In this document: positions 1 to 64,000 of the stretch, one piece after another
Layout of the letters: each line of letters starts with the position of its first letter
Position numbering within the stretch: the stretch's first letter is position 1
NCBI GenBank assembly: GCA_029251525.1
Contig: JAQXDE010000055.1
Coordinates: 248,001-312,000 of the forward strand
From: Saprospiraceae bacterium
GTDB taxonomy: Bacteria > Bacteroidota > Bacteroidia > Chitinophagales > Saprospiraceae
Direction: 5' to 3'
Length of the DNA stretch: 64,000 nt
The notes under the pieces: model-generated
Told to the model about the DNA's origin: nothing
The model's database searches: none
What the model saw: the letters and a program-made list of their open reading frames with translations, nothing else
Made by a program: the position numbers and the translations under genes

Positions 1-78
1 TTTTATCAAAAAGAATTTATCGAGGTATCTGGTAGTCAGAATGATAGAATAGCAAAGGTGGAGATATTTATTAATTAG
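1..78 (+). CDS. C-terminal end of an upstream gene (partial)
   Basis: Frame 1 is open from the first base and stops with TAG at 76-78, giving 25 residues that end in DRIAKVEIFIN. The stretch FIEVSGSQNDRIAKV resembles the end of NadR-like P-loop ATPases, where an aromatic-rich strand is followed by a small-residue turn and an Arg-containing last helix. Such ATPases and PnuC-type vitamin transporters often lie beside thiamine-regulated receptors in Bacteroidota, so the context fits. The fragment is too short for a firm assignment; that it is coding is likely, the family is a guess. Confidence 0.4.
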   Translation, partial: FYQKEFIEVSGSQNDRIAKVEIFIN

Positions 79-133
79 GAAAATAATTACACAAAACTAG
101 GAGTCAGTAATAAAAAAAGCTGGACAAAAATAT

Positions 134-141
134 TACATTTG
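134..141 (+). promoter_or_regulatory. Predicted -7 promoter box of the thiamine riboswitch transcript
   Basis: TACATTTG matches the Bacteroidota -7 consensus TAnnTTTG exactly and lies 7 nt before the aptamer, so transcription would start at about 147-149, right at P1. No TTG/TTTG is seen at the usual -33 distance. Confidence 0.5.
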
Positions 142-147
142 CGTAAT

Positions 148-226
148 CTTGTTTGGGGTGTCCTGCTATCGGGACTGAGATCATACCCATTGAACCTGCT
201 CAGATTATGCTGAGAAGGGAAATAAG
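148..226 (+). promoter_or_regulatory. TPP (THI-box) riboswitch
   Basis: The conserved THI-box core is present in order: GGGGTG at 155-160, CTGAGA followed by ATACCC at 175-187, TTGAACCTG at 190-198, and the 3' segment ending GAAGGGAA. P1 can be formed by CTTGTTT (148-154) with AAATAAG (220-226), with one G-U pair. This aptamer binds thiamine pyrophosphate and turns down thiamine biosynthesis or uptake genes. It precedes the TonB receptor at 386. A 9-bp hairpin (240-261) follows and may belong to the expression platform. Confidence 0.93.
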
Positions 227-385
227 CCTTTCTGAATTAAAATTTATCAACCGATAAATTTGGCTTTTCAATGGTGTTTACTGAATTAAAAATTTTGCAC
301 AAACCCCTGTGTAAGATATTTTTTTCAATCCTTTTTGTCAAATAAATCAAAAACAACAACGGCAACAAGGTAAAACACATTTTAT

Positions 386-2893
386 ATGAAAAATTTATTT
401 AAAAACAGTTTTTGCACTTTTGTAATTACATTGTTATTGTCAACTACTGGATTTTCTCAAGGAGGGGGATCTAAAGTTTTTGGAAAAATAACATCAGATG
501 GTGAACCATTAATTGGTGCTTCAATTTTTATTTTAGAACTTGAAAAGCATGCGATTTCACAAATTGGAGGGGATTATATTTTAGATAATATTCCCGCTGG
601 AAATTATAATGTAAGAGTTAATTACACAAGTTATTCTGATTATGAAGTTTCCATTATAATTAAAGGAGACATGCGTTTAGATATTGAAGTATCTCGCCAA
701 ATTGAATTTGATGAACTTATTGTTTCTGCCACACGTGCAGGTGAAAAAACTCCTATGACATATACTAATGTGGATAAGGAATATTTGGAGAAAAATAATC
801 TAGGGCAAGATGTACCTTACCTTTTGAAGACTACACCATCTGTTGTTGTAAGTTCAGATGCTGGAACTGGGATAGGTTACACGGGTATTCGAGTGCGTGG
901 CTCAGATCCGACTAGGATTAATGTAACAATAAATGGGATTCCATTAAATGATTCAGAATCGCAAGGCGTATTTTGGGTAAATATGCCAGACTTTACCACA
1001 AGTGTAGATAATATACAAATTCAACGTGGAGTTGGTACTTCAACAAATGGAGCAGGAGCTTTTGGTGCTTCGATTAATTTGAATACCTCAAAAGTTCAGA
1101 AAGAGGCCTACGCTCAGTTATCAAATTCTGTCGGCTCTTTTAATACATTAAAAAATAATATTCAGCTAGGAAGTGGATTAATAAAAAATAAATTCACTTT
1201 TGATGCTCGACTTTCCAGTATTAAATCTGATGGATTTATTGATCGTGCAGCAGTAGATTTAGTTTCTTATTATTTGTCCGGTGCTTATATTTCTGATAAA
1301 ACTTCTATACGATTGAATACTTTTTCAGGCCATGAGGTTACCTATCAAGCATGGAATGGTGTTCCTGCCCAGTATGTAGATAGGGAAGAGCTCCGATCAT
1401 TTAATACTGCAGGTACTGAAAAGTCAGGAACTCCACACGACAATGAAGTTGATGATTATAGTCAGACTCATTACCAAGCTTTGTTGAATTATCAAATCAA
1501 TGATAATTGGAATTTTAATGGTGCATTCCATTATACTAAAGGTGCGGGATTTTTTGAACAATACAAAGCCAGAGAGAACTTCATCGATTATGGATTGAAT
1601 AATATAGAGTTGGAGAATGATACGATTACTTCGACAGATTTAATTAGGCGAAGATGGTTGGATAATGATTTTTATGGGGTAACATATGCCTTAAAGTATA
1701 ACCCTGATAAATTTGATTTTACGCTTGGAGGTGGTTGGAATAAATATAAAGGCAAACATTTTGGTGAAATTATTTGGGCCGAATTCATGAGTAATGGAGA
1801 ACAAGGGCATCGATACTATGATAATGATGCAGAGAAAACAGATTTTAATATTTTTGGGAAATTCAGTACTGAATTGGTAAGTCAATTGTATGGATATGTT
1901 GATTTACAATTCAGAAGAGTGGATTATGAATTTTTAGGTTTAGGAGCAAATGGAAATCCGTTAGCAACTTCTGCTAGTTTGAATTTCTTCAATCCAAAAT
2001 TAGGATTGACGTATGAATGGTACAATAGTACTCAAGTTTATGTATCTTTTGCAGTAGGTAACCGAGAACCAAATCGAAATGATTACACAGAGTCAACTCC
2101 TACTAGTCGGCCAGTTCATGAAACACTTTATAATACGGAATTGGGGATCAGACAAAATTTTAGAGGTTTTGCTTGGGGGGTGAATGGATATTTAATGCAG
2201 TATAATAATCAATTGGTTGTTACCGGTCAATTAAATGATGTTGGAGCTAGTACACGTGTAAATGTGAAAGACAGTCATCGATTTGGAGTAGAACTGGAGG
2301 CTGCTAGGGAAATAATGACAGGGTTGACATTGACAGCTAATGCTACTTTTTCTCAAAATAGAGTAAAAAAATTCACTGAATATATTGATAATTGGGATTA
2401 CTGGTATCAAGACTTTTCTTTGCCAGAAAGCGAGTTAGAGCCACTTCAGTTTGAGGTGGAACATAAAGATACTGATTTAGCTTATTCGCCAAATATTATA
2501 TTTTCTGGAGGATTGGATTATAATGTTTTTAAAGAGGAAGATAAACAACAACTCAATATCTCCCTATCTAGTAAGTATGTTGGTCAACAATTTCTTGATA
2601 ATACTTCCAATGAGAATACAATGTTAGATGCCTTCTTTTATTCTGATTTAAGAATTGGGTATATGATAGGTACTAAATGGATAAAAGAAATTGGGATTAC
2701 TTTTTTAGTTAGAAATATTTTTGATGCAAAATATTCTAATAATGGATGGACTTACAGATATGAATCAAAAGGATATGATGGAAGAGGAGATGATCCAAGT
2801 ACTCGATTAGAGAATGATGCGATTTATAATTTGACAGGATTTTACCCGCAGGCTGGAAGGAACTATTTGCTTGGTGTGAATCTTAAATTTTAA
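386..2893 (+). CDS. TonB-dependent outer-membrane receptor, probable thiamine transporter
   Basis: This 835-aa protein has a signal peptide (about residues 1-25), then a CarboxypepD_reg-like beta-sandwich (about 30-95, VFGKITSDGEPLIGASIFI...), a plug domain (about 105-235, with VRVRGSD-like and NGIPLND motifs) and a 22-strand-type barrel ending in a C-terminal Phe (GVNLKF). Such receptors import scarce ligands across the outer membrane using TonB-ExbBD energy. The TPP riboswitch directly upstream (148-226) makes thiamine or a thiamine precursor the likely ligand; this matches the thiamine-regulated receptor class described from Bacteroidota by comparative genomics. No inner-membrane partner is visible; it may lie upstream of the window. 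The family call is firm; the substrate is inferred from regulation. Confidence 0.92.
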   Translation: MKNLFKNSFCTFVITLLLSTTGFSQGGGSKVFGKITSDGEPLIGASIFILELEKHAISQIGGDYILDNIPAGNYNVRVNYTSYSDYEVSIIIKGDMRLDIEVSRQIEFDELIVSATRAGEKTPMTYTNVDKEYLEKNNLGQDVPYLLKTTPSVVVSSDAGTGIGYTGIRVRGSDPTRINVTINGIPLNDSESQGVFWVNMPDFTTSVDNIQIQRGVGTSTNGAGAFGASINLNTSKVQKEAYAQLSNSVGSFNTLKNNIQLGSGLIKNKFTFDARLSSIKSDGFIDRAAVDLVSYYLSGAYISDKTSIRLNTFSGHEVTYQAWNGVPAQYVDREELRSFNTAGTEKSGTPHDNEVDDYSQTHYQALLNYQINDNWNFNGAFHYTKGAGFFEQYKARENFIDYGLNNIELENDTITSTDLIRRRWLDNDFYGVTYALKYNPDKFDFTLGGGWNKYKGKHFGEIIWAEFMSNGEQGHRYYDNDAEKTDFNIFGKFSTELVSQLYGYVDLQFRRVDYEFLGLGANGNPLATSASLNFFNPKLGLTYEWYNSTQVYVSFAVGNREPNRNDYTESTPTSRPVHETLYNTELGIRQNFRGFAWGVNGYLMQYNNQLVVTGQLNDVGASTRVNVKDSHRFGVELEAAREIMTGLTLTANATFSQNRVKKFTEYIDNWDYWYQDFSLPESELEPLQFEVEHKDTDLAYSPNIIFSGGLDYNVFKEEDKQQLNISLSSKYVGQQFLDNTSNENTMLDAFFYSDLRIGYMIGTKWIKEIGITFLVRNIFDAKYSNNGWTYRYESKGYDGRGDDPSTRLENDAIYNLTGFYPQAGRNYLLGVNLKF

Positions 2894-2899
2894 TAATAA

Positions 2900-2936
2900 A
2901 TGGTTAATGGTTAATTTATTATTAACCATTAACCAT
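2900..2936. terminator. Bidirectional terminator hairpin
   Basis: A perfect 16-bp inverted repeat, ATGGTTAATGGTTAAT (2900-2915) and ATTAACCATTAACCAT (2921-2936), with a 5-nt loop lies between two convergent genes. The stem itself contains a tandem duplication of TGGTTAA. T-rich sequence follows on the + strand. Confidence 0.75.
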
Positions 2937-2946
2937 CGATTATTTT

Positions 2947-3558
2947 TTAGAATTTATAATTGATTCCCATTCGATATTGAATAGGAAGGTTAGTAGAACT
3001 AAATTCTTGCAATACATCCCACAAAATAGATATCTGGAATCCAATGCCTCCACCAGATGCACCATAACCACCTCCAATAAAAAAGTGATCATCCCAACTT
3101 CGTAAAGTTAGTACTTTGTTATTCACATAATCAATATCGTACCCTTCTTCATTGTTCAAAGTTTGATATTCGGCATGTATAAAATATTGGTTAAATACTT
3201 TTAATCGTGTAAATGCTCCAACGCCATAATTTGTACTGTTAAATTTTAAATCAGTACCTGTATTAATATCATATCTTTCTCCACGATATAGAATTTCAAT
3301 TCGAGGACCAACTGAGAAGGCATCGGTAATTTTATATCCTACCATAGGAGCAATACCTGCATTGAATGCATTTCCTCCAGGAACGGAAAAAAAGTTTAGT
3401 GTAACGTCTGCTCCGTACCAAAGCCGATCCTTGAAAGATCCTCTGTCATCAAAGTACTCATCAATATCTCTATTACTTCTTTTTTGTGCCTCTGAGTTAT
3501 GGGAAAATGAAATTATTAAGACTGAAATGAGTATTAAAAATTGCAATGCTCTGTTCAT
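2947..3558 (-). CDS. Small outer-membrane beta-barrel protein
   Basis: This 203-aa protein has a Sec signal peptide (about residues 1-24, cleavage after SEA) and then alternating amphipathic strands with aromatic residues at the ends (WYGADVTLNFFSV, FSVGPRIEILYRG, YGVGAFTRLKVF), ending in a terminal Phe (MGINYKF). This is the pattern of an OmpA/OmpW-like eight-stranded outer-membrane barrel. No enzymatic motif is seen. It is convergent with the TonB receptor and separated from it by a shared hairpin terminator. Its own -7 box candidate is at 3621-3628, giving a leader of about 55 nt. The specific family is not recognised; it could be a porin-like or structural envelope protein. Confidence 0.7.
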   Translation of the reverse strand: MNRALQFLILISVLIISFSHNSEAQKRSNRDIDEYFDDRGSFKDRLWYGADVTLNFFSVPGGNAFNAGIAPMVGYKITDAFSVGPRIEILYRGERYDINTGTDLKFNSTNYGVGAFTRLKVFNQYFIHAEYQTLNNEEGYDIDYVNNKVLTLRSWDDHFFIGGGYGASGGGIGFQISILWDVLQEFSSTNLPIQYRMGINYKF

Positions 3559-3620
3559 ATTTATGCTATTTTATAGTTTATTAATTATTTTTTAATTTAA
3601 AATTATTTTTTTGCTAAGGC

Positions 3621-3628
3621 CAAATGTA
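3621..3628 (-). promoter_or_regulatory. Predicted -7 box for the outer-membrane barrel gene
   Basis: Read on the minus strand this is TACATTTG, an exact TAnnTTTG match about 63 nt upstream of the start at 3558, and the same octamer as at 134-141. A TTTTG lies 26 nt further upstream, farther than the usual -33 spacing. Confidence 0.4.
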
Positions 3629-3753
3629 AAGGTGTGAAAGTTTTCGTTCTTTATCAAAAGACTTGTAACTAAAATATTTTTCAAAATAATAACTATTAGC
3701 TAGGTGCAGAAGTTGTTGTGAAAGATGTTAGAGTTTTGTTAAACTAAAAATAA

Positions 3754-6700
3754 TCACTTGTTGGCGACATCATTAAATGAAGGTGGAGCTAGTTTATTCG
3801 GTATAACTAATTTGTTGTTGATTAAATAATTACGCCAGGCTTGTGCACGTTTGGTACTAGTGAAAGAGTAAAATGTTTGATTTTCATTTAATTTTTCATG
3901 AAAACCTAATCGAGTTTTGAAATGTAATTCTAATAATTTAATCAATCCGTATGTGAATTGATCACGATGATTTCCTCCACCTCCGACAAAAGGAGTTACA
4001 ATCTCATATTGTAAAAGGTTATAGATTGCTTTAAAATCTAATTTTTCTTTCTTGGTTAAAAATCCAACACCAAACTCTTTTAAGTAATATTTATAAAAAT
4101 TATATTTATTCATTTTAGAATGACGCTTTATAATTTCTTTTCTAAACTCTTCATCTTTTAAATCAAAAATGGGTAAACCAAAGCCCTTTTGTAAGAACAA
4201 GTTTGGATTAAAATTTTGACTGGTGCTTAATTGATCTATTAGACCTACAATATTTCCTAAATCATTATAATTTGCTCTAACAAGAATGGATTGTTGAATT
4301 AAAGCTTTGGTTGATTCCTCCTTTTGGGATTGAATAGATTCTTTTAATTTTGAAACTAAATTTTTACCGATACATTCAATTTGGCTTATATTTAAATATG
4401 TTATTTTCTCCTCAGATTCACTTAGAATATCACTTACATCAAGGTAGTTTTTTAAGATGAATTTGATTTTTTTTAATTCGTTAATTCTATTGGGATTAGA
4501 ATTAATAAAATCCAAAAACCAGTTTTGAGTGAAAATATCATTCCATAAATTTCCTAATTCAGTTTCATTGTATCCATTAGTTTTTTCAATTAAATAATCA
4601 AACATCATCGTTGGTTCATCTATCTCAAATAACCCGGGAATATTGTCTAAGTCTTTATAGGAAAAGTTAAAATTTTTAAAATATTTTAGATCTGTTTTGA
4701 CTGAAAGTTTTTTTGGCGTTTTAAGCTTTTTGATATCTCTTAATGGTTTTACTTTTGACAAAGCAGTCAAACAAATATCTTTATAGTTGGATTTGAATTT
4801 TTTGGCTGCCAAAACATCATTGATAATATTTATTTTTAGCTTTTCAGAATGATGTAGTTGTTTTAATTTTTGCTCCAGAAATAAATCATTCCAGTTTTTA
4901 AAGTTCTTTCCATCAGTTTTCCATAAAGCTCTCCAAGTGTCTGTTGCGAAGGGTTTATTATTTTTTTTAGATTTATAGTGATGATGATAAGCTCCCTCAA
5001 TTATCGGGATTATTACATCACACAGATTAATGGGGAGATTGTATCTTTTTGTGATGAATGTTTGATCGTCTATAAGTTGAAAGTAGATAGGAACAGCTCG
5101 GATTACTGGGGTGGCTCGTAAATATTCTAAATATTTCTTTAAAACCTTCGCATCAGTTTCCTTTTTCATTTGATTTATAATTGTTTGAAAAATTTCATTG
5201 CTTGCAACTGGTAAAACTCGAATGTCATTTTTGGAGAAATTTATTGGGTTATCAATAAATTCCAGTAAATCTGTATTTAAAATTTCTTTTTCTATTGGTA
5301 GTAATAGTTCGATTAAGAAAATAATGTCATCATCTGGTTCCACTTCCAAAAGGTCATTTAATCGCTTATTTAGTTCTTTAGATTTTCTATTTAATTTGTT
5401 CATATAAACATTACAGGAGCCAATAGTTCCAATTCTTTTGTACAAAGCAGCCTTCTTCAAATAGAGTCGAAGTTGAGTATCATTATGAACTACTACTTCC
5501 CAATGTTGAGAGTAAAAATAGTCCAAAATTCTTCCAATTGAAAAGGTGAAATTATTGTTATTCTCATGAAGACAGGCATAATACTCAACAGCAGTTATTT
5601 CCTGAATTTTCAAATTTTTGATGATTTGGTTTTCCAGGTTATACCGTTCAGATGATGAAATCTTACCCTTTAACTGGTCTAGCTTTTGACGAAGATGATC
5701 GCTAAGTTGGTAGTCAATGTTGTTATTTCTGCAATAATCAGTTAGGGTAGTTAATTGTTCTAAATATGAATGGCGAATACTTGGTAGAGTATTGTTATAA
5801 TTTTTTAATAATTGTCTATACTTATTAGATAAATTTATGACTTCTGCCGGCGCACCAACTGTTAATTGTATAAAAGATTCCATTGCAACCTCATTATTTG
5901 ATGAGACTAAACGACGAAAGTATTTTTCTAAATTTTCTGTTTTTTCTATTAATTCGTGCTTGTTAAGGAATAAGGAGTAATTTTTATTCCATTCAAAATC
6001 TTCATGGTGAGTCAACCAATACAATAAAAAATTTCGATTCAAGGTTTTATCTTGAAGGTCTAAATTGTGAACCTCATCAAAAATGTTTTTATATTTTTTG
6101 TTGCTTCCTAGTTGTTTTATAGTCAACTGGTTAGACTTAATAAAAAATTCTTCATATTCTTCTTTAGAAATAATTGGTGATGTTTTATTGATATTTGTTA
6201 ACAAGTGATTTTTAAAAAAATCAGCTGCCAAATACATGTAGGCTCTCTTATGTTCAGTTTTCATTAAGTCCTGTATTGCATTTCTTTTCATCCAAGGATA
6301 CTCGTTAGATAGGGATACAATTCTACCAAAATAATCAACATCATGTGGGAAAGTAAAACGATTGAAATGGTATTTTTTTTCATAACCCATAAGTCGAATA
6401 TTTTCCAACGTTTTCGATGAATCCAATAAGTTAGTGAAATATTCTATTCCAGACTTAGCATCATTAACTTCTGCCATTGAATGATTAGTTAAATGAGCTA
6501 AAATGTTTTTCCCATACTTAAAAGGTAAAGAACCATTTCGAATATTCTCCAGAATTGCATCAAGGGTCTCTTTAGTTGGGTGATTTTGAAGAGCATTTGA
6601 GAGCTTAATAATAAGATTTGTTTTTTCGTTAAGGGCGCTTTTTTGAAGTAATTCCTCCTTCAATACTTTAAGTAAATACTGACTTGCCTCTCTTGTTTTG

Positions 6701-7197
6701 AGTTGAATAATTAAAGATAATTTCTCTTCTACTACGATCTCATTTTTTGCTGTGATTGCTTTCTCAAAAGCATTAATACTACTTCTTAATATAATCGTTT
6801 TTTGAGTTTGAATATTTTTGGGGAGAGTTTTAATTTCATATTTTACCCCTTTAAAGTCTAAAGCCGAAATGTAAAAAACTCCGGCAGGATGGAAGAAACG
6901 GATTTGGCTTTTATGTTTATAAAAGAAGTCGAGAAAAGATTGTCGATCAATTTTTTGATTCCAGTTAAGTTCGCTTTCAAGGAAAAAAGTATAGTTTTCT
7001 AAAATATTTTGAGCTTCTTTTGAAGTCGATTTTTTATCTAATAATGTTCCTAAGTCTCGAAGAGCCAATAAATTTCCTTTTGCCACCTCTGATTCAAGCT
7101 GTACTAGAAGAGGCGTCAAATTTTCTAGGCCTTTTTGTGCTTTACACACAAAATAGGAGGAGAAAAGTAAAATGATGAAGCACGATATCCATTTCAT
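3754..7197 (-). CDS. Large secreted protein of unknown function, probably helical-repeat
   Basis: The 1147-aa product has a signal peptide (about 1-20, ending VCKAQ) and otherwise reads as long runs of amphipathic helices rich in Lys, Leu, Asn and Ile, as in HEAT/ARM-like or TPR-like solenoids. No catalytic motif, transmembrane segment, PKD module or T9SS tail is visible. The most distinctive block is C-terminal, about residues 1068-1118: FVGGGGNHRDQFTYG, then a helix with LLELHFKTRLGF, then SFTSTKRAQAW. Repeated short motifs of the type LPIE/LLPIEK occur in the middle. It stands alone on the minus strand with long gaps on both sides. I do not recognise the family; an exported scaffold or protein-protein interaction role is only an inference from the helical character. 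Confidence 0.8.
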   Translation of the reverse strand: MKWISCFIILLFSSYFVCKAQKGLENLTPLLVQLESEVAKGNLLALRDLGTLLDKKSTSKEAQNILENYTFFLESELNWNQKIDRQSFLDFFYKHKSQIRFFHPAGVFYISALDFKGVKYEIKTLPKNIQTQKTIILRSSINAFEKAITAKNEIVVEEKLSLIIQLKTREASQYLLKVLKEELLQKSALNEKTNLIIKLSNALQNHPTKETLDAILENIRNGSLPFKYGKNILAHLTNHSMAEVNDAKSGIEYFTNLLDSSKTLENIRLMGYEKKYHFNRFTFPHDVDYFGRIVSLSNEYPWMKRNAIQDLMKTEHKRAYMYLAADFFKNHLLTNINKTSPIISKEEYEEFFIKSNQLTIKQLGSNKKYKNIFDEVHNLDLQDKTLNRNFLLYWLTHHEDFEWNKNYSLFLNKHELIEKTENLEKYFRRLVSSNNEVAMESFIQLTVGAPAEVINLSNKYRQLLKNYNNTLPSIRHSYLEQLTTLTDYCRNNNIDYQLSDHLRQKLDQLKGKISSSERYNLENQIIKNLKIQEITAVEYYACLHENNNNFTFSIGRILDYFYSQHWEVVVHNDTQLRLYLKKAALYKRIGTIGSCNVYMNKLNRKSKELNKRLNDLLEVEPDDDIIFLIELLLPIEKEILNTDLLEFIDNPINFSKNDIRVLPVASNEIFQTIINQMKKETDAKVLKKYLEYLRATPVIRAVPIYFQLIDDQTFITKRYNLPINLCDVIIPIIEGAYHHHYKSKKNNKPFATDTWRALWKTDGKNFKNWNDLFLEQKLKQLHHSEKLKINIINDVLAAKKFKSNYKDICLTALSKVKPLRDIKKLKTPKKLSVKTDLKYFKNFNFSYKDLDNIPGLFEIDEPTMMFDYLIEKTNGYNETELGNLWNDIFTQNWFLDFINSNPNRINELKKIKFILKNYLDVSDILSESEEKITYLNISQIECIGKNLVSKLKESIQSQKEESTKALIQQSILVRANYNDLGNIVGLIDQLSTSQNFNPNLFLQKGFGLPIFDLKDEEFRKEIIKRHSKMNKYNFYKYYLKEFGVGFLTKKEKLDFKAIYNLLQYEIVTPFVGGGGNHRDQFTYGLIKLLELHFKTRLGFHEKLNENQTFYSFTSTKRAQAWRNYLINNKLVIPNKLAPPSFNDVANK

Positions 7198-7819
7198 CGT
7201 GGCAATAGGTTTATTTGTTCAGGAAAAATTTAATCTTTTAGAAAGTTTTGATTGAATAACTTTGGTGAGCAAAGTTGATTGGATTCACCATGCTTATTGA
7301 CTAGACGCGATGAATTTTTTAAATGTTTTGCTCCGTGTTTCTTGTAAATCAAATTGTGTAATTCGTTAATTTAGTACAAATACAAGAATTGAACCGAAAA
7401 TGTTTTAACCAGAAATTAAGGTTTCTTTTAAATTCAAAAATACTAAACTTGTATTCAATCTAATTTAATCTTCTTTTATTTGAAATGGATAAAGTTCAAA
7501 AATAAAACGATTAAGGTTCACAAAAGAGACAATTAAAAGACAAAATAATATTTAAATTAAAATATCATTTAAGAAAATCTTATTTTGTTAAAGCATGTAT
7601 TTTTACCAAAATCACATCTATTCAGTATCGCTTTAACCGTCAGAAGCTTGGTTTTTATACTTTTATTTTCCTAAGTCTTTAATAAATTAAAGTTTCTGAA
7701 ACAATTTCTATAATAATTTTATTATAAAATCTCCAAGTTGAAAACATTTTTTAATTACAATCTATTTCCAAAAACAAATGGAAAACTGAAAAGGCCTCCA
7801 TTTTAAATTAGTTTAGAAC
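7198..7819. other. AT-rich divergent intergenic region
   Basis: This 622-nt gap separates the divergent 1147-aa gene and the metzincin gene. No ORF of note is seen. An exact -7 octamer TAACTTTG (+ strand) lies at 7257-7264, overlapped by two mutually exclusive stems: AACTTTG (7258-7264) with CAAAGTT (7270-7276), and TGGTGA (7263-7268) with TCACCA (7285-7290). If this box is used, the protease mRNA would have a leader of about 550 nt. Confidence 0.4.
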
Positions 7820-10800
7820 ATGAGAATAATTTTACTTTTGTGCCTAATGATGATAGGTTTAACGTCGATCTCCCAGACCAAGGAAATTACTGGGAAAGTA
7901 AACAAAAATTATAAGGCATACAATCCAACACTTTCTGTTCATTTAAAAAAATGGGATATATATGAGGTATCTGCGTCTATGTTATTTAATCAATTGCAAC
8001 AATCAGAAAATGAAAACCTCGTTCATTTGGATTGGGGTAAAGATCATAATTGGCAATTATCTCTTTTTCCAAATAATTTGCGAAGTTCTGATTATGAAAT
8101 TCGAACGTCTACAGGTGAAGTTTTTTCAAAAGGAATGAATAAGACTTTTGAGGGGTTTGAGCACTCCTCGGGGGGTAATGCACGATTGACTGTGGATACT
8201 GATTTTATCTATGGCTACATAGAATCAGGTGGGGAACGTTTTTTTATTGAGCCACTTTGGTATTATGATCGAAGTGCCCCGAGAAATCTTTTTGTGGTGT
8301 ATGACGAACATGAGGTAATACCAAGAGATGATGCTAAATGTGCTTCTCATGAAATGCATGAACATTCAGAAAAGTTGGAAAACCATGATGAAAACCAAGA
8401 GAAATCAGTTGGTCTATGTTATGATGTAGAATTGGCAATTGCTTCTGATTATTTGATGTTTTTAGATTATAACAGTAGCATTCCAGATGTGGAAAACCAT
8501 AATATAGGAGTTCTGAATAATGTGCAAGGAAATTATGATGATGAGTTTGCTGATGAATTAAATTTTGTGATCGTTACCCAGTTTGTTTCAAATTGCAATA
8601 CTTGTGATCCGTGGACCAATTCAACAGCCGCAGGAACTTTACTTTCCTCTTTCCGAACTTGGGGGAATGGAGGCGGTTTTGGTGGTGTTACCTATGATTT
8701 GGCTCAACTATGGACAGATCGAGACTTGAATGGCGGAACAGTAGGAATTGCTTATTTAAATGCAGTTTGTAATAACAACCGATATCAAGTTGATCAAGAT
8801 TTTTCTTCAACAGCATGGCAATTGAGGGTTTTAGTAGCTCACGAAACTGGACATAATTTTAGTGCATCTCATGATGCTGCCGGATCTGGATTTATTATGG
8901 CACCTTCTGTCAATAACTCGAATACGTGGTCAACAGCTTCAGTTAATAGTATTAATTCCTTTGTTGATTCCCGAAGTTGTCTAGCCATATGTGCTCCACC
9001 TGCTCCACCTACAGCTGCTTTTACATCTAATATTCAAAATATTTGTGAAGGTACATCAGTTCAATTTTTTGATCAATCAATTGGAAATGTTACTTCAAGA
9101 CTTTGGTCATTTCCTGGTGGATTTCCTGCCTCCTCTACTGATGAAAATCCAATCATTACGTACCAAAATTCAGGGACTTTTACTGTTACATTAATTGCTA
9201 CAAATGGTAATGGAAGTACCACTGAAACTCAATCGGGTTATATCACTGTTGGGTCAGGTGGGACTAATATTTTATTATTTGATGCTTTTGAAGATGGATT
9301 GAGTAACTGGACTATTGAAAATCCAAATGGAAATACTACTTGGGCTTTAACTGGAGTAGGAGGGACTAATATTGGAAACACTGCGGTCTACATGGATAAT
9401 TATAACCTTAATCAACCAGGCCAAAGGGATGGTTTAGTTTCATCCTCAATGAGCTTTGCTGGATTCACCAATGTAAATTTGTCATTGGATTATGCTTATT
9501 CATTATATAATGGTAACACAAATTTGCGAGATTCGTTGATAATAAAATTGTCAACGGATGGAGGAAATACTTTTCCAAATATTTTGTTTGAAGGAGGTGA
9601 TAACGGAAATGGAAATTTTGCGACTACTCAACCTCAAGGAGAGTTCAGCCCATCAAGTACTGCAGATTGGTGTTATGGAGGAAGTTATGGTTCAGGGTGT
9701 ATAGATTTAGATTTGTCGACTTTCATAAATCAGATAAATGTAGTCTTGAAATTAGAAAATGTAAATGGATATGGGAATAACTTGTATCTGGATAACATAA
9801 CTGTTTCTAGTGATTGTGAGATCACATTCCCTCCTGAGGCTGATTTTATTGCCTCCCAAACTCAAGGTTGTATTCCGATGATAGTAGATTTTACTGACCT
9901 TAGTACCAATAATCCAACTTCATGGTTTTGGAGCTTTCCGGGAGGAATTCCATCATCATCTACTGAGCAAAATCCAACTGTTGTATATACAACTATAGGT
10001 AATTATGATGTGACCTTAGTAAGTACCAATAGTGCAGGGGCCGATACAAAATATGAAGGACAATATATTCAGGTAGACGATGTACCAACCTCAAATTTTA
10101 GTTATATCACCAATGGGACGTTGGTTACCTTCAATAACTTATCTACAATAGGAAGCAATTACACTTGGATTTTTGGAGATGGTAATACAAGCAATCAAAC
10201 CGACCCAATCCATGATTATGGGACTGATGGAACTTATGAAGTAAATTTAATAGTGACTAATAATTGTGGAGTTTCTTCCTCAACACAAGTGATAACCATC
10301 GTAACACAACCTGTAGCAGGGTTTGATGCTAGTCCAACAATAGGCTGTAGTCCATTAGTTGTTCAATTTAATGATCAATCTTCATCAAATGTGACCGGTT
10401 GGCTTTGGAATTTTCCTGGAGGAACACCATCTACTTCGATGGAGCAAAATCCCTCGATAACTTATAATGCCCCAGGTGTCTATTCTGTTGATTTGACAGT
10501 TACCAATTCATCTGGGACTAATACGATTGCTCAAACTAATTACATTACGGTAAATGATGTGCCCTCGGCTAATTTTACTCAAGTGACAAATGGGTTATCA
10601 GTAGATTTTACCAATACCTCAACAAATGCAGATAGTTATAGCTGGGATTTTGGAGATGGAAATACATCATCTGAAACTAACCCTACTCATAACTATTCCG
10701 AGGATGGAAATTACAATGTAGTTTTAACAGCCACAAATGATTGTGGATCAGTAACTTCCTCACAAACAGTTACGATTAGTACCTTACCAACTGCTAATTT

Positions 10801-13800
10801 TGACTCCAATGTAACTGATGGTTGTGCGGCATTATCTGTTCAGTTTAATGATTTGTCTTCTTCAAATACAACAAGTTGGTTATGGTCATTTCCAGGGGGA
10901 AACCCAATAACATCAAATGAGCAAAATCCTTTGGTTATTTATAATTCAGCAGGGACGTATAGTGTAACTTTAGTTGCAAGTAATTCGACTGGAGATAATA
11001 CAATAACATTGACAAATTATATCACAATAGATGATGTTCCAAGTGCTGATTTTTCTCAAGTTATAAATGGACAGACAGTCACTTTTACTAATACTTCTTC
11101 TAATGCTGATAGCTATAGTTGGGATTTTGGAGATGGAAATACATCGGCAGAAACTAACCCAATTCATACGTATGGATCAGATGGAAATTATATAGTTGTA
11201 TTGACTGCAACAAATAATTGTGGTTCAGTTACATCTACTCAAACAGTAAATGTTTCAAATGAACCGTCTGCAGGTTTTGAGGCAAACGTAACGAGTGGAT
11301 GTGCGTCCTTAATAGTTCAATTTACCGATCAATCTTCCTCTAATACAACTGGTTGGAATTGGTCCTTTCCAGGAGGAAACCCATCTTCCTCAACTGAACA
11401 AAACCCAAGTGTTGTTTACAGTAATGCAGGAACTTATTCAGTGACTTTGGAGGCAACCAATGTTACTGGAAATAATATTTTTACACAAACTGATTATATT
11501 TTTGTTGACGATGTTCCTATGGTGAGTTTTACTCAAATTGTGAATGGATTAGATGTTGATTTTACGAATACCTCAACAAATGGAAATATTTATAACTGGG
11601 ATTTTGGAGATGGAAATACTTCTACTGATTTTTCACCAAGCCATACCTATACCACAGACGGAGTGTATGATGTGGTACTATCTGTTACAAATGATTGTGG
11701 AACGGTTACTATGATGACACTCGTTACTATTATAACTCCGCCAGTTGCTGGTTTTGGAGCAAATGTAACGAGTGGATGTGCCGATTTAACTGTTCAATTC
11801 TCTGATCAATCTTCTCTTAATGCAACAAGCTGGAGTTGGTCATTTTTAGGCGGGAATCCATCTTCTTCAACTGAACAAAACCCTACCGTTGTTTACGAAA
11901 ATGCTGGAACTTATTCCGTAGTTTTAACTGTGACTAATGCTGCTGGAAGTAACATGGTAGAGCAACTGAATTACATTGTTGTTAATGATGTTCCATTAGT
12001 TGGATTTGATGCAGCTGTAAATACTTACAATGTTGATTTTACAAATACAACAATAAATGGAACTAGTTACAGTTGGGATTTTGGAGATGGAAATACATCT
12101 ACTGAAACTAACCCCTCTCATCTCTATTCAAATGATGGAATGTATGATGTAGAGTTAACTGCAACTAATAATTGCGGCTCTGTTACATTTACTCAAACTA
12201 TAACAATTGCGAATGTACCAATAGTAAATTGGACATCTAGTCCGAGTGGAGGTTGTACGGATTTTACCGTTCAATTTCAAGATGAATCATCTAGCAATGT
12301 AACTGCTTGGGAATGGACTTTTGAGGGAGGATCGCCAGCAACTTCGACAGAACAAAGTCCAGTTGTAATTTATAATTCTTCTGGGATCTTTGATGTTACA
12401 TTGGTTGTCATTAACAGTCAAGGAACAGATACTTTGACGATGATAGATTACGTAATTGTTAATACGACCCCAAGTCCTACCTTTTCTTCAATAGTTAACG
12501 GACCATTAGTTAATTTTACAAACCTAACTACTAATGCTAGTTCATATTTATGGGATTTTGGAGACGGAAATACATCGACTGAAATTAACCCAAGTCATCA
12601 ATATAGTTTAAATGGTGAGTATTCAGTCACTTTAAGTGCAACGAATGATTGTGGAACTGCAATGGTGACTCAATCAGTATTTATTACCTCAAGTGTAATT
12701 GCCAACTTTAGTTCTAGTATTGCCTCAGGGTGTGTTCCATTGGAGGTTCAATTTATGAATGAAAGTACAAATGCCACTTCTTTCGAATGGACCTTCACTG
12801 ATGGAAGTCCAGCTAGTTCTACTTTAGAAAATCCAATTGTAACTTATCAGAATCCTGGAGTTTATACTGTCATGTTAACGGCTATTAATTCAACGGGAAG
12901 TAGCACTATAATTGAGACAGGTTACGTAGTAGTGGAAGGATTACCTGTTGCGAATTTTAGTGTAGATACTAGTGATTTGACAGTAGACTTTACTAATTTT
13001 TCTGCTTTGGGCGATACTTTCCTTTGGTCTTTTGGAGATGGAAATACCTCAACAGAAACTAATCCTCAACATACCTATTCTAGTTTTGGGATTTATACGG
13101 TAACATTGACCGCGACAAATGATTGTGGAAGTAATATCTTTACCGTTAATGTAGATATTGGAACTGTGGTTACTGCTGGATTTTTTGCAGAAAATACCGA
13201 AGGATGTGCTCCAATGCAGGTTCAATTTCAAGATCAATCTTCTAACAATGTAACCCAATGGAGTTGGTCTTTCCCTGGTGGTTCGCCAACCACTTCTACT
13301 GAGCAGAATCCTTTGATTGACTACAATATACCTGGAGTTTACGAGGTAATATTAGAAGTAAGTAATCCTTTTGATAATAATGCCATAACACAGACAAATT
13401 ACATTACTCTTATAGATGTGCCTACGACGAGTTTTATATACAGTGAAAATGGAAATCTAATTGATTTTAATAATACATCTTCAAATGCTGATACCTTTCT
13501 ATGGACATTTGGAGATGGTGAAACATCTACAGATGAAAGTCCATCCCATACTTTTATAAATGATGGGACTTACATTGTTACTCTTGAATCAACCAATATT
13601 TGTGGTACAGAAATGACCCAAGAAACTATCACTATAATAACTCCAGTTATTGCTGGTTTTACAGCTGATGTAACTAGTGGATGTTCAGGATTAGAAGTTC
13701 AATTTTCCGATACATCTTCTAGTAATGTAACTGGTTGGAATTGGACTTTTGATGGCGGTACTCCAAGCACTTCCACAGAGCAAAATCCAACAGTAATTTA

Positions 13801-15349
13801 TGAGACCCCGGGATTTTACCCAGTTGTTTTGGAGGTCAATAATTCAGGGTTTAATGGAACGCAAACAGAGCTAGAATATATAATTATAACTGAAATTCCA
13901 ACAGCTAGTTTTACTTCAATCACTTCAGGAGGAACGGTAAACTTTACTAATACCTCCAATAATGCTAGCACCTTTCTTTGGGAGTTTGGTGATGGAGAAA
14001 CAAGTACAGTTGAGAACCCTTCGCATTCGTACGGTGCTGATGGAAACTATACAGTAATTTTGACTACAACGAATGAATGTGGTTCTGTCACCACAGAAAT
14101 GGAGGTAACAATTCTTCTTCTTCCTACTGCAAATTTTTCAATTGAAACAAACTTCGATTGTGCACCTGCAACTATACAATTCATTAATGGATCATCTGCT
14201 AACGCAACCGGATGGTTATGGACCTTTGATGGCGGTTCTCCGAATACTTCAACTGTTGAAAATCCAGCAATTACTTTTAATGATCCAGGGATTCATACAG
14301 TAACATTAATTTCTGCTAATGCTGCTGGGACGAGTATTTTTTCTCTTGATATTGTCTTGGATGGAGCGCCAGTAATTGGATTTGGAAGTAGTGTCGATGA
14401 ATTGACAACCACCTTTACTAATCAAACTACGGGTGCAACTACATTCTTTTGGGACTTTGGAGATTCTAATTCTAGCATTGAGGAAAGTCCAGTTCATACC
14501 TATGATGAACCAGGAAACTATACAGTTATACTTTCGGCAACGAATGCCTGTGGTACAACAACTCTTTCACAGCAAATTGAAGTCGTTGGGCTGCAAGCAA
14601 TTGCGAGTTTTAGTTCTTCAGAGGTGAATGGTTGTTTGCCATTTACGGTTTCGTATGAAGATACTTCGACCGGTAATCCAAATTCATGGAATTGGAATTT
14701 TCCAGGTGGAGTTCCTTCGACTTCCACAGAGCAAAATCCGACAGTTGTCTATAATTCTGCTGGTACTTTCGACGTCAGTTTAGAAGTGACAAATCCAGCA
14801 GGTTCCAATACTACAGAACAAACCAATTATATTATCGTTAGTGAAAATCCAATTGCAAATTTTGCCGCCACAGTTAATATGAACGGAATTGTAGACTTTA
14901 CTAATAATTCTAGTTTTGGGAATAGTTACGAATGGATTTTTGGAGATGGAAATACAAGTATAGAAAATTCTCCAATCCATACTTATGATACTTCTGGATT
15001 GTATTCTATTCAATTGATAGTGACAAACAATTGTGGAACTGATACGATGATACAAGAGGTTTTAATTGATATTACAGGAGTGCAAGACGTAACTTTTTTA
15101 GAGAAATTCGATTTATATCCGAATCCAAATAATGGGTATTTTACCCTTCACATTGAAGGACAGCCTCTGGATGAATTAGAAGTAAGCTTATACAATGTTT
15201 TAGGGCAACGAATTTTCCTAGAAGAAATTGACTTTACATCTGGTCAACTAATTAAAGATTATAAGTTTAGTCGACTTGCAGCAGCAACTTATATTTTACA
15301 AATAAAATCAGAGAATCAATTGATTCACCGTAAGGTGGTGAAGAGGTAA
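7820..15349 (+). CDS. Giant secreted metzincin protease with 23 PKD modules and a T9SS sorting tail
   Basis: The 2509-aa protein begins with a signal peptide (1-19) and a propeptide-like region, then a reprolysin-like metalloprotease domain (about 200-390) with the zinc motif HETGHNFSASHD at residues 341-352 (ligands H341, H345, H351; base E342) and a Met-turn FIMAPS near 360. One PKD module follows (about 393-480), then a jelly-roll-like carbohydrate-binding/MAM-type domain (about 483-670). Next are eleven tandem pairs of PKD modules (about 673-2417): A modules of about 85 aa with WSFPGG and a Cys near their start, and B modules of about 75 aa with WDFGDGNTS and NDCG. The last 80 residues (YPNPNNGYFTLHI... 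to VVKR) are a Por-type T9SS sorting domain. It is probably exported by T9SS and anchored or released outside the cell. The substrate is unknown. The family calls for each domain are firm. Confidence 0.93.
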   Translation: MRIILLLCLMMIGLTSISQTKEITGKVNKNYKAYNPTLSVHLKKWDIYEVSASMLFNQLQQSENENLVHLDWGKDHNWQLSLFPNNLRSSDYEIRTSTGEVFSKGMNKTFEGFEHSSGGNARLTVDTDFIYGYIESGGERFFIEPLWYYDRSAPRNLFVVYDEHEVIPRDDAKCASHEMHEHSEKLENHDENQEKSVGLCYDVELAIASDYLMFLDYNSSIPDVENHNIGVLNNVQGNYDDEFADELNFVIVTQFVSNCNTCDPWTNSTAAGTLLSSFRTWGNGGGFGGVTYDLAQLWTDRDLNGGTVGIAYLNAVCNNNRYQVDQDFSSTAWQLRVLVAHETGHNFSASHDAAGSGFIMAPSVNNSNTWSTASVNSINSFVDSRSCLAICAPPAPPTAAFTSNIQNICEGTSVQFFDQSIGNVTSRLWSFPGGFPASSTDENPIITYQNSGTFTVTLIATNGNGSTTETQSGYITVGSGGTNILLFDAFEDGLSNWTIENPNGNTTWALTGVGGTNIGNTAVYMDNYNLNQPGQRDGLVSSSMSFAGFTNVNLSLDYAYSLYNGNTNLRDSLIIKLSTDGGNTFPNILFEGGDNGNGNFATTQPQGEFSPSSTADWCYGGSYGSGCIDLDLSTFINQINVVLKLENVNGYGNNLYLDNITVSSDCEITFPPEADFIASQTQGCIPMIVDFTDLSTNNPTSWFWSFPGGIPSSSTEQNPTVVYTTIGNYDVTLVSTNSAGADTKYEGQYIQVDDVPTSNFSYITNGTLVTFNNLSTIGSNYTWIFGDGNTSNQTDPIHDYGTDGTYEVNLIVTNNCGVSSSTQVITIVTQPVAGFDASPTIGCSPLVVQFNDQSSSNVTGWLWNFPGGTPSTSMEQNPSITYNAPGVYSVDLTVTNSSGTNTIAQTNYITVNDVPSANFTQVTNGLSVDFTNTSTNADSYSWDFGDGNTSSETNPTHNYSEDGNYNVVLTATNDCGSVTSSQTVTISTLPTANFDSNVTDGCAALSVQFNDLSSSNTTSWLWSFPGGNPITSNEQNPLVIYNSAGTYSVTLVASNSTGDNTITLTNYITIDDVPSADFSQVINGQTVTFTNTSSNADSYSWDFGDGNTSAETNPIHTYGSDGNYIVVLTATNNCGSVTSTQTVNVSNEPSAGFEANVTSGCASLIVQFTDQSSSNTTGWNWSFPGGNPSSSTEQNPSVVYSNAGTYSVTLEATNVTGNNIFTQTDYIFVDDVPMVSFTQIVNGLDVDFTNTSTNGNIYNWDFGDGNTSTDFSPSHTYTTDGVYDVVLSVTNDCGTVTMMTLVTIITPPVAGFGANVTSGCADLTVQFSDQSSLNATSWSWSFLGGNPSSSTEQNPTVVYENAGTYSVVLTVTNAAGSNMVEQLNYIVVNDVPLVGFDAAVNTYNVDFTNTTINGTSYSWDFGDGNTSTETNPSHLYSNDGMYDVELTATNNCGSVTFTQTITIANVPIVNWTSSPSGGCTDFTVQFQDESSSNVTAWEWTFEGGSPATSTEQSPVVIYNSSGIFDVTLVVINSQGTDTLTMIDYVIVNTTPSPTFSSIVNGPLVNFTNLTTNASSYLWDFGDGNTSTEINPSHQYSLNGEYSVTLSATNDCGTAMVTQSVFITSSVIANFSSSIASGCVPLEVQFMNESTNATSFEWTFTDGSPASSTLENPIVTYQNPGVYTVMLTAINSTGSSTIIETGYVVVEGLPVANFSVDTSDLTVDFTNFSALGDTFLWSFGDGNTSTETNPQHTYSSFGIYTVTLTATNDCGSNIFTVNVDIGTVVTAGFFAENTEGCAPMQVQFQDQSSNNVTQWSWSFPGGSPTTSTEQNPLIDYNIPGVYEVILEVSNPFDNNAITQTNYITLIDVPTTSFIYSENGNLIDFNNTSSNADTFLWTFGDGETSTDESPSHTFINDGTYIVTLESTNICGTEMTQETITIITPVIAGFTADVTSGCSGLEVQFSDTSSSNVTGWNWTFDGGTPSTSTEQNPTVIYETPGFYPVVLEVNNSGFNGTQTELEYIIITEIPTASFTSITSGGTVNFTNTSNNASTFLWEFGDGETSTVENPSHSYGADGNYTVILTTTNECGSVTTEMEVTILLLPTANFSIETNFDCAPATIQFINGSSANATGWLWTFDGGSPNTSTVENPAITFNDPGIHTVTLISANAAGTSIFSLDIVLDGAPVIGFGSSVDELTTTFTNQTTGATTFFWDFGDSNSSIEESPVHTYDEPGNYTVILSATNACGTTTLSQQIEVVGLQAIASFSSSEVNGCLPFTVSYEDTSTGNPNSWNWNFPGGVPSTSTEQNPTVVYNSAGTFDVSLEVTNPAGSNTTEQTNYIIVSENPIANFAATVNMNGIVDFTNNSSFGNSYEWIFGDGNTSIENSPIHTYDTSGLYSIQLIVTNNCGTDTMIQEVLIDITGVQDVTFLEKFDLYPNPNNGYFTLHIEGQPLDELEVSLYNVLGQRIFLEEIDFTSGQLIKDYKFSRLAAATYILQIKSENQLIHRKVVKR
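9836..15072 (+). repeat. Eleven tandem A/B PKD pairs, about 475 bp per pair
   Basis: Within the metzincin gene, two PKD subtypes alternate strictly: A (WSFPGG core, Cys near the N-terminus) and B (WDFGDGNTS core, DCG near the end). Eleven A/B pairs are read by eye, preceded by one isolated A module at about 8996-9250. The unit of duplication is therefore the pair, not the single module. Confidence 0.85.
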
Positions 15350-15367
15350 ATTGGTTTATATTTTCTG

Positions 15368-15410
15368 AAGCCCTAATTTTTGATGAGTCAAAAATTAGGG
15401 CTTTTCTTTT
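15368..15410 (+). terminator. Rho-independent terminator after the metzincin gene
   Basis: A perfect 16-bp stem, AAGCCCTAATTTTTGA (15368-15383) with TCAAAAATTAGGGCTT (15388-15403), has a TGAG loop and is followed by TTCTTTT. It lies 19 nt after the stop codon of the giant protease. Confidence 0.9.
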
Positions 15411-15480
15411 GATATCAAATCATGAAACTATAAGCAGAAAATATTGAATTGGGAAAGAGTTTTTTTTATATTTATTTATT

Positions 15481-15488
15481 TAATTTTG
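15481..15488 (+). promoter_or_regulatory. Predicted -7 box for the 174-aa T9SS cargo gene
   Basis: TAATTTTG matches TAnnTTTG exactly, 71 nt upstream of the start at 15560. No clear -33 element is seen. Confidence 0.35.
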
Positions 15489-15559
15489 ATATGTGTTTTT
15501 TTGTATATATAAAATGATTATTATGTGTAGTGATTAATAACCATTAAAAAAAATGCCAT

Positions 15560-16084
15560 ATGAAAAAGACTTTGTTTATTATTTATTGCAGTTTTTTCAT
15601 TGCAGGTTCGATAGTTGCCCAATCCATTGAGTTGCAATTATTTGGGGTGAGCAATGGAAATGCAAGTTACGCTGATCTTCAGTTAGAGTGGTCAATTGGA
15701 GAATCATTCATTACAGCCCACCAGACAGACTTTGGTCTACTTACCGAAGGGTTTATTCAACCTAAAGTTCCAGATGAAGATTTGTTTCTTGAAACCAACT
15801 TAGAGACTACAATTTTACCTTCCCGATTTTCGATAGAGGTTTTCCCAAATCCGGTGTATGACCTTTTTACCTTAAAATTGAATCAACCCAACGAGGCACT
15901 TGGTTATATAAGTATTTTAGATATGACGGGGAAAGTGCTTTATCATGATGCAATGCCGTTGGGTACTCAGCAACAAGAATTAGATTTGAATAATTATCCT
16001 TCTGGGTTATATCTGGTTCGTTACATTTCACCTCAATTGAAGTTTAGCAAAAGTGTAAAAGTCTTAAAAGTACAGTATAGATAA
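15560..16084 (+). CDS. Small secreted protein with T9SS type A sorting domain
   Basis: This 174-aa protein has a signal peptide (1-20, cleaved after VAQ), a short N-terminal region with the Bacteroidota motif LEWSIGESF ... LTEGFIQP (residues about 42-68), a linker, and a C-terminal Por secretion tail (about 90-174) with FPNPVYDLFTLKL and TGKVLYHD. The N-terminal motif belongs to a common group of short T9SS cargo proteins with no known activity. It is followed after 98 nt by the 823-aa secreted protein on the same strand, without a clear terminator between, so the two may be co-transcribed. A surface-associated structural role is possible; no enzymatic motif is seen. Confidence 0.85.
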   Translation: MKKTLFIIYCSFFIAGSIVAQSIELQLFGVSNGNASYADLQLEWSIGESFITAHQTDFGLLTEGFIQPKVPDEDLFLETNLETTILPSRFSIEVFPNPVYDLFTLKLNQPNEALGYISILDMTGKVLYHDAMPLGTQQQELDLNNYPSGLYLVRYISPQLKFSKSVKVLKVQYR

Positions 16085-16182
16085 GTTTTTGTACGAAATT
16101 CTACAGCTAATCGCCCAACATTTAGACGCCGTTTTGACTAGTTGTTTATGTCCCTTTTGGATCTTTTTAAAACCAATAAATT

Positions 16183-18654
16183 ATGAAAAAGAACATGAAA
16201 AAAATAATATCTACCCTCGTATATACATTGTTATGCATTTCCTTTTTAAGTGCTCAGTCGGTTCCTAATGGAATCAATTTCCAAGCAGTAGCGAGAGATG
16301 CGGATGGAGAGATTCTATCCGATAAAACGATTAATCTTCGATTGAGTTTAAAAACTCAACTTCCAGTTGAGGAAACATTTTATGTAGAAACTCATCGAGT
16401 AACGACCAATTCAATAGGTATGTTCTCTTTAGTCATTGGGAAAGGAAGAACGACACAAGGAGTATTTGAAGAAGTTCCGTGGAGTTCTGCAGAAATTATG
16501 ATGGAAACTGCGATGGATACTAAAGGTGGTTCTGATTTTAAGATTTTGAGCACCTCTAATTTATTGGCAGTTCCGTATGCTTTTCATGCTAATACTGCTT
16601 CTAAATTGGTAGAAGATGATGGTATCGAAGATGATTTAGCGAAACTTAATACAGATAATTCTTGCGCAACAAATAAGTGTGATTGTGATGAAGGATATAC
16701 TGATTTAGAACTTTATTATTTTGGAGAAGATGACGTATTGATAGAGGCATTTAATAGTTATTCTTATAATCCTGCAAATCTGATGGTCACTTGGGCCAAT
16801 TCAATGAGTGGTGATTTTTTGACCATAAATGAAAATAATAGTGTTTTAACAAATGGAGTTTTACCTACCAGAGTTTATTTTAGAATTACCAAACCTTCAG
16901 GAGAAATTTGTTACGCACGAATTTATACTCAATGCCCAGTTCCTTCATTGCCAGGCCAACAAGAAGGTCAAGAGATTCTAGGTAAAACCTTCGGGAATTT
17001 TACTGTTTTCTCTCACACAGATAAAGGAAATGGGATTAAATGTACGTTGGAAAATATTCGAAGAGAATGGCACATGGGAGGAAATGTTGTAGCTCTTATT
17101 GCAGACACCACCAATAGAGCATTTGGTACGAAAAATTATGAAGACTTGGCTTTTATCACTAATGATACTGTTAGGATGGTTATTACTAAAGATGGAGATC
17201 TTCTTATAGGAAGTGAGAGAGTAGTATTAGAAGGGAACTTAGAAGTCCAAGGAGATTCTGTAATAGTTAATAAAAATCTTTATGTGTTAGATACTACATT
17301 TACAAGAGTTGGTTTTGTCGAAGAAACCTTAGGAGTTGGAGGAGATGTCACTATTGAAGGAGCAACAACTATCAATAATTCATTCGCTGCAAATGGGCAA
17401 GTAACGATCAATGCAAATGTATCGGGAGGTGATACAAATTATGGTGCTTACCCATTGAGAGTCGAAGGAAGTGATCAAGGGATTGCTGTTAAATTAACAG
17501 CAGGTACCCCTAATAATTCAAATAATTTTATCACTTTTTTCAATAGTTCAGGTGGTGCAGTTGGGCGTATTGAAGGGGAAACAGCGGGAGAAGCAACCAC
17601 GACTCCTGAATATATTTTTGACAATTCTATTCTGGTAGCAGAAGAGATAGAAGCTGGAATCAATGTTGGGACATCGTTTACTCCTATTGTTGTAGGTGGA
17701 GTAATCGCTTCATCTGGGCCATGTGGCCCTTGTATTGCACACGCTGCCGTTAATTTGGCGTTGGCAACTGCAAATCTTACCGCATATAATGTTTTTGCTC
17801 TTGAAAATCTTGGAGTAACTTATCAGTCTGGATCTGCAGATTATGCTGAGTGGTTAGAACGTAACAATCCTTATGAGCAAATTTCGGCAGGCGATATTGT
17901 AGGTGTAAATGGTGGTAAAATTTCTAAACTCACTTTTAATTCCCAACAATACATGGTGATTTCTACTAAGCCAGCTATCCTAGGAAATATGCCTATGGAT
18001 GGAAATGAGGAGTTGTATGAAAAGGTGGCTTTTATGGGGCAAATTCCGGTAAAAGTTAGAGGGGTCGTTTTGTCTGGAGATTACATTTTACCATCTGGCT
18101 TGAATGACGGAACTGGAATTGCAGTTTCTCGGAGTAAAATAAAACCAGAACAATATCGCGAAATCGTAGGAGTTGCTTGGTCTGAAACTTATATTGATAA
18201 TGGAGTTTCTCTGGTAAATATGGCGATTGGACTTAACGCAAATGATGTTGCCGATTTGGCAATTCAGCAAGAAAAGAGAATCAACGATTTGGAAAATAAA
18301 TTCAATTCTTTGGAACAACGTTTTTTGGCTTTGGAAAATGGAACAGATTATACTCCGAGTGAAGGAGTTGCAGAAGCGTCATCAGTTACAGAACTTGAAG
18401 CAGAAAAAGTAATGACAAGGTATGAAATGATTGCATCGAGCATGCCTGCAGAACTTAGCGATGAAGTAATGGAAGACGCGATTTTAAGTTTAAAGAACCA
18501 ATATGAAATTCAAGGAATTAAATTTGAAGATCACCCTGGGTTAAATAAATTATTTATAGATACAGCTTATCAGGCGGAAGTAATTAAAAAAGCGCAGGAA
18601 ACATATAAGATTTCTTATCAGAATATTTTAAAAGCAGCAGAGAGTAGAAACTAA
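16183..18654 (+). CDS. Secreted tail-fibre-like protein with coiled-coil C-terminus
   Basis: The 823-aa protein has a signal peptide (about 1-25) followed by a beta-sandwich that is widespread in Bacteroidota exported proteins (residues 26-140, starting VPNGINFQAVARD and ending LLAVPYAFHANTAS). The middle (about 330-500) reads as beta-helix-like short strands (LEVQGDSVIVNKNLYV, VGGDVTIEGATTINNS), as in phage tail fibres. At about 545-690 lies a DYAEW-containing domain reminiscent of intramolecular-chaperone autoprocessing domains of tail fibres, then a predicted coiled coil (about 691-722). A CGPC pair occurs near 513. No T9SS tail is present, so its outer-membrane route is unclear. A second Met lies 5 codons in (16198); either could be the start. 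A trimeric fibre is an inference from the layout. Confidence 0.75.
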   Translation: MKKNMKKIISTLVYTLLCISFLSAQSVPNGINFQAVARDADGEILSDKTINLRLSLKTQLPVEETFYVETHRVTTNSIGMFSLVIGKGRTTQGVFEEVPWSSAEIMMETAMDTKGGSDFKILSTSNLLAVPYAFHANTASKLVEDDGIEDDLAKLNTDNSCATNKCDCDEGYTDLELYYFGEDDVLIEAFNSYSYNPANLMVTWANSMSGDFLTINENNSVLTNGVLPTRVYFRITKPSGEICYARIYTQCPVPSLPGQQEGQEILGKTFGNFTVFSHTDKGNGIKCTLENIRREWHMGGNVVALIADTTNRAFGTKNYEDLAFITNDTVRMVITKDGDLLIGSERVVLEGNLEVQGDSVIVNKNLYVLDTTFTRVGFVEETLGVGGDVTIEGATTINNSFAANGQVTINANVSGGDTNYGAYPLRVEGSDQGIAVKLTAGTPNNSNNFITFFNSSGGAVGRIEGETAGEATTTPEYIFDNSILVAEEIEAGINVGTSFTPIVVGGVIASSGPCGPCIAHAAVNLALATANLTAYNVFALENLGVTYQSGSADYAEWLERNNPYEQISAGDIVGVNGGKISKLTFNSQQYMVISTKPAILGNMPMDGNEELYEKVAFMGQIPVKVRGVVLSGDYILPSGLNDGTGIAVSRSKIKPEQYREIVGVAWSETYIDNGVSLVNMAIGLNANDVADLAIQQEKRINDLENKFNSLEQRFLALENGTDYTPSEGVAEASSVTELEAEKVMTRYEMIASSMPAELSDEVMEDAILSLKNQYEIQGIKFEDHPGLNKLFIDTAYQAEVIKKAQETYKISYQNILKAAESRN

Positions 18655-18683
18655 AAATAGGCAAAATATTTTGAAAAACATTA

Positions 18684-18725
18684 AAAATGGCTTTCCAACT
18701 TGATGTTTGGAAAGCCATTTTTTTT
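18684..18725 (+). terminator. Rho-independent terminator after the tail-fibre-like gene
   Basis: A perfect 15-bp stem, AAAATGGCTTTCCAA (18684-18698) with TTGGAAAGCCATTTT (18707-18721), is followed by a T run to 18725. The mirrored A run also makes it plausible for the convergent M23 gene. Confidence 0.9.
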
Positions 18726-18759
18726 GTGAATAAATTTTTCTTTTTTTCAAAAAGCAAAA

Positions 18760-19434
18760 CTAATATTTCTCAATAAAATCTGTAGGAACTAAAAAGCCAA
18801 AAGTATCATCCGAATATCCTGGCCCAATTCCCATGTCAATAAAATTTCTCATTTCTAAATGAAGATGTGCACTGTATATTCCGTCAGCAGTTCCAATAGT
18901 ACCTAACAATTGCCCACGTCGAATAAATTCACCTTCTTTTACTTTCACTTCATCCAAGTGAGCATAAAAAGATTCAACATAAGGATACTCAGGATGATCT
19001 GGAAATTTATGAACTACCCGAACGATATTACCCCAACCACAACAAACATTTTCCGCAAAAGTTACGTATCCATTTGATACACTATGAACTGGGTCTCCTA
19101 AATCAGTATTACCACCACCTGTACCATTCCAATCTTCTCCGAGGTGTCTTTTTTGACCAAATTCTCTGGCTTTATAATAATTAGAACCATCAGGTATTCC
19201 AACAGGGAAATCAAATTGTTGAGAAATGAAGTTTGGTTCTTTCTCAAAGATAACATCGTATTTTGATTGGGTACCATAAGGATAAAAGGATGCTTTCTCC
19301 ATTGAAGTAGCTATTTCAATTTGATCAGGAGTTGCTGCAAAAACATAATTTTTTTTTGAACAAAATAAAACTGTAAGTGTAAAAAAAATTGATGGAATAA
19401 TTATTAAACTTGTTTGTTTTTGATGTTTTGGCAT
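18760..19434 (-). CDS. M23-family (LytM-like) metallopeptidase
   Basis: The 224-aa protein has a hydrophobic N-terminal segment (about 10-26) that serves as signal or anchor; VLFC does not fit a lipobox well. The rest is one M23 domain with all zinc and catalytic residues visible: HLGED (H97, D101), YAHLDE (H159) and HLHLE (H190, H192). The spacing fits Gly-Gly or D-Ala endopeptidases that cut peptidoglycan cross-links, and the motif GEFIRRGQLLGTIGT is typical of the family. No SH3 or LysM binding domain is present. It is likely periplasmic and involved in cell-wall remodelling. It is convergent with the tail-fibre-like gene; a -7 box candidate is at 19469-19476. Confidence 0.88.
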   Translation of the reverse strand: MPKHQKQTSLIIIPSIFFTLTVLFCSKKNYVFAATPDQIEIATSMEKASFYPYGTQSKYDVIFEKEPNFISQQFDFPVGIPDGSNYYKAREFGQKRHLGEDWNGTGGGNTDLGDPVHSVSNGYVTFAENVCCGWGNIVRVVHKFPDHPEYPYVESFYAHLDEVKVKEGEFIRRGQLLGTIGTADGIYSAHLHLEMRNFIDMGIGPGYSDDTFGFLVPTDFIEKY

Positions 19435-19468
19435 GATCTAATATTTTAGGATAATAATTGTTTTGTGA

Positions 19469-19476
19469 CAAACTTA
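19469..19476 (-). promoter_or_regulatory. Predicted -7 box for the M23 peptidase gene
   Basis: On the minus strand this reads TAAGTTTG, an exact TAnnTTTG match 35 nt upstream of the ATG at 19434. No obvious -33 TTG is seen. Confidence 0.4.
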
Positions 19477-19706
19477 AAAAGTTTCAAGAGATGTTTTAAC
19501 TCTGATTATTGAAAAATGAAATATCGAAGGTTTGATAATCTTTTACCAAAATGCATTGACTTAACTTTTTAGGGAGAAAATAAAATCGTACCTTAGTTAC
19601 TACAAAAATTTTTCCTAAAATTTTATTTCAATTGGCTCAAATACTAACCTAACTAATTATTTAAGAAAAGTCTTTCGAATTTCAAATACCATTTTGTTAA
19701 TTATTT

Positions 19707-19714
19707 TAACTTTG
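19707..19714 (+). promoter_or_regulatory. Predicted -7 box upstream of the 3471-aa gene
   Basis: TAACTTTG matches TAnnTTTG. A start near 19720 would give a leader of about 200 nt rich in A and T runs. The rest of the 490-nt divergent gap (19435-19924) holds no ORF or other clear feature. Confidence 0.35.
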
Positions 19715-19924
19715 AAACATTAGAATCAAATCGGTTTTTTGGGCTAATTATCTGATTTGCAGATGTTTATATTGTGTTTCTAGCTGTTTTTTTCCTTGGA
19801 GCAGCAAATAGATAAAAATTTGACTCTTCATAAAAAAAATATAGTTTTAGGTTGAAATCACAAAAAAAAAATCTGATATTTTTTTTTTGATAAAAAAATA
19901 GTCCAGCAACACACACTAATTTAC

Positions 19925-22900
19925 ATGAATCAATATCTCAAAATAAATTTAATATTAAAGAGCAAAAGGTGGTTTTTGCTTTTAGTACTTAGTTTCATTA
20001 CTCTTCAGGGGGAAATGTTAGCTCAAGGCTGTGAATGTATTGGTTGTGAGGGGCCAATCCCTATATCTTCTACTAATAATTATACGTTAAATGTTAATGG
20101 AGCCACAAATAATAACCTTTCGAATGCTGGACAAGGTGTTTGTGGAATATATTTAGATATAACGTTTGAACATATTTGGAGTTTGACAATTACCTTGACC
20201 TCACCTTCAGGACAAATGGTTACGTTAATGGGTCCTTATGATAATTATCCCGGAACAACCGGATTTTCCAATTGGGATATTAGTTTTTTGCCATGTGGAG
20301 AACCAGTCTCTCCTGATCCAATGGCAGGTGGAGGCTTTTTTAATGATCAATGGACTAATCTTCAACAGTGGGGTTTTTTTACAAATTATACAGGGTCATA
20401 TTATCCCTATTTAGGTTGTTTAGAAGATTTTAACTTTGGATCAGTTGATGGAGATTGGACTCTTTCTGTGACTAATGGCAGTGGTGTTTATGATAATGGG
20501 AATTTTAATGGTTTTTCAATTTTGTTTTGTGATGATACAGGAATGGGATGTACTGCTTGTGATGCGAACGCTGGAGACCTTTCTGTCATAAATGATATTG
20601 CTTTATGTATTGGAGAAAATTATTCTGGAAGCATAGATCCGTTTTATAATTTTGGAACAGAACCTAATAATCAATATGAATACGCTTATATTATTTCTTT
20701 AGATAGTATAATACAGAGTTATGAGGTGTTTCCTGATTTTTCAACTTTCCTTGAAGGAACTTATGAGGTATGTGGACTGTCATATTTGAGTACTGACTTG
20801 TCCTCTATTCCTGCACCAAATGGTAGTCTTACTGTTGAAGATTTGGAGGTAATTATGACATCTACAGCACCATTTTGTGGTGATATTTCAGATGATTGTT
20901 TTATTGTATCAGTTTATCCAATTTCTGATACTGTTTTTGTTACCGATAATTTTTGCAAAGGAGAAAATTATATTTTTGCAGGGAATGTATATAATACTGG
21001 AGGTGTATACTACCCAGTTTTGCAATCTTCTACAGGTTGTGATACTATAGTGGAATTGACACTAGTGCAGTTGCAATCATATGCAGAAAATATTTCAGCT
21101 ACTATTTGCCATGGAGATACTTTTTTTGTTGAAAATATTTTTCATGTTAATACTGGAAGCTATTCTGATACCTTGACTACAGTTTTGGGATGTGATAGTA
21201 TTTTCAATTTAGAATTGATTGTGTTAAATCCTCAGCCTGTCATTTCTTCTCCAGATACTATAATTTGTTCCAACACTGAAATAGAATTAAATGCTTTTGG
21301 TTCACCAGTAGGTATAGGGATAACTTATTTGTGGACAACTAATACTGGAAATATTTTAGGAGATTCTTCTTTAATTGCAGTAACAGTTGATACTGCTAGT
21401 ATATATTACATTTTGGCAAATCAAGTTAATTCAGGTGTAGTTTGTACAGCGATTGATTCTGTAGAAGTTATCGAAGATTTGATTCAACCTACTATTACTA
21501 TAGAATTAGATGCTAGCACAATAAATTGTAATGTTCCTTCAATAGTTATAGATGGAAATGGATCTTCTACTGGTAGTGAATTTTCCTATGAATGGACAAC
21601 TACAAATGGGAGTATTACTCAAGATACTTTTACACTTTCGCCAACAGTAAACGCGGGAGGAACCTATGTTTTAGATATAACAAATAATGATAATGATTGT
21701 GTATCTCAGGACTCTGTTTTGATTTTGCAAAATACAAGTTTTCCTTCAGCTTCATCAGGAGTGGATATGGAAATCAGTTGTAATAATCCATCGGTTCAGT
21801 TGGATGGATCAGGTTCTTCACAGGGGATGGAGTATGTTTATTTGTGGACAACTTCTGACGGAAATATATTGTTAGGGGATGATGGATTACAGCCAACCGT
21901 TGATTCAGCTGGTACTTATCAGTTGACAGTTACAGATACCATTAGTCATTGTGTTACAATAGATTTTGTAGAAGTATTAACAGATACTATACCTCCAATT
22001 GCTGATGCAGGAAATCAATTAACTTTAGATTGTTATTTACCTGAAGAACAACTTGATGGTACAAATTCCTCTCAAGGTGGACAATATTCTTACCAATGGA
22101 CAACACTTTTAGGTGGCTCAATATTAGATGGGGAAAATACTTTGACCCCTACAGTAGATAGTGGAGGTATTTATGTATTGATCGTGACTAATGATTTAAA
22201 TGGATGCAGTTCTAGTTCGCAAGTTATTATAAATCAGGATTTTAATTCTCCATGGCTTTCTGTAAATAGTCCAATAGATACGATCACTTGTTTGCAAGAA
22301 ATAATTACTATTGATGCAACAAGTTCTGTAGCTGGACCCATTTTCGAATATGAATGGACAGTGTTAGGTTCGGGGAGTATTATTGCAGATACTTTTACCT
22401 TACTACCACAAATTGATTTGGAGGGAATTTACCAAATAGAAATCACAAATACTTTTAATGGTTGTACTACCGTTGAAGCCTTTGAGGTTTTTTCTAACAA
22501 TACACTTCCAACTGTAGAAGCTGGAGCAAATATGACGGTCGATTGTACCACTGCTGAAGTAATATTAAATGGAAATGGTTCGACGGGAGGGGAGTTTGAA
22601 TATTTATGGATTGCGTCAAATGGAGGAAATATTTTGAATGGTGAGACTACTACTACGCCAGTAGTAAATGGAGATGGTAATTATGAATTTTTGGTAACGA
22701 ATACTTTAAGTGGTTGTACTCAAATTGATTTAGTGTCTGTAAATGTAGATACAATTCCTCCAATTGCAGATGCAGGAATCGATACGTTAATTGATTGTTT
22801 TAATAATACAATTTTGTTAAATGGGAATGGTTCTTCTGTAGGTGATTATAGTTACCTATGGTCTTCTTCTGATGGAACAATTGATTCAGGAGGAATTACA

Positions 22901-25900
22901 CTTCAACCAGCTATTTCGTCAGGAGGAAACTTTGAAATTTTGGTGACCAATAATCAAAATGGCTGTTCTGCTTTTGATTCAGTTTTTGTAGGAGAAAATT
23001 TTATTGCTCCAATTTCTTCAGCCGGACAGGATACTTTAATTACGTGTACAAATCCAACTATTTTATTAAATGGAATAGGTTCCTCAGTTGGACTTGAATA
23101 CTCTTATCAATGGACTGTAAACATTGGAGGTAATATTTCATTAAATCCAAATACTCTTCAACCTGAAATTTCTAGTGCTGGTAACTATCTACTTGAGGTA
23201 ACTAATATGATCAATGGTTGTACCTCAATTGATGAAGTTATTGTTCTAGCTAATTCTGATTTACCAATTGCAGATGCAGGTCATAACATGACGATAGATT
23301 GTAACGAAACAGAGGTGGTCTTAGATGGAAGTGGTTCGATAGGAGTGGAGTTTGAATATTTGTGGATAGCGACGAATGGAGGAAATATTTTAAATGGAGC
23401 AACTACTCTTTCGCCTACAGTCAACACATTCGGTGATTATGAACTATTGATAACGAATGTCGTAAGTGGTTGTTCACAGACTGATTTGGTATCGGTTAAT
23501 ATAGATACTCTTCCCCCTGTGGCGTCTGCGGGAATTGATACTTTGATCGATTGTTATAACAGTATAATTTCATTGAATGGAGGAAACTCTTCATTAGGTG
23601 ATTTTAGTTATTTTTGGTCTTCAATTGATGGGACAATTGACTTAGGCGAAACCACACTTCAACCAACTATTTCGTCAGGGGGTAACTTTGAAATTTTGGT
23701 GACCAATAATCAAAATGGCTGTTCTGCTTTTGATTCAGTTTTTGTAGGAGAAAATTTTATTACTCCAATTTCTTCAGCTGGACAGGATACATTTATTAAT
23801 TGTACGAATCCAACAATATTATTGAATGGGAGTGGCTCCTCTATGGGTAGTAATTTTTCTTATCAGTGGATGGCTACGAATGGTGGTATTATCTTCACTA
23901 ATCCCAATTCACTTCAGCCTGAAATTTCTAGTGGTGGAAATTACCAACTTGTCGTAATGAATATTAATAATGGTTGTAGCTCAATGGATGAAGTATTAGT
24001 TGTTTCAGATACCGATTTGCCAATCGCCGCTGCAGGGAGCCCTGACACATTAAATTGTAATCAGTTTGTTGTAAATTTAGATGGAACGGCTTCTTCAATA
24101 GGAGTCGATATAATATATCTATGGAATACAGTAGACGGGAGTATAGTTTTTGGAGAAACATCTTTGATGCCTCAAGTTGATTCCTCTGGCATTTATAGTT
24201 TAACTGTAATTGATACTATTTCAGGGTGTTCAGCTCAATCTTCTGTGGAAATTATAATTGATACAATTACTCCTACTGCTGAAGCAGGAGTTTCCATGGA
24301 ATTAAATTGTGAATTTCAAAATATCACATTAGATGGAACAAGTTCCTCAATGGGAAATCATTTTTCCTACGAGTGGACAACTAATGATGGTAATATTTCT
24401 TCTAATCAACAGTCATTGCTACCTACTGTAAATCAATTAGGCACCTATTATTTAGAGGTGGAAAATAATTTAAATGGATGTACTACTGAGGACTCTGTTT
24501 TTGTGTCCCAAAATATAATTAATCCTATTGCTATTGCAGGTTTAGATACTCTAATCACTTGCGAAAATCCGATATTGATTTTAGATGGGATTGGTTCTTC
24601 CGTTGGAATAGATTATATATATCAATGGACTGCAACTAATGGAGGAATCATTGATAATAATGATACTACGCTTCAACCTCAGATTAGTAATCCTGGGAAT
24701 TATGAGCTAGTTGTGACTGATACAAGTAATGGTTGTTCTGTTACTGATCTATTAATTGTAGACATAGATACCAATACTCCAACTGCGGATGCTGGATCAT
24801 CTGGTGTAATTGATTGTAATCAAACTATTTTAGCTTTGGATGGAAGTTTGTCTTCAACGGGAAGTGTTTTTGGATATGAGTGGATATCAGGAAATGGTAA
24901 TATTCTTTCTGGAGAGAATACATTAACTCCTCAAGTAAATAGTGCAGGTACTTATATTTTGGAAGTAACTAATAATCAAAATGGATGTTCTAATGTTGCA
25001 GTTGTAATGATCACCGCCGATACCATCTTGCCAAATGCAAATGCAGGAATTGATACGATGATAACATGTGAAAGTAATGTTATAAATCTTAATGGAACAA
25101 ATTCTTCAATTGGCAATTTTACATATAATTGGACTACTACAGGACTTGGTACAATTATCATTGAGAATACTTTAACTCCAGAAATAAATTATGCTGGAAC
25201 GTATCAATTAGAGGTAACTAATATTCAAAATGGATGTATTTTTATAGATGAAGTTGAAGTAGTTTTTGATACACTAGTACCAGTTGCAGATGTTGGGTTA
25301 GTTGGGGATTTAGATTGTGATACTACAAATTTGACAATAGGAGGAAATTCATCCTCGGGTGCAAATATTGAATACCAATGGACACATTCTTCAGGAGGTA
25401 ATATTTTGACGGACTCAACTTTGTCGACCATTTTAGTTAATACAGGAGCAACTTATACCTTATTGGTAACTAATGTTTTAAATAGTTGCTCGGCAACTGA
25501 TGAAGTGATTATTACTCAAAATGCAAATCTTCCTACAGCTATAACTAATGCAATCAGTACTATTCTTTGTGATTCTACTCAAGTGACTTTAGATGGCAGT
25601 GGATCGAGTATTGGAAGTGATATTACTTACAGTTGGTCAACGATTGATGGAAATATAATTATCAATGAAAATACACTTTTTCCAATAGTAGACTCTGAAG
25701 GGTTATATACTTTAATGATAACTAACACAAGTAATAATTGTGAGTCAACGGCATTTGTAAATGTAGTTTCAGAGGACTGTGCTCCAATTGCAAATGCAGG
25801 AGCAGATGGGTTTATTGATTGTAATTTTACATCAGTGGTTTTAGATGGAACAGGATCATCAGTTGGGGCAGAATTTACTTATCTATGGACAACTTTGAAT

Positions 25901-28900
25901 GGGATTATTTTGTCAGATTCTGCTATATTAATGCCAACTATTGGTGCAAGTGGAACATATGTTTTAACAGTTGAAAATACGCTTTATGGTTTTATAGCTA
26001 CAGATACCGTTTTGGTGGAAGATTTAGCAATTTTGCCTTCGATTAATTTGTCCGTAAATACTTTATTAAATTGCGTAGACTCAACAGTTTTTATTGATGG
26101 AAGTAACTCTTCCTCCGGTGCAGGGTTCTTATACTCTTGGAATACGAATGATGGAAATATTTTAGCAATAATTGGAGAAAATTCTATATCAGTTGATTAT
26201 CCAGGATTTTATATTTTAGAAATTATAAATACATCGAACGGTTGTGTTTTGATAGATAGTATTGAAGTTTTGCAAAATATTGATGAGCCATTCTCGGATG
26301 CTGGAATAGAAGTAGAATTAAATTGTTTTGATGACGCATCTTTGTTGGATGGAAGTAATTCATCTTCAGGAAATAATTTTGTTTATAGTTGGACTACCTT
26401 AGGTGGAAACATTATTTTTGGAGATTCTTCTTTGAACCCTATGGTTGATGCAATGGGGACTTATATTCTAGAAGTAACGGACACAACAAATGGCTGTTTT
26501 GCTCAAAGTTCAATGGTTGTTTCTGAGGATTTTATTGCTCCAATTTCTGAAACAGGAGTTACTGATGTTTTGACTTGTGATAATCCCACATTGATACTAG
26601 ATGGAACTTCCTCTTCGCAAGGAAATAATTTTAATTATGCATGGACGACGGTGAATGGAAATATTTTAAATGGGGAAAATTCCTTGACTCCCCAAGTCGA
26701 TTCTATGGGGAGCTACCAATTGATCGTTTTTAATTCTCTAAATGGATGTTCAGATACTTCTACTGTTTTTATTAATTCAAACTTTATTTTCCCTATTGCA
26801 AATGCTGGAATGGATACTCAGATTGATTGTGGAATAGAGAGTTTAACCTTAGATGGAGGTGGTTCCTCGATGGGAGTAGAATTTTCATATTTATGGACAA
26901 CATTTAATGGAACTATTCAAGCCGATACCAATTCTCTGATGCCTGAAATTACTGATGTTGGAAATTATTTCTTGATTGTTGAAAACACGCTAAATGGATG
27001 TACAGCAATAGATGGAATAATGATCAATGATGTTGATTGTACGCCCGCTGTGACGATTAATTTGCCCGACACATTGACTTGTTTAGTATCTCAAATTACT
27101 TTGGACGGAAGTGCATCCTCGAGTTGGGGGACTATTAAATATGAATGGACTACTATTGATGGAAATATAGTTGGAGTTGATAACTTACCTACGGTGAATG
27201 TTAATTTACCAGGAACTTATCAACTTTTCTTGACAGATACCTTAACTAATGAAACTACCTTCGGAATAGTTACAGTAGAGGCTAACAATATTATTCCAGT
27301 CGCAGATGCTGGAATTGCTGATACCCTAAATTGTTTAATAAATATTCTGAATTTGGATGGAAGTGCTTCTTCGATAGGAGATGATTTCACCTATAAGTGG
27401 ATGACCGGGAATGGAAATATTGTAAGTGGATTTGATGAGGTACAACCTTTAATTGATAAAAATGGAATCTATGATTTATTGGTGACAGATTTTGAAAATG
27501 GATGTACCGCCACTTCTTCTGTTTTGATAGAAATTGATACAATTTCACCAATAGTAGATTTGGGATTCCCATTTGATTTGACTTGTGCAGATACTATGTT
27601 ATTTTTAAATGGATTAGGTTCATCAATGGGTGATAACTTCAGCTACTTATGGACAACTGGAAATGGAAATATTATTGGAGATCAAAATTCACTTTCCCCC
27701 CAAATTGATGAGGCTGGAACTTATGAGTTGACTATTTTAAATACACAAAATTTTTGTGAAGCTACTAATCAAATATTAATTGAAGTTGATACTGTTGCTC
27801 CAATTATTTTAATTGAACCCGGGGAGATACTAAATTGTGATTTGATTGAATTTGAATTAGATGCCAATGCGTCTTCGTCTGGAAATAATTTCATAGTTCA
27901 ATGGCAAACTTTGGATGGTAATATTATAAATGGAATAAATTCACTTTCCCCTCAAATTGATGATGGAGGAGATTATGAGTTGACTATTATAAATATTCAA
28001 AATGGATGTTCTTCTTCCGAGATGATTTCAGTAACACAAGATACGCTTGCTCCAATTTCTGATGCGGGTAATATTATGGAATTAACTTGTATTGATACTG
28101 TTTTAATTTTGGATGGTAGTAATTCTTCAAGTGGAAATTCTTTTTCATATCAATGGGAAACTTCGAATGGAAATATTGAGAATGGTTCGGATTCACTTTT
28201 TCCCGAGATAAGTTTGCCAGGTGATTACATATTAAACGTTGTAAATAATAACAACATGTGCACGTCGAATGATCATGTGCAAATAACCAAAGATACCAAC
28301 GAACCTATTGCTATTATTGATTTGCCAGATACTCTGAACTGTGCAGTAGAAACAACTACTTTATCTGCAGTTAATTCATCTAGTGGGGTTATTTATAGTT
28401 ATTTGTGGAGTACGAATAATGGTAATATTGATTTTGGAGAAATATCTTTAAATCCACAGGTTAGTGTTGGAGGACAATATGTATTGGAAGTGACTAATAA
28501 TGAAAATGGTTGCACATTTAAAGATTTTGTAGAAGTAGTGCAAGATACTCTTTTACCAATTTCAGAGGCTGGAATTACAATGACTTTAACTTGCTTAGAT
28601 ACTATTTTAACGCTTTCAGGGGATGGATCATCAGTGGGGAATGAATTTGCATATGAGTGGACAACTGGTTTTGGAAATATTATTAGTGGAATAAATTTAT
28701 TGAATCCACAAGTGGATGCATTGGGAATATATCAAATAGAAGTCACCAACAACAACAATATGTGTACGTCTATTGATTCCATAGAAGTTTTTGAAGATAT
28801 GGCATATCCTGAAGTTGAAATAAACGCGATTGGTGGACTAACATTAAATTGTGATGTGAGTAGTATCATCCTTGATGCGAGTAGTTCTTTTCCTACTGGA

Positions 28901-30340
28901 AATGTTATTTTTGAATGGAGTACAATTAATGGAAATATTATATCAGGAAGTACGAGTGAGAATCCAGAGATTAATTTGGTAGGTGATTATCAATTAATTT
29001 TGACTAATGAAATAAACGGTTGTACGGTAGAGGAAATGATTCAAATTACAGATGATTTTGAATTACCAAATGTACAGATTTTAGAACCTGATACCTTGAC
29101 TTGTATAGATACAATAGTAACTGTTTCAGGAAGTGGATCTTCGATAGGAAATGAGTTTGAATACTTATGGACACATACCATAGGGAATATAGTTTCGGGG
29201 GAGACTGAATTGGAATGTTCAGTTAATGAATTTGGGGGTTATATTTTAACTATTTTAAATACTGATAATGGATGTATGGCATCTGAAGCGGTGACTGTTT
29301 ATCAAAATATTGAGCAACCTTTTGCTGATGCTGGAGGAAACTATGAATTTAATTGTATTCAAACCGAAATAACCCTCCAAGGGGACGGATCACAAGGCAC
29401 AGAATTTAGTTATTTGTGGAATACCATGGATGGGAATATTCAAGCTGGAGCAACTACATTCCAACCGATAGTAGATGCATTTGGAACTTATGTGTTTACT
29501 GTAACGAATCAAATTAATGGTTGTACCGGAACTTCCGAAGCAGTTGTTACTGAGGATTTGGATGTGCCTCAAGGTGTGGAGTTAGATATTATTACCCCTT
29601 TGTGTTTTGGTGATTATAATGGAAGTATAGAGGTGACACAAGTAATTGGAGGGGAGGAACCTTACTTGTATTCGATTAATGGAAACACATTTACAGAGTA
29701 TCCTCTTTTTTCTAATTTATCGGCTGGTAATTATCCGATTATAATTCAAGATGCTTCGGGTTGCGAGTGGAACTCAATCATTGAATTATTAGAGCCTCCA
29801 CAAATAATGGTTGATTTGGGAGAGGATATATTTTTGGAATTAGGAGAAAGTACAATTCTTCAGGCCATAACCAATATTTCTTCTTTTAATCTTAACACAG
29901 TGAGTTGGACGAATTTTGATAGTTTAGAATGTGAAGGTTGTTTAGAACAAGAGATATTACCTTTATATACCTCAGGCTATGGAGTATTCTTAATGAATGA
30001 AAATGGATGCACGACCGAAGATGAAATTATAGTTTATGTAAATAATAAGAATAGAATTTTTATTCCGAATGCATTTTCTCCAAATGGCGATGGACATAAT
30101 GATTTATTTATGGTTTACGGAGGTGCTGGGGTTGAAGAAATTGAGAATTTCCAGATTTTTAGCCGTTGGGGAGATTTGGTATTTGAAAAAAATAACTTCC
30201 AACCAAATGATCCTTCTATGGGCTGGAGTGGATTCTTTAATGGAGAAAAAATGAACCCATCAGTTTTTGTGTTTTTTGCAAAAATAAAATATTTAAATGG
30301 GGAAATTAAAATAGTTAAAGGGGATTTGATATTGAAATAG
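19925..30340 (+). CDS. Giant cell-surface protein: P-domain, 33 Ig/PKD-like modules, SprB repeat, CHU_C tail
   Basis: The 3471-aa product has a signal peptide (1-34) and a proprotein-convertase P-like jelly roll (about 50-205, with LTITLTSPSGQMVTLMGP and DGDWTLSVTNGSG). A linker with two CxG...GCDS strands follows (about 205-435). Then come 33 tandem modules of about 84 aa (about 436-3214), typically ADAG-x-TLDC ... LDGSGSS ... FSYxWTT-x-GNI ... GTYxLxVTNxxNGC, each with two conserved Cys that probably form an intradomain disulfide. A SprB-like repeat (about 3216-3300, CFGDYNGSIEVT) and the CHU_C gliding-motility-type T9SS domain (about 3377-3471, FIPNAFSPNGDGHND ... RWGDLVFE) end the protein. 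The family is exported by T9SS and works in adhesion or gliding. No catalytic motif is seen. Its ligand is unknown. Confidence 0.93.
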   Translation: MNQYLKINLILKSKRWFLLLVLSFITLQGEMLAQGCECIGCEGPIPISSTNNYTLNVNGATNNNLSNAGQGVCGIYLDITFEHIWSLTITLTSPSGQMVTLMGPYDNYPGTTGFSNWDISFLPCGEPVSPDPMAGGGFFNDQWTNLQQWGFFTNYTGSYYPYLGCLEDFNFGSVDGDWTLSVTNGSGVYDNGNFNGFSILFCDDTGMGCTACDANAGDLSVINDIALCIGENYSGSIDPFYNFGTEPNNQYEYAYIISLDSIIQSYEVFPDFSTFLEGTYEVCGLSYLSTDLSSIPAPNGSLTVEDLEVIMTSTAPFCGDISDDCFIVSVYPISDTVFVTDNFCKGENYIFAGNVYNTGGVYYPVLQSSTGCDTIVELTLVQLQSYAENISATICHGDTFFVENIFHVNTGSYSDTLTTVLGCDSIFNLELIVLNPQPVISSPDTIICSNTEIELNAFGSPVGIGITYLWTTNTGNILGDSSLIAVTVDTASIYYILANQVNSGVVCTAIDSVEVIEDLIQPTITIELDASTINCNVPSIVIDGNGSSTGSEFSYEWTTTNGSITQDTFTLSPTVNAGGTYVLDITNNDNDCVSQDSVLILQNTSFPSASSGVDMEISCNNPSVQLDGSGSSQGMEYVYLWTTSDGNILLGDDGLQPTVDSAGTYQLTVTDTISHCVTIDFVEVLTDTIPPIADAGNQLTLDCYLPEEQLDGTNSSQGGQYSYQWTTLLGGSILDGENTLTPTVDSGGIYVLIVTNDLNGCSSSSQVIINQDFNSPWLSVNSPIDTITCLQEIITIDATSSVAGPIFEYEWTVLGSGSIIADTFTLLPQIDLEGIYQIEITNTFNGCTTVEAFEVFSNNTLPTVEAGANMTVDCTTAEVILNGNGSTGGEFEYLWIASNGGNILNGETTTTPVVNGDGNYEFLVTNTLSGCTQIDLVSVNVDTIPPIADAGIDTLIDCFNNTILLNGNGSSVGDYSYLWSSSDGTIDSGGITLQPAISSGGNFEILVTNNQNGCSAFDSVFVGENFIAPISSAGQDTLITCTNPTILLNGIGSSVGLEYSYQWTVNIGGNISLNPNTLQPEISSAGNYLLEVTNMINGCTSIDEVIVLANSDLPIADAGHNMTIDCNETEVVLDGSGSIGVEFEYLWIATNGGNILNGATTLSPTVNTFGDYELLITNVVSGCSQTDLVSVNIDTLPPVASAGIDTLIDCYNSIISLNGGNSSLGDFSYFWSSIDGTIDLGETTLQPTISSGGNFEILVTNNQNGCSAFDSVFVGENFITPISSAGQDTFINCTNPTILLNGSGSSMGSNFSYQWMATNGGIIFTNPNSLQPEISSGGNYQLVVMNINNGCSSMDEVLVVSDTDLPIAAAGSPDTLNCNQFVVNLDGTASSIGVDIIYLWNTVDGSIVFGETSLMPQVDSSGIYSLTVIDTISGCSAQSSVEIIIDTITPTAEAGVSMELNCEFQNITLDGTSSSMGNHFSYEWTTNDGNISSNQQSLLPTVNQLGTYYLEVENNLNGCTTEDSVFVSQNIINPIAIAGLDTLITCENPILILDGIGSSVGIDYIYQWTATNGGIIDNNDTTLQPQISNPGNYELVVTDTSNGCSVTDLLIVDIDTNTPTADAGSSGVIDCNQTILALDGSLSSTGSVFGYEWISGNGNILSGENTLTPQVNSAGTYILEVTNNQNGCSNVAVVMITADTILPNANAGIDTMITCESNVINLNGTNSSIGNFTYNWTTTGLGTIIIENTLTPEINYAGTYQLEVTNIQNGCIFIDEVEVVFDTLVPVADVGLVGDLDCDTTNLTIGGNSSSGANIEYQWTHSSGGNILTDSTLSTILVNTGATYTLLVTNVLNSCSATDEVIITQNANLPTAITNAISTILCDSTQVTLDGSGSSIGSDITYSWSTIDGNIIINENTLFPIVDSEGLYTLMITNTSNNCESTAFVNVVSEDCAPIANAGADGFIDCNFTSVVLDGTGSSVGAEFTYLWTTLNGIILSDSAILMPTIGASGTYVLTVENTLYGFIATDTVLVEDLAILPSINLSVNTLLNCVDSTVFIDGSNSSSGAGFLYSWNTNDGNILAIIGENSISVDYPGFYILEIINTSNGCVLIDSIEVLQNIDEPFSDAGIEVELNCFDDASLLDGSNSSSGNNFVYSWTTLGGNIIFGDSSLNPMVDAMGTYILEVTDTTNGCFAQSSMVVSEDFIAPISETGVTDVLTCDNPTLILDGTSSSQGNNFNYAWTTVNGNILNGENSLTPQVDSMGSYQLIVFNSLNGCSDTSTVFINSNFIFPIANAGMDTQIDCGIESLTLDGGGSSMGVEFSYLWTTFNGTIQADTNSLMPEITDVGNYFLIVENTLNGCTAIDGIMINDVDCTPAVTINLPDTLTCLVSQITLDGSASSSWGTIKYEWTTIDGNIVGVDNLPTVNVNLPGTYQLFLTDTLTNETTFGIVTVEANNIIPVADAGIADTLNCLINILNLDGSASSIGDDFTYKWMTGNGNIVSGFDEVQPLIDKNGIYDLLVTDFENGCTATSSVLIEIDTISPIVDLGFPFDLTCADTMLFLNGLGSSMGDNFSYLWTTGNGNIIGDQNSLSPQIDEAGTYELTILNTQNFCEATNQILIEVDTVAPIILIEPGEILNCDLIEFELDANASSSGNNFIVQWQTLDGNIINGINSLSPQIDDGGDYELTIINIQNGCSSSEMISVTQDTLAPISDAGNIMELTCIDTVLILDGSNSSSGNSFSYQWETSNGNIENGSDSLFPEISLPGDYILNVVNNNNMCTSNDHVQITKDTNEPIAIIDLPDTLNCAVETTTLSAVNSSSGVIYSYLWSTNNGNIDFGEISLNPQVSVGGQYVLEVTNNENGCTFKDFVEVVQDTLLPISEAGITMTLTCLDTILTLSGDGSSVGNEFAYEWTTGFGNIISGINLLNPQVDALGIYQIEVTNNNNMCTSIDSIEVFEDMAYPEVEINAIGGLTLNCDVSSIILDASSSFPTGNVIFEWSTINGNIISGSTSENPEINLVGDYQLILTNEINGCTVEEMIQITDDFELPNVQILEPDTLTCIDTIVTVSGSGSSIGNEFEYLWTHTIGNIVSGETELECSVNEFGGYILTILNTDNGCMASEAVTVYQNIEQPFADAGGNYEFNCIQTEITLQGDGSQGTEFSYLWNTMDGNIQAGATTFQPIVDAFGTYVFTVTNQINGCTGTSEAVVTEDLDVPQGVELDIITPLCFGDYNGSIEVTQVIGGEEPYLYSINGNTFTEYPLFSNLSAGNYPIIIQDASGCEWNSIIELLEPPQIMVDLGEDIFLELGESTILQAITNISSFNLNTVSWTNFDSLECEGCLEQEILPLYTSGYGVFLMNENGCTTEDEIIVYVNNKNRIFIPNAFSPNGDGHNDLFMVYGGAGVEEIENFQIFSRWGDLVFEKNNFQPNDPSMGWSGFFNGEKMNPSVFVFFAKIKYLNGEIKIVKGDLILK
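22928..23005 (+). repeat. 78-nt identical segment, copy 1 of 2 (second copy 23684-23761)
   Basis: These 78 bases recur without mismatch at 23684-23761, an offset of exactly 756 nt, or three 252-nt modules. Flanks diverge gradually. This marks a recent three-module duplication or gene conversion inside the array. Confidence 0.9.
23684..23761 (+). repeat. 78-nt identical segment, copy 2 of 2
   Basis: Exact copy of 22928-23005. The protein carries the same GGNFEILVTNNQNGC and AFDSVFVGENFI stretches in modules 7 and 10. Confidence 0.9.
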
Positions 30341-31399
30341 CTAAAGAGTTTGGATTTTAAAACGAGAAATTATATTTGTCGAAATACATGGCCTGTTAAA
30401 GAGAATTTTTAAATCAATATAGTTTTTTCAAAAATATTGGTCAAAAAGTTATTACATCAATTATTTTGGGATATTTCTAATATTCACTTACAAGTTTCCA
30501 ATAAATCGTTTAACTAAAGGAATAGGGTAGAAAGAGTATCTTAAAATTAAATATGTAAATGTATTAGGTGTTTTTGCTTTTATTCTAATTATTATTGCCT
30601 TATATTAGGAATTCATTTGAGATTTATCCCTCCTAAACTTTAAAGGTTAAATTAGATCGCCTTTTACACTTTTTTTTTCATAAAAAATTTAATTCATAGT
30701 CATTTCAAAGGTTTTTAGATTTAGTAAAAAAGCATTGATATTTTTGACTACTACAGCTAGTTTATTTTTCAATCAATTTTCTTCCGAATAATAAAAATCA
30801 AATTAGTCTCCATTTGTGGTTTTTTTTCAAAAAAGTGATTGACTTAAGAGTTTGTGTTTAAAAAAAAAACTTTAAACTTATTTGTAAAACTTTGATTATC
30901 AGTTATTTATAAATGAATTGGCATTTCTGTGTATTAATGTGGAAAACGAATATAAAAGATATTTCAACAATAGGCAGCAAAATATTACTTTGTAGACTCT
31001 AATTGAAAGTAAACTTTTTATCAAACAAGAATTCACACCCTTTCCTAAAAAATCAGGCTTATTAAATGATTTTTTGATTTTTTGAAAATCTAAAACGTTT
31101 AAAGTTATAGCACAATAATAAAGGATTTTTAACCAAAAAAGGTTCAAGAAAAGAGTCATAAACATTACTTTATTTCATTTTTTTTTGGAAGAATTAAGGA
31201 ATCTTTTTAAAAATCGTTAATTTCGGCTAGATGATATCAATAGCAACAAAAAACAGAAATAAAATACATTAAACTAAACGAATTATACACTCATCAGTAA
31301 TATTCAAAACATCAATTGTTAGCAATAATCAAGGAGTTTTGGCAACTGTAGAAAAGCAATTATTTAATAAATTAACCAAAATCAAAAAATGCCCCGGGT
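30341..31399. other. 1.06-kb non-coding gap with a full promoter at its left end
   Basis: No convincing ORF is seen in this AT-rich gap between the two giant genes. At its left end lies a promoter with both Bacteroidota elements: TTTG at 30349-30352 and TATATTTG at 30371-30378, 18 nt apart. No hairpin-plus-T-run terminator was found before the 2516-aa gene, so the region may be a long leader. A 21-nt sequence at 30894-30914 recurs with one mismatch at 40080-40100. Confidence 0.5.
30349..30378 (+). promoter_or_regulatory. Predicted Bacteroidota promoter (-33 TTTG, -7 TATATTTG)
   Basis: The -33 TTTG (30349-30352) and the -7 box (30371-30378) are separated by 18 nt, within the usual range for the phylum. 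It begins 9 nt after the stop codon of the 3471-aa gene and would start a transcript near 30385 toward the 2516-aa gene. Confidence 0.5.
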
Positions 31400-34300
31400 A
31401 TGAAAAAACAGATACTTCTCGCATTCTTCTTTTCTTTTTCTTACATGAGTTTAAATGCTCAATGTAATATTCCGTTTCCACCAGCATTGGATTGTGCATC
31501 AGCACCAGTTATTTGTGATTTGGATGGTTATTGTACCACAACAGGTGGTCCCAATAATGCTGATAATCCAACCACGTTTTGTGGTTCTGTGCAAAACAAT
31601 CAATGGTTTGCGTTTGTTGCAGGATCTGCTAACATCACCCTTGATTTTATTGTAGGAATTTGTGGAGGTACAGGATCAGGAACAGGTCTTCAAGCCATGG
31701 TTTATTCTGTGTGTGGAGCACCTTGGACTGGTGCATCTAATTGCCTTTATGAGATCTCACCTGGATCTACAGAGACATTGACTTTGACTAACTTAACTGT
31801 TGGGGATGTTTATTATTTAATGACAGATGGCTTTTCAGGAGATATGTGTGATTATACAATTGAGGTAACAAGTGGTAGTACAACTCCTCCGGTTCCAGAT
31901 CCAGCAGGCCCAATTTCAGGAGACGCGGTTTTTTGTCCTGGAGCATCATCTGTGACATATTGTGCAGCAACATCAGCCGGAGCATCATTATATGATTGGA
32001 CAATTCCACCAGGAGCAGTAATAGTAGGGCCTGATAATCAACAATGTATTACCATTGATTTTTCAGGGTTTATTGGACCTGTTGGAGCGACTGGAACTAT
32101 CACAGCAACTCCAAACAACGGATGTGAGTCCGGTGATCCTTCAACATATATGGTCACTCAAGGACCATCACCAACAGGACCAGATCAGAATTTTATTCTT
32201 TGTCCGGGGGAAACAGCAGCATATGGAAATACCGTATATTCTACTGCAACAAATGGAACTCCATTCGTCAACACAGATATTGCAAATGCCCAGGGTTGTT
32301 TAATTGAGACTTTAGTTTATGTAGAGATTGGAACTGAAGAGATGACTAGTTTAGTAGAAATAATTTGTGATGGAGAAACATCATCAACAGGTGAAAATTC
32401 AACTGGAATTTATACCTATAATTTGCTAACTAATTATTACGGATGCGATAGTACTGTTTCTTTAGATTTAACAGTATTGAACCCAACAACTGGAATTTTT
32501 CCTGTAACAGATGAAATTGATTGTTCAGGGCTTCCTATAACAGTATCTGCTGTTGTGACAAACACAGACCCAAGTATAACATACGTATGGTCAGGACCTT
32601 GTTTTATTCAGAATTTCCCTCAGGATCCTAATATTTCTGTGACTTGCGGGGGCGAATATGAAGTCTATGCTGAGCAAACTGTAGGAGGTGTTACATGTGT
32701 TTCTCCAACTTTCACAGTAATAGTAAATGAAAATACAACCCCTCCAACTGCTGACCCAGGTCTAGGAGGTGTTATAGATTGTGTCAATACCACTATAACT
32801 TTAGGAGGAAATGGATCCTCTAGTTCAAGTCTCTATGCCTTTTCATGGACCGGTCCAAATGGCTATAATATGGCTACTCAATATCCAGAAGCTACTGAAC
32901 CAGGGATTTACTGTTTCTTTATGATTGACTTAGTAACTAGTTGTATTTCTTCAACTAATTGTATAACTGTAACAGGAGATAATACTGAACCTATTGCCGT
33001 TGCAACCGCTTCCAATAATCTAGATTGTATTGATATAACATCAACACTTGATCCTACAGGTTCCGACCCGGGAACTTATACATGGGAAGGTCCAGGAAAT
33101 CCAACCGGATCAAATCCAACGGTAAGTATGCCAGGAACATACACATTAACGGTACTAAGTGGGAATGGATGCACTAGTACCCAAGAAGTAACAATTACTC
33201 AAGATAATTTAGCTCCAACAGCTAGCATAACTGCACCTGCTGCAATTGACTGTGATAATCCAACTATTCCATTAGATGGAAGTGGTTCGACTGTTGGTGT
33301 AACCTATTTGTGGTCTAATGGAGAAACTACTTCAATGGCAACTGCTAACATGGGAGGTGGAACTTATACTCTAACAGTTACGAATATAAGTAACGGATGT
33401 ACCGATGAGGTATCAGTAACAGTTGATGATAACTCTACTATAGTTACTGCAGATGTTGATGTCGTAGGACAGATTACCTGTGCAAATGGTTCTGTTACTT
33501 TAATAGGTACTAATGTTGTTGGATCGAATAATCCAATATTTACTTGGTCTAATGGTATGAGTGGTCAAACGATTACTGTTGGTACTGTAGGGCCTATCAC
33601 TTTAACAGTAACAGATGATATTACAGGATGTACAGGTGATGTTATTGCTTTGGTAACAAGTGATACTGATGCACCCACAGCTGTAGCGGGAGTAAGCGGA
33701 CAATTAAACTGTGATGATACAAGTGTTGTACTAAGCACAGCTGGGTCTTCAACGGGTGGAAATATATCCTTAAGTTGGTCAACGACTGATCCTAATAATA
33801 TCACCACACCAGGAATTTACACATTGACGATTACAAATACAGATAATGGTTGTACTGCAACATCAGATGTTGATGTTACCCAGGATATTTCGGCTCCAGT
33901 TGCTACAATTCTAACTCCTATTGCTATTGATTGTAATAATACAAGCATTTTATTAGACGGAGGAAGTTCAACTGGATCTAACTTAAGTTATTCCTGGGCA
34001 CCAGGTGGAGGTGTAGGTCCAACACTTAATGCTTCTGCTGCAGGGACTTATACTTTAACGGTACTAAATCAGGATAATGGTTGCACTGATACAGAAGAGG
34101 TTACAGTAATAGATAACACTACAACTGTATCTGTAATAGCTTCAGCAAGTAATGATCTTTCATGTATTGAAACTTCTGCAACATTAGATGTTTCGAGTTC
34201 AACAGGTTCAGGTAATCCAACTTATTCTTGGTTTGATGGAACTAGTACCACTGCTGGATCTACATTAACTACAACGATTCCAGGGACATATACTTTAACA

Positions 34301-37300
34301 CTTATAGATGGAACAACAGGTTGTCAAGGGACAGCTGAGGTGACTGTATTGCAAGACACAAACTTTCCTATTGCATCTGTTGCTACACCTAATAATTTGA
34401 ATTGTGTTACAAGTTCAATAATATTGGATGGAACAAGTTCTACCACTGGAAATAATATAGTTTATTCTTGGTTATTTAACGGATCTACAATTTCAGGAAC
34501 TGATCCTCTTTTAACAGTTTCTAATGCTGGTGATTACCAAATTGTAGTTACAGATGTAGATAATGGATGTGAGGTAACCTCGTCAATTATTCCAGTAATC
34601 CTAAATGATACACCCCCAATTGCTTCAGCTGTCGCTGGAAATAGTGGAGTTCTATCATGTAGTGCAACTTCATTAACTATTGATGGAAGTGCAAGTTCTA
34701 CCAATAGTGGTAATATCACTTTCACTTGGATACTGAATGGTAATACAGTCGGCGCAGGTAGTACATATGATGTTACCACTCCTGGTGATTATATTTTAGA
34801 AATAACGGATACGGATAATGGATGTACTGCTCAAGAAATAGTTGTAATTAGTCCTGATGCTGATCTTCCTGTGTTAACTATTGATCCATTTTTAACTTTA
34901 GATTGTAATAATTCTTCTTCAACATTAATTGGTAATGGAAGTTCAAATGCTGGCAATACAGTCACCATAGAATGGCAAGATGCCTCTGGAACAACAGTTT
35001 CTACTACAGATCAATATACAACTTCAGTACCAGGTGATTATACTTTTATTGTAATTGATGATGGAAATGGATGTAGTCTTTCTCAATTAGTTACAGTTAT
35101 GGAAGACCTTGCGTCACCATTTATTGATATAGCTCCAGTTCCAATCATTGATTGTAACAATACCTCAATAATAGTAAATGCTTCTAACTCAGCAGGTGGA
35201 GCAAACATCACCTATCAATGGCAAGATAGCATGGGGAATAATTTACCACTAGAGACAAACTCCACATTGACGACTGGTATTACAGGTGATTACACTTTTA
35301 TAGTAACAGATACCGATAATGGTTGTTCCTCCATGCAACTAGTTAACGTACCAGAAAATATCGAGGCTCCAGTATTTGATGCATCAGCACTGAATAATAT
35401 TGATTGTAATAGCATTGCGGCTCAATTAACAAGTAGTATTACTTCGTCATTTAGTACGGATTTATCTTATGAATGGACATTAGGAGGAACGATCATTGAT
35501 ACGTTACCTAATTTTTTAACTTCAAATGATGGAGACTTTACAGTTGTGGTTACTGATAACCAAAATGGTTGTTCTTCAGAAACTATGGTTACAGTCTTCA
35601 ATACAATTCAAAATCCTACTATTGTTACAAATGTTTCCAGTAATGGTATAATAGATTGTAATAATCCTGGAATAATCCTAGATGGAACTGGGTCAACTTC
35701 AGGATCAAATTTCACTTATTATTGGACATTTGAAACAGACCCTACCAATGTTTTAAGTAATGATTTAATATACACGACGATGGTTCCTGGAACTTTCGTT
35801 CTAACAATTATTGATCCATCCAATGGATGTATTAGTACTGAATCAGTAAGTGTAACTCAATCAATTGAATCTCCTACGTCAATTGTAACTTCAAATACTG
35901 CCACATTAACTTGTAATAATCCAATAATTACACTAGATGGAACAAGCTCAAGTATTGGCTCAGACTTCACCTATCAATGGTATGAAATTATCGGAGGAAT
36001 ATCAACAGAAATAGTTGGAGCAGATGCTATTTCTTATGACGTAAATCTTGAAGGAACGTATGAATTAATAGTTACGGATACAGAAAATGGATGTACAGAG
36101 GCAAGTACTCAAGTTGTGATTGACCAATCTTTATCTGGTCCTACAGTAGTAATTTCTAATGATGGAATATTGACATGTACGAATAATGATGTATTACTAG
36201 ATGGACTTAGTTCTACAGCTGGTGGCACGCTAGAGTATGAGTGGACAGATGCAAATGGTATAGTTACCACCGGACCAGAATTAACTGTTCTAACTCCAGG
36301 GCAAGTAAGCCTCGTCATAACAGACTTAAGTAATGGATGTTCTTCAACCGATGTGTTTTTAGTAGAAGAGGATATTAATGCACCAGACGCAATAACAAGT
36401 ACAGGTGGTACATTACTTTGTAGTCAGCCAAATATACTTTTAGATGGTAATGCTTCCTCTCAAAATGGAAATTATACATATGAATGGTGGACATTTGCAA
36501 ATGGCGGTGTAATAAATATGGTAGAATCTAGTTCAATTACTTACAATGCGTCTGTTCCTGGTGATTATGTAATAATAGTAACAAATACAGATAATGGATG
36601 TACCTCTATTTCTGCACCAGTTACTGTAGATGAAAATATAAGTGCACCAGTTCCCACTATGACTCCTTCAGCACTAGTTCTTACCTGTGATAATGAAACA
36701 ATTACATTTGATGCAGGTGGGTCCTCAGTTGGTGCCGGGTCTTCAGGAACCTTGAATTATGAGTGGATTGGAACAAGTGGCACATTAGGAAATACTTCAA
36801 CTCTGGATGTAAGCACAATAGATGCGGTAACATTGATAATTACTGATGTTTCCAATGGTTGTTCTACATCTGAAGTTTATTCAACTACCCAAGATATTGA
36901 ACAACCATCTGCTAATGCAGGTTCTATTCAAACTTTAACCTGTGGAACAACACAGGTCACGCTTGATGGAGCTAGTTCTTCCGCTAATGGTGATCCAATT
37001 ATTTATGCATGGTATGCGCCCAATGATTTGGTAAATGTAGTTGAAACGGCAGCAGTGGTAGATGCATCTATTCCAGGAACATGGACACTGTTAATTACGA
37101 ATACAGATAATGGTTGTACTGCAACTTCTACAGTTGAGGTAAATGAAAATATTGGGGCACCAACGGCAGTTGTTGATTTTTCAGGGATGTTAACTTGTGT
37201 AAATACTGAACTTTCAATTGATGGTAGTAATTCAACAGTCCAATCTTCATCAGGTGTAATTGAATACCTCTGGGAAAATGGGGCAACTACTGCAACAACA

Positions 37301-38950
37301 ACATTTGATGCACCGGGGACTTATACTGTATTAATTACTGATAGTGCTAACGATTGTACTGCAGAGCAAAGCTTTATTATTGAGCAAGATATACTCGAAC
37401 CATTAGCTGATATTCAAGCTATTACAAGTACGACTATAACATGTGACGAACCGATTCTAGTGTTTAGTGCTTCTGCTTCTAATAATAATGGAAATACTAA
37501 CGGAGGTACGTTAAACTATGAGTGGGAATTGAATGGTGTTGATATTTCAACTGTAACTCCAGATCAAGTTGAAATAACTCAAGCAGGTATTTTGGAGGTT
37601 TTAGTTACTAATATTAATAATGGTTGTACAGCAACTTTTGATTTAACTATTGGTCTTAGTGATGAGGTGCCTATTGTAAATGTACCAACCACAACACCTG
37701 ATTTATTAACATGTATAGTTGATGAGGTTACTATTATTGCAACTGATAACTCCCCTGGAAATGATAACACTTACCTGTGGACGGGTCCAGGAACAATTGT
37801 AGGTGAGACAACATTGACTCCGACTGTTTCTGCGACAGGAATATATACATTGAATGTTGAGAATGTTGTTAGTGGTTGTGATATTTCACTTACAACCATT
37901 GTTAATGGTGATTTTGAAGCACCGGATGCTTTTGCAGCTGCAAATGACCAATTTGATTGTGTTACTTTCGAAGTTTCATTAGATGGAACAAATTCAGCTA
38001 CAGGGCCAACAATATCTTACGAGTGGTCCACTGTCTCAGGTGTTATTGAAAGTGGTCAAAACGCTTTAAATCCTATAGTTTCTGCTCCAGGGGATTACAC
38101 TTTATTAGTGACTGATAATGGAAATGGATGTACATCCTCATCAGTTGTAACAGTGACCGCTAATATAGATTCACCAACTATTGCTGGTGTTCAAGTTATC
38201 GATCCAAATTGTTTTGGAGAAAATAACGGATCTATTACCTTAGATAATATCACAGGAGGTCAGGTGCCTTATTTGTATTCAATAGATGGTGGCGCTTTGG
38301 CTCCAATTAATCAATTTAGTTTTCTAGGTGCCGGTGAATACGAGATACTTGTTCAAGATGCAAATGGTTGTGAAACTAATCAGTTGGTTACAATTACAGA
38401 TCCTCAAGAATTATTAGTAGAATTAGGAGATAACCAAACGATAGGATTAGGAGAAGAATTTCAATTATCTGCTCAGATAATAGGTGCATATGATTCAATC
38501 ATGTGGTCAGCAAATTGTCCTGATTCTGTTTGTGCAAATCAACCCGAATTCTTAATTTCTCCACTTAATACAATTTCTTACTTTGTAACAGTAGTGGATG
38601 GTAACGGATGTATCACAACTGACCAGATCACAATTAATGTTGAAAAAGGTAGAGAAGTATTTATTCCAAATGCATTTACGCCAAATGGAGATGGAAATAA
38701 TGATCGTTTCTGGGTTTATCCTGGAGGAGAAGTGGCAAAAGTACATGAATTTAGAGTATTCAACAGATGGGGAGAACAAGTATTTGGAGCTACTAACTTT
38801 GATCCATTCACTCAAGATGATACCAACGGATGGGATGGAACACTTGATAGTAAGAAGATGAACCCAGCAGTATTTGTCTACTACGTTGATATTGAATTTA
38901 TTGATGGAAGAAGAGAGGTACTTAAAGGAGACGTAGCGCTTAGACGTTAA
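31400..38950 (+). CDS. Giant cell-surface protein: 23 Ig/PKD-like modules, SprB repeat, CHU_C tail
   Basis: The 2516-aa product has a signal peptide (1-21), a Cys-rich N-terminal beta domain (about 22-155), a PKD-like domain (about 160-250), two short GCDS-type strands (about 255-360) and 23 tandem modules of about 82 aa (about 362-2256). The module pattern is x-APTA...LDC ... LDGSSS ... YTWxx ... GTYTLTVTDxxNGCT, with one Cys pair per module. A SprB-like repeat (about 2260-2335, CFGENNGSITLDNITGG) and a CHU_C T9SS domain (about 2416-2516, FIPNAFTPNGDGNND ... RWGEQVFG) follow. It has the same plan as the 3471-aa protein but lacks the P-domain, and its modules are more diverged. It is probably a T9SS-exported adhesin. 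A 4-codon mini-ORF (31389-31403) overlaps the start codon as ATGA. Confidence 0.93.
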   Translation: MKKQILLAFFFSFSYMSLNAQCNIPFPPALDCASAPVICDLDGYCTTTGGPNNADNPTTFCGSVQNNQWFAFVAGSANITLDFIVGICGGTGSGTGLQAMVYSVCGAPWTGASNCLYEISPGSTETLTLTNLTVGDVYYLMTDGFSGDMCDYTIEVTSGSTTPPVPDPAGPISGDAVFCPGASSVTYCAATSAGASLYDWTIPPGAVIVGPDNQQCITIDFSGFIGPVGATGTITATPNNGCESGDPSTYMVTQGPSPTGPDQNFILCPGETAAYGNTVYSTATNGTPFVNTDIANAQGCLIETLVYVEIGTEEMTSLVEIICDGETSSTGENSTGIYTYNLLTNYYGCDSTVSLDLTVLNPTTGIFPVTDEIDCSGLPITVSAVVTNTDPSITYVWSGPCFIQNFPQDPNISVTCGGEYEVYAEQTVGGVTCVSPTFTVIVNENTTPPTADPGLGGVIDCVNTTITLGGNGSSSSSLYAFSWTGPNGYNMATQYPEATEPGIYCFFMIDLVTSCISSTNCITVTGDNTEPIAVATASNNLDCIDITSTLDPTGSDPGTYTWEGPGNPTGSNPTVSMPGTYTLTVLSGNGCTSTQEVTITQDNLAPTASITAPAAIDCDNPTIPLDGSGSTVGVTYLWSNGETTSMATANMGGGTYTLTVTNISNGCTDEVSVTVDDNSTIVTADVDVVGQITCANGSVTLIGTNVVGSNNPIFTWSNGMSGQTITVGTVGPITLTVTDDITGCTGDVIALVTSDTDAPTAVAGVSGQLNCDDTSVVLSTAGSSTGGNISLSWSTTDPNNITTPGIYTLTITNTDNGCTATSDVDVTQDISAPVATILTPIAIDCNNTSILLDGGSSTGSNLSYSWAPGGGVGPTLNASAAGTYTLTVLNQDNGCTDTEEVTVIDNTTTVSVIASASNDLSCIETSATLDVSSSTGSGNPTYSWFDGTSTTAGSTLTTTIPGTYTLTLIDGTTGCQGTAEVTVLQDTNFPIASVATPNNLNCVTSSIILDGTSSTTGNNIVYSWLFNGSTISGTDPLLTVSNAGDYQIVVTDVDNGCEVTSSIIPVILNDTPPIASAVAGNSGVLSCSATSLTIDGSASSTNSGNITFTWILNGNTVGAGSTYDVTTPGDYILEITDTDNGCTAQEIVVISPDADLPVLTIDPFLTLDCNNSSSTLIGNGSSNAGNTVTIEWQDASGTTVSTTDQYTTSVPGDYTFIVIDDGNGCSLSQLVTVMEDLASPFIDIAPVPIIDCNNTSIIVNASNSAGGANITYQWQDSMGNNLPLETNSTLTTGITGDYTFIVTDTDNGCSSMQLVNVPENIEAPVFDASALNNIDCNSIAAQLTSSITSSFSTDLSYEWTLGGTIIDTLPNFLTSNDGDFTVVVTDNQNGCSSETMVTVFNTIQNPTIVTNVSSNGIIDCNNPGIILDGTGSTSGSNFTYYWTFETDPTNVLSNDLIYTTMVPGTFVLTIIDPSNGCISTESVSVTQSIESPTSIVTSNTATLTCNNPIITLDGTSSSIGSDFTYQWYEIIGGISTEIVGADAISYDVNLEGTYELIVTDTENGCTEASTQVVIDQSLSGPTVVISNDGILTCTNNDVLLDGLSSTAGGTLEYEWTDANGIVTTGPELTVLTPGQVSLVITDLSNGCSSTDVFLVEEDINAPDAITSTGGTLLCSQPNILLDGNASSQNGNYTYEWWTFANGGVINMVESSSITYNASVPGDYVIIVTNTDNGCTSISAPVTVDENISAPVPTMTPSALVLTCDNETITFDAGGSSVGAGSSGTLNYEWIGTSGTLGNTSTLDVSTIDAVTLIITDVSNGCSTSEVYSTTQDIEQPSANAGSIQTLTCGTTQVTLDGASSSANGDPIIYAWYAPNDLVNVVETAAVVDASIPGTWTLLITNTDNGCTATSTVEVNENIGAPTAVVDFSGMLTCVNTELSIDGSNSTVQSSSGVIEYLWENGATTATTTFDAPGTYTVLITDSANDCTAEQSFIIEQDILEPLADIQAITSTTITCDEPILVFSASASNNNGNTNGGTLNYEWELNGVDISTVTPDQVEITQAGILEVLVTNINNGCTATFDLTIGLSDEVPIVNVPTTTPDLLTCIVDEVTIIATDNSPGNDNTYLWTGPGTIVGETTLTPTVSATGIYTLNVENVVSGCDISLTTIVNGDFEAPDAFAAANDQFDCVTFEVSLDGTNSATGPTISYEWSTVSGVIESGQNALNPIVSAPGDYTLLVTDNGNGCTSSSVVTVTANIDSPTIAGVQVIDPNCFGENNGSITLDNITGGQVPYLYSIDGGALAPINQFSFLGAGEYEILVQDANGCETNQLVTITDPQELLVELGDNQTIGLGEEFQLSAQIIGAYDSIMWSANCPDSVCANQPEFLISPLNTISYFVTVVDGNGCITTDQITINVEKGREVFIPNAFTPNGDGNNDRFWVYPGGEVAKVHEFRVFNRWGEQVFGATNFDPFTQDDTNGWDGTLDSKKMNPAVFVYYVDIEFIDGRREVLKGDVALRR
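32483..38167 (+). repeat. 23 tandem modules of about 247 bp
   Basis: Twenty-three Ig/PKD-like modules are read consecutively in frame within the 2516-aa gene. Linkers are short and end in acidic-rich turns (TQDI, DEN, VNENI) before the next P-T/P-x-A start. Module length varies more (about 74-90 aa) than in the neighbouring 33-module gene. Confidence 0.85.
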
Positions 38951-38972
38951 TACTAAATTTTTATAAATTATA

Positions 38973-39006
38973 AAAAGGCAGATTGAATTTATTCAATCTG
39001 CCTTTT
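38973..39006 (+). terminator. Rho-independent terminator after the 2516-aa gene
   Basis: A perfect 16-bp stem, AAAAGGCAGATTGAAT (38973-38988) with ATTCAATCTGCCTTTT (38991-39006), has a 2-nt nominal loop and sits 22 nt after the stop codon. Confidence 0.9.
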
Positions 39007-39125
39007 CTTATTTGTAAATACAATTTTTTCTCAGATTTATAAGGTCGAGAGTTAATTTGGAAGGTGTCAGTGATATCAATAAAACCAAGTCAAGAGCCTT
39101 AATTAAATAGGTCAATAAAATTCAA

Positions 39126-39920
39126 TTATCTAAATGAATCAATTAAATGATCCATAATATCATCATCTTTTTGCTCTTTTTTTAAATAAAAATCTAAAAT
39201 GTCTTCAAAGGAGGCGTAAAAGATACATGTTCCAATTGGAAGTGTATACAATATTCCAATTCCAAATAACAGAATTCCTGAAACTGAAATAATGCTCACC
39301 ACAAGATAAAACAATGCAAAATTTCCCCATTGTTTAGAAATTATTTTCCGACTAGTTTCCATTGCATCCCAAGCTGGCATATTATAAAAGATGATTAATA
39401 ATGGAGCATATATCCAGACAATTGATAAATACAAAATTGGTATTAGTAAGAATAAAAACCAGATTTGAAAATCAGGAAAACTATTCATTCCTAGAGGTGT
39501 TTTTTGCCATTCTTCGTACCATTCTAAGTACAAATTAATGTCACCGTTTATAAGAATAGGAGATAAGATTAAAAGAAAAATTGCCGTTTCAATCAAAGTC
39601 ATCAAAATTAATGGAGTAACAAATTGAAACCCTTTCCAAAATTGATCAAAATTAAATTCTTTTTTTTCGCTAATATTTCTCGCAACAAAATAAACTCCAG
39701 TACCAATAATAGGAGTTACAAAAAATCGATTTACTAAATCTCCTATATCTGATATTAAATCAACACTACCACTAATCAGAATGTATAGGAAGAAGAACAA
39801 TATAAATCCAGTAACAAACTCATTACATATTTTAAATCCCTTAATTAAATATTGTTGAAATTTAAATTCATATGGATTAGGATTATTTTCAATCAGTTGA
39901 TCAATATCACGATCCGACAT
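39126..39920 (-). CDS. Multi-pass inner-membrane protein, function unknown
   Basis: The 264-aa protein has a soluble N-terminus (about 1-30) and then five or six hydrophobic segments (about 36-55, 65-82, 98-122, 150-178, 200-230), with a charged C-terminal tail rich in Lys and Asp. The segment MPAWDAMETSRKIISKQWGNFALFYLV (in the right third) resembles the conserved region of bacterial proteins of the DUF975/glycerophosphoryl-diester-esterase membrane type, where an amphipathic helix precedes a transmembrane segment. No catalytic motif is seen. A good promoter lies 43 nt upstream. It stands alone. Membrane location is firm; function is unknown. Confidence 0.75.
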   Translation of the reverse strand: MSDRDIDQLIENNPNPYEFKFQQYLIKGFKICNEFVTGFILFFFLYILISGSVDLISDIGDLVNRFFVTPIIGTGVYFVARNISEKKEFNFDQFWKGFQFVTPLILMTLIETAIFLLILSPILINGDINLYLEWYEEWQKTPLGMNSFPDFQIWFLFLLIPILYLSIVWIYAPLLIIFYNMPAWDAMETSRKIISKQWGNFALFYLVVSIISVSGILLFGIGILYTLPIGTCIFYASFEDILDFYLKKEQKDDDIMDHLIDSFR

Positions 39921-39962
39921 AATTTTTATTTTTATTTTATATACCTAATTTAAAATCAGCCC

Positions 39963-39994
39963 CAAAAGTACTGAAAAAAGGTACCTATCCAAAA
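39963..39994 (-). promoter_or_regulatory. Predicted Bacteroidota promoter with both elements
   Basis: Read on the minus strand: TTTTG (39994-39990), 19-nt spacer, TACTTTTG (39970-39963). This fits the phylum consensus TTTG-N17-23-TAnnTTTG and would start transcription about 36 nt before the ATG at 39920. It is the best promoter match in the window. Confidence 0.65.
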
Positions 39995-40079
39995 GAAGAA
40001 ACAACATGATGTTTTCCCATTACGAATCATTTTTTCCCATTTTGGGAACAATCTAGTTAGCTAGTATGCTTAAGTATAT

Positions 40080-40100
40080 GATTATCAGTTAGTTATAAAT
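40080..40100 (+). repeat. 21-nt intergenic element, second copy (first at 30894-30914)
   Basis: The sequence GATTATCAGTTA, then G (T in the first copy), then TTATAAAT occurs in both intergenic regions. Weaker similarity continues downstream (GGCAT ... AATGT ... GAAAAC). The rest of the 436-nt gap (39921-40356) shows no gene. Confidence 0.4.
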
Positions 40101-40356
40101 ATGGCATGGAATTCCTAGCTAGTTGAATGTAAATAGGTGAAAACCTTTTTAGTTTTTTAAAAATTTGATAGAGAGAGTTTACTCAGGGCAGTATTATTTG
40201 AAAAAATTTTATTGTCCTTTTTTTTAGGTAAAGTTTAATGCTTACTGAATTAAAAAAAATTGCTTAAATAAATAAGATGGTGTTTGATGAGATTATTTAT
40301 ATGGTATATATATTCCCATATTTTAAAAAATCGTTTCAGGATAAACCTTATTTAAG

Positions 40357-41550
40357 TTAGAATATTCTCTCAAATGATTTTACTCCATTTTTTTCAGCGG
40401 TTGGATTAAACTTCAATACTTTTCCATCATCCATTGCAAACCATAATTCACCATTTTTAGCATTGTATATCTGCCAAATATGAATACAAGTAAGTCCATC
40501 TTTCCTAGAATAATTTTTCAGGTATTCTCCATCATATTTCCAAGCACCAGTATCACGGTCTCCAAACCATATATTTCCACTATGGTCTTCTCCAATCGAA
40601 AATACATGTTCAAGTGTGCCAGGAGGAGAGTGGAAACCACCAGTTTGTAATACTCTTCCAGAGGTTAAACCTTTTTTTTCTGAAAAATTTATAGTGGTTT
40701 TTCCATCGTACAATAAAACGCCAATTCCATTATTTCCTATCCAAAGATTTCCTTTGCTATCCTCAAAGATACTACGGACATGAAGAAAGCCTTGGTCATA
40801 TCCAAGACTTTGGTCATCGATTATTGTGAAGTTTTGGTGGTCTATTCCAGGTAGTTGCAGTAAAACTGATTCAGAGGTTCCATCATATCCAAATACGGCT
40901 CCGTAGGTTCCGAACCAGAACACCCCGTTTTTCCCTTTGACAAATGGAGTGGAAACTGAGTTAAAAAATTCATCTCCTTTTTTTGAAATAATTGGAAATG
41001 CATGATAATTGAGTTGTTTACCATCGTAGCGGTAAACACCTGGTTTAATCTCTTTCCCGTTATATCCAAAGCTCTCATCTCCTTTGAACCAAATGTCATT
41101 CTTTCCAGATTGCCAATTATTTATAGAATTGAAGTTTTTTTCTTTATGGGTAATAATTTTTTTTTCAGTATAGCTACTTATACCAGTGCTGCATTCAAAC
41201 CATATAATTCCATTCGAATCTTCATAGATGGATCTAACTTGATTAGCACTTAATCCGTCTTCTAAACTAAAATAGGTAAACTTTATTCCATCAAAGACGG
41301 CAACACCTTCCTGGTGACTACCAAACCAAATATTGCCTTTACTATCCTCCATAATAGCTCGAATCCCAGATGAAAATTTAAGACGAATGGTTGTATCAGG
41401 TTGATTTTTAGTTATTGAAATTTGACTAATTTCTTTTTCTGGTTGAGTATCATTAGTTGATTGACTTTGTGTAAAGCAAGAACTGAATAATAAGATTAGC
41501 GAGGTCAGATAAGGTATTGTTTTGGATTGACTGAGTTTCAATGAGATCAT
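40357..41550 (-). CDS. Beta-propeller lipoprotein with two-component-regulator (Reg_prop) repeats
   Basis: The 397-aa protein has a lipoprotein signal peptide with lipobox LFSSC (about residues 21-25). It then carries repeats of the Reg_prop type: IMEDSKGNIWFGS, IYEDSNGIIWFEC, IFEDSKGNLWIGN and IGEDHSGNIWFGD, with LTSGRV/LSANQV phrases between. In hybrid two-component systems of Bacteroidota these repeats form a periplasmic double propeller that senses ligands, but here no transmembrane histidine-kinase part follows. It is therefore a free lipoprotein propeller, perhaps a sensor accessory or a surface binding protein. It is divergent from the PhoX-like gene, 253 nt away. Confidence 0.85.
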   Translation of the reverse strand: MISLKLSQSKTIPYLTSLILLFSSCFTQSQSTNDTQPEKEISQISITKNQPDTTIRLKFSSGIRAIMEDSKGNIWFGSHQEGVAVFDGIKFTYFSLEDGLSANQVRSIYEDSNGIIWFECSTGISSYTEKKIITHKEKNFNSINNWQSGKNDIWFKGDESFGYNGKEIKPGVYRYDGKQLNYHAFPIISKKGDEFFNSVSTPFVKGKNGVFWFGTYGAVFGYDGTSESVLLQLPGIDHQNFTIIDDQSLGYDQGFLHVRSIFEDSKGNLWIGNNGIGVLLYDGKTTINFSEKKGLTSGRVLQTGGFHSPPGTLEHVFSIGEDHSGNIWFGDRDTGAWKYDGEYLKNYSRKDGLTCIHIWQIYNAKNGELWFAMDDGKVLKFNPTAEKNGVKSFERIF

Positions 41551-41803
41551 CTTTTTTTAATTTGGTTTTCAAGGTTTACAGCAAATTTGTATAATTTTTT
41601 TATTTTTTTAGTCCTTTTAAAAATGAGATTTTGGGAAAACTATCTCAAGAAACTCACAATTTTTAGGATTTCAAATTGGTTGGACTTATTTAGTATTAAA
41701 TAATAAAAAGTTATTTTTTAAAATGAAAAAGAGCTATAAATCATCATAACTAATTAGAAGTTATCCCCACTTCTCCCTATTTTTACAATTAAATACTATA
41801 AAT

Positions 41804-43204
41804 ATGAGTAAAAGTAAATCGACGCGACGAAAATTTATAAAACAATCATCTGCTATAAGTTTAGGTTTTTTTGGATTGCAATCCTTTATGATAAAAGGTT
41901 GTGATGATCCTTCAGGTGAGGTGCTCCAACAATTAAATATGCCTTATGGACAGTTATTTGAAGATGAGAACAAATTGTTGAAGTTGCCGAAAGGGTTTAC
42001 ATATAAAATAATTTCCCGTCAAGGTGAAAAAATGAGTGATGGGTTATTGACACCAGGATTGCCAGATGGGATGGCCACCTTTGATGGTGGAGAAGGAAAG
42101 GTCATTGTTGTTCGAAATCATGAATTAATTTCCGCAGATTTTGGAGCAGCAGGGAAGACTAATGGGGTAAATCCCGATATTCCAGAAGAGAAAATTTTTG
42201 ATTTGGGAAGTTCAAAGGTTCGTTGTAAGGGAGGAACAACTACTTTTGTTTATAACGAAGCTACAGGAGAAATTGAATCATCTTGGCTAAGTTTGGCAGG
42301 AACTATCCGAAATTGTGCAGGTGGAAGCACACCTTGGAATTCATGGGTGTCATGTGAAGAAACTTTTGTAGGGAAGAGTAAGAATTTGAAAAAGAGGCAT
42401 GGGTATAATTTTGAAGTGCCAGCAACTTTAACTCCTTCATTGGCTGATCCCATTCCTTTAACTGCAATGGGAAGGTTTAATCATGAAGCTATTTGTGTGG
42501 ATTCAAATACTGGAATTGTATACCAAACAGAGGATCGAAACGATAGTTGTATTTATCGTTTTATTCCAAATGAAAAAGGTAATTTAAAAGCAGGTGGAAA
42601 ATTGCAGGCACTAGCGATTAAAGTTAAGAAGAAAAAAGATACTCGGAATTGGGAAATAAATGAGATGCCTATCAATAAAAAGTTGAGGGTTGAATGGGTA
42701 GATATTGAGGATGTTAATCCAACTAAAGATTCTATTCGATATCAAGCACAAGAAAAAGGTGCAGCTATATTTGCGAGGGGGGAAGGGATGTGGTTTGGAG
42801 AAAAAGAAGTTTATTTTGCTTGTACTAGTGGTGGTTTGAAAAAGTGGGGGCAAGTATTTCGATATGTACCAAGCCCAGTGGAAGGGACTGACTTGGAGAA
42901 AGATCAACCAGGTACGTTAGAATTATTCCTTGAACCTAACGATAAGGAGATGCTCCAAAATTGTGATAATCTTACTGTCGCTCCATGGGGAGATATTATC
43001 ATGTGTGAGGATCGAGCTACACCAAATATTGTAGGAGTCACACCAAGTGGAAGAATGTATCGGATTGCTGAAAATATAGGGAGACCATCTGAATTTGCAG
43101 GAGGTGTATTTTCTCCCTCAGGAAAAACATTTTTTGTGAATATTCAACATTTTGGATTAACTATAGCGATTAGTGGTCCATGGGATATAACGAAACAGGG
43201 TTGA
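41804..43204 (+). CDS. PhoX-family (DUF839) secreted phosphatase, Tat-exported
   Basis: The 466-aa protein starts with a twin-arginine signal (STRRKFIKQSSA, residues 6-17) followed by a hydrophobic stretch. Family motifs are visible in order: VRNHEL, FDLGSSKVRCKGGTTTF, GGSTPWNSWVSCEE (the metal-ligand Cys region), GRFNHEA, YQTEDR and, near the C-terminus, LTVAPWGDIIMCEDR. PhoX enzymes are Ca/Fe-dependent phosphomonoesterases that are folded with cofactor in the cytoplasm and exported by Tat. The protein probably liberates phosphate outside the cytoplasmic membrane. No Pho-box-like regulation was identified. It is alone on the + strand between two minus-strand genes. Confidence 0.85.
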   Translation: MSKSKSTRRKFIKQSSAISLGFFGLQSFMIKGCDDPSGEVLQQLNMPYGQLFEDENKLLKLPKGFTYKIISRQGEKMSDGLLTPGLPDGMATFDGGEGKVIVVRNHELISADFGAAGKTNGVNPDIPEEKIFDLGSSKVRCKGGTTTFVYNEATGEIESSWLSLAGTIRNCAGGSTPWNSWVSCEETFVGKSKNLKKRHGYNFEVPATLTPSLADPIPLTAMGRFNHEAICVDSNTGIVYQTEDRNDSCIYRFIPNEKGNLKAGGKLQALAIKVKKKKDTRNWEINEMPINKKLRVEWVDIEDVNPTKDSIRYQAQEKGAAIFARGEGMWFGEKEVYFACTSGGLKKWGQVFRYVPSPVEGTDLEKDQPGTLELFLEPNDKEMLQNCDNLTVAPWGDIIMCEDRATPNIVGVTPSGRMYRIAENIGRPSEFAGGVFSPSGKTFFVNIQHFGLTIAISGPWDITKQG

Positions 43205-43446
43205 TGTACATCGGGAATTAAGTAGGTATTTCCAATTATCAATATCAGCTTTTTGACGATATGTTGAAGTATAGTATTTTTGTATTTTCTAATACTTTGG
43301 TCGTATTATATTTTAAAATAAAGAAATCCTTTTCATTTTATTCAGAAATAAGTAATCTGATTTTTAATGAATTAATAAAAATATGAAAGTTTATGAATTA
43401 AATTTTTATAATTGTTACAACTTAATTTTTGATTAAATCTAAAATA

Positions 43447-43995
43447 TTAAATAGGCTTTTCAAATCGATTAACAGAAAACGATCCATTATTTTCAATTAA
43501 AATATTAAAACCTCCAGCAGGGAACAAATTGGTATTTATCCTTACAGTTTGAAGAAATGGATTGATTTCATTTTCGTACCATATTTTACCAAAATCATCT
43601 GTGATAAAAATATAATGGATTTGGTTATTTTCTTTTAAAATCAAGGTCAATTCATTTTCATCATTAGTTGAGGGGGCAATTATATCTACTTTGAAAAAGT
43701 TACCCAAGTTCTCTTCGTTAGTATCAGTTGAATAATTACCTTTTTTTTCTGATTGCGGTAATAATGAATTAGAATTATTTTCTGAAACTCCAGGTTGATT
43801 TTTTAAATAACCTAAGCAACAATCAGAATTTCTTTCAGCAATAGTATATTGCTTTGGTGTGGTTTGAATGGTTCTATTTTTAAGGGCCATTGCTATCAAA
43901 TAATCTGGAATTATATTCATATCTAAAATTTTAATATTTATATCACTTGTAGGTAAATTTGAATTAAAGTATTGTAGATATTTCATGTTTATCAT
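43447..43995 (-). CDS. Hypothetical protein with a sorting-domain-like C-terminal half
   Basis: The 182-aa product has no signal peptide or membrane segment. Residues about 1-95 are polar and unrecognised, with a CC pair near 59-60. Residues about 98-182 look like the fold of Por-type T9SS tails: strands around LTLILKEN, DDFGKIWYENE, then VRINTNLFPAGGFNILIEN and VNRFEKP, parallel to TGKVLYHD and LDLNNYPSGLYLV in the 174-aa cargo protein of this window. The usual PNP motif is missing. Start could be 43995 or the Met at 43986. Without an export signal a T9SS role is doubtful; it may be a remnant or an intracellular protein that reuses the fold. Confidence 0.55.
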   Translation of the reverse strand: MINMKYLQYFNSNLPTSDINIKILDMNIIPDYLIAMALKNRTIQTTPKQYTIAERNSDCCLGYLKNQPGVSENNSNSLLPQSEKKGNYSTDTNEENLGNFFKVDIIAPSTNDENELTLILKENNQIHYIFITDDFGKIWYENEINPFLQTVRINTNLFPAGGFNILIENNGSFSVNRFEKPI

Positions 43996-44235
43996 AAAAT
44001 TTCACATAAATTATTGCAGCCAATACTTAATCAAAAAGTGGTCTAGTGATTAATAAATGATAGTATTTTTAGAATTAATATTTTCCTATAAATAGGAAGG
44101 GGGGAGATATATTCTATTTCAATATTATATTCATAATTTATGCCAATTGTGATTGATTTTTATTTTATATCAAAAAGGAAATAAATATTTGGATTATGAA
44201 AAAATGTTTCATTTTTCTTTTGAAAAAATAAAAAA

Positions 44236-44790
44236 ATGACCGAGTATTTATTTAAAACAGAGCGACTAGGAATTCGGAAATGGAGAGAAAGTGATCTTCT
44301 TGAATTTTCAAAAATGGGGCAAGATGAAAAAGTAATGAGATATTTTCCATCCTTACTTTCTGAGCAACAAACGATTGATTTCGTAAAAAGAATGCAAATT
44401 CAACAAAAGAAAAAAGGTTATGCTTATTTACCATTGGAGAAACTAGATAATCAGGAATTCATTGGGATGCTTGGAATGGCAGACCAGGATTACAATATTA
44501 AATTAGATAAGTCTGAATCAATTATTTCTGAATTTGTAGATATTGGATGGCGGCTAAAAACATCTGCATGGGGCAATGGTTATGCGACTGAGGGGGCTAT
44601 AGCATGGATGGATTATGGTTTTGAAAAGGTAGAATTGACAACTATTTATTCAATCGCACCTATAATTAATATTCCCTCGCAAAGTGTGATGAGGAAAATT
44701 GGTTTTGAAAAAATTGGAGTATTTAATCATCCTAAAATTGAACTTGCTCACCCAACTCGAAAGTGTGCGCTATTCAAAAAGGAGAAGTGA
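44236..44790 (+). CDS. GNAT-family N-acetyltransferase (RimJ/RimL type)
   Basis: The 184-aa protein begins with the RimJ-like phrase TERLGIRKWRESDLLEF and contains the acetyl-CoA loop region WRLKTSAWGNGYATEGA (about residues 100-118) and the C-terminal NIPSQSVMRKIGFEKIG (about 145-161), typical of Acetyltransf_3 enzymes. These transfer acetyl groups to N-termini, amino acids or small amines; the substrate cannot be told from sequence. The loop has GNGYA in the place of the standard R-x-x-G-x-G/A, as in this subfamily. The gene is followed after 146 nt by a second GNAT gene of a different type. Confidence 0.88.
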   Translation: MTEYLFKTERLGIRKWRESDLLEFSKMGQDEKVMRYFPSLLSEQQTIDFVKRMQIQQKKKGYAYLPLEKLDNQEFIGMLGMADQDYNIKLDKSESIISEFVDIGWRLKTSAWGNGYATEGAIAWMDYGFEKVELTTIYSIAPIINIPSQSVMRKIGFEKIGVFNHPKIELAHPTRKCALFKKEK

Positions 44791-44936
44791 AAATAACGGT
44801 TTAATTTATCCGATTTAAAATCAATCTCTCCTAACTAGTGTTAGAGGCCAAATAAATATTATGTAATATGCAGAAAGTTAAAAGTGAAAAAAAAACTTAA
44901 TTTAATAACTAGAATAGTGTACCTCAATAATTTTTC

Positions 44937-45767
44937 ATGGAGAAATCATTTACAATTGAAACGTTACAAGGCAGCGATTTAAGGCATATTAAAGATCTTA
45001 CTCCTGTTGGTTGGTATGATGTTACACCGCTCTATAAGATGCATCTGAATCAAGATTACTTTTTCCCAATCAAATTAGTTTGGAAAAAAATAATAATAGG
45101 TGTAGGTGAATTAATTATAAATAAAAAAAATGGTTGGCTTGGGAATATTATAGTCACTAAGAGTTTTCGTAATCAAGGATTAGGAAAAGAAATTACGAAA
45201 GGGTTAATTGAAATTGCAAATACCCAGCTGTGCGAATCAATTTATTTGTTATCGACTCCATTAGGGAAACCCGTTTATCAAAAACTTGGTTTCCAAGAAA
45301 AAGGAAAATATCTATTTTATGAAAAGGGAGAAAGAAACATAGAAATAGAGGCGAACAATGAAAGTAGAAGTATAATTCCATATAATGAAGCTTTTAGAAG
45401 TCAAATTTTTGAACTCGATAAAAAAGCGATAGGAGAAGATCGTAGCAAGGTTTTGACTCCGAAAATAGAGCAATCTTTAGTGTATAAAAAACCTCATGAG
45501 GATAAAATATCTGGATTTTTTATTCCAACCCTCGGTGATGGTGTAATTATTTGCAACAATGAAACTGCAGGTTTTGAGTTTATTAAGGAAAGGGAAAAAT
45601 TAGGAAGGAAAAGAGTCATTATACCCGAAGAATGTAAAGGAACTATAAATTTTTTATTGCAAAATCAATATAGCCATTTTCGAGAAGCTACTTTTATGTA
45701 CTTAGGGAAAATGAAAGATTGGAATCCTGAAATGATTTTTTCTAGAATTGGCGGTTTCCTCGGATAA
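44937..45767 (+). CDS. Tandem GNAT-family acetyltransferase
   Basis: The 276-aa protein has an N-terminal GNAT domain (about 1-135) with the acetyl-CoA loop RNQGLG at 78-83 and GKPVYQKLGFQEKG at about 107-120. The second half (about 138-276) looks like an Acetyltransf_18-type domain, with ELDKKAIGEDRSKVL and a C-terminal MYLGKMKDWNPEMIFSRIGG. The two-domain layout matches known tandem GNATs where the second domain shapes the substrate site. Substrate is unknown. It is followed after 19 nt by the ABC permease gene, so it probably heads a three-gene operon with the transporter; the link may be self-protection or modification of the exported compound (inference). Confidence 0.85.
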   Translation: MEKSFTIETLQGSDLRHIKDLTPVGWYDVTPLYKMHLNQDYFFPIKLVWKKIIIGVGELIINKKNGWLGNIIVTKSFRNQGLGKEITKGLIEIANTQLCESIYLLSTPLGKPVYQKLGFQEKGKYLFYEKGERNIEIEANNESRSIIPYNEAFRSQIFELDKKAIGEDRSKVLTPKIEQSLVYKKPHEDKISGFFIPTLGDGVIICNNETAGFEFIKEREKLGRKRVIIPEECKGTINFLLQNQYSHFREATFMYLGKMKDWNPEMIFSRIGGFLG

Positions 45768-45786
45768 GTCTTTTAATACCAATTAA

Positions 45787-46731
45787 ATGAATACAATCGA
45801 AAGATTTTTAAATCTTAGAATCAAACAATTTTTTAGATCGGTACAAGAAATAGGAATTCCTTTGTTTATTATTTTAATGATAGTAACTACTGGGCTTACT
45901 TTTAAAGTATTAGTTTTTCTTTCAGAAGTTCAAGGAGTTGAAATGGCTTTTTTTTCGTTTTTTCTTATTGCTTCCATTCATTTTACCAGAAAAGATTCAC
46001 ATTTCTTAAAAAGTCTAGATGTCTCTCGTCCATTACTTTTTTTAGCTGAATACAGTTTGTTTTTATTGCCTGTAAGTATGCTGTTACTTTTTTTAGGGAA
46101 AATGGTTCCTGCGATTTATTGGCAATTAGGGATGTTACCTATTTTGATTTTTCCTGCGGGGAAATTAAAAATTAATAAAATTGCTCCTTTTATTAATTTA
46201 GATGGAATTCCTTCAAAATATTTCGAGATAAAATTAGGTTTCCGGAGAATTTTTTTTGCAATTGTATTGTTATATTTTATTGCATTAGGTTACTCGTTTT
46301 TTATAGGGACGTTAATTTTATTTGGCATTTTTCTTCTGTTAGTTTTACCTACTTTTTTTGAAAACTTTGAACCAAAGGAAATGATTGTACTTGAATATGG
46401 AAAAGGCAATTTTGTAAGAAGGAAGGTAATAAACCATTTACTCGTTTTTCAAATTGCTTTAATGCCTCACTATTTGATGTTTTTATTTTATCATAAAGAA
46501 ATGTGGTATTTGGGATTAGCTTGTTTTGTTGGATTATGTTTGGGAATCATTTTTAATATCGTTTACAAGTATGCTTCCTATCGACCCAATGTGCCAAAAA
46601 TGTTTAGCAATTCTTTTCAAGCCGTTTTTTTGGCCACGCTTTTAATACCAGGGTTTGTAATAGTTAGTATCGGTTTGATAATTTATTTTTGGCGAAAGGC
46701 CACTAACAATTTAGCTTATTATTATGCTTGA
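45787..46731 (+). CDS. ABC transporter membrane subunit
   Basis: The 314-aa protein has about seven or eight hydrophobic segments (near 22-42, 50-62, 78-100, 108-122, 155-195, 218-238, 240-262, 282-305) and no soluble domain. It resembles the membrane half of simple two-component ABC exporters of Bacteroidota. Its end overlaps the start of the ATPase gene by 8 nt, showing translational coupling. The partner lies directly downstream; no substrate-binding protein or periplasmic adaptor is nearby, which favours export over import. Family-level identity rests mainly on context. Confidence 0.72.
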   Translation: MNTIERFLNLRIKQFFRSVQEIGIPLFIILMIVTTGLTFKVLVFLSEVQGVEMAFFSFFLIASIHFTRKDSHFLKSLDVSRPLLFLAEYSLFLLPVSMLLLFLGKMVPAIYWQLGMLPILIFPAGKLKINKIAPFINLDGIPSKYFEIKLGFRRIFFAIVLLYFIALGYSFFIGTLILFGIFLLLVLPTFFENFEPKEMIVLEYGKGNFVRRKVINHLLVFQIALMPHYLMFLFYHKEMWYLGLACFVGLCLGIIFNIVYKYASYRPNVPKMFSNSFQAVFLATLLIPGFVIVSIGLIIYFWRKATNNLAYYYA

Positions 46732-47410
46732 AATAAAAAACTTAGCAGTTTCATACGGAACTAATGAAGTGCTTAAAGATGTTCATTTGATTTTTGAACC
46801 AGGAATGGTTCATGGAGTTCTTGGTATAAATGGCGCAGGGAAATCCACTCTTTTTAATACTATTTATGGTTTTAAAAAACCAAATGCAGGAAGTGCCCAA
46901 TTTCAAAATCGAACAGTACAAAATGGAGATATTGGTTTTATGGAAACCTCCTGTTATTTTTATCCCTTAATGACGGGCATGGAATATTTGAAGTTGTTGG
47001 GGATTCAAAATAAAGATTTTGATATCAAAAAATGGAATGAATTATTTGAGTTGCCACTTAATGAATATGTCGAAAATTATTCCACAGGTATGAAAAAAAA
47101 ATTGGCATTTATTGGTGTGATGGCGATGAATCGACCGATTTTGATTTTGGATGAACCATTTAATGGAGTCGATATTGAGAGTAATGAAAAATTATTACAA
47201 CTCCTAATTCGATTAAAATCTACAAATAAAATTATCATAATTGCTTCACATATTATTGAATCTTTAACTCGGATTTGTGATCGAATTAATTTATTGGAAA
47301 ATGGAGTGATTAAAACTACTTTTGAAAAAACTGAATTTCCAGTTTTAGAAAAAGAACTAAAAGATTCGATTAAATTGAAGATTGATGATGTTTTGGAGGG
47401 ACTTGTATAA
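46724..47410 (+). CDS. ABC transporter ATP-binding subunit
   Basis: The 228-aa protein has a complete nucleotide-binding fold: Walker A GINGAGKST (about residues 34-42), a signature loop written YSTGMKKKL (about 119-127) in place of LSGGQ, Walker B ILILDEPFNGVD (about 136-147), and an H-loop ASHI (about 174-177). STGMKKKL is common in ABC-2 type exporters. It pairs with the membrane protein whose gene overlaps it by 8 nt. It probably powers export of a peptide, drug or lipid; the substrate is unknown. Confidence 0.9.
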   Translation: MLEIKNLAVSYGTNEVLKDVHLIFEPGMVHGVLGINGAGKSTLFNTIYGFKKPNAGSAQFQNRTVQNGDIGFMETSCYFYPLMTGMEYLKLLGIQNKDFDIKKWNELFELPLNEYVENYSTGMKKKLAFIGVMAMNRPILILDEPFNGVDIESNEKLLQLLIRLKSTNKIIIIASHIIESLTRICDRINLLENGVIKTTFEKTEFPVLEKELKDSIKLKIDDVLEGLV

Positions 47411-47471
47411 TCAATCGCAAAAGTACTTATCAAGCCCTAAATTTAAAAAGTCAAACTATCAAAATTATACT

Positions 47472-47479
47472 TACTTTTG
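47472..47479 (+). promoter_or_regulatory. Predicted -7 box that decides the helicase start
   Basis: TACTTTTG is an exact TAnnTTTG match. Transcription would begin near 47486, which lies after the TTG at 47477 but before the GTG at 47495. This favours the GTG as the true start. Confidence 0.5.
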
Positions 47480-47494
47480 CAAAAAAATACAAAC

Positions 47495-48820
47495 GTGACT
47501 TTTGACGATTTAAATTTAAATAATCCTTTACGGAATGCCTTGGCAGATTTGGAATATGTTGATCCAACTCCAATTCAAGTAGCTGCTTTTTCTCCAATCA
47601 TGTCAGGAAGGGATGTAGTTGGAGTTGCCCAGACTGGAACGGGGAAAACCTTTGCTTACCTTATGCCATTACTTCGATTGCTAAAGTTTTCCACAGATGG
47701 ACATCCTCGGATTGCGATTTTAGTACCGACTCGTGAGTTGGTGGTGCAAGTGACCGAGGAAGTGAAAAAGTTGACAACATACATGACGGTTCGTCCCGTA
47801 GGAGTGTATGGAGGGACAAATATCAATACCCAAAAACAATCTGTTGCGGAAGGAGTTGATGTATTGGTAGCAACACCTGGGCGGTTTTTTGACCTTGCTT
47901 TGTCAGGAGCATTTAAAACTAAATTTCTAAAAAAATTAGTGATTGATGAAGTTGATGAGATGTTAAATTTAGGTTTCCGTACACAACTTAAGAATATTTT
48001 AGATATGCTCCCGGAGAAACGTCAAAACTTATTATTTTCTGCAACTCTGACGGAAGATGTAGGGAATTTAATTAACGATTATTTCTTTGAACCGCTGAAG
48101 ATTGAGATTGCTCCACATGGAACGCCGTTGGAACAAATTCGGCAAAATGGGTATTTTGGCGTTAATTTTAATACCAAAGCAAATTTACTCGAGCTCTTGT
48201 TAAAGGTGGATGAGAGTATGAATAAAGTTTTGGTTTTTGTCAGTACTAAAAAATTGGCAGATAAGCTACATGAGAAATTAGATTCACTTTTTCCTGAATC
48301 GATAGGAGTAATTCATTCTAATAAATCTCAAAATTATCGACTCCGAATGGTCTCGGAATTTACAGAGAGTAAAATACGAGTTTTGGTGGCAACAGATATT
48401 ATTGCTAGAGGTTTGGATATTGCGGGAGTATCACATGTAGTTAATTTTGAAATGCCAGATGCACCTGCGGATTATATGCACCGAATTGGACGAACTGGTC
48501 GGGCAGATATGGAAGGGATTGCTATTTCTTTTGTTTCCGAGAAAGAGGATGAAATTTTTGAGGAGATCCAGCAATTAATGGGAATTGAGGTGCCTATTCT
48601 TCCTTCGCCTGAGGGACTTGTTGTTTCGACTGAGTTGTTAGAGTTTGAGAAAGAGAAAATGGGCGGGGATAAATTTTATTATAAAGCTCCTAAACTGAAT
48701 TCGAAAGGTGCATTTCATGAAAAGTTGGATAAAAACAAAAAGGTCAATCGTGCAAAAGAAAAACGTCAAGCAAGAATGGCGGAGAAGAAAAAATCACGAC
48801 GACCTGGAAAGAAACGATAA
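47495..48820 (+). CDS. DEAD-box-type ATP-dependent RNA helicase (RhlE-like)
   Basis: I start this gene at the GTG at 47495 (441 aa), not the TTG at 47477, because the TTG overlaps the promoter box and because family members begin close to TF-x-DLNLN-x-PL. All helicase motifs are present: Q motif (PTPIQ), I AQTGTGKT, Ia PTRELV, GG, Ib TPGR, II with DEVD instead of DEAD, III SAT, V ATDIIARGLDI and VI HRIGRTGR. The C-terminus (last about 45 residues) is strongly basic (KRQARMAEKKKSRRPGKKR), suited to RNA binding. Likely roles are ribosome assembly, RNA unwinding or decay, often in the cold; the exact job cannot be told. Confidence 0.93.
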   Translation: MTFDDLNLNNPLRNALADLEYVDPTPIQVAAFSPIMSGRDVVGVAQTGTGKTFAYLMPLLRLLKFSTDGHPRIAILVPTRELVVQVTEEVKKLTTYMTVRPVGVYGGTNINTQKQSVAEGVDVLVATPGRFFDLALSGAFKTKFLKKLVIDEVDEMLNLGFRTQLKNILDMLPEKRQNLLFSATLTEDVGNLINDYFFEPLKIEIAPHGTPLEQIRQNGYFGVNFNTKANLLELLLKVDESMNKVLVFVSTKKLADKLHEKLDSLFPESIGVIHSNKSQNYRLRMVSEFTESKIRVLVATDIIARGLDIAGVSHVVNFEMPDAPADYMHRIGRTGRADMEGIAISFVSEKEDEIFEEIQQLMGIEVPILPSPEGLVVSTELLEFEKEKMGGDKFYYKAPKLNSKGAFHEKLDKNKKVNRAKEKRQARMAEKKKSRRPGKKR

Positions 48821-48854
48821 CTTTTAATGGTTAATTCTCTCAAGTTTTTACTTT

Positions 48855-48896
48855 AAAAAAAGAGCAGCAATTGATTGATTGTCACTCTTTTTTTTT
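48855..48896. terminator. Bidirectional terminator
   Basis: AAAAAAAGAG (48855-48864) pairs with CTCTTTTTTT (48885-48894), with a weaker inner GCAAT/ATTGT stem, and is followed by more T. It lies between the convergent helicase and lipoprotein genes. Confidence 0.7.
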
Positions 48897-48901
48897 ATTA
48901 G

Positions 48902-49480
48902 TTATATGATCCAATTACTTTTTTTGTTGATGATTTTCCACTTTCCATTTATTTTTTGGAGGATTAAAGTTCTTCCTTCACCACATGTTTTTCCACAAGC
49001 TATTCCAGTTTTTATCCAAGCAAGATTTCTACTTTTATTAAAAATAGGAATGGAAAAGTAAATGTAAGTGTCTTGAAATAAATTAATTTTCTTTTTTCTT
49101 TTCCCAAATAGTTGGTCACTTAATTCTATTGGTTTTGAATCTTCTTTTTGTTTTGCGATATAGATATTTTCATCAGAAGAGAATTTAGTTTCTTTTAAGT
49201 CACTAAATTCCTCTTCTAAATCAGGAAATAAGTAATCTCCATATGGTGGTGGTTTTGGTTTAAATCCTTCTTGGTTCTTCCTGTTGATGTATTTTGGTAA
49301 AACAGCAACGATTTTATAATTAGGATAATTTATTTCTATTGAATCAATTTCGATTATGCGGGAAATCAAGTTTTCAATATCATTTAGATTATCTGATTTG
49401 TTATAAATATTTTGCTCTTCAAAACATCCACTTATTAGAATTAATAGCCAAAGGCTAAGATATTTACAGTAATTGATCAT
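48902..49480 (-). CDS. Small lipoprotein, function unknown
   Basis: The 192-aa protein has a lipoprotein signal peptide with lipobox LISGC (Cys at about residue 19). The mature part is polar; a proline-rich stretch (FKPKPPPYGDYLFPD, about residues 75-90) and a C-terminal NGKWKIINKKSNWI are the only notable motifs. The Trp-Lys-Ile ending resembles the last strand of NTF2-like or DUF-type small lipoproteins, but that is weak. The gene lies 32 nt after the PhoD-like gene on the same strand, so the two are probably co-transcribed, both products being envelope lipoproteins. Confidence 0.65.
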   Translation of the reverse strand: MINYCKYLSLWLLILISGCFEEQNIYNKSDNLNDIENLISRIIEIDSIEINYPNYKIVAVLPKYINRKNQEGFKPKPPPYGDYLFPDLEEEFSDLKETKFSSDENIYIAKQKEDSKPIELSDQLFGKRKKKINLFQDTYIYFSIPIFNKSRNLAWIKTGIACGKTCGEGRTLILQKINGKWKIINKKSNWII

Positions 49481-49512
49481 ACTCTATTGTTCAAATTTTT
49501 CATTAACTATTT

Positions 49513-50565
49513 TTACTTAAAAGATATTTCGCTTAATGGAATCGTGAATTCTACTCTTTGATTCCCTTTTACATCCCAAATTTCAGATTTAATTTCTGGA
49601 TTTTTATTTTGTAAGTTTATTGTTAATAAACCGAAGTGATTATCCATTATTGGTCCCTCTATCCGATTGATATTGGGAGTAGCGAATTTCCAAGAAGAAG
49701 ATAAACCACTTGAAGTCACATCATAAATAGGATAGAGGTCAGGAATTTCCATTTTTGAAATCTCTGCATAATGAACATCTCCGCTAATAAATAAAACGCC
49801 ATTAGCTTTATTTTTTTTTATTAAATCCAAAAAACGTTTTTGTTCATGTGGATAATTAGCCCAAGCTTCGTAGCCGTTATATTCGATTCCAAATTGAGTA
49901 CTCGAACCAATAATTCTAACATCAGCAGGTTTTTTTAATTCTTGATCGAGCCATGCCCATTGTTTTTTTCCTAAAAAAGTTGAGTCAGAAGTTGTGTGGG
50001 GAGTATAATCCAAATGATAGAAATATCGTTGATCTTTGTTGACTGAATCTTGATTGTTCAAAAGTTTATCTCGAAAAGTTCGAGTGTCAAGCATAATGAT
50101 TTGAATTTTTTTTTCTTGCAAATCATATTCGTATGCATTATAAATTCCAGTTCGGGTTCTGCGTTCAGAATCAGCAGGTTCTTCAAAAAAGTCAAGAAAT
50201 ATTTCTTTTACTTCTTCCTTGAAAGGGTAGTGGCGGCCTGCATCGTTCCACCCAAAATCATGGTCATCCCATGTTGCCAATATAGGAACGTTCATTTTTA
50301 AATTTTGAAAAGATTCTTTTGCACCGAGCCGATTATATTTTGCTCGAAGTGTATCCATGATCTTGGTGTCACCGTAAATATTGTCCCCTAGGAAAATAAA
50401 AAGGTCTGGATTATGTTTGACAACTTCATTAAAGATCGGAAGTGGATGATCTTGCCAGCCACAGGAACCGAAAGCAATTTTCATTACAGAGGGTTCTTTT
50501 TGACAACTTTGGGAAAAAGTTAAAAATGAAAAAAGAAGAAAATATAGTAAGTTTTTTTGGTGCAT
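49513..50565 (-). CDS. PhoD-like metallophosphatase lipoprotein
   Basis: The 350-aa protein has a signal peptide with a lipobox-like SQSC (Cys at about 21). Motifs of PhoD-like phosphodiesterase/phosphatases are in order: FGSCGWQ, FLGDNIYGD, WDDHDFGWND, LDTRTFRD, IIGSSTQFG and FISGDVHYAE, which supply Asp, Asn and His ligands of the dinuclear metal centre. The fused N-terminal domain of classical PhoD is absent. It likely hydrolyses phosphodiesters or phosphomonoesters at the envelope. Together with the PhoX-type enzyme at 41.8 kb this gives two unrelated extracytoplasmic phosphatases within 9 kb. It is preceded by a terminator at 50585-50625 that isolates it from moaA. Confidence 0.9.
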   Translation of the reverse strand: MHQKNLLYFLLFSFLTFSQSCQKEPSVMKIAFGSCGWQDHPLPIFNEVVKHNPDLFIFLGDNIYGDTKIMDTLRAKYNRLGAKESFQNLKMNVPILATWDDHDFGWNDAGRHYPFKEEVKEIFLDFFEEPADSERRTRTGIYNAYEYDLQEKKIQIIMLDTRTFRDKLLNNQDSVNKDQRYFYHLDYTPHTTSDSTFLGKKQWAWLDQELKKPADVRIIGSSTQFGIEYNGYEAWANYPHEQKRFLDLIKKNKANGVLFISGDVHYAEISKMEIPDLYPIYDVTSSGLSSSWKFATPNINRIEGPIMDNHFGLLTINLQNKNPEIKSEIWDVKGNQRVEFTIPLSEISFK

Positions 50566-50584
50566 AAAATTTTAGTTTAGTTAT

Positions 50585-50625
50585 AAAAAAGAGGAGTTTG
50601 TCAATCTGGCAAACTCCTCTTTTTT
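50585..50625. terminator. Strong terminator hairpin downstream of moaA
   Basis: A perfect 16-bp stem, AAAAAAGAGGAGTTTG (50585-50600) with CAAACTCCTCTTTTTT (50610-50625), lies between moaA and the PhoD-like gene. On the minus strand it ends in TTTTTT. Confidence 0.88.
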
Positions 50626-50742
50626 ATAATTTTAAAAAATTATTTTTAATAAAGTGTATCGATTTACGGCGAATGAATAACCTTAAAGATCTATTAACTG
50701 TGAATTTATTGTTCATGTCTAAAATTCTTAGTTGAATTGTAT

Positions 50743-51738
50743 TTATCCACCGATAGTCGCCATGGATTCGGAAACACCATTTCCAAAACGACTTTGTTCA
50801 GCTTCAAATCCATCTTTCGCTCGATGATTAAATGCATCAAGGAAAGTAGTGCGAAGTTGTAGATCAGACGCTCCTTCGCGCATCAATTTTTTTATATTAA
50901 AAATCCCATTATCATATAGGCATGTTTTTAATTGTCCTTGTGGAGTAATCCGAATTCGATTGCAAGAACCACAAAAAGTTCGACTATAGGCGGCTATAAT
51001 TCCAACGGATCCCTTGTGAGAAGGTACATTGTAATTCATTGCAGTGGAAGAAGGAGGGTCAGGAAGTTTTTGAAGGTTAGGAAAATGGTCCTTGATTTTT
51101 TGATGAATTTTTTTGTAGTTCCATTTAAGTTTTGGATAGTGTGCTCCCTCCCCGTTAAATGGCATTTCCTCAATAAATCGAACAGCCACGGGAAGGTCTT
51201 TTGTCAATGAAACCAATGGGATTATATCACCTTCATTTTTGCCAGCCATGACGACAGTATTGATTTTTACTTCAAAATCATTTTTTAATAATAAATCAAA
51301 ACTCCGCATCACTTTATCAAAAACATCCTGTCGAGTAATTTCAAAAAATCGAGACCGATCCATGGTATCCAGACTCAAATTAATGGAGCGGATTCCTAGT
51401 TTTTTTAATTCTGGAATGTATTGTTCAAGTACTGTTCCATTGGTAGTTATATTGATATCTTTAATTCCTTCGGTCTTTCGAATAGCCCAAAGGAGTTTGA
51501 CCATATCTTTACGGATGAACGGTTCGCCACCTGTAATGCGTACTTTTTCAATACCCATTTGAGCCAATAATTTGATTCCACGATGGATCTCTTCGAAGCT
51601 CATCAATTCTGTTTTATTAATATATTGGATACCTTCTTCAGGCATACAGTAAAAGCAGCGAAGATTGCAGCGGTCAGTTACAGCAAGACGCACGTAGTTG
51701 AGCACGCGACCGTGATTGTCGAATAATTGTTTTCTCAT
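50743..51738 (-). CDS. moaA: GTP 3',8-cyclase (molybdenum cofactor biosynthesis protein A)
   Basis: The enzyme turns GTP into 3',8-cyclo-GTP, the first step of molybdopterin synthesis. I use the ATG at 51738 (331 aa, MRKQLFDNHG), nine bases inside the longest frame, whose start would be TTG. The radical-SAM cluster CNLRCFYC is at residues 24-31, the SAM-binding ITGGEP follows, the second cluster CGSCNRIRITPQGQLKTC is near 255-272, and the C-terminus ends in the GG needed for catalysis. No other moa, moe or mob genes are in the window, so it is separated from the rest of the pathway here. It follows korB on the same strand after 137 nt. Confidence 0.96.
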   Translation of the reverse strand: MRKQLFDNHGRVLNYVRLAVTDRCNLRCFYCMPEEGIQYINKTELMSFEEIHRGIKLLAQMGIEKVRITGGEPFIRKDMVKLLWAIRKTEGIKDINITTNGTVLEQYIPELKKLGIRSINLSLDTMDRSRFFEITRQDVFDKVMRSFDLLLKNDFEVKINTVVMAGKNEGDIIPLVSLTKDLPVAVRFIEEMPFNGEGAHYPKLKWNYKKIHQKIKDHFPNLQKLPDPPSSTAMNYNVPSHKGSVGIIAAYSRTFCGSCNRIRITPQGQLKTCLYDNGIFNIKKLMREGASDLQLRTTFLDAFNHRAKDGFEAEQSRFGNGVSESMATIGG

Positions 51739-51875
51739 AGAAACCAAAAATTAGTTTTGTAGAGGCTTTTTCTTTTCTCATTATATTAACAAAATGAAGA
51801 TAGATAAGACCTAAATCAAAACCAAGAATAATTATGAAAATATATTTATTTTAGGTACTTAAACTAGGATGGGGA

Positions 51876-52895
51876 TTAAATCTCCCAAGTTACACTCCCG
51901 GCTATTAATTGATCCAAATTTCCTTCCCCTTTCTGCTCAATTGCTTCATTCAACTGAGCCAATAATTGATCCTCATAACAAACTCTTTCTGAAGAATACA
52001 AAACGCCAAAAGGCCTTGGTAAAAAACCTTCTTGTCGAGGATCGTCAAAAAAGCGAGCTAACATTTGAGCTTTGTACAAATCACCTTCATCGTGAATCCA
52101 GAGATCATCTTTTGAATAATTATCTATTTCTAAATCAATAACTTGTGGCTTCCAACCGTCTAGTCGAATACCCTTTTCGTTATTTTCTCCGAATACTAAA
52201 GGTTGACCATCTTCTAAAAATATGGCAGAAGATTTCTTGGTGGCTTTGTCTGTAAACGTGAAAAATGCACCATCGTTAAAAATGTTACAGTTTTGGTATA
52301 TTTCTAAAAAAGAGGATCCCTTGTGTAGATTAGATCGCTTCAGCATTGTTTTCATATGCTTTGGATCTCTATCCATTGATCTAGCCACAAATGTCGCATC
52401 TGCACTAATTGCAACTGCTAGTGGGTTAATAGGATGATCAAGTGATCCCATTGGAGTACTTTTCGTTCGTTTGTCGACCTCGGAAGTGGGCGAGTATTGT
52501 CCCTTGGTCAAACCATAAATTTGATTGTTAAATAACAATATGTTCACATCTAGGTTTCTTCTCAAAATATGTAGCAAATGATTTCCTCCAATACTTAATC
52601 CATCACCATCGCCTGTGATAATCCAAACACTTAGGTCAGGATTAGCAATTTTCAAACCTGAAGCTACTGCTGGTGCACGGCCATGAATCGAATGCATACC
52701 ATAAGTATTCATATAATACGGAAATCGAGAAGAACAACCTATTCCTGAAATAATCGCGACCTCATCTGGATTCATTTCTAACTCAGCAAAAACTTTTTGT
52801 ACTTGTGCAAGGATACTATAGTCACCACAGCCCGGACACCATCGAACATCTTGATCAGTGGTAAAGTCTTTTGCTTTTAAATTGTTTTTTGTCAT
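51876..52895 (-). CDS. korB: 2-oxoacid:ferredoxin oxidoreductase, beta subunit
   Basis: The 339-aa subunit binds thiamine diphosphate and the 4Fe-4S cluster of a ferredoxin-dependent 2-oxoacid oxidoreductase. Visible are WCPGCGDY (residues about 19-26), GIGCSSRFPYY (about 51-61), the TPP motif GDGDGLSIGGNH ... NNQIYG and a further Cys in YQNCNIF, giving the four cluster ligands. The HGRAPAVASGLK stretch is typical of KorB/OorB. It works with KorA (53509-55356). Whether 2-oxoglutarate, pyruvate or a branched-chain acid is used cannot be told. It ends near moaA. Confidence 0.93.
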   Translation of the reverse strand: MTKNNLKAKDFTTDQDVRWCPGCGDYSILAQVQKVFAELEMNPDEVAIISGIGCSSRFPYYMNTYGMHSIHGRAPAVASGLKIANPDLSVWIITGDGDGLSIGGNHLLHILRRNLDVNILLFNNQIYGLTKGQYSPTSEVDKRTKSTPMGSLDHPINPLAVAISADATFVARSMDRDPKHMKTMLKRSNLHKGSSFLEIYQNCNIFNDGAFFTFTDKATKKSSAIFLEDGQPLVFGENNEKGIRLDGWKPQVIDLEIDNYSKDDLWIHDEGDLYKAQMLARFFDDPRQEGFLPRPFGVLYSSERVCYEDQLLAQLNEAIEQKGEGNLDQLIAGSVTWEI

Positions 52896-52930
52896 GATTT
52901 ATGATTTTGATACAGATTCGCGATGACTCT

Positions 52931-52972
52931 ACTGACTTTCTTAGAATAAATTTCCACGCTAAGAAAGTCAGT
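52931..52972 (-). promoter_or_regulatory. 14-bp hairpin between the small membrane gene and korB
   Basis: ACTGACTTTCTTAG (52931-52944) pairs perfectly with CTAAGAAAGTCAGT (52959-52972), loop 14 nt. No T run follows on either strand, so it is not a typical terminator. An RNA processing or stability element inside the kor transcript is possible. Confidence 0.5.
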
Positions 52973-52993
52973 TAAAATTGTGTTTGTCTGTAG

Positions 52994-53233
52994 CTATTTT
53001 TTTTTTCTTCTTTGCGCTTCTTTCGAATATTTGCTAGCTTGGAAAATAAATGGAAAGCTCAATAATAAACCTCCTAATGCATATAGTTCCATTCCTTTGT
53101 GCTGAGGATTGTAAACAATAAAAACTTCCAACAAAATGAAAACTGTCGCTGGAATCATTCCCCAAAGGAGATATTCTTTGCGCCTTTGTTGAACGGTTTC
53201 ATTGGATAGACGGTGTAAAGGATTTTCTTTCAT
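52994..53233 (-). CDS. Small two-helix membrane protein between korA and korB
   Basis: The 79-aa protein has a polar N-terminus with RRKEY, two hydrophobic helices (about 22-40 and 48-66, the second ending FIFQASKY) and a very basic tail (KEAQRRKKK), predicting both ends in the cytoplasm. No known motif is recognised. It is on the same strand as korA (275-nt gap upstream) and korB (98-nt gap downstream). The position between two subunits of one enzyme suggests co-expression, perhaps as a membrane attachment for the complex, but that is only inference. Composition and start context look like those of a real gene. Confidence 0.65.
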   Translation of the reverse strand: MKENPLHRLSNETVQQRRKEYLLWGMIPATVFILLEVFIVYNPQHKGMELYALGGLLLSFPFIFQASKYSKEAQRRKKK

Positions 53234-53508
53234 ATTTTTTTGTTTAAAAAATCTATTGGTTAATATATTCTCAATATTTGGGACTTTTATTGCAAAAAAA
53301 CAAAATCCTCATTCGGAAATAATAAATTTCTCAATCTCAAATCCTCATTTTGTATATTCATTAGAATCTTCAAAAAATGTAGTTCAATCATTTTCGATGA
53401 ATGCTAAAATCGTAAAATCGTAAAGTTTAAAGTATTATAATTCAGTATAAAGAGAAATCTAACCTTTTACTTTGAAATGTTGGATGCGCAAGTCTGAAAC
53501 TAGATTTC

Positions 53509-55356
53509 TTACATATTCTCCAAAACTTCCTTAATCGCATATTTCAATTCCGCTTTCATAATTGGAACTCCTTGTATTTTATTAAACTGAATTACATCAA
53601 TTAGGAATTGGTCACGAATCACTTTTGATAATTGACCATTATTGATTTCTGGAATCATTATTTTTTTATAGTTCTTCAAAATCTTTCCCAAATTCTTTGG
53701 GAAAGGTCGTATATAGCGCAAGTGAGTATGTCCGACTTGGAGACCTTCCGCAACTAACTCTTTCGTAACCGATTCAAGAACGCCGTAAGTAGAACCCCAC
53801 CCGAGAATCAATAAGTCTCCTTTTTTTACACCCATTGTAATTTTTTGCTCAGGGATGAAATCTGCAATTTTATCAACTTTAGCCTCTCGGGTTTTGATCA
53901 TATATTCATGATTTGCAGGATCATAGGAAACGTTCCCCGTATTCGCCTCTTTTTCTAATCCCCCTAAACGATGAGCCAATCCTTTGGTGCCAGGCAACGC
54001 CCATTCTCTAACTAGTTTTTCATCTCGCAGGTAAGGCAGAAAAGTTTTATCTTCTCCAATTGGTTTTTTAAAATTAACTTTAATTGAAGGAATATCTCCT
54101 GCATTTGGAAAACGCCAAGGTTCAGCTCCATTAGCAATATACCCATCACTCAATAAAATAACAGGAATCATATGTTGTACCGCAATTCGACAAGCTTCCA
54201 TTGCTACCTCAAAACAGTCTGATGGTGAACTCGCAGAAATTACTGGCAAAGGACATTCTCCATTTCGTCCATACATAGCCTGCAACAAATCGGACTGCTC
54301 TGTCTTTGTCGGCAAACCAGTCGATGGTCCACCTCGTTGCACATTCACTACGACTAATGGTAACTCCAACATCATCGCCAAACCGATCGCTTCGCCTTTA
54401 AGTGCCAATCCAGGGCCAGATGTTCCAGTTATTCCCAAATCTCCCCCGTATGACGCTCCGATGGCAGAACAAACTGCTGCAATCTCATCTTCCGCTTGGA
54501 AAGTTTTGACGCCATAGTTTTTATGTTTAGCTAAACCATGTAGAATATCAGATGCAGGTGTGATTGGATAACTTCCGTAAAAAAGAGACAATTTAGATTT
54601 CCGAGCAGCAGTAATTAATCCAATCACTAAAGCTTCATTCCCTTTGATACTTCGGTAAGTACCTTTTTCCAATGGGGCAGGTTTTACCTTATATTGAGTA
54701 GTAAAAGTTTCGGTTGTGTCGCCGTAATGATAACCAGTTTTGATACACTTGATATTGGCTTCAAGGATATCTTGTTTCTTTGCAAATTTTTGAGTTAAAA
54801 AATCAATTGTTCCTTGCATCGTTCGATCATATCTCCAATAAAGAAATCCTAAAACGAACATGTTTTTACATCGATCCTTTTCTTTTGTACCGAGAGGTGA
54901 TTCTTTTAATGCTTCTCGTGTAAGTTTCGTTATATCGATTTTGAAAACTTCAAAGTTGGCCAAAGATTCGTCCTCTAAAGGATTTTCTCCGTCGGCATAT
55001 TTCGCTAAACGAAGGTTCTTTTTGTCAAACCCGTCAGTGCTTAAAATAATTGTTCCTGTTTTTTTGATATTCGTCAAGTTCGCTTTTAGTGCAGCGGCGT
55101 TCATTGCTACGAGAACATCACACTCATCTCCTGGTGTATAAATTTTTCGACTTCCAAAATGTAATTGAAAACCTGAAACTCCCGCCAAAGTTCCAATTGG
55201 AGCTCTAATTTCTGCTGGGAAATCAGGAAAAGTGGCCAAATCACTTCCTGTTAGGGCCGTATTACCGGTAAACAAACTACCTGTCAATTGCATTCCGTCG
55301 CCAGAATCACCAGCAAATTTTATCGTTATTTCTTCTTTTTCTATTTTGGTACTCAT
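53509..55356 (-). CDS. korA: 2-oxoacid:ferredoxin oxidoreductase, fused gamma-alpha subunit
   Basis: I use the ATG at 55356 (615 aa, MSTKIEKEEITIKFAG), since the extra 16 codons of the longer frame are rich in Arg and Lys, unlike family N-termini, and overlap the promoter. Residues about 10-190 are the gamma domain (FAGDSGDGMQLTG, AEIRAPIGTLAGVSGFQ), and about 210-615 the alpha pyrimidine-binding domain with YPITPASDI, FQAEDEIAAV and the ITGTSGPGLALKGE loop. The alpha-gamma fusion is the usual form in aerobic Bacteroidota. With KorB it would oxidatively decarboxylate a 2-oxoacid to acyl-CoA while reducing ferredoxin. Confidence 0.94.
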   Translation of the reverse strand: MSTKIEKEEITIKFAGDSGDGMQLTGSLFTGNTALTGSDLATFPDFPAEIRAPIGTLAGVSGFQLHFGSRKIYTPGDECDVLVAMNAAALKANLTNIKKTGTIILSTDGFDKKNLRLAKYADGENPLEDESLANFEVFKIDITKLTREALKESPLGTKEKDRCKNMFVLGFLYWRYDRTMQGTIDFLTQKFAKKQDILEANIKCIKTGYHYGDTTETFTTQYKVKPAPLEKGTYRSIKGNEALVIGLITAARKSKLSLFYGSYPITPASDILHGLAKHKNYGVKTFQAEDEIAAVCSAIGASYGGDLGITGTSGPGLALKGEAIGLAMMLELPLVVVNVQRGGPSTGLPTKTEQSDLLQAMYGRNGECPLPVISASSPSDCFEVAMEACRIAVQHMIPVILLSDGYIANGAEPWRFPNAGDIPSIKVNFKKPIGEDKTFLPYLRDEKLVREWALPGTKGLAHRLGGLEKEANTGNVSYDPANHEYMIKTREAKVDKIADFIPEQKITMGVKKGDLLILGWGSTYGVLESVTKELVAEGLQVGHTHLRYIRPFPKNLGKILKNYKKIMIPEINNGQLSKVIRDQFLIDVIQFNKIQGVPIMKAELKYAIKEVLENM

Positions 55357-55384
55357 TTTCTTTTTTCTATTTCGAAATCGACCG

Positions 55385-55392
55385 CAAAGATA
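55385..55392 (-). promoter_or_regulatory. Predicted -7 box for korA
   Basis: On the minus strand this reads TATCTTTG, an exact TAnnTTTG match, placing transcription start about 22 nt before the ATG at 55356. This supports the shorter korA start. Confidence 0.5.
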
Positions 55393-55819
55393 GGAATATA
55401 ACACTTGCGAATGAAAAGAAGTTTAGAGAAATCAAAAAGTGGTTTTTATTGGGAATTAGTTGCTTTTTTACTGTATTTATGGTTAACGAATTGAACTTTA
55501 ATATTGAGATATCATCAGTAATTCCGTTATTTTATATATTAAGAAATATATCTAAAATGAGAAAATAATTAATGAATTACTTTTTTGCCCATCATTGCTT
55601 TAGCTCGATATGGTATAAAAAATGTCATACCGATTTGGATTTGGAAATGGTATAATTCTAGATTCGTACATATCTATTTATGTTTTCTGAGAATTGGAGC
55701 TGATGTCAATTATCCAATTGTAAATGGATTACTTTTAGCTTATTCATGGTTGGAAAGACTTAACGTAAATTCGCGTTGCTTTTTTTTGATAAAATGGTGA
55801 CAAAAGTCATTGTTTTAAT

Positions 55820-55833
55820 GTGATCAATATCAC
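55820..55833 (+). promoter_or_regulatory. Candidate Crp/Fnr-family operator
   Basis: GTGAT-CAAT-ATCAC is a perfect 5-bp palindrome around a 4-nt spacer, the geometry of Fnr-type sites (TTGAT-N4-ATCAA). Its centre is about 43 nt before the start expected from the -7 box at 55856-55863, close to the -41.5 position of class II activators. Confidence 0.4.
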
Positions 55834-55855
55834 TTTCGTTCAAATTTTTTTATAG

Positions 55856-55863
55856 TAAATTTG
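55856..55863 (+). promoter_or_regulatory. Predicted -7 box of the candidate small RNA
   Basis: TAAATTTG matches TAnnTTTG exactly. The -33 region has only TTTCG, as expected if an activator at 55820-55833 is required. Transcription would begin near 55870. Confidence 0.45.
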
Positions 55864-55869
55864 TTTACA

Positions 55870-55977
55870 CTATGAAACATATTTTTATGTGAAACACTAT
55901 CGTCAAGATCTTTAAATCGTTATTATCCTAAAAAACCTAAATGGCCTCGCATCATTAATTTGATGTGAGGTTTTTTT
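55870..55977 (+). ncRNA. Candidate small RNA of about 108 nt
   Basis: No gene of meaningful length lies between a predicted promoter (55856-55863) and a strong terminator (55945-55977). The RNA would start with a short hairpin (ACATA-TTTT-TATGT, 55877-55890), pass through an unpaired A/U-rich middle and end in the terminator stem. A 6-codon ORF (ATG at 55872, stop TGA ending 55892) is its only coding potential. A Crp/Fnr-like palindrome upstream suggests control by redox or nitrosative state or by a nucleotide. It could instead be an untranslated leftover of a deleted gene. No known RNA family was recognised. Confidence 0.45.
55945..55977 (+). terminator. Rho-independent terminator without an upstream gene
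   Basis: CCTCGCATCA (55945-55954) pairs with TGATGTGAGG (55961-55970) through ten pairs including one G-U, loop TTAATT, followed by seven T. The nearest + strand gene upstream ends at 48820. Confidence 0.85.
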
Positions 55978-56491
55978 AATGCTAAAGATTTCTTGTCACA
56001 TTCACTAAATTTTTTTTTATTTCTTGTAGGTTTTATTTCTGTGAAAATTGATTTTTTGTTTTAAATCATGTGATAATAAAAGAAAATTCGTTTCCCTCAG
56101 ATTCCATCTATTCCAAGTAAAACAAGGGGTAATAAAAAGGGTGAAAAATAATTTAAAATTTTAAATGATTTGCCACAACCTTTTCGTTTGGTAAACTGAG
56201 AATAATAATGAACCAATTTTTTTAAACAAAGAAATGAGGATTGATTTAATTCCTCCGGTTAATTCCTACATCAATAAATACTTTTTACTTTGGGATAGAA
56301 ACGGGGATTGATGTTTTTGTTAAAGAAGGCTAAAGATTGGATTTGACTGTTTTTCACTTTAGAGACAATTATTTAGGAGATATTAGTTTAGTCTGGATTA
56401 ATTAATTCATCTAATATTTTAACCGTTTTATATTTTTTTATTTAATAAACCGTTAAATAAGGTATTTTTAATTTTAAAAATAAAACTCAAA
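55978..56491. other. Gene-free stretch before the lipase-like gene
   Basis: These 514 nt are AT-rich with no credible ORF, repeat or promoter match to TAnnTTTG. The remainder of the gap to korA (55405-55819) likewise shows only one poor open frame, 55585-55800, judged spurious. Confidence 0.4.
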
Positions 56492-57400
56492 ATGCGAAGT
56501 ATCCTTTTTTACATTATTCTATTTTCCTCCGTTCTTTCTTCCTGTCAAAAAAACGGAGTGACAACTCCTTATGAATATGCTTTGCTTAGTGCCCATGTCT
56601 ATGATGATAAAGATAGAAAAGAGTTGCCCAGTCATTTAAATCAATTTTTAGATTTTGATGAAGAAAATTATAAAGCTCGATTGAATATCGACTTGGGTAA
56701 AGTAATTAATATGGTAGATAATGAAGATTGGAGTGCTTTGATTCCATATGTTGGCGCCAAAACATTAGCAAGGGGAGGGTATTTTGGAAGAGCTTACGTC
56801 AATAAAAAAATGAATCATTTAATCGTTGCACATCGAGGAACTGATCTGAATATAAAAATGAATGAGTTGTCTCTGGATCAAATTTCGATTGCTTTGGATA
56901 ATGGGAAAATTTGGGATATGATAAAAGACATGGATGATGACTATGATATATTTCATGGAAAAATTCCTTTGCAGCAGTTTGAAGCGGCACAGCATTTTGT
57001 TGGAGAAGTAAAAGAAAGTTATGTCGAAAAATATAAAAAATCACCCCAAATAATTCATACAGGTCATTCCCTTGGTGCAGTTTTAGCTGAACTTTGTGCA
57101 GTGAAAGATAATTCGAAAGCAATTACTTTTGAAAGTCCTGGTTCTAAGCCATTGGCCTTGCAACTTGTTGATATTCAATATATTGATATCGAAAATGTAG
57201 ACATCACTACCTACAATGCAGAACCTAACCAAATTAATACGTTACATGAACATTTAGGAAAAGTGATTCCATTATACGATAAGCCAAAATTACAATCTGC
57301 TCATTCTGATACAGAAAAAATATTATCTTTGAAATTACATCCTATCAAGGAATTACTCAAAAGGTTTGATGAAAAAAATGGGGAACCAAAACATCCGTAG
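56492..57400 (+). CDS. Class-3-lipase-like lipoprotein
   Basis: The 302-aa protein has a lipoprotein signal peptide with lipobox LSSC (Cys18). The alpha/beta-hydrolase hallmarks are visible: the nucleophile elbow GHSLGA (Ser193) and an upstream AHRGTD (114-118) of the type that forms the oxyanion region in class 3 lipases. A likely acid lies among the Asp/Glu after strand 6 and a candidate His in the C-terminal part (LHEHLGK or AHSDTEK). Phospholipids, acylglycerols or other esters could be substrates. It is convergent with the subtilisin-like gene. Confidence 0.8.
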   Translation: MRSILFYIILFSSVLSSCQKNGVTTPYEYALLSAHVYDDKDRKELPSHLNQFLDFDEENYKARLNIDLGKVINMVDNEDWSALIPYVGAKTLARGGYFGRAYVNKKMNHLIVAHRGTDLNIKMNELSLDQISIALDNGKIWDMIKDMDDDYDIFHGKIPLQQFEAAQHFVGEVKESYVEKYKKSPQIIHTGHSLGAVLAELCAVKDNSKAITFESPGSKPLALQLVDIQYIDIENVDITTYNAEPNQINTLHEHLGKVIPLYDKPKLQSAHSDTEKILSLKLHPIKELLKRFDEKNGEPKHP

Positions 57401-57425
57401 CACAATACTTAGAGCTTAGGGTATC

Positions 57426-57462
57426 AAAAAAAGCGGCGATGAAATTGCTAATTAGCTTTTTT
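57426..57462. terminator. Possible bidirectional terminator
   Basis: AAAAAAGC pairs with GCTTTTTT across a 20-nt loop between two convergent genes. The stem is short and mostly A-T, so the call is tentative. Confidence 0.45.
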
Positions 57463-57483
57463 CTGAAATTTTTTCTAATTCTT

Positions 57484-59160
57484 TTAATCCTTTGCGACTA
57501 GAAACTTTTCTGTCGAATAATCTAAGTTATTAGAAATTCTTAAAAAATAAACTCCTGTTTTCAAAGCACCTACTCCTTCAACTTTAAATTTTGCTGGTAA
57601 AAATTCCTTAGCTGTGAAACTAGTTTCTGCCATCAATTGGCCAATCGAATTAAAAATTAGCACCTCGTAATCACCATATTGATTTGGCGTAAACGCTACT
57701 TCGATAAAGTCAGAGGTTGGATTAGGATGAATAGAATTTATTGTCAAAAGATCAATCCCACTTCCACAAAAGTCATTGATTAACTCCATACTCTTTAGTA
57801 AATTAAGTCTTCCCTCCGAACTAGTTTTTCCAATTTGATCATCTTTTTTATCGACACCTCCAAGAATAAAATCTCTCATGATCAAGGAAGTCTCTTTCGG
57901 ATCTTCTCGAGCAGCTAGTGCTAATTTTTCGCAAGGCAAGCTGTATAATAACGCAATTCCGCCAGCCACATGCGGTGCAGCACCAGAGGTAGACCCTATA
58001 GTTGAGTAGGTATTATCCGCGCCAGTTGTTGGTGACCCATCACCAGGAGCAGTTAAGTCGACATTGATTTTCCCATAGCCAGAACTTAATTCATCTTGCT
58101 TGTCACTTTCTGCTACGACTATTAAATGTTCCGTTTGACAAATCGAAGGCATATCGCCCACTTCATCTACATTGAGCGTTTTGTTGTTGGTAGAACCAAC
58201 ATTTAAAACACCAACCTCTCCGAGCATTTCATGAACCTCACACCAAATTGGAAATAACGGATTATCAGATATTTGTAATCCATCAGGGTAATCTGGACTA
58301 TCTCCATCGATACCAAATGAACCATTAGAGGCAACGACGAATGCACCTTTTTGACCGTTTGATTCATTGTATAATTTTCGATTTTGGTAAACATATTCGT
58401 ATCCTTCAATGATTTTATCAACTTGCAGATTATTTTGAATCCACATAATTTTTACATTCCAATTGACTCCAGCAATTCCCATCTCATTATCACCACTTGC
58501 TCCAATAATTCCTCCTACTCGAATACCATGACCTTGAAAATCAAATCCAATTATGTCAGAAGAGTCAACCACATTCCATCCAAAATAATCATCAATAAAA
58601 CCATTTTCATCGTTATCAATTCCATCATTATTTATTTCATTCCAATTGATCCAAACATTATTTATCAAATCATCATGTCGCCAATCACCACTTTCCATCA
58701 TCGCTACCACAATGGTATCCCCCAAGGCAGTTACTCCTCCTGTGGTAATTTCCCAAACCTCTGGAGCGTTTATTATTTCCATATCCCATTGGCTTGTGTA
58801 CATCGGATCGTTAGGGACTCTTTCTCTTGGTTGTAACTGAAAATTCTGTCCAGCAATTTTTACCTCAGGTAGAGACGTTAAATTCATTAACAATGCATTT
58901 ACATTCTGAATGTCAGTTTTGGATTTTAAACTGTATAGATTGAGTCTTTCGGAAATTTTATTTTCTTTTTGAAAAATAACACCAGATTCAGCCCATTGGT
59001 TATTTATCTTTTGAAAAAAACTAGACGAGTTTGTTTCTGGTTCAAGTTGAATGATAAATTCATTTGGAATATATCGTATAGATGAGTTTTCCTTTTGGGA
59101 AAAAAGAGGTAAGGTCAAAATAAATAGAAGAATCGTCCATAAGGATTTCATATTTCTCAA
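57484..59160 (-). CDS. Subtilisin-family (S8) protein with altered catalytic Asp and T9SS tail
   Basis: The 558-aa protein has a signal peptide (about 1-21), an I9-like propeptide region (about 28-110) and an S8 fold (about 120-455). The catalytic His (FQGHGIRVGG, H211) and Ser (STSGAAPHVAGG, S392) are in place, but the Asp motif, usually VIDTG, reads MMESG, with Glu156 (codon GAA) in the Asp position. The usual oxyanion AGN block is replaced by NVGSTNN (320-326). The second His of HGTHVAG is Arg214. The C-terminus (about 475-558, HPNPTSDFIEVAFTP ... FLVAKD) is a Por-type T9SS sorting domain. It is exported but may be of low activity or a pseudo-protease. Start could be 59160 or the Met at 59151. 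Confidence 0.87.
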   Translation of the reverse strand: MRNMKSLWTILLFILTLPLFSQKENSSIRYIPNEFIIQLEPETNSSSFFQKINNQWAESGVIFQKENKISERLNLYSLKSKTDIQNVNALLMNLTSLPEVKIAGQNFQLQPRERVPNDPMYTSQWDMEIINAPEVWEITTGGVTALGDTIVVAMMESGDWRHDDLINNVWINWNEINNDGIDNDENGFIDDYFGWNVVDSSDIIGFDFQGHGIRVGGIIGASGDNEMGIAGVNWNVKIMWIQNNLQVDKIIEGYEYVYQNRKLYNESNGQKGAFVVASNGSFGIDGDSPDYPDGLQISDNPLFPIWCEVHEMLGEVGVLNVGSTNNKTLNVDEVGDMPSICQTEHLIVVAESDKQDELSSGYGKINVDLTAPGDGSPTTGADNTYSTIGSTSGAAPHVAGGIALLYSLPCEKLALAAREDPKETSLIMRDFILGGVDKKDDQIGKTSSEGRLNLLKSMELINDFCGSGIDLLTINSIHPNPTSDFIEVAFTPNQYGDYEVLIFNSIGQLMAETSFTAKEFLPAKFKVEGVGALKTGVYFLRISNNLDYSTEKFLVAKD

Positions 59161-59219
59161 GTTTTAATTTCTTAAAATTTTGTAACAATATATTTAATCT
59201 GTTGACCTTTAAATTTTTA

Positions 59220-60035
59220 TTAAGTTAGGTCTTTGTTATCAATACTTAACCTCAGATTTTTGAGGTAGGAACCAGCTAATAATAAGCGATTTCCATACCA
59301 TGAAAAAATCTCTCCATCTACTAATCTGATTTCAGCATTTGGACAAATAATTTGTATTTCATTTACGTGTTTTTCATTAAATGGGAAGGGTTCAGATGAA
59401 AGTAAGATTACATCAGGTTTTGTTACCGCTAATTTTTTATCTGAGACCTGAGGGTAACGAAATTCAGAGTCAAAGATATTTTCAAAACCTGCTATTTGCA
59501 ACATCTCGTTAATGAAAGTTTGACTTGCTGCTATCATTGTTGGATTTTTCCATATTAGGTATGCAGCTCTCGGGCGATGTGATAATTGTCGTATAACTTG
59601 TCTGCATTGTTCAAATGAAATTTTGATGTTTTTAATCAGTTTATTAGCTGCTGACTTTTTATTTACCATCTTTCCAATTTCCAAAATCATTTCTAAAGCA
59701 TCCTCTAAGGTGAAAATATCACTCATCCAAATAGGATATTCTTTTTTTAATAATTCAATTTGAGCTTGATCATTTTCTTCTTTATTTCCAATAATCAAAT
59801 CTGGTTTGAGGGATTTGATCTTTTCAAAGTCATATTTCTTTGTGCCACCAACTCTTGGTTTTGATTTAAACATAACGTGAGGATGTATACAGAATTTTGT
59901 AATCCCAACCACTTCTTTATCAAGTCCCAAATAGAAAAGCAATTCAGTTTGCGAAGGAACAAGTGAAATGATTCGACAGGGTTGAGTTGGAATTTTTACT
60001 TTCTGTTGCATCTGGTCGATGACGAGGTGGTGCAT
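59220..60035 (-). CDS. BtuF-like (Peri_BP_2) metal-chelate binding protein without signal peptide
   Basis: The 271-aa protein has the helical-backbone metal-receptor fold: RIISLVPSQTELLFYLGL (residues about 21-38), VGITKFCIHP, VGGTKKYDFEKIKSLKPDLIIGN (about 62-84) and LAVTKPDVILLSSEPFPF (about 190-207). Members bind cobalamin, haem or siderophores for ABC importers. Here the N-terminus (MHHLVIDQMQQKVKIPTQP) has no signal peptide or lipobox, and no BtuCD genes are adjacent. Either the protein acts in the cytoplasm or it has another role; the family call is firm, the location is inferred from the sequence. Confidence 0.82.
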   Translation of the reverse strand: MHHLVIDQMQQKVKIPTQPCRIISLVPSQTELLFYLGLDKEVVGITKFCIHPHVMFKSKPRVGGTKKYDFEKIKSLKPDLIIGNKEENDQAQIELLKKEYPIWMSDIFTLEDALEMILEIGKMVNKKSAANKLIKNIKISFEQCRQVIRQLSHRPRAAYLIWKNPTMIAASQTFINEMLQIAGFENIFDSEFRYPQVSDKKLAVTKPDVILLSSEPFPFNEKHVNEIQIICPNAEIRLVDGEIFSWYGNRLLLAGSYLKNLRLSIDNKDLT

Positions 60036-60339
60036 TTTTTTTATTTAAATTTTTGGAAAAACTAAGCCAAAGATGGGGAAAATATCTTTTAAATTCTCTT
60101 TGAACGGATTGATAATTGATGATGTGGATTAGTGAGGACTTTTCTCAAGCATCTAATAATCGTTAGAGTTGGCTTGATCGGTATCATCCGTAAGCCCATC
60201 GTAAATTGTGAGGTTCAGTCAATTTTATCTACAACCATTAATTAATAAACTCCTTATTTAGGTATAAAGGGAGAATATCGAATATCTTAAGAAAAATGAG
60301 GAATAACTTTTAAAATTTAATTGGAATGAATGTAATATT
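60036..60339. other. Gene-free stretch
   Basis: 304 nt of AT-rich sequence without ORF, repeat or clear signal between two minus-strand genes. Confidence 0.4.
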
Positions 60340-60960
60340 TTACTTTTTCTTTTTTCCCGCAAATATCTTTTCTCCTGCTTCAATTTTTACCTCAAAGTGA
60401 TTTTCTTTTGGTGGGACTGGGCAATTATATCCATCACTAAATGCACACCAAGGATTGTAGCATCGATTAAAATCAATCACTACTTTATTGCCTTTGATGT
60501 CGCTCATTTTTAAGTCAATATATCTTCCCCCACCGTAGGTAGATTCATCATTGGTTAAATCGTTGAAAGGAATAAAAAGATGATCTTTATATTCTTCCAG
60601 TTCTTTCAATCGTAAACTTTGGTAAATATGAACAGGAACTTTTTTGGTATTTATATATACTGTTGCAATTCCGAACAAAATATAATCTTGAGTATTGCCA
60701 GAGTAGGTTGACATTTTAAATGGAATTGCCTCGGGTGTTCGTTTAAAAGTAGCAGATAATTTATATTTTCTTTTTGCTTTGTAAAAGCGCATATCGTCCA
60801 TTCCCTTTTTATTATTGTAAAAAGGCGAGCGAGCTTCGTCTAAAAATTCTTGTTTATAATGTTTGCGAAATTCCTTGACATTTTTTTTAAAAGCTCTTTT
60901 GCTTTGAGCAAAAGTTAAAAAAGGAGTTGTCATAAGAATAAGAAGAAAGAATTTTTTCAT
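60340..60960 (-). CDS. DUF1684-family secreted protein
   Basis: The 206-aa protein has a signal peptide (1-18, cleaved after TFA). The conserved features of DUF1684 are present: FIPFNDLTNDESTYGGGRYID (about 124-144), DFNRCYNPWCAFSDGYNCPVPP (about 161-182) and ENHFEVKIEAGEK near the end. Three Cys lie in the conserved block, as in other members. The function of the family is not established; members are widespread in Bacteroidota and sometimes annotated only by domain. It stands alone, about 70 nt downstream of the TolB-like gene on the same strand, and may be co-transcribed with it. Confidence 0.87.
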   Translation of the reverse strand: MKKFFLLILMTTPFLTFAQSKRAFKKNVKEFRKHYKQEFLDEARSPFYNNKKGMDDMRFYKAKRKYKLSATFKRTPEAIPFKMSTYSGNTQDYILFGIATVYINTKKVPVHIYQSLRLKELEEYKDHLFIPFNDLTNDESTYGGGRYIDLKMSDIKGNKVVIDFNRCYNPWCAFSDGYNCPVPPKENHFEVKIEAGEKIFAGKKKK

Positions 60961-61030
60961 AGTTTACGATTGTGAAATTAGCTAATTAGGTTTTATATAC
61001 CCTTGAGGAATCAGATGGTTTTAATTGTAA

Positions 61031-61918
61031 TTATTTCACATTAACTAAGGCAATTTTTCCATTTTGGTTAATTGCCATTCGAGTAATATTTTTCAATTTA
61101 TATTTTGCAAAGTCAGCTATTTCCAGCCATCTAGTGTCCCAACCTTGTTTATATTTAAATAATTTACTACCATGAGCCATCAAAAAAGTATTATCAGGTA
61201 GAACTACGAAGTCTTCACTTTGAGGAACAGCTGAGACAATTGTTTTACTTCGCATAGTATTGATATCTAATTCTTTAATGATCCAATTAGAATTTTTTAA
61301 TTTGTGAATGAATGCCAAATTTCCATTGGGCAATCGTTGAAAACATCTTCCAATATCAGAAGTCAAAGTGATAACTGATTGATCTAAAGTATTGGCGATT
61401 GCTAGTTTATGTGGTTCACCAACAATGAAAAGTGCAACCAAATTATTTTTTAACCAACAATGATATCCGACATTGGTTTGGATGGGTAAAAGTGGTTTTC
61501 CATTACTTGATCTATCCTTTGGGAAAATCCAAAGTCGCTGAGTATTTTTTCCATCCGCTTCTTGTCTGACACAACTAAAGTAGTAGGGTTCCAAAAGTGA
61601 AGTAGGGGAGTATTCACTATCTTCGGAAAGGGTAATCTGGGTTTTTATTCGAGTCTTTAAATTTATGGAAATTATATCTGTTTGTGATTCTTCAGAGGTA
61701 GAACCCATTGAAAAGTAGATTTCATCATTGGCAATAAATGAAGGTTGATTGTTATAGCCATCTGAATTAAATTCAGTAAGGAATTTAGGGTTTACGAAGT
61801 TGAACAAACTATCACTCTGTTGCTCCATCTGGAAAAGGTATATATTCGTGTTTGGAAGTTGAGTAAATGCTATATTGTAAGAATATATGCACGTTAGTAA
61901 AATTAATATTTTTCTCAT
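61031..61918 (-). CDS. TolB-like beta-propeller exported protein
   Basis: The 295-aa protein has a signal peptide (1-19, ending AFTQ) and then repeats of the WD40-like/TolB type: FNSDGYNNQPSFIANDEIYFS, TQITLSEDSEYSPTSL, and LTSDIGRCFQRLPNGNLAFIH. These build a five- or six-bladed propeller. No second domain, such as OmpA or peptidase, follows, and no Cys ladder or catalytic residue is seen. The role may be binding or scaffolding in the periplasm; the specific partner is unknown. Confidence 0.75.
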   Translation of the reverse strand: MRKILILLTCIYSYNIAFTQLPNTNIYLFQMEQQSDSLFNFVNPKFLTEFNSDGYNNQPSFIANDEIYFSMGSTSEESQTDIISINLKTRIKTQITLSEDSEYSPTSLLEPYYFSCVRQEADGKNTQRLWIFPKDRSSNGKPLLPIQTNVGYHCWLKNNLVALFIVGEPHKLAIANTLDQSVITLTSDIGRCFQRLPNGNLAFIHKLKNSNWIIKELDINTMRSKTIVSAVPQSEDFVVLPDNTFLMAHGSKLFKYKQGWDTRWLEIADFAKYKLKNITRMAINQNGKIALVNVK

Positions 61919-62022
61919 GTCTTATTATTTCGTAATTAAATTTTGTTGAGTAATTAACATTTCATCCCAGGAAACCTTTGAAACTATATTTTTTAATCTC
62001 CATGATTGCATTCATATGAGCA

Positions 62023-62366
62023 TTAACAATGAGTTTTACTCTCTAATAATTTTGGACCTTCAATCTTAGTATTAAAAAAATCATTTTCTGTAAAGGTATC
62101 AAGCAACAATTTATATTTCAAAACATAAAAGGCTATTCCTATTCTGGCTCCTCGGCTAAACCAATTGGTTTTATAAATCAAATATTTTTAAAAAATCTTA
62201 GCAATTTTCTTTCCATCTTGGGGGTCTTTATCAACCATTTTGGGTAGATCAAGTTCTGTAGTTGGAATATCAACTGGATCAAATGGAAGAGATGATTTTT
62301 TTTATTTCTACCTTCATAGAAAGAAGAGGAAAGGTTTTTAAAAAAGTCACTTATGGCTTGTAACAT
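62023..62366 (-). pseudogene. Broken small gene (frameshift at an A8 run, later in-frame stop)
   Basis: From an ATG at 62366 the frame reads MLQAISDFFKNLSSSFYEGRNKK up to a run of eight A (plus-strand T run 62296-62303). In the -1 frame the sequence continues in a protein-like way, SSLPFDPVDIPTTELD then LPKMVDKDPQDGKKIAKIF, ending at TAA (62188-62190). The same frame stays open after that stop for 54 codons (including NWFSRGARIGIAFYVLKYK) to a TAA at 62023-62025. I see no family. A pseudogene, a sequencing error at the homopolymer, or -1 frameshifting (A-AAA-AAT) would all explain the pattern. It follows the lepB terminator. Confidence 0.4.
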
Positions 62367-62465
62367 GTACGGTGTTAATTAGATTTTTTTGTTAAAAATA
62401 ATCAATTAAAATCAAAATATAAAAAGTATGTTTTTTTGAATAGTCTAATAAATATCTAATGAGAA

Positions 62466-62497
62466 AGGGCTGTTAACACATTAAGCGCTAACAGCCC
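62466..62497 (-). terminator. Hairpin terminator after lepB
   Basis: AGGGCTGTTA (62466-62475) pairs with TAACAGCCCT (62489-62498), 44 nt past the lepB stop. On the minus strand only TTTCTC follows, so the U tract is weak. Confidence 0.6.
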
Positions 62498-62540
62498 TAT
62501 TCAAAAAATATATTTATTTTCTGAAAAAATAACAGTCTAA

Positions 62541-64000
62541 TTACATTTTGTATGCACCAGAAAAGATTCGATTCCAATTAATTCCATTTTTCATATTACC
62601 ATTTTTGGTAGAAAACCAAATGAAAAGTGGTCTTCCAACAATATGATTTTCTGGAATAAATCCAAAGTATCGACAATCTTCCGAAGCATGACGATTGTCT
62701 CCCATTCCCCAAAAGTAATCCTGTTGGAATGTATATTCAGTTGCAGGTTGACCATTGATGGTGAACAATCCATTATTTTCTATTAATGTGTTTTTTTCAT
62801 ACACATTGATGATTCGACGGTAAAGTGCTATAGTTTGTTTATTCAAAGAGATAGTTGCACCTTTTTTTGGAATGGTCAAAGGGCCAAAATTATCAACCGT
62901 CCAATCTCCATAGTATCGTGCATCGTGAGGGAAAATTCTTGCTTTGGCCATAATAGGATTAGGCTTATTTTCTACCACAGTAATCACTGCATTTGGATAC
63001 CAATTTTGGATTTCGCTTTTTTGACTTTGGCTAAGATGCATCTTAAATCCAGCCCTATCTGTTCCAGGGGAAATATCTCCAACTGCAGGTGCAGTAGTTA
63101 CTCCAATCCCTTCTAGTTTCTCAAGAAACTTGTCTTGATCTCCCTTACTTTCTATTTGGATTCCTTCAACAGTATATTGAAATTGGACATTTTTCGAGTT
63201 TTGGAGAGGCTTTCCATTGATGAACACTTGGCGATCTTTTATTTCCATAACATCGCCAGGGATACCAATACATCTTTTGATGTAATGATCTCTTTTGTCG
63301 ATTGGTCTTAGACGTAGATTCCTCTTTTTTGCATATTTAGCTACTTCTGGATTTCGTCTTACATCTTCTGCTGTCCAAACTTGTCTTCTTGAATTTGGGT
63401 TGGTGGTGAAATAAACACTATCGCCTTCAGGATAATTGAAAACAATAGGGTCATTATTGTTTATCTTTGCTATTGCTGGTAATCTGTGATAGCCTAAACT
63501 TGGTGTTTTTAAATATGATTCAGAATTTAAATAAGGAATTGTGTTATGTAAAAGTGGGATCATAGCTATCGTCATTGGTGTTCGAATTCCATAATGAGCT
63601 TTACTTACAAACATAAAATCGCCAACCAAAAGTGATCCTTCCATTGAGGGAGTTGGTATTACATATGCTTCAATTAAGAACATCCGAATAAATGCAGCAG
63701 CAAAAACAGCAAAAACAATCGCTTCTGCCCATTCTCTGATGGGGCCTTTTTGATATGGATTATTAGTACGAAGTCTTTTTAGTTTAACATTATTGTTAGA
63801 TTCTATGGCAGTTTGGATTTCAGCGAAATATTTCTTCTCCGATTCCAAAATTTGACCTTCATATTTTGATTTGGGGTCACTTCCGATTTTCCAAAATATA
63901 TAAGGTGCAAAAATTACCGCCAAGGCTGATGAACCGAAATCATGTTTTCCAAATGATCGAACCATGTCAACACAAAGTCCAGCCCAAATAAAAAAATTGA
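62541..64000 (-). CDS. lepB: Signal peptidase I (5' end outside window)
   Basis: The enzyme cleaves signal peptides of exported proteins at the outer face of the inner membrane. The frame is open to the window edge (extra residues NFFIWAGLCVD before the Met at 63965), and the phrase VDMVRSFGKHDFGSSALA matches the extra N-terminal membrane region of long Bacteroidota signal peptidases, so the Met at 63965 is internal. Visible are a membrane segment (about 80-100 from that Met), box B PTPSMEGSLLVGDF with the catalytic Ser (about 107), the DHYIKRCIGIPGD motif with the catalytic Lys, and GDNRHASEDCRYFGFIP. A large insertion between the boxes is typical of the phylum. Confidence 0.95.
   Translation of the reverse strand, partial: NFFIWAGLCVDMVRSFGKHDFGSSALAVIFAPYIFWKIGSDPKSKYEGQILESEKKYFAEIQTAIESNNNVKLKRLRTNNPYQKGPIREWAEAIVFAVFAAAFIRMFLIEAYVIPTPSMEGSLLVGDFMFVSKAHYGIRTPMTIAMIPLLHNTIPYLNSESYLKTPSLGYHRLPAIAKINNNDPIVFNYPEGDSVYFTTNPNSRRQVWTAEDVRRNPEVAKYAKKRNLRLRPIDKRDHYIKRCIGIPGDVMEIKDRQVFINGKPLQNSKNVQFQYTVEGIQIESKGDQDKFLEKLEGIGVTTAPAVGDISPGTDRAGFKMHLSQSQKSEIQNWYPNAVITVVENKPNPIMAKARIFPHDARYYGDWTVDNFGPLTIPKKGATISLNKQTIALYRRIINVYEKNTLIENNGLFTINGQPATEYTFQQDYFWGMGDNRHASEDCRYFGFIPENHIVGRPLFIWFSTKNGNMKNGINWNRIFSGAYKM

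Follow-up and report, generated by a model that had tools for sequence, protein, structure and literature searches.

A predicted family of eight Crp/Fnr-activated sibling small RNA genes in a Saprospiraceae genome

Relation to described small RNAs

Sibling small RNAs (sRNAs) and FNR-controlled sRNAs such as FnrS are already known kinds of regulator. FnrS of Escherichia coli is an FNR-activated, short intergenic RNA with a Crp/Fnr-type operator and an intrinsic terminator (PMC8139620), and the unit analyzed here, termed W, shares this layout and is likewise proposed to be induced together with a respiratory or redox regulon. W differs from FnrS in its Bacteroidota promoter, in belonging to a set of eight siblings where FnrS is a single gene, and in the lack of an Rfam match. 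Searches of the window (the whole stretch of 64,000 nt analyzed, C25:248001–312000) with Rfam covariance models gave no match to an sRNA family, FnrS included, and the same models gave chance-level matches only (E up to 5) on two loci. The one element of the window scoring above the Rfam gathering threshold was a TPP riboswitch aptamer at 144–237.

The sibling families OmrA/OmrB, PrrF1/F2, the csRNAs and Qrr likewise comprise several related sRNAs per genome, at tandem and distal positions (PMC4211561), and resemble the present set in combining shared with divergent segments under a common transcription factor, the latter being a prediction here. The review table of sibling sRNAs gives 2–6 siblings per genome, and its text does not mention Bacteroidetes (PMC4211561); the present family differs in having eight units, in being confined to one species of its genus and in matching no Rfam model. 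Within the Bacteroidota, GibS of Bacteroides thetaiotaomicron and Rfp18 of Flavobacterium psychrophilum are intergenic sRNAs like W (PMC7366714, PMC9723704), and GibS has a terminator at its end and an unstructured 5′ end that pairs around start codons (PMC7366714). By their descriptions both differ from W: each is conserved in its genus, and neither is presented as one of a set of Crp/Fnr-controlled siblings. A literature search found no paper on sRNAs in Saprospiraceae and, within the reach of the searches, neither the sequence family nor its host group nor the set of eight has been described. Little is known of regulatory sRNAs in Bacteroidota.

Promoter, predicted transcript and surroundings of unit W

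The source genome, from an uncultured member of the Saprospiraceae, comprises 5.25 Mb in 66 contigs, and the genomes used for comparison (G001, G004 and others) are relatives, the named ones being Saprospiraceae MAGs. Unit W lies in a gap of 1.1 kb without an intact gene, bounded on the left by korA (minus strand, ATG at 55356) and on the right by a class 3 lipase-like gene (56492–57400, Pfam Lipase_3). The gap holds two remnants of a decayed outer-membrane-type protein gene, both on the plus strand: an N-terminal one at 55576–55741, recognized by blastn/tblastn against G004 and G001, and a C-terminal one at 56182–56319 (blastn, 71% over 141 bp). W sits between them, and the gene is intact in at least two congeners, G004 and G001 (226 or 216 aa). 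A role of the unit as promoter of the downstream lipase gene was rejected on account of the distance (>600 nt) and the terminator in between, and the hairpin was rejected as a korA terminator because korA reads in the opposite direction, away from it. As a separate observation, the palindrome GTGATagaaATCAC occurs ~90 bp upstream of korA in congener G001 (L043 1404–1417) and is absent upstream of the window korA.

A preliminary description of this DNA had proposed a regulated sRNA behind a perfect GTGAT-N4-ATCAC palindrome and an exact TAnnTTTG box, and both elements were recovered. The proximal Crp/Fnr-type operator GTGATcaatATCAC occupies 55820–55833 (no strand assigned), and the window has no exact GTGATN4ATCAC besides this match, GTGATCAATATCAC, with 0.09 expected from shuffles. 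The box TAAATTTG (55856–55863, plus strand) is an exact TAnnTTTG, reported as the sigma-A −7 box at −12 to −5 in Flavobacterium (PMC9723704), and is separated from the operator by exactly N22, the canonical spacing. With a transcript start predicted 5 nt after the box (~55868, range 55867–55869), the operator centre would fall at −41.5, a class II position; the palindrome does precede the start as claimed, but its centre moves from the −43 estimated earlier to about −41.5 when the box spacing is used. The W promoter would thereby fit a class II Crp/Fnr-activated layout, with a two-fold GTGA/TGAT-type operator near −41.5. A second palindrome, TGACaaaaGTCA (55798–55809, no strand assigned), lies upstream of the proximal operator at a centre-to-centre distance of 23 bp, and the same doubling precedes units A and D1 of the family as well as usp/cbb3-island genes of relatives. 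This second palindrome, the decayed gene around W and the seven paralogous units were all absent from the preliminary description.

The predicted sRNA of ~110 nt (55868–55977, plus strand) is delimited by the −7 box spacing and the terminator and is further suggested by the lack of an ORF of at least 20 aa and by the seven paralogues. It begins with the segment ACACTATGAAACA (55867–55879, plus strand), a candidate seed that, by comparison of units, is common to B, C3, C2 and D1 as UGAAACA/UGAAAUA. A conserved 3′ module predicted to be single-stranded, TTATTATCCTAAAAAACCTAAATGG (55920–55944, plus strand), was defined by alignment of the eight units and the covariance model R2, and is followed by the intrinsic terminator (55945–55977, plus strand), a CCTCGCATCA/TGATGTGAGG hairpin of 10 bp (55945–55970) with seven T. 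The strong terminator and the gene-free stretch noted at the outset were thus confirmed, the terminator being the best such site within 52000–60000 and the predicted transcript containing no ORF of at least 20 aa (~80 nt are ORF-free before the hairpin). The 109-nt RNA of W folds better than 200/200 shuffles (z −3.4). With its own predicted promoter, no ORF, an intrinsic terminator and a length within 50–300 nt, W has the attributes expected of an intergenic sRNA gene. A type I toxin-antitoxin unit was rejected, the transcript being without an ORF of at least 20 aa.

Operator–promoter architecture, regulon and candidate regulator

The palindrome alone is weak evidence, GTGATN4ATCAC having nine exact sites in the own genome vs six in the reversed control. 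The combined pattern GTGATN4ATCAC-N{16,30}-TAnnTTTG gave 39 matches in 100 relatives vs about ten in the reversed control, and 34 of these 39 were at N22 or N23, with 15 gap lengths permitted (binomial 5e-25, a value that assumes even spacing and counts orthologous sites as independent). When at most two mismatches were allowed at N22, the counts were 25 vs 5 in the control for the own genome, 37 vs 4 for G001 and 21 vs 1 for G004. Operator and box at a fixed N22–23 spacing are far above chance and form a real regulatory architecture. At a locus from another genus (L080, G024:C690, 1501–1600), an operator at N23 is followed within ~60 nt by the −7 box and a GC-rich hairpin, and a long ORF is lacking; this is possibly an unrelated Crp-driven short transcript.

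Genes directly behind this architecture include those for MBL-rhodanese, single rhodanese, thioredoxin, peroxiredoxin, HMA-domain, YceI-like, DUF2202-like and Usp proteins, names that were assigned partly by sequence recognition and partly by Pfam scan. The MBL-rhodanese is of the persulfide dioxygenase type (Pfam Lactamase_B and Rhodanese). Near-matches to the architecture precede Usp genes and the cbb3/CcoI island; in G001 and G004 this large island (L199/L200, G001:C344; L201/L202, G004:C77) combines usp genes, PAS kinases, a CcoI-type ATPase and cbb3-oxidase-like genes with several architecture sites, many of which have a second palindrome 22–23 bp upstream, like W. The genes downstream of the architecture form a coherent regulon with a sulfide/persulfide and microaerobic signature; as for the signal, low oxygen or NO is a guess.

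The own genome encodes nine PF00027 (Crp/Fnr-family) proteins, none of which matches the length of the receiver-cNMP-HTH hybrid regulator encoded in the G001/G004 island. One of the nine, L117 (L161 6938–7588, minus strand, C24), adjoins MBL-rhodanese, sulfate-permease (SulP) and NrfD-type genes and has a CSMSFSCCM cysteine motif and the recognition helix SREAISR. In CRP/FNR proteins, the CRP-type Arg reads the G of GTGA and the FNR-type Ser reads the T of TGAT. SREAISR contains both residues, so that the specificity predicted for L117 is GTGAT. L117 is thus one candidate among the nine for binding the operator of W, and it may be a sensor of persulfide or redox state. In G082 (L078), the gene of a related regulator is itself preceded by the same operator.

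Eight sibling units, their distribution and their origin

Inspection of gene-less operator sites led to locus L107 on C34, where two tandem units share the 3′ module of W; a covariance model built from this module (R1) then yielded further units, and a second model (R2) was built from all eight. The units occupy four loci – W on C25, A and B on C34, C1, C2 and C3 on C32, and D1 and D2 on C61 – giving W seven paralogues in tandem arrays of two, three and two. The siblings are intergenic, ORF-free, terminator-ended and mostly tandem. A Crp-like palindrome is present in 8/8 units, and, except in D2, a −7 box stands at N22 (N23 in C2). UGAAACA or UGAAAUA occurs at the inferred 5′ end in five of the eight, and the 3′ module AAAACCnAAATgrCCTTgCAT, with variations, precedes the hairpin in all of them.

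Homology extends to the body between promoter and 3′ module, with z values against shuffles of 5.2 for W–B, 4.4 for W–C3, 11.0 for B–C3 and 11.8 for D1–D2. Between siblings the −7 box is 92% identical, the operator half-sites 75% and the 22-nt spacer 43%. Four hairpin pairs show changes on both sides, and 88.8% of the hairpin cells are paired vs 34–43% in slid controls, although with eight sequences the covariation support is small (27/500 in the shuffle control). W is among the most intact units; C2 and D1 (terminators) and D2 (−7 box) look partly decayed, and part of the family may therefore be dead. Taken as genes, the units would form a sibling sRNA family, several homologous sRNA genes being predicted in one genome.

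R2 recovered the same eight units in the own genome (E 1e-5 or lower). It found no convincing match in 59 relatives, nor outside the own genome in 398 family genomes drawn evenly (own included), the large searches having used stricter filters by which diverged copies were possibly missed. None of the four congeners sampled has the unit, and BLAST against 60 relatives gave scattered weak matches, the best being ordinary terminators or unrelated DNA. Among the R1/R2 matches from other genomes (E 2e-5 to 0.1), those inspected were rejected as plain terminators after ORFs or tRNAs, with no operator or −7 box. The family therefore appears lineage-specific, found in one genome among ~400 Saprospiraceae searched. 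Conservation of palindrome and stem, named in the preliminary description as a check, was found between paralogues (hairpin changes, half-sites) but not between species, the four congeners and the ~400 genomes being unit-free; with no copy in other species, the RNA has no cross-species conservation.

The C34 array fills a 1.56-kb NRAMP–rlmN gap that in G001 measures ~0.4 kb, about 1.1 kb shorter, and is unit-free. Together with the position of W inside a dead gene, this argues for recent gain, as judged from the loci. No shared flanks were found among the loci beyond the units, and a phage or plasmid origin was rejected, the W insert being unmatched in phage records and the C32 array in plasmid records.

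The alternative that survives best, although we consider it unlikely, is that the units are a dispersed repeat carrying a Crp/Fnr-responsive promoter and a terminator, perhaps transcribed and with no regulatory function of its own. The restriction of the family to one genome, the replacement of part of a dead gene by W, the C34 array in a gap ~1.1 kb shorter in G001 and the decay of some siblings would all be consistent with such a repeat. The lack of common flanks and of phage or plasmid matches speaks against it, as do the intactness of W, the absence of ORFs from the units and a constraint that is uneven and focused on the functional elements. It is far less likely that W is the remnant promoter and terminator of a lost protein gene or operon: the same architecture usually drives protein genes and a pseudogene surrounds the unit, but the pseudogene derives from another gene, the intact homologues of which in G001 and G004 have no such promoter inside, and it is improbable that eight units with one short layout each arose as a separate leftover. 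Equally slight is the chance that the product is a very small protein or leader peptide, e.g. the six-codon ATGAAACATATTTTTATGTGA at 55872; W and sibling B do have ATGAAACA followed by a six-codon frame near the 5′ end, but in D1 the frame shrinks to two codons and in A, C1, C2 and C3 it is missing or lacks an ATG; it also opens just a few nt from the predicted start of transcription, and the transcript has no ORF of at least 20 aa. A chance coincidence of palindrome, AT-rich −7 box and terminator would fit the very slight enrichment of GTGATN4ATCAC alone (9 vs 6 in the control) and the abundance of −7-like boxes in AT-rich DNA, but is scarcely credible given the fixed operator–box spacing, the regulon and seven homologous units, whose homology would have to be an artefact.

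A Crp/Fnr-regulated sRNA, as first proposed, thus remains the best reading, since the promoter architecture recurs before genes and the unit recurs seven more times. The segment 55798–55978 is quite probably a single gene, W, from a family of eight Crp/Fnr-activated sibling sRNAs, encoding an RNA of ~110 nt that is likely trans-acting. We infer its transcription, activator, signal, trans action and targets along the following lines. A Crp/Fnr-family activator would bind GTGAT-N4-ATCAC at about −41.5, possibly helped by the second site 23 bp upstream, and bring sigma-A RNA polymerase to TAAATTTG by class II activation, with transcription then running from ~55868 to the intrinsic terminator ~110 nt on. 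All intact units would be switched on together under microaerobic and/or sulfur-stress conditions, each giving an RNA of roughly 90–115 nt with a mostly unpaired 5′ end and 3′ module. The RNAs would most likely act in trans by base pairing with mRNAs for as long as the regulator is active and, by analogy with GibS and FnrS, would tune the mRNAs belonging to the opposite metabolic state. Complementarity was scanned across 836 predicted start regions from 1.23 Mb of genome sequence; the TGAAACA complement was in weak excess (7 vs 2 in the control), and neither a strong duplex nor a convincing target emerged.

If this reading is true, the units are an undescribed sRNA family whose regulator class, promoter logic and paralogue set were defined from sequence alone. 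The sibling set is absent from close relatives, and the birth and spread of sRNA genes would therefore be directly testable here. More tentatively, and as a possibility we would not yet favor, the units may be self-contained promoter–RNA–terminator cassettes, recently expanded, that spread into dead genes and intergenic regions of one species and couple post-transcriptional control to a respiratory or sulfur regulon of Crp/Fnr type. In this way an entire network of sibling sRNAs could arise within one genus.

Follow-up and report, generated by a model that had tools for sequence, protein, structure and literature searches.

Introduction

Most bacterial subtilases carry an Asp-His-Ser (D-H-S) triad, and SprP (PA1242) of Pseudomonas aeruginosa was assigned to a Glu-His-Ser (E-H-S) family after Siezen et al. 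2007, as stated in the excerpted account of that enzyme (PMC3937732). In the same excerpts the triad of SprP is predicted as E262, H299 and S499. Skim milk was cleared by SprP produced in E. coli and not by the S499A variant, and the activity was measured with Suc-AAPF-pNA; the catalytic role of the Glu itself is given there as a prediction (PMC3937732). Outside the subtilases, acetylcholinesterase has Glu as the third member of its triad (PMC9853848).

The window analyzed here, a stretch of 64,000 nucleotides from a Saprospiraceae bacterium, encodes an S8 protein in which Glu occupies the place of the catalytic Asp. As E-H-S subtilases are already in print in the excerpted account of SprP (PMC3937732), the candidate reading of an undescribed triad type was ruled out.

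Gene and domain organization

The following features were located in the window.

56492-57400, plus strand: class-3 lipase-like lipoprotein gene (Pfam), convergent with the S8 gene and near it in 4/4 other genus members
57484..59160, minus strand: S8 subtilase gene with Glu at the catalytic Asp position; open reading frame of 558 aa counted from TTG (Pfam)
59095..59151, minus strand: signal-peptide-like N terminus MKSLWTILLFILTLPLFSQ, judged by eye from the sequence
58825..59094, minus strand: presumed propeptide, residues 23-112 (predicted structure)
57940..58722, minus strand: Peptidase_S8 (PF00082), residues 147-407, Pfam 72.9 bits against a cut-off of 21.8, subtilase fold
58693..58695, minus strand: Glu156 (GAA), aligned with the catalytic Asp and immediately following predicted strand 149-155 (alignment, model)
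58681..58692, minus strand: loop S157-G158-D159-W160 behind Glu156 (alignment)
58528..58530, minus strand: catalytic His211 (CAT) (alignment)
58183..58185, minus strand: oxyanion Asn326 (AAC), kept (alignment)
57985..57987, minus strand: nucleophile Ser392 (TCT) (alignment)
57496..57732, minus strand: T9SS C-terminal sorting domain Por_Secre_tail, residues 477-555, Pfam 34.4 bits against a cut-off of 27

The open reading frame opens with TTG (59160). An ATG lies three codons on, at 59151, and is likely the true start, judging from the signal-peptide-like stretch that begins there. The residue numbers, which follow the initial annotation and are counted from the TTG, are therefore probably 3 too high. 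Residues 35-105 formed a strand-helix-strand-strand-helix-strand arrangement in the predicted model, partly at low confidence. The NCBIfam model TIGR04183 agreed with Pfam on the C-terminal tail (29.3 bits against a cut-off of 23), and with Por_Secre_tail and TIGR04183 above their cut-offs the protein is predicted to be type A T9SS cargo. It belongs to family S8 by homology of the peptidase unit, subtilisin fold, catalytic His and Ser, and oxyanion Asn. With Glu156 in the column of the triad acid it falls outside the D-H-S subtilases, and by its residues, E156, H211 and S392 within the S8 domain, it matches the E-H-S subtilases.

Position of the glutamate

The window sequence DTIVVAMME aligned without gaps over DTIVVAILD of its relatives, in an alignment of homologs from the genus, the family, the order and the same genome, which placed E156 in register with the catalytic Asp. 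phmmer likewise matched E156 to the Asp in VIDTG of deseasin MCP-01, the best-scoring solved structure. A model predicted from 33 sequences had a mean pLDDT of 75.6, with values of 88, 89, 90 and 94 for the ten-residue blocks around E156, H211, N326 and S392, respectively. Its subtilase fold matched deseasin MCP-01 (3vv3) with Z 46.1 and an rmsd of 1.5 A over 310 residues at 33% identity. Helices start at 211 and 391, and a strand stops at residue 155, right before E156. By alignment and by predicted structure, Glu156 thus stands in the catalytic Asp position, and the initial annotation, which had read Glu in place of that Asp with His, Ser, fold and T9SS tail retained, was borne out on each of these points.

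That annotation had also named D159 as a residue which might turn out to be catalytic. Under such a register error D159 would be the true acid and Glu156 a bystander, and it is true that an Asp sits three residues past the Glu in all 13 short-loop Glu rows of one row set. However, the strand ahead of Glu156 is aligned gap-free and ends in the model immediately before it, while D159 lies outside the acid column, being the semi-conserved Asp three residues before His162 that is common in Asp-type relatives too. Glu relatives reading EKGIELDH or ESGTNINH have no Asp at this position at all. D159 was ruled out as the catalytic acid by the alignment, these relatives and the strand end, and we regard a register error as the least probable of the readings discussed here.

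Homolog set and residue counts

In a profile search, 286 of 298 family genomes had matches with E-values no higher than 1e-60; eight of the 27 rows of the profile carried Glu. The homolog set consisted of the matches listed except four (G174, G075, G238 and G153), supplemented with 20 matches from elsewhere in the order, outside the family, and another 40, most of which were longer paralogs. The filter, a match at E 1e-40 in a frame of at least 250 aa, retained 229 of the 240 candidate loci, from which 26 duplicates were then removed; the 11 loci dropped were 10 other S8 genes of the same genome and L264 (Asp). The final set comprised 204 genes including that of the window, in 205 rows (the L130 gene is split into two frames).

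Among the matches listed, the acid column held Asp in 170/204 genes, Glu in 34/204 and any other residue in none, and the share of Glu is no natural frequency since the listing was ranked by likeness to a profile with 8/27 Glu rows. Read as acid-His-Asn-Ser, the matches listed divided into 168 DHNS, 33 EHNS and two DHDS, plus the split gene, which has EH in one piece and NS in the other. This gene (L130) is a Glu-type S8 gene broken in the middle into two frames, through either a genuine disruption or faulty assembly. Complete Glu rows numbered 33, and 31 of the 354 catalytic-domain columns were invariant across these rows, with E156, H211, N326 and S392 included. Glu was also present in two of the 20 sequences from the order's other families (L252 and L261) and in one long paralog (L272). 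A separate observation concerned the T391 column, directly before the nucleophile Ser, where Asn replaced Thr in 41/118 Asp rows vs 0/30 Glu rows of a smaller homolog set.

Relatives outside the clade had Asp in 62/62 aligned rows, 61 of them from viral contigs (some identical) and one from L047; two of the 63 viral loci yielded no row, and L241 and L243 were poorly aligned. A simple pattern found the Asp motif in 10/11 other S8 genes of the same genome. The eleventh, L010 (G000:C13:76271-76954), which brings the S8 genes of the genome to 12 together with the other ten and that of the window, was matched only from Pfam position 52 onward, and the simple pattern found neither the Asp nor the His motif in it. 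Because both the outside-clade rows and the ten same-genome S8 genes show Asp, Asp is taken as the older state in the sequence comparisons below.

Oxyanion block

The initial annotation had counted the oxyanion AGN block as changed in this gene, and this part needs to be revised. The window's VGSTNN aligned with VAATAN or VGATTN of Asp-bearing relatives, with Asn326 in the place of the oxyanion Asn, and so the altered block is, on this alignment, a trait of the clade shared with Asp-bearing relatives and not a second change in the gene. N326 was nearly invariant in the 27-row alignment A1 (90% or more of the rows) and, among the matches listed, invariant in 33/33 complete Glu rows. Loss of the oxyanion hole was ruled out by the kept Asn326. 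The two DHDS genes, L112 and L039, are Asp-type members of the clade with Asp replacing the oxyanion Asn.

Loop behind the acid

Counted from the acid up to conserved Asp164, the distance in the Asp rows was 9 in 168/170 and 8 in 2/170 of the matches listed. In the 33 Glu rows among these matches it was 8 in 14, 9 in 15 and 10 in four. Loop length was accordingly changed in 18/33 Glu rows vs 2/170 Asp rows among the matches listed, and the window loop S157-W160 is one residue shorter than in 168/170 of the Asp relatives in that set. This association suggests that the loop may have been re-cut beside the longer side chain as a mutual adjustment. An independent-pairs test of the link, with few events to draw on, gave five starred pairs and a median p of 1.

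Genus orthologs, selection and gene neighborhood

The gene was present in 5/5 genus genomes examined, with Glu in all five. The four orthologs shared 88, 85, 64 and 62% identity with the window protein, and the Glu codon was GAA in three and GAG in two of the genus genes. As Glu is fixed in the five genomes with synonymous codon differences only, comparison of these genes shows Glu156 to be no sequencing slip. Whether Glu is fixed in a clade had been left open by the initial annotation; it is fixed in this genus, and Glu recurs in further clades.

The catalytic-domain dN/dS was 0.083 for the closest pair (window vs L014) and 0.05-0.26 over 10 pairs; only the values of the closest pairs are reliable, since dS exceeded 1 in 8/10 pairs. 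These ratios indicate purifying selection on the catalytic domain. A BtuF-like gene and the convergent class-3 lipase gene flank the S8 gene, as in 4/4 other genus members. L045 and L046 have an extra ORF between the S8 and lipase genes (L045:3031-3813; L046:6612-7373), which we take to resemble the glutamate racemase MurI; no MurI-like ORF stands at that place in the window or in L043. With the dN/dS ratios, the conserved locus and the intact catalytic columns, decay of the gene was ruled out, in line with the initial view that it is not simply decaying.

Recurrence of the Asp/Glu switch

A tree of 203 rows, calculated with the motif columns omitted, showed 10 Asp/Glu changes, of which at least five were forced by starred branches. 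One starred clade, made up of 13 rows, contained the window gene, and every row in it had Glu and the short loop. A tree of 98 rows (37 Glu and 61 Asp) showed 10 changes too; both trees were quick and unrooted, so that gains and returns are indistinguishable in these counts. The Asp rows of the smaller set, 61 of the 170, were the two nearest per Glu row plus 20 random ones, and the long-branch L167 was left out of the AU-test set beforehand. A single origin of Glu was rejected by the AU test against a single Glu clade (p 5.1e-8, 98 rows). As far as these trees reach, the Asp-to-Glu swap arose several times within a single S8 clade centred on the Saprospiraceae. A change of one base turns Asp into Glu, and ease of mutation might account for part of the recurrence.

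None of 395 genomes sampled across the phylum contained the DNA pattern for the Glu form (strand, Glu, Gly, His-x-Asp, normal spacing), whereas the equivalent Asp pattern occurred in 75/118 genomes of a smaller draw. Within the 298 family genomes the Glu pattern was met at 21 places in 20 genomes. Seventeen of these were S8 genes, 16 of them in the clade and five of those new, and four were non-S8. Among the five new Glu members EHNS was read in four, and L307 runs off its contig before the Ser. All Glu-pattern counts are lower bounds, as genes with an altered loop (that of the window included) and codons outside the pattern are missed. The 17th S8 place, L309 (G033:C57), belongs to another S8 group; read by eye, its sequence VAVIERGIDYNHPDF seems to have Glu as the acid, and the oxyanion Asn seems to be replaced by Asp.

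These counts bear on the possibility that Glu and Asp are near-neutral equivalents in this clade and are swapped without functional meaning, which would be compatible with a working triad. The scatter of the 10 changes over the tree between residues one base apart agrees with it, as does the normal loop in 15/33 Glu rows. On the other hand, the absence of Glu at canonical spacing from the phylum-wide draw, set against the frequency of the Asp form, suggests that Glu is not easily tolerated by most subtilases, and Glu was held in 5/5 genus members down to 62% identity. Near-neutral interchange is thus possible, if on the doubtful side.

Activity of the Glu-type protein

We consider it probable that the window gene encodes a working Glu-His-Ser subtilase that is exported, and that the switch to Glu was recurrent and has been maintained by selection. 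The protein would be exported via Sec and the T9SS. A charge relay would run through Glu156, His211 and Ser392, with Asn326 in the oxyanion hole. The Glu carboxylate would fill the role of the Asp by orienting and polarising His211, which in turn would activate Ser392. The repeated change in the Saprospiraceae-centred clade would have been maintained by selection, and in several lineages the longer side chain may have been accompanied by shortening or lengthening of the loop by one residue. Several observations make a working triad the simplest account: an acid is retained throughout, together with His, Asn and Ser, purifying selection acts on the domain, and the switch recurs. In a protein that had lost catalysis, free drift of His and Ser would be expected. 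The precedent of SprP raises the odds of activity further.

A pseudoprotease, with catalysis lost and the protein retained for binding or as a scaffold, might be supposed from the replaced Asp, and subtilisin-like pseudoproteases do exist, e.g., CspC in the excerpted report PMC6199464. CspC of P. bifermentans, however, shows the opposite pattern in these excerpts, with His and Ser absent and Asp kept (PMC6199464). The loss of His and/or Ser that marks pseudoproteases of the CspC type was seen in none of the Glu rows: among the matches listed His, Ser and Asn were present in 33/33 complete Glu rows, and an acid in 204/204 homologs. Loss of catalysis therefore appears very unlikely.

The main alternative to the working triad supposes weak catalysis only. 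A slowed triad would suffice for a single removal of the propeptide, and the mature protein would be mainly a slow or binding protein of the cell surface. Self-processing would still conserve His, Asn and Ser, and the unusual oxyanion block of the clade (xxTxN for AGN) may mean that high turnover was not selected. Against this, columns S281 and G283, which are presumably the counterparts of the wall of subtilisin's S1 pocket, did not vary across the 33 Glu rows, nor did N326, which is what cleavage of substrates would predict. SprP moreover turns over external substrates, according to the excerpted account (PMC3937732). Weak catalysis is accordingly judged unlikely, though less so than its complete loss. 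The initial annotation had offered an altered-activity enzyme or a binding protein; judged by the retained acid, His, Asn and Ser and by analogy with the active SprP, the enzyme would be the better fit and the binding protein would not be favored.

Significance of the recurrent switch

The potentially new element is that Asp was exchanged for Glu repeatedly within an Asp-type Saprospiraceae clade, in many cases along with a one-residue change of the loop. Full-text literature queries, not phrased for exactly that and with MEROPS outside their scope, found no published account of repeated Asp-to-Glu switches in Saprospiraceae. As a tentative extension of the working-triad reading, several independent Glu-His-Ser switches may have occurred in the Asp-type clade, the loop sometimes being re-cut, with an origin apart from the family of SprP. 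The shifted pKa of the His and the changed geometry might then lead to a different pH optimum, slower and more selective cleavage, or altered sensitivity to inhibitors.

As the E-H-S triad itself is already in print, it is the repeated switch, with its pairs of Asp and Glu relatives, that gives the locus its value. Close relatives differing exactly in the third triad residue, several times over, form a natural test set, and such evolved enzymes would let the role of this residue in charge, geometry and His orientation be tested. Filters based on residues could also wrongly call Glu-type genes inactive.

Comparison with known systems

Like SprP, as far as the excerpts of its description go, the window protein is an S8 homolog with a predicted Glu-His-Ser triad and is exported by prediction. 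Unlike in SprP, where E262 and H299 are 37 residues apart in these excerpts, E156 and H211 of the window protein are 55 apart. The S8 domain of SprP is also described there as preceded by a 233-residue domain of unknown function, whereas the window protein has a short presumed prodomain, which leaves no room for such a domain, and a T9SS tail. The nearest relatives of the window protein outside its Glu clade are Asp-type. Its origin looks separate from that of the E-H-S family of SprP, which was compared by description and not by sequence, because it is nested among Asp-type relatives, has a spacing of 55 vs 37 and a T9SS tail, and lacks the 233-residue domain.

The Asp-bearing Saprospiraceae homologs of the clade, such as L019 and L020, share about 40% identity with the window protein along most of its length and resemble it in the oxyanion block and in a size of about 550 aa; unlike the window protein, homologs of this type have Asp and a loop of normal length. 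Deseasin MCP-01 (3vv3) shares a homologous domain, the fold, and His, oxyanion Asn and Ser in place, whereas the window protein has Glu for Asp, a loop shorter by one, xxTxN for AAGN and a T9SS tail.

The pseudoproteases CspC and CspA are, in the excerpted source, S8 homologs with altered active sites, as is the window protein. However, CspC is described there without His and Ser and with Asp, while the window protein changes only the Asp, and to another acid. Ser-His-Glu hydrolases such as acetylcholinesterase have the alpha/beta-hydrolase fold, which is unrelated to S8, and offer an analogy only. In the sedolisins (S53), which have a subtilisin-like fold, Glu is part of the catalytic set as well and stands in for His.
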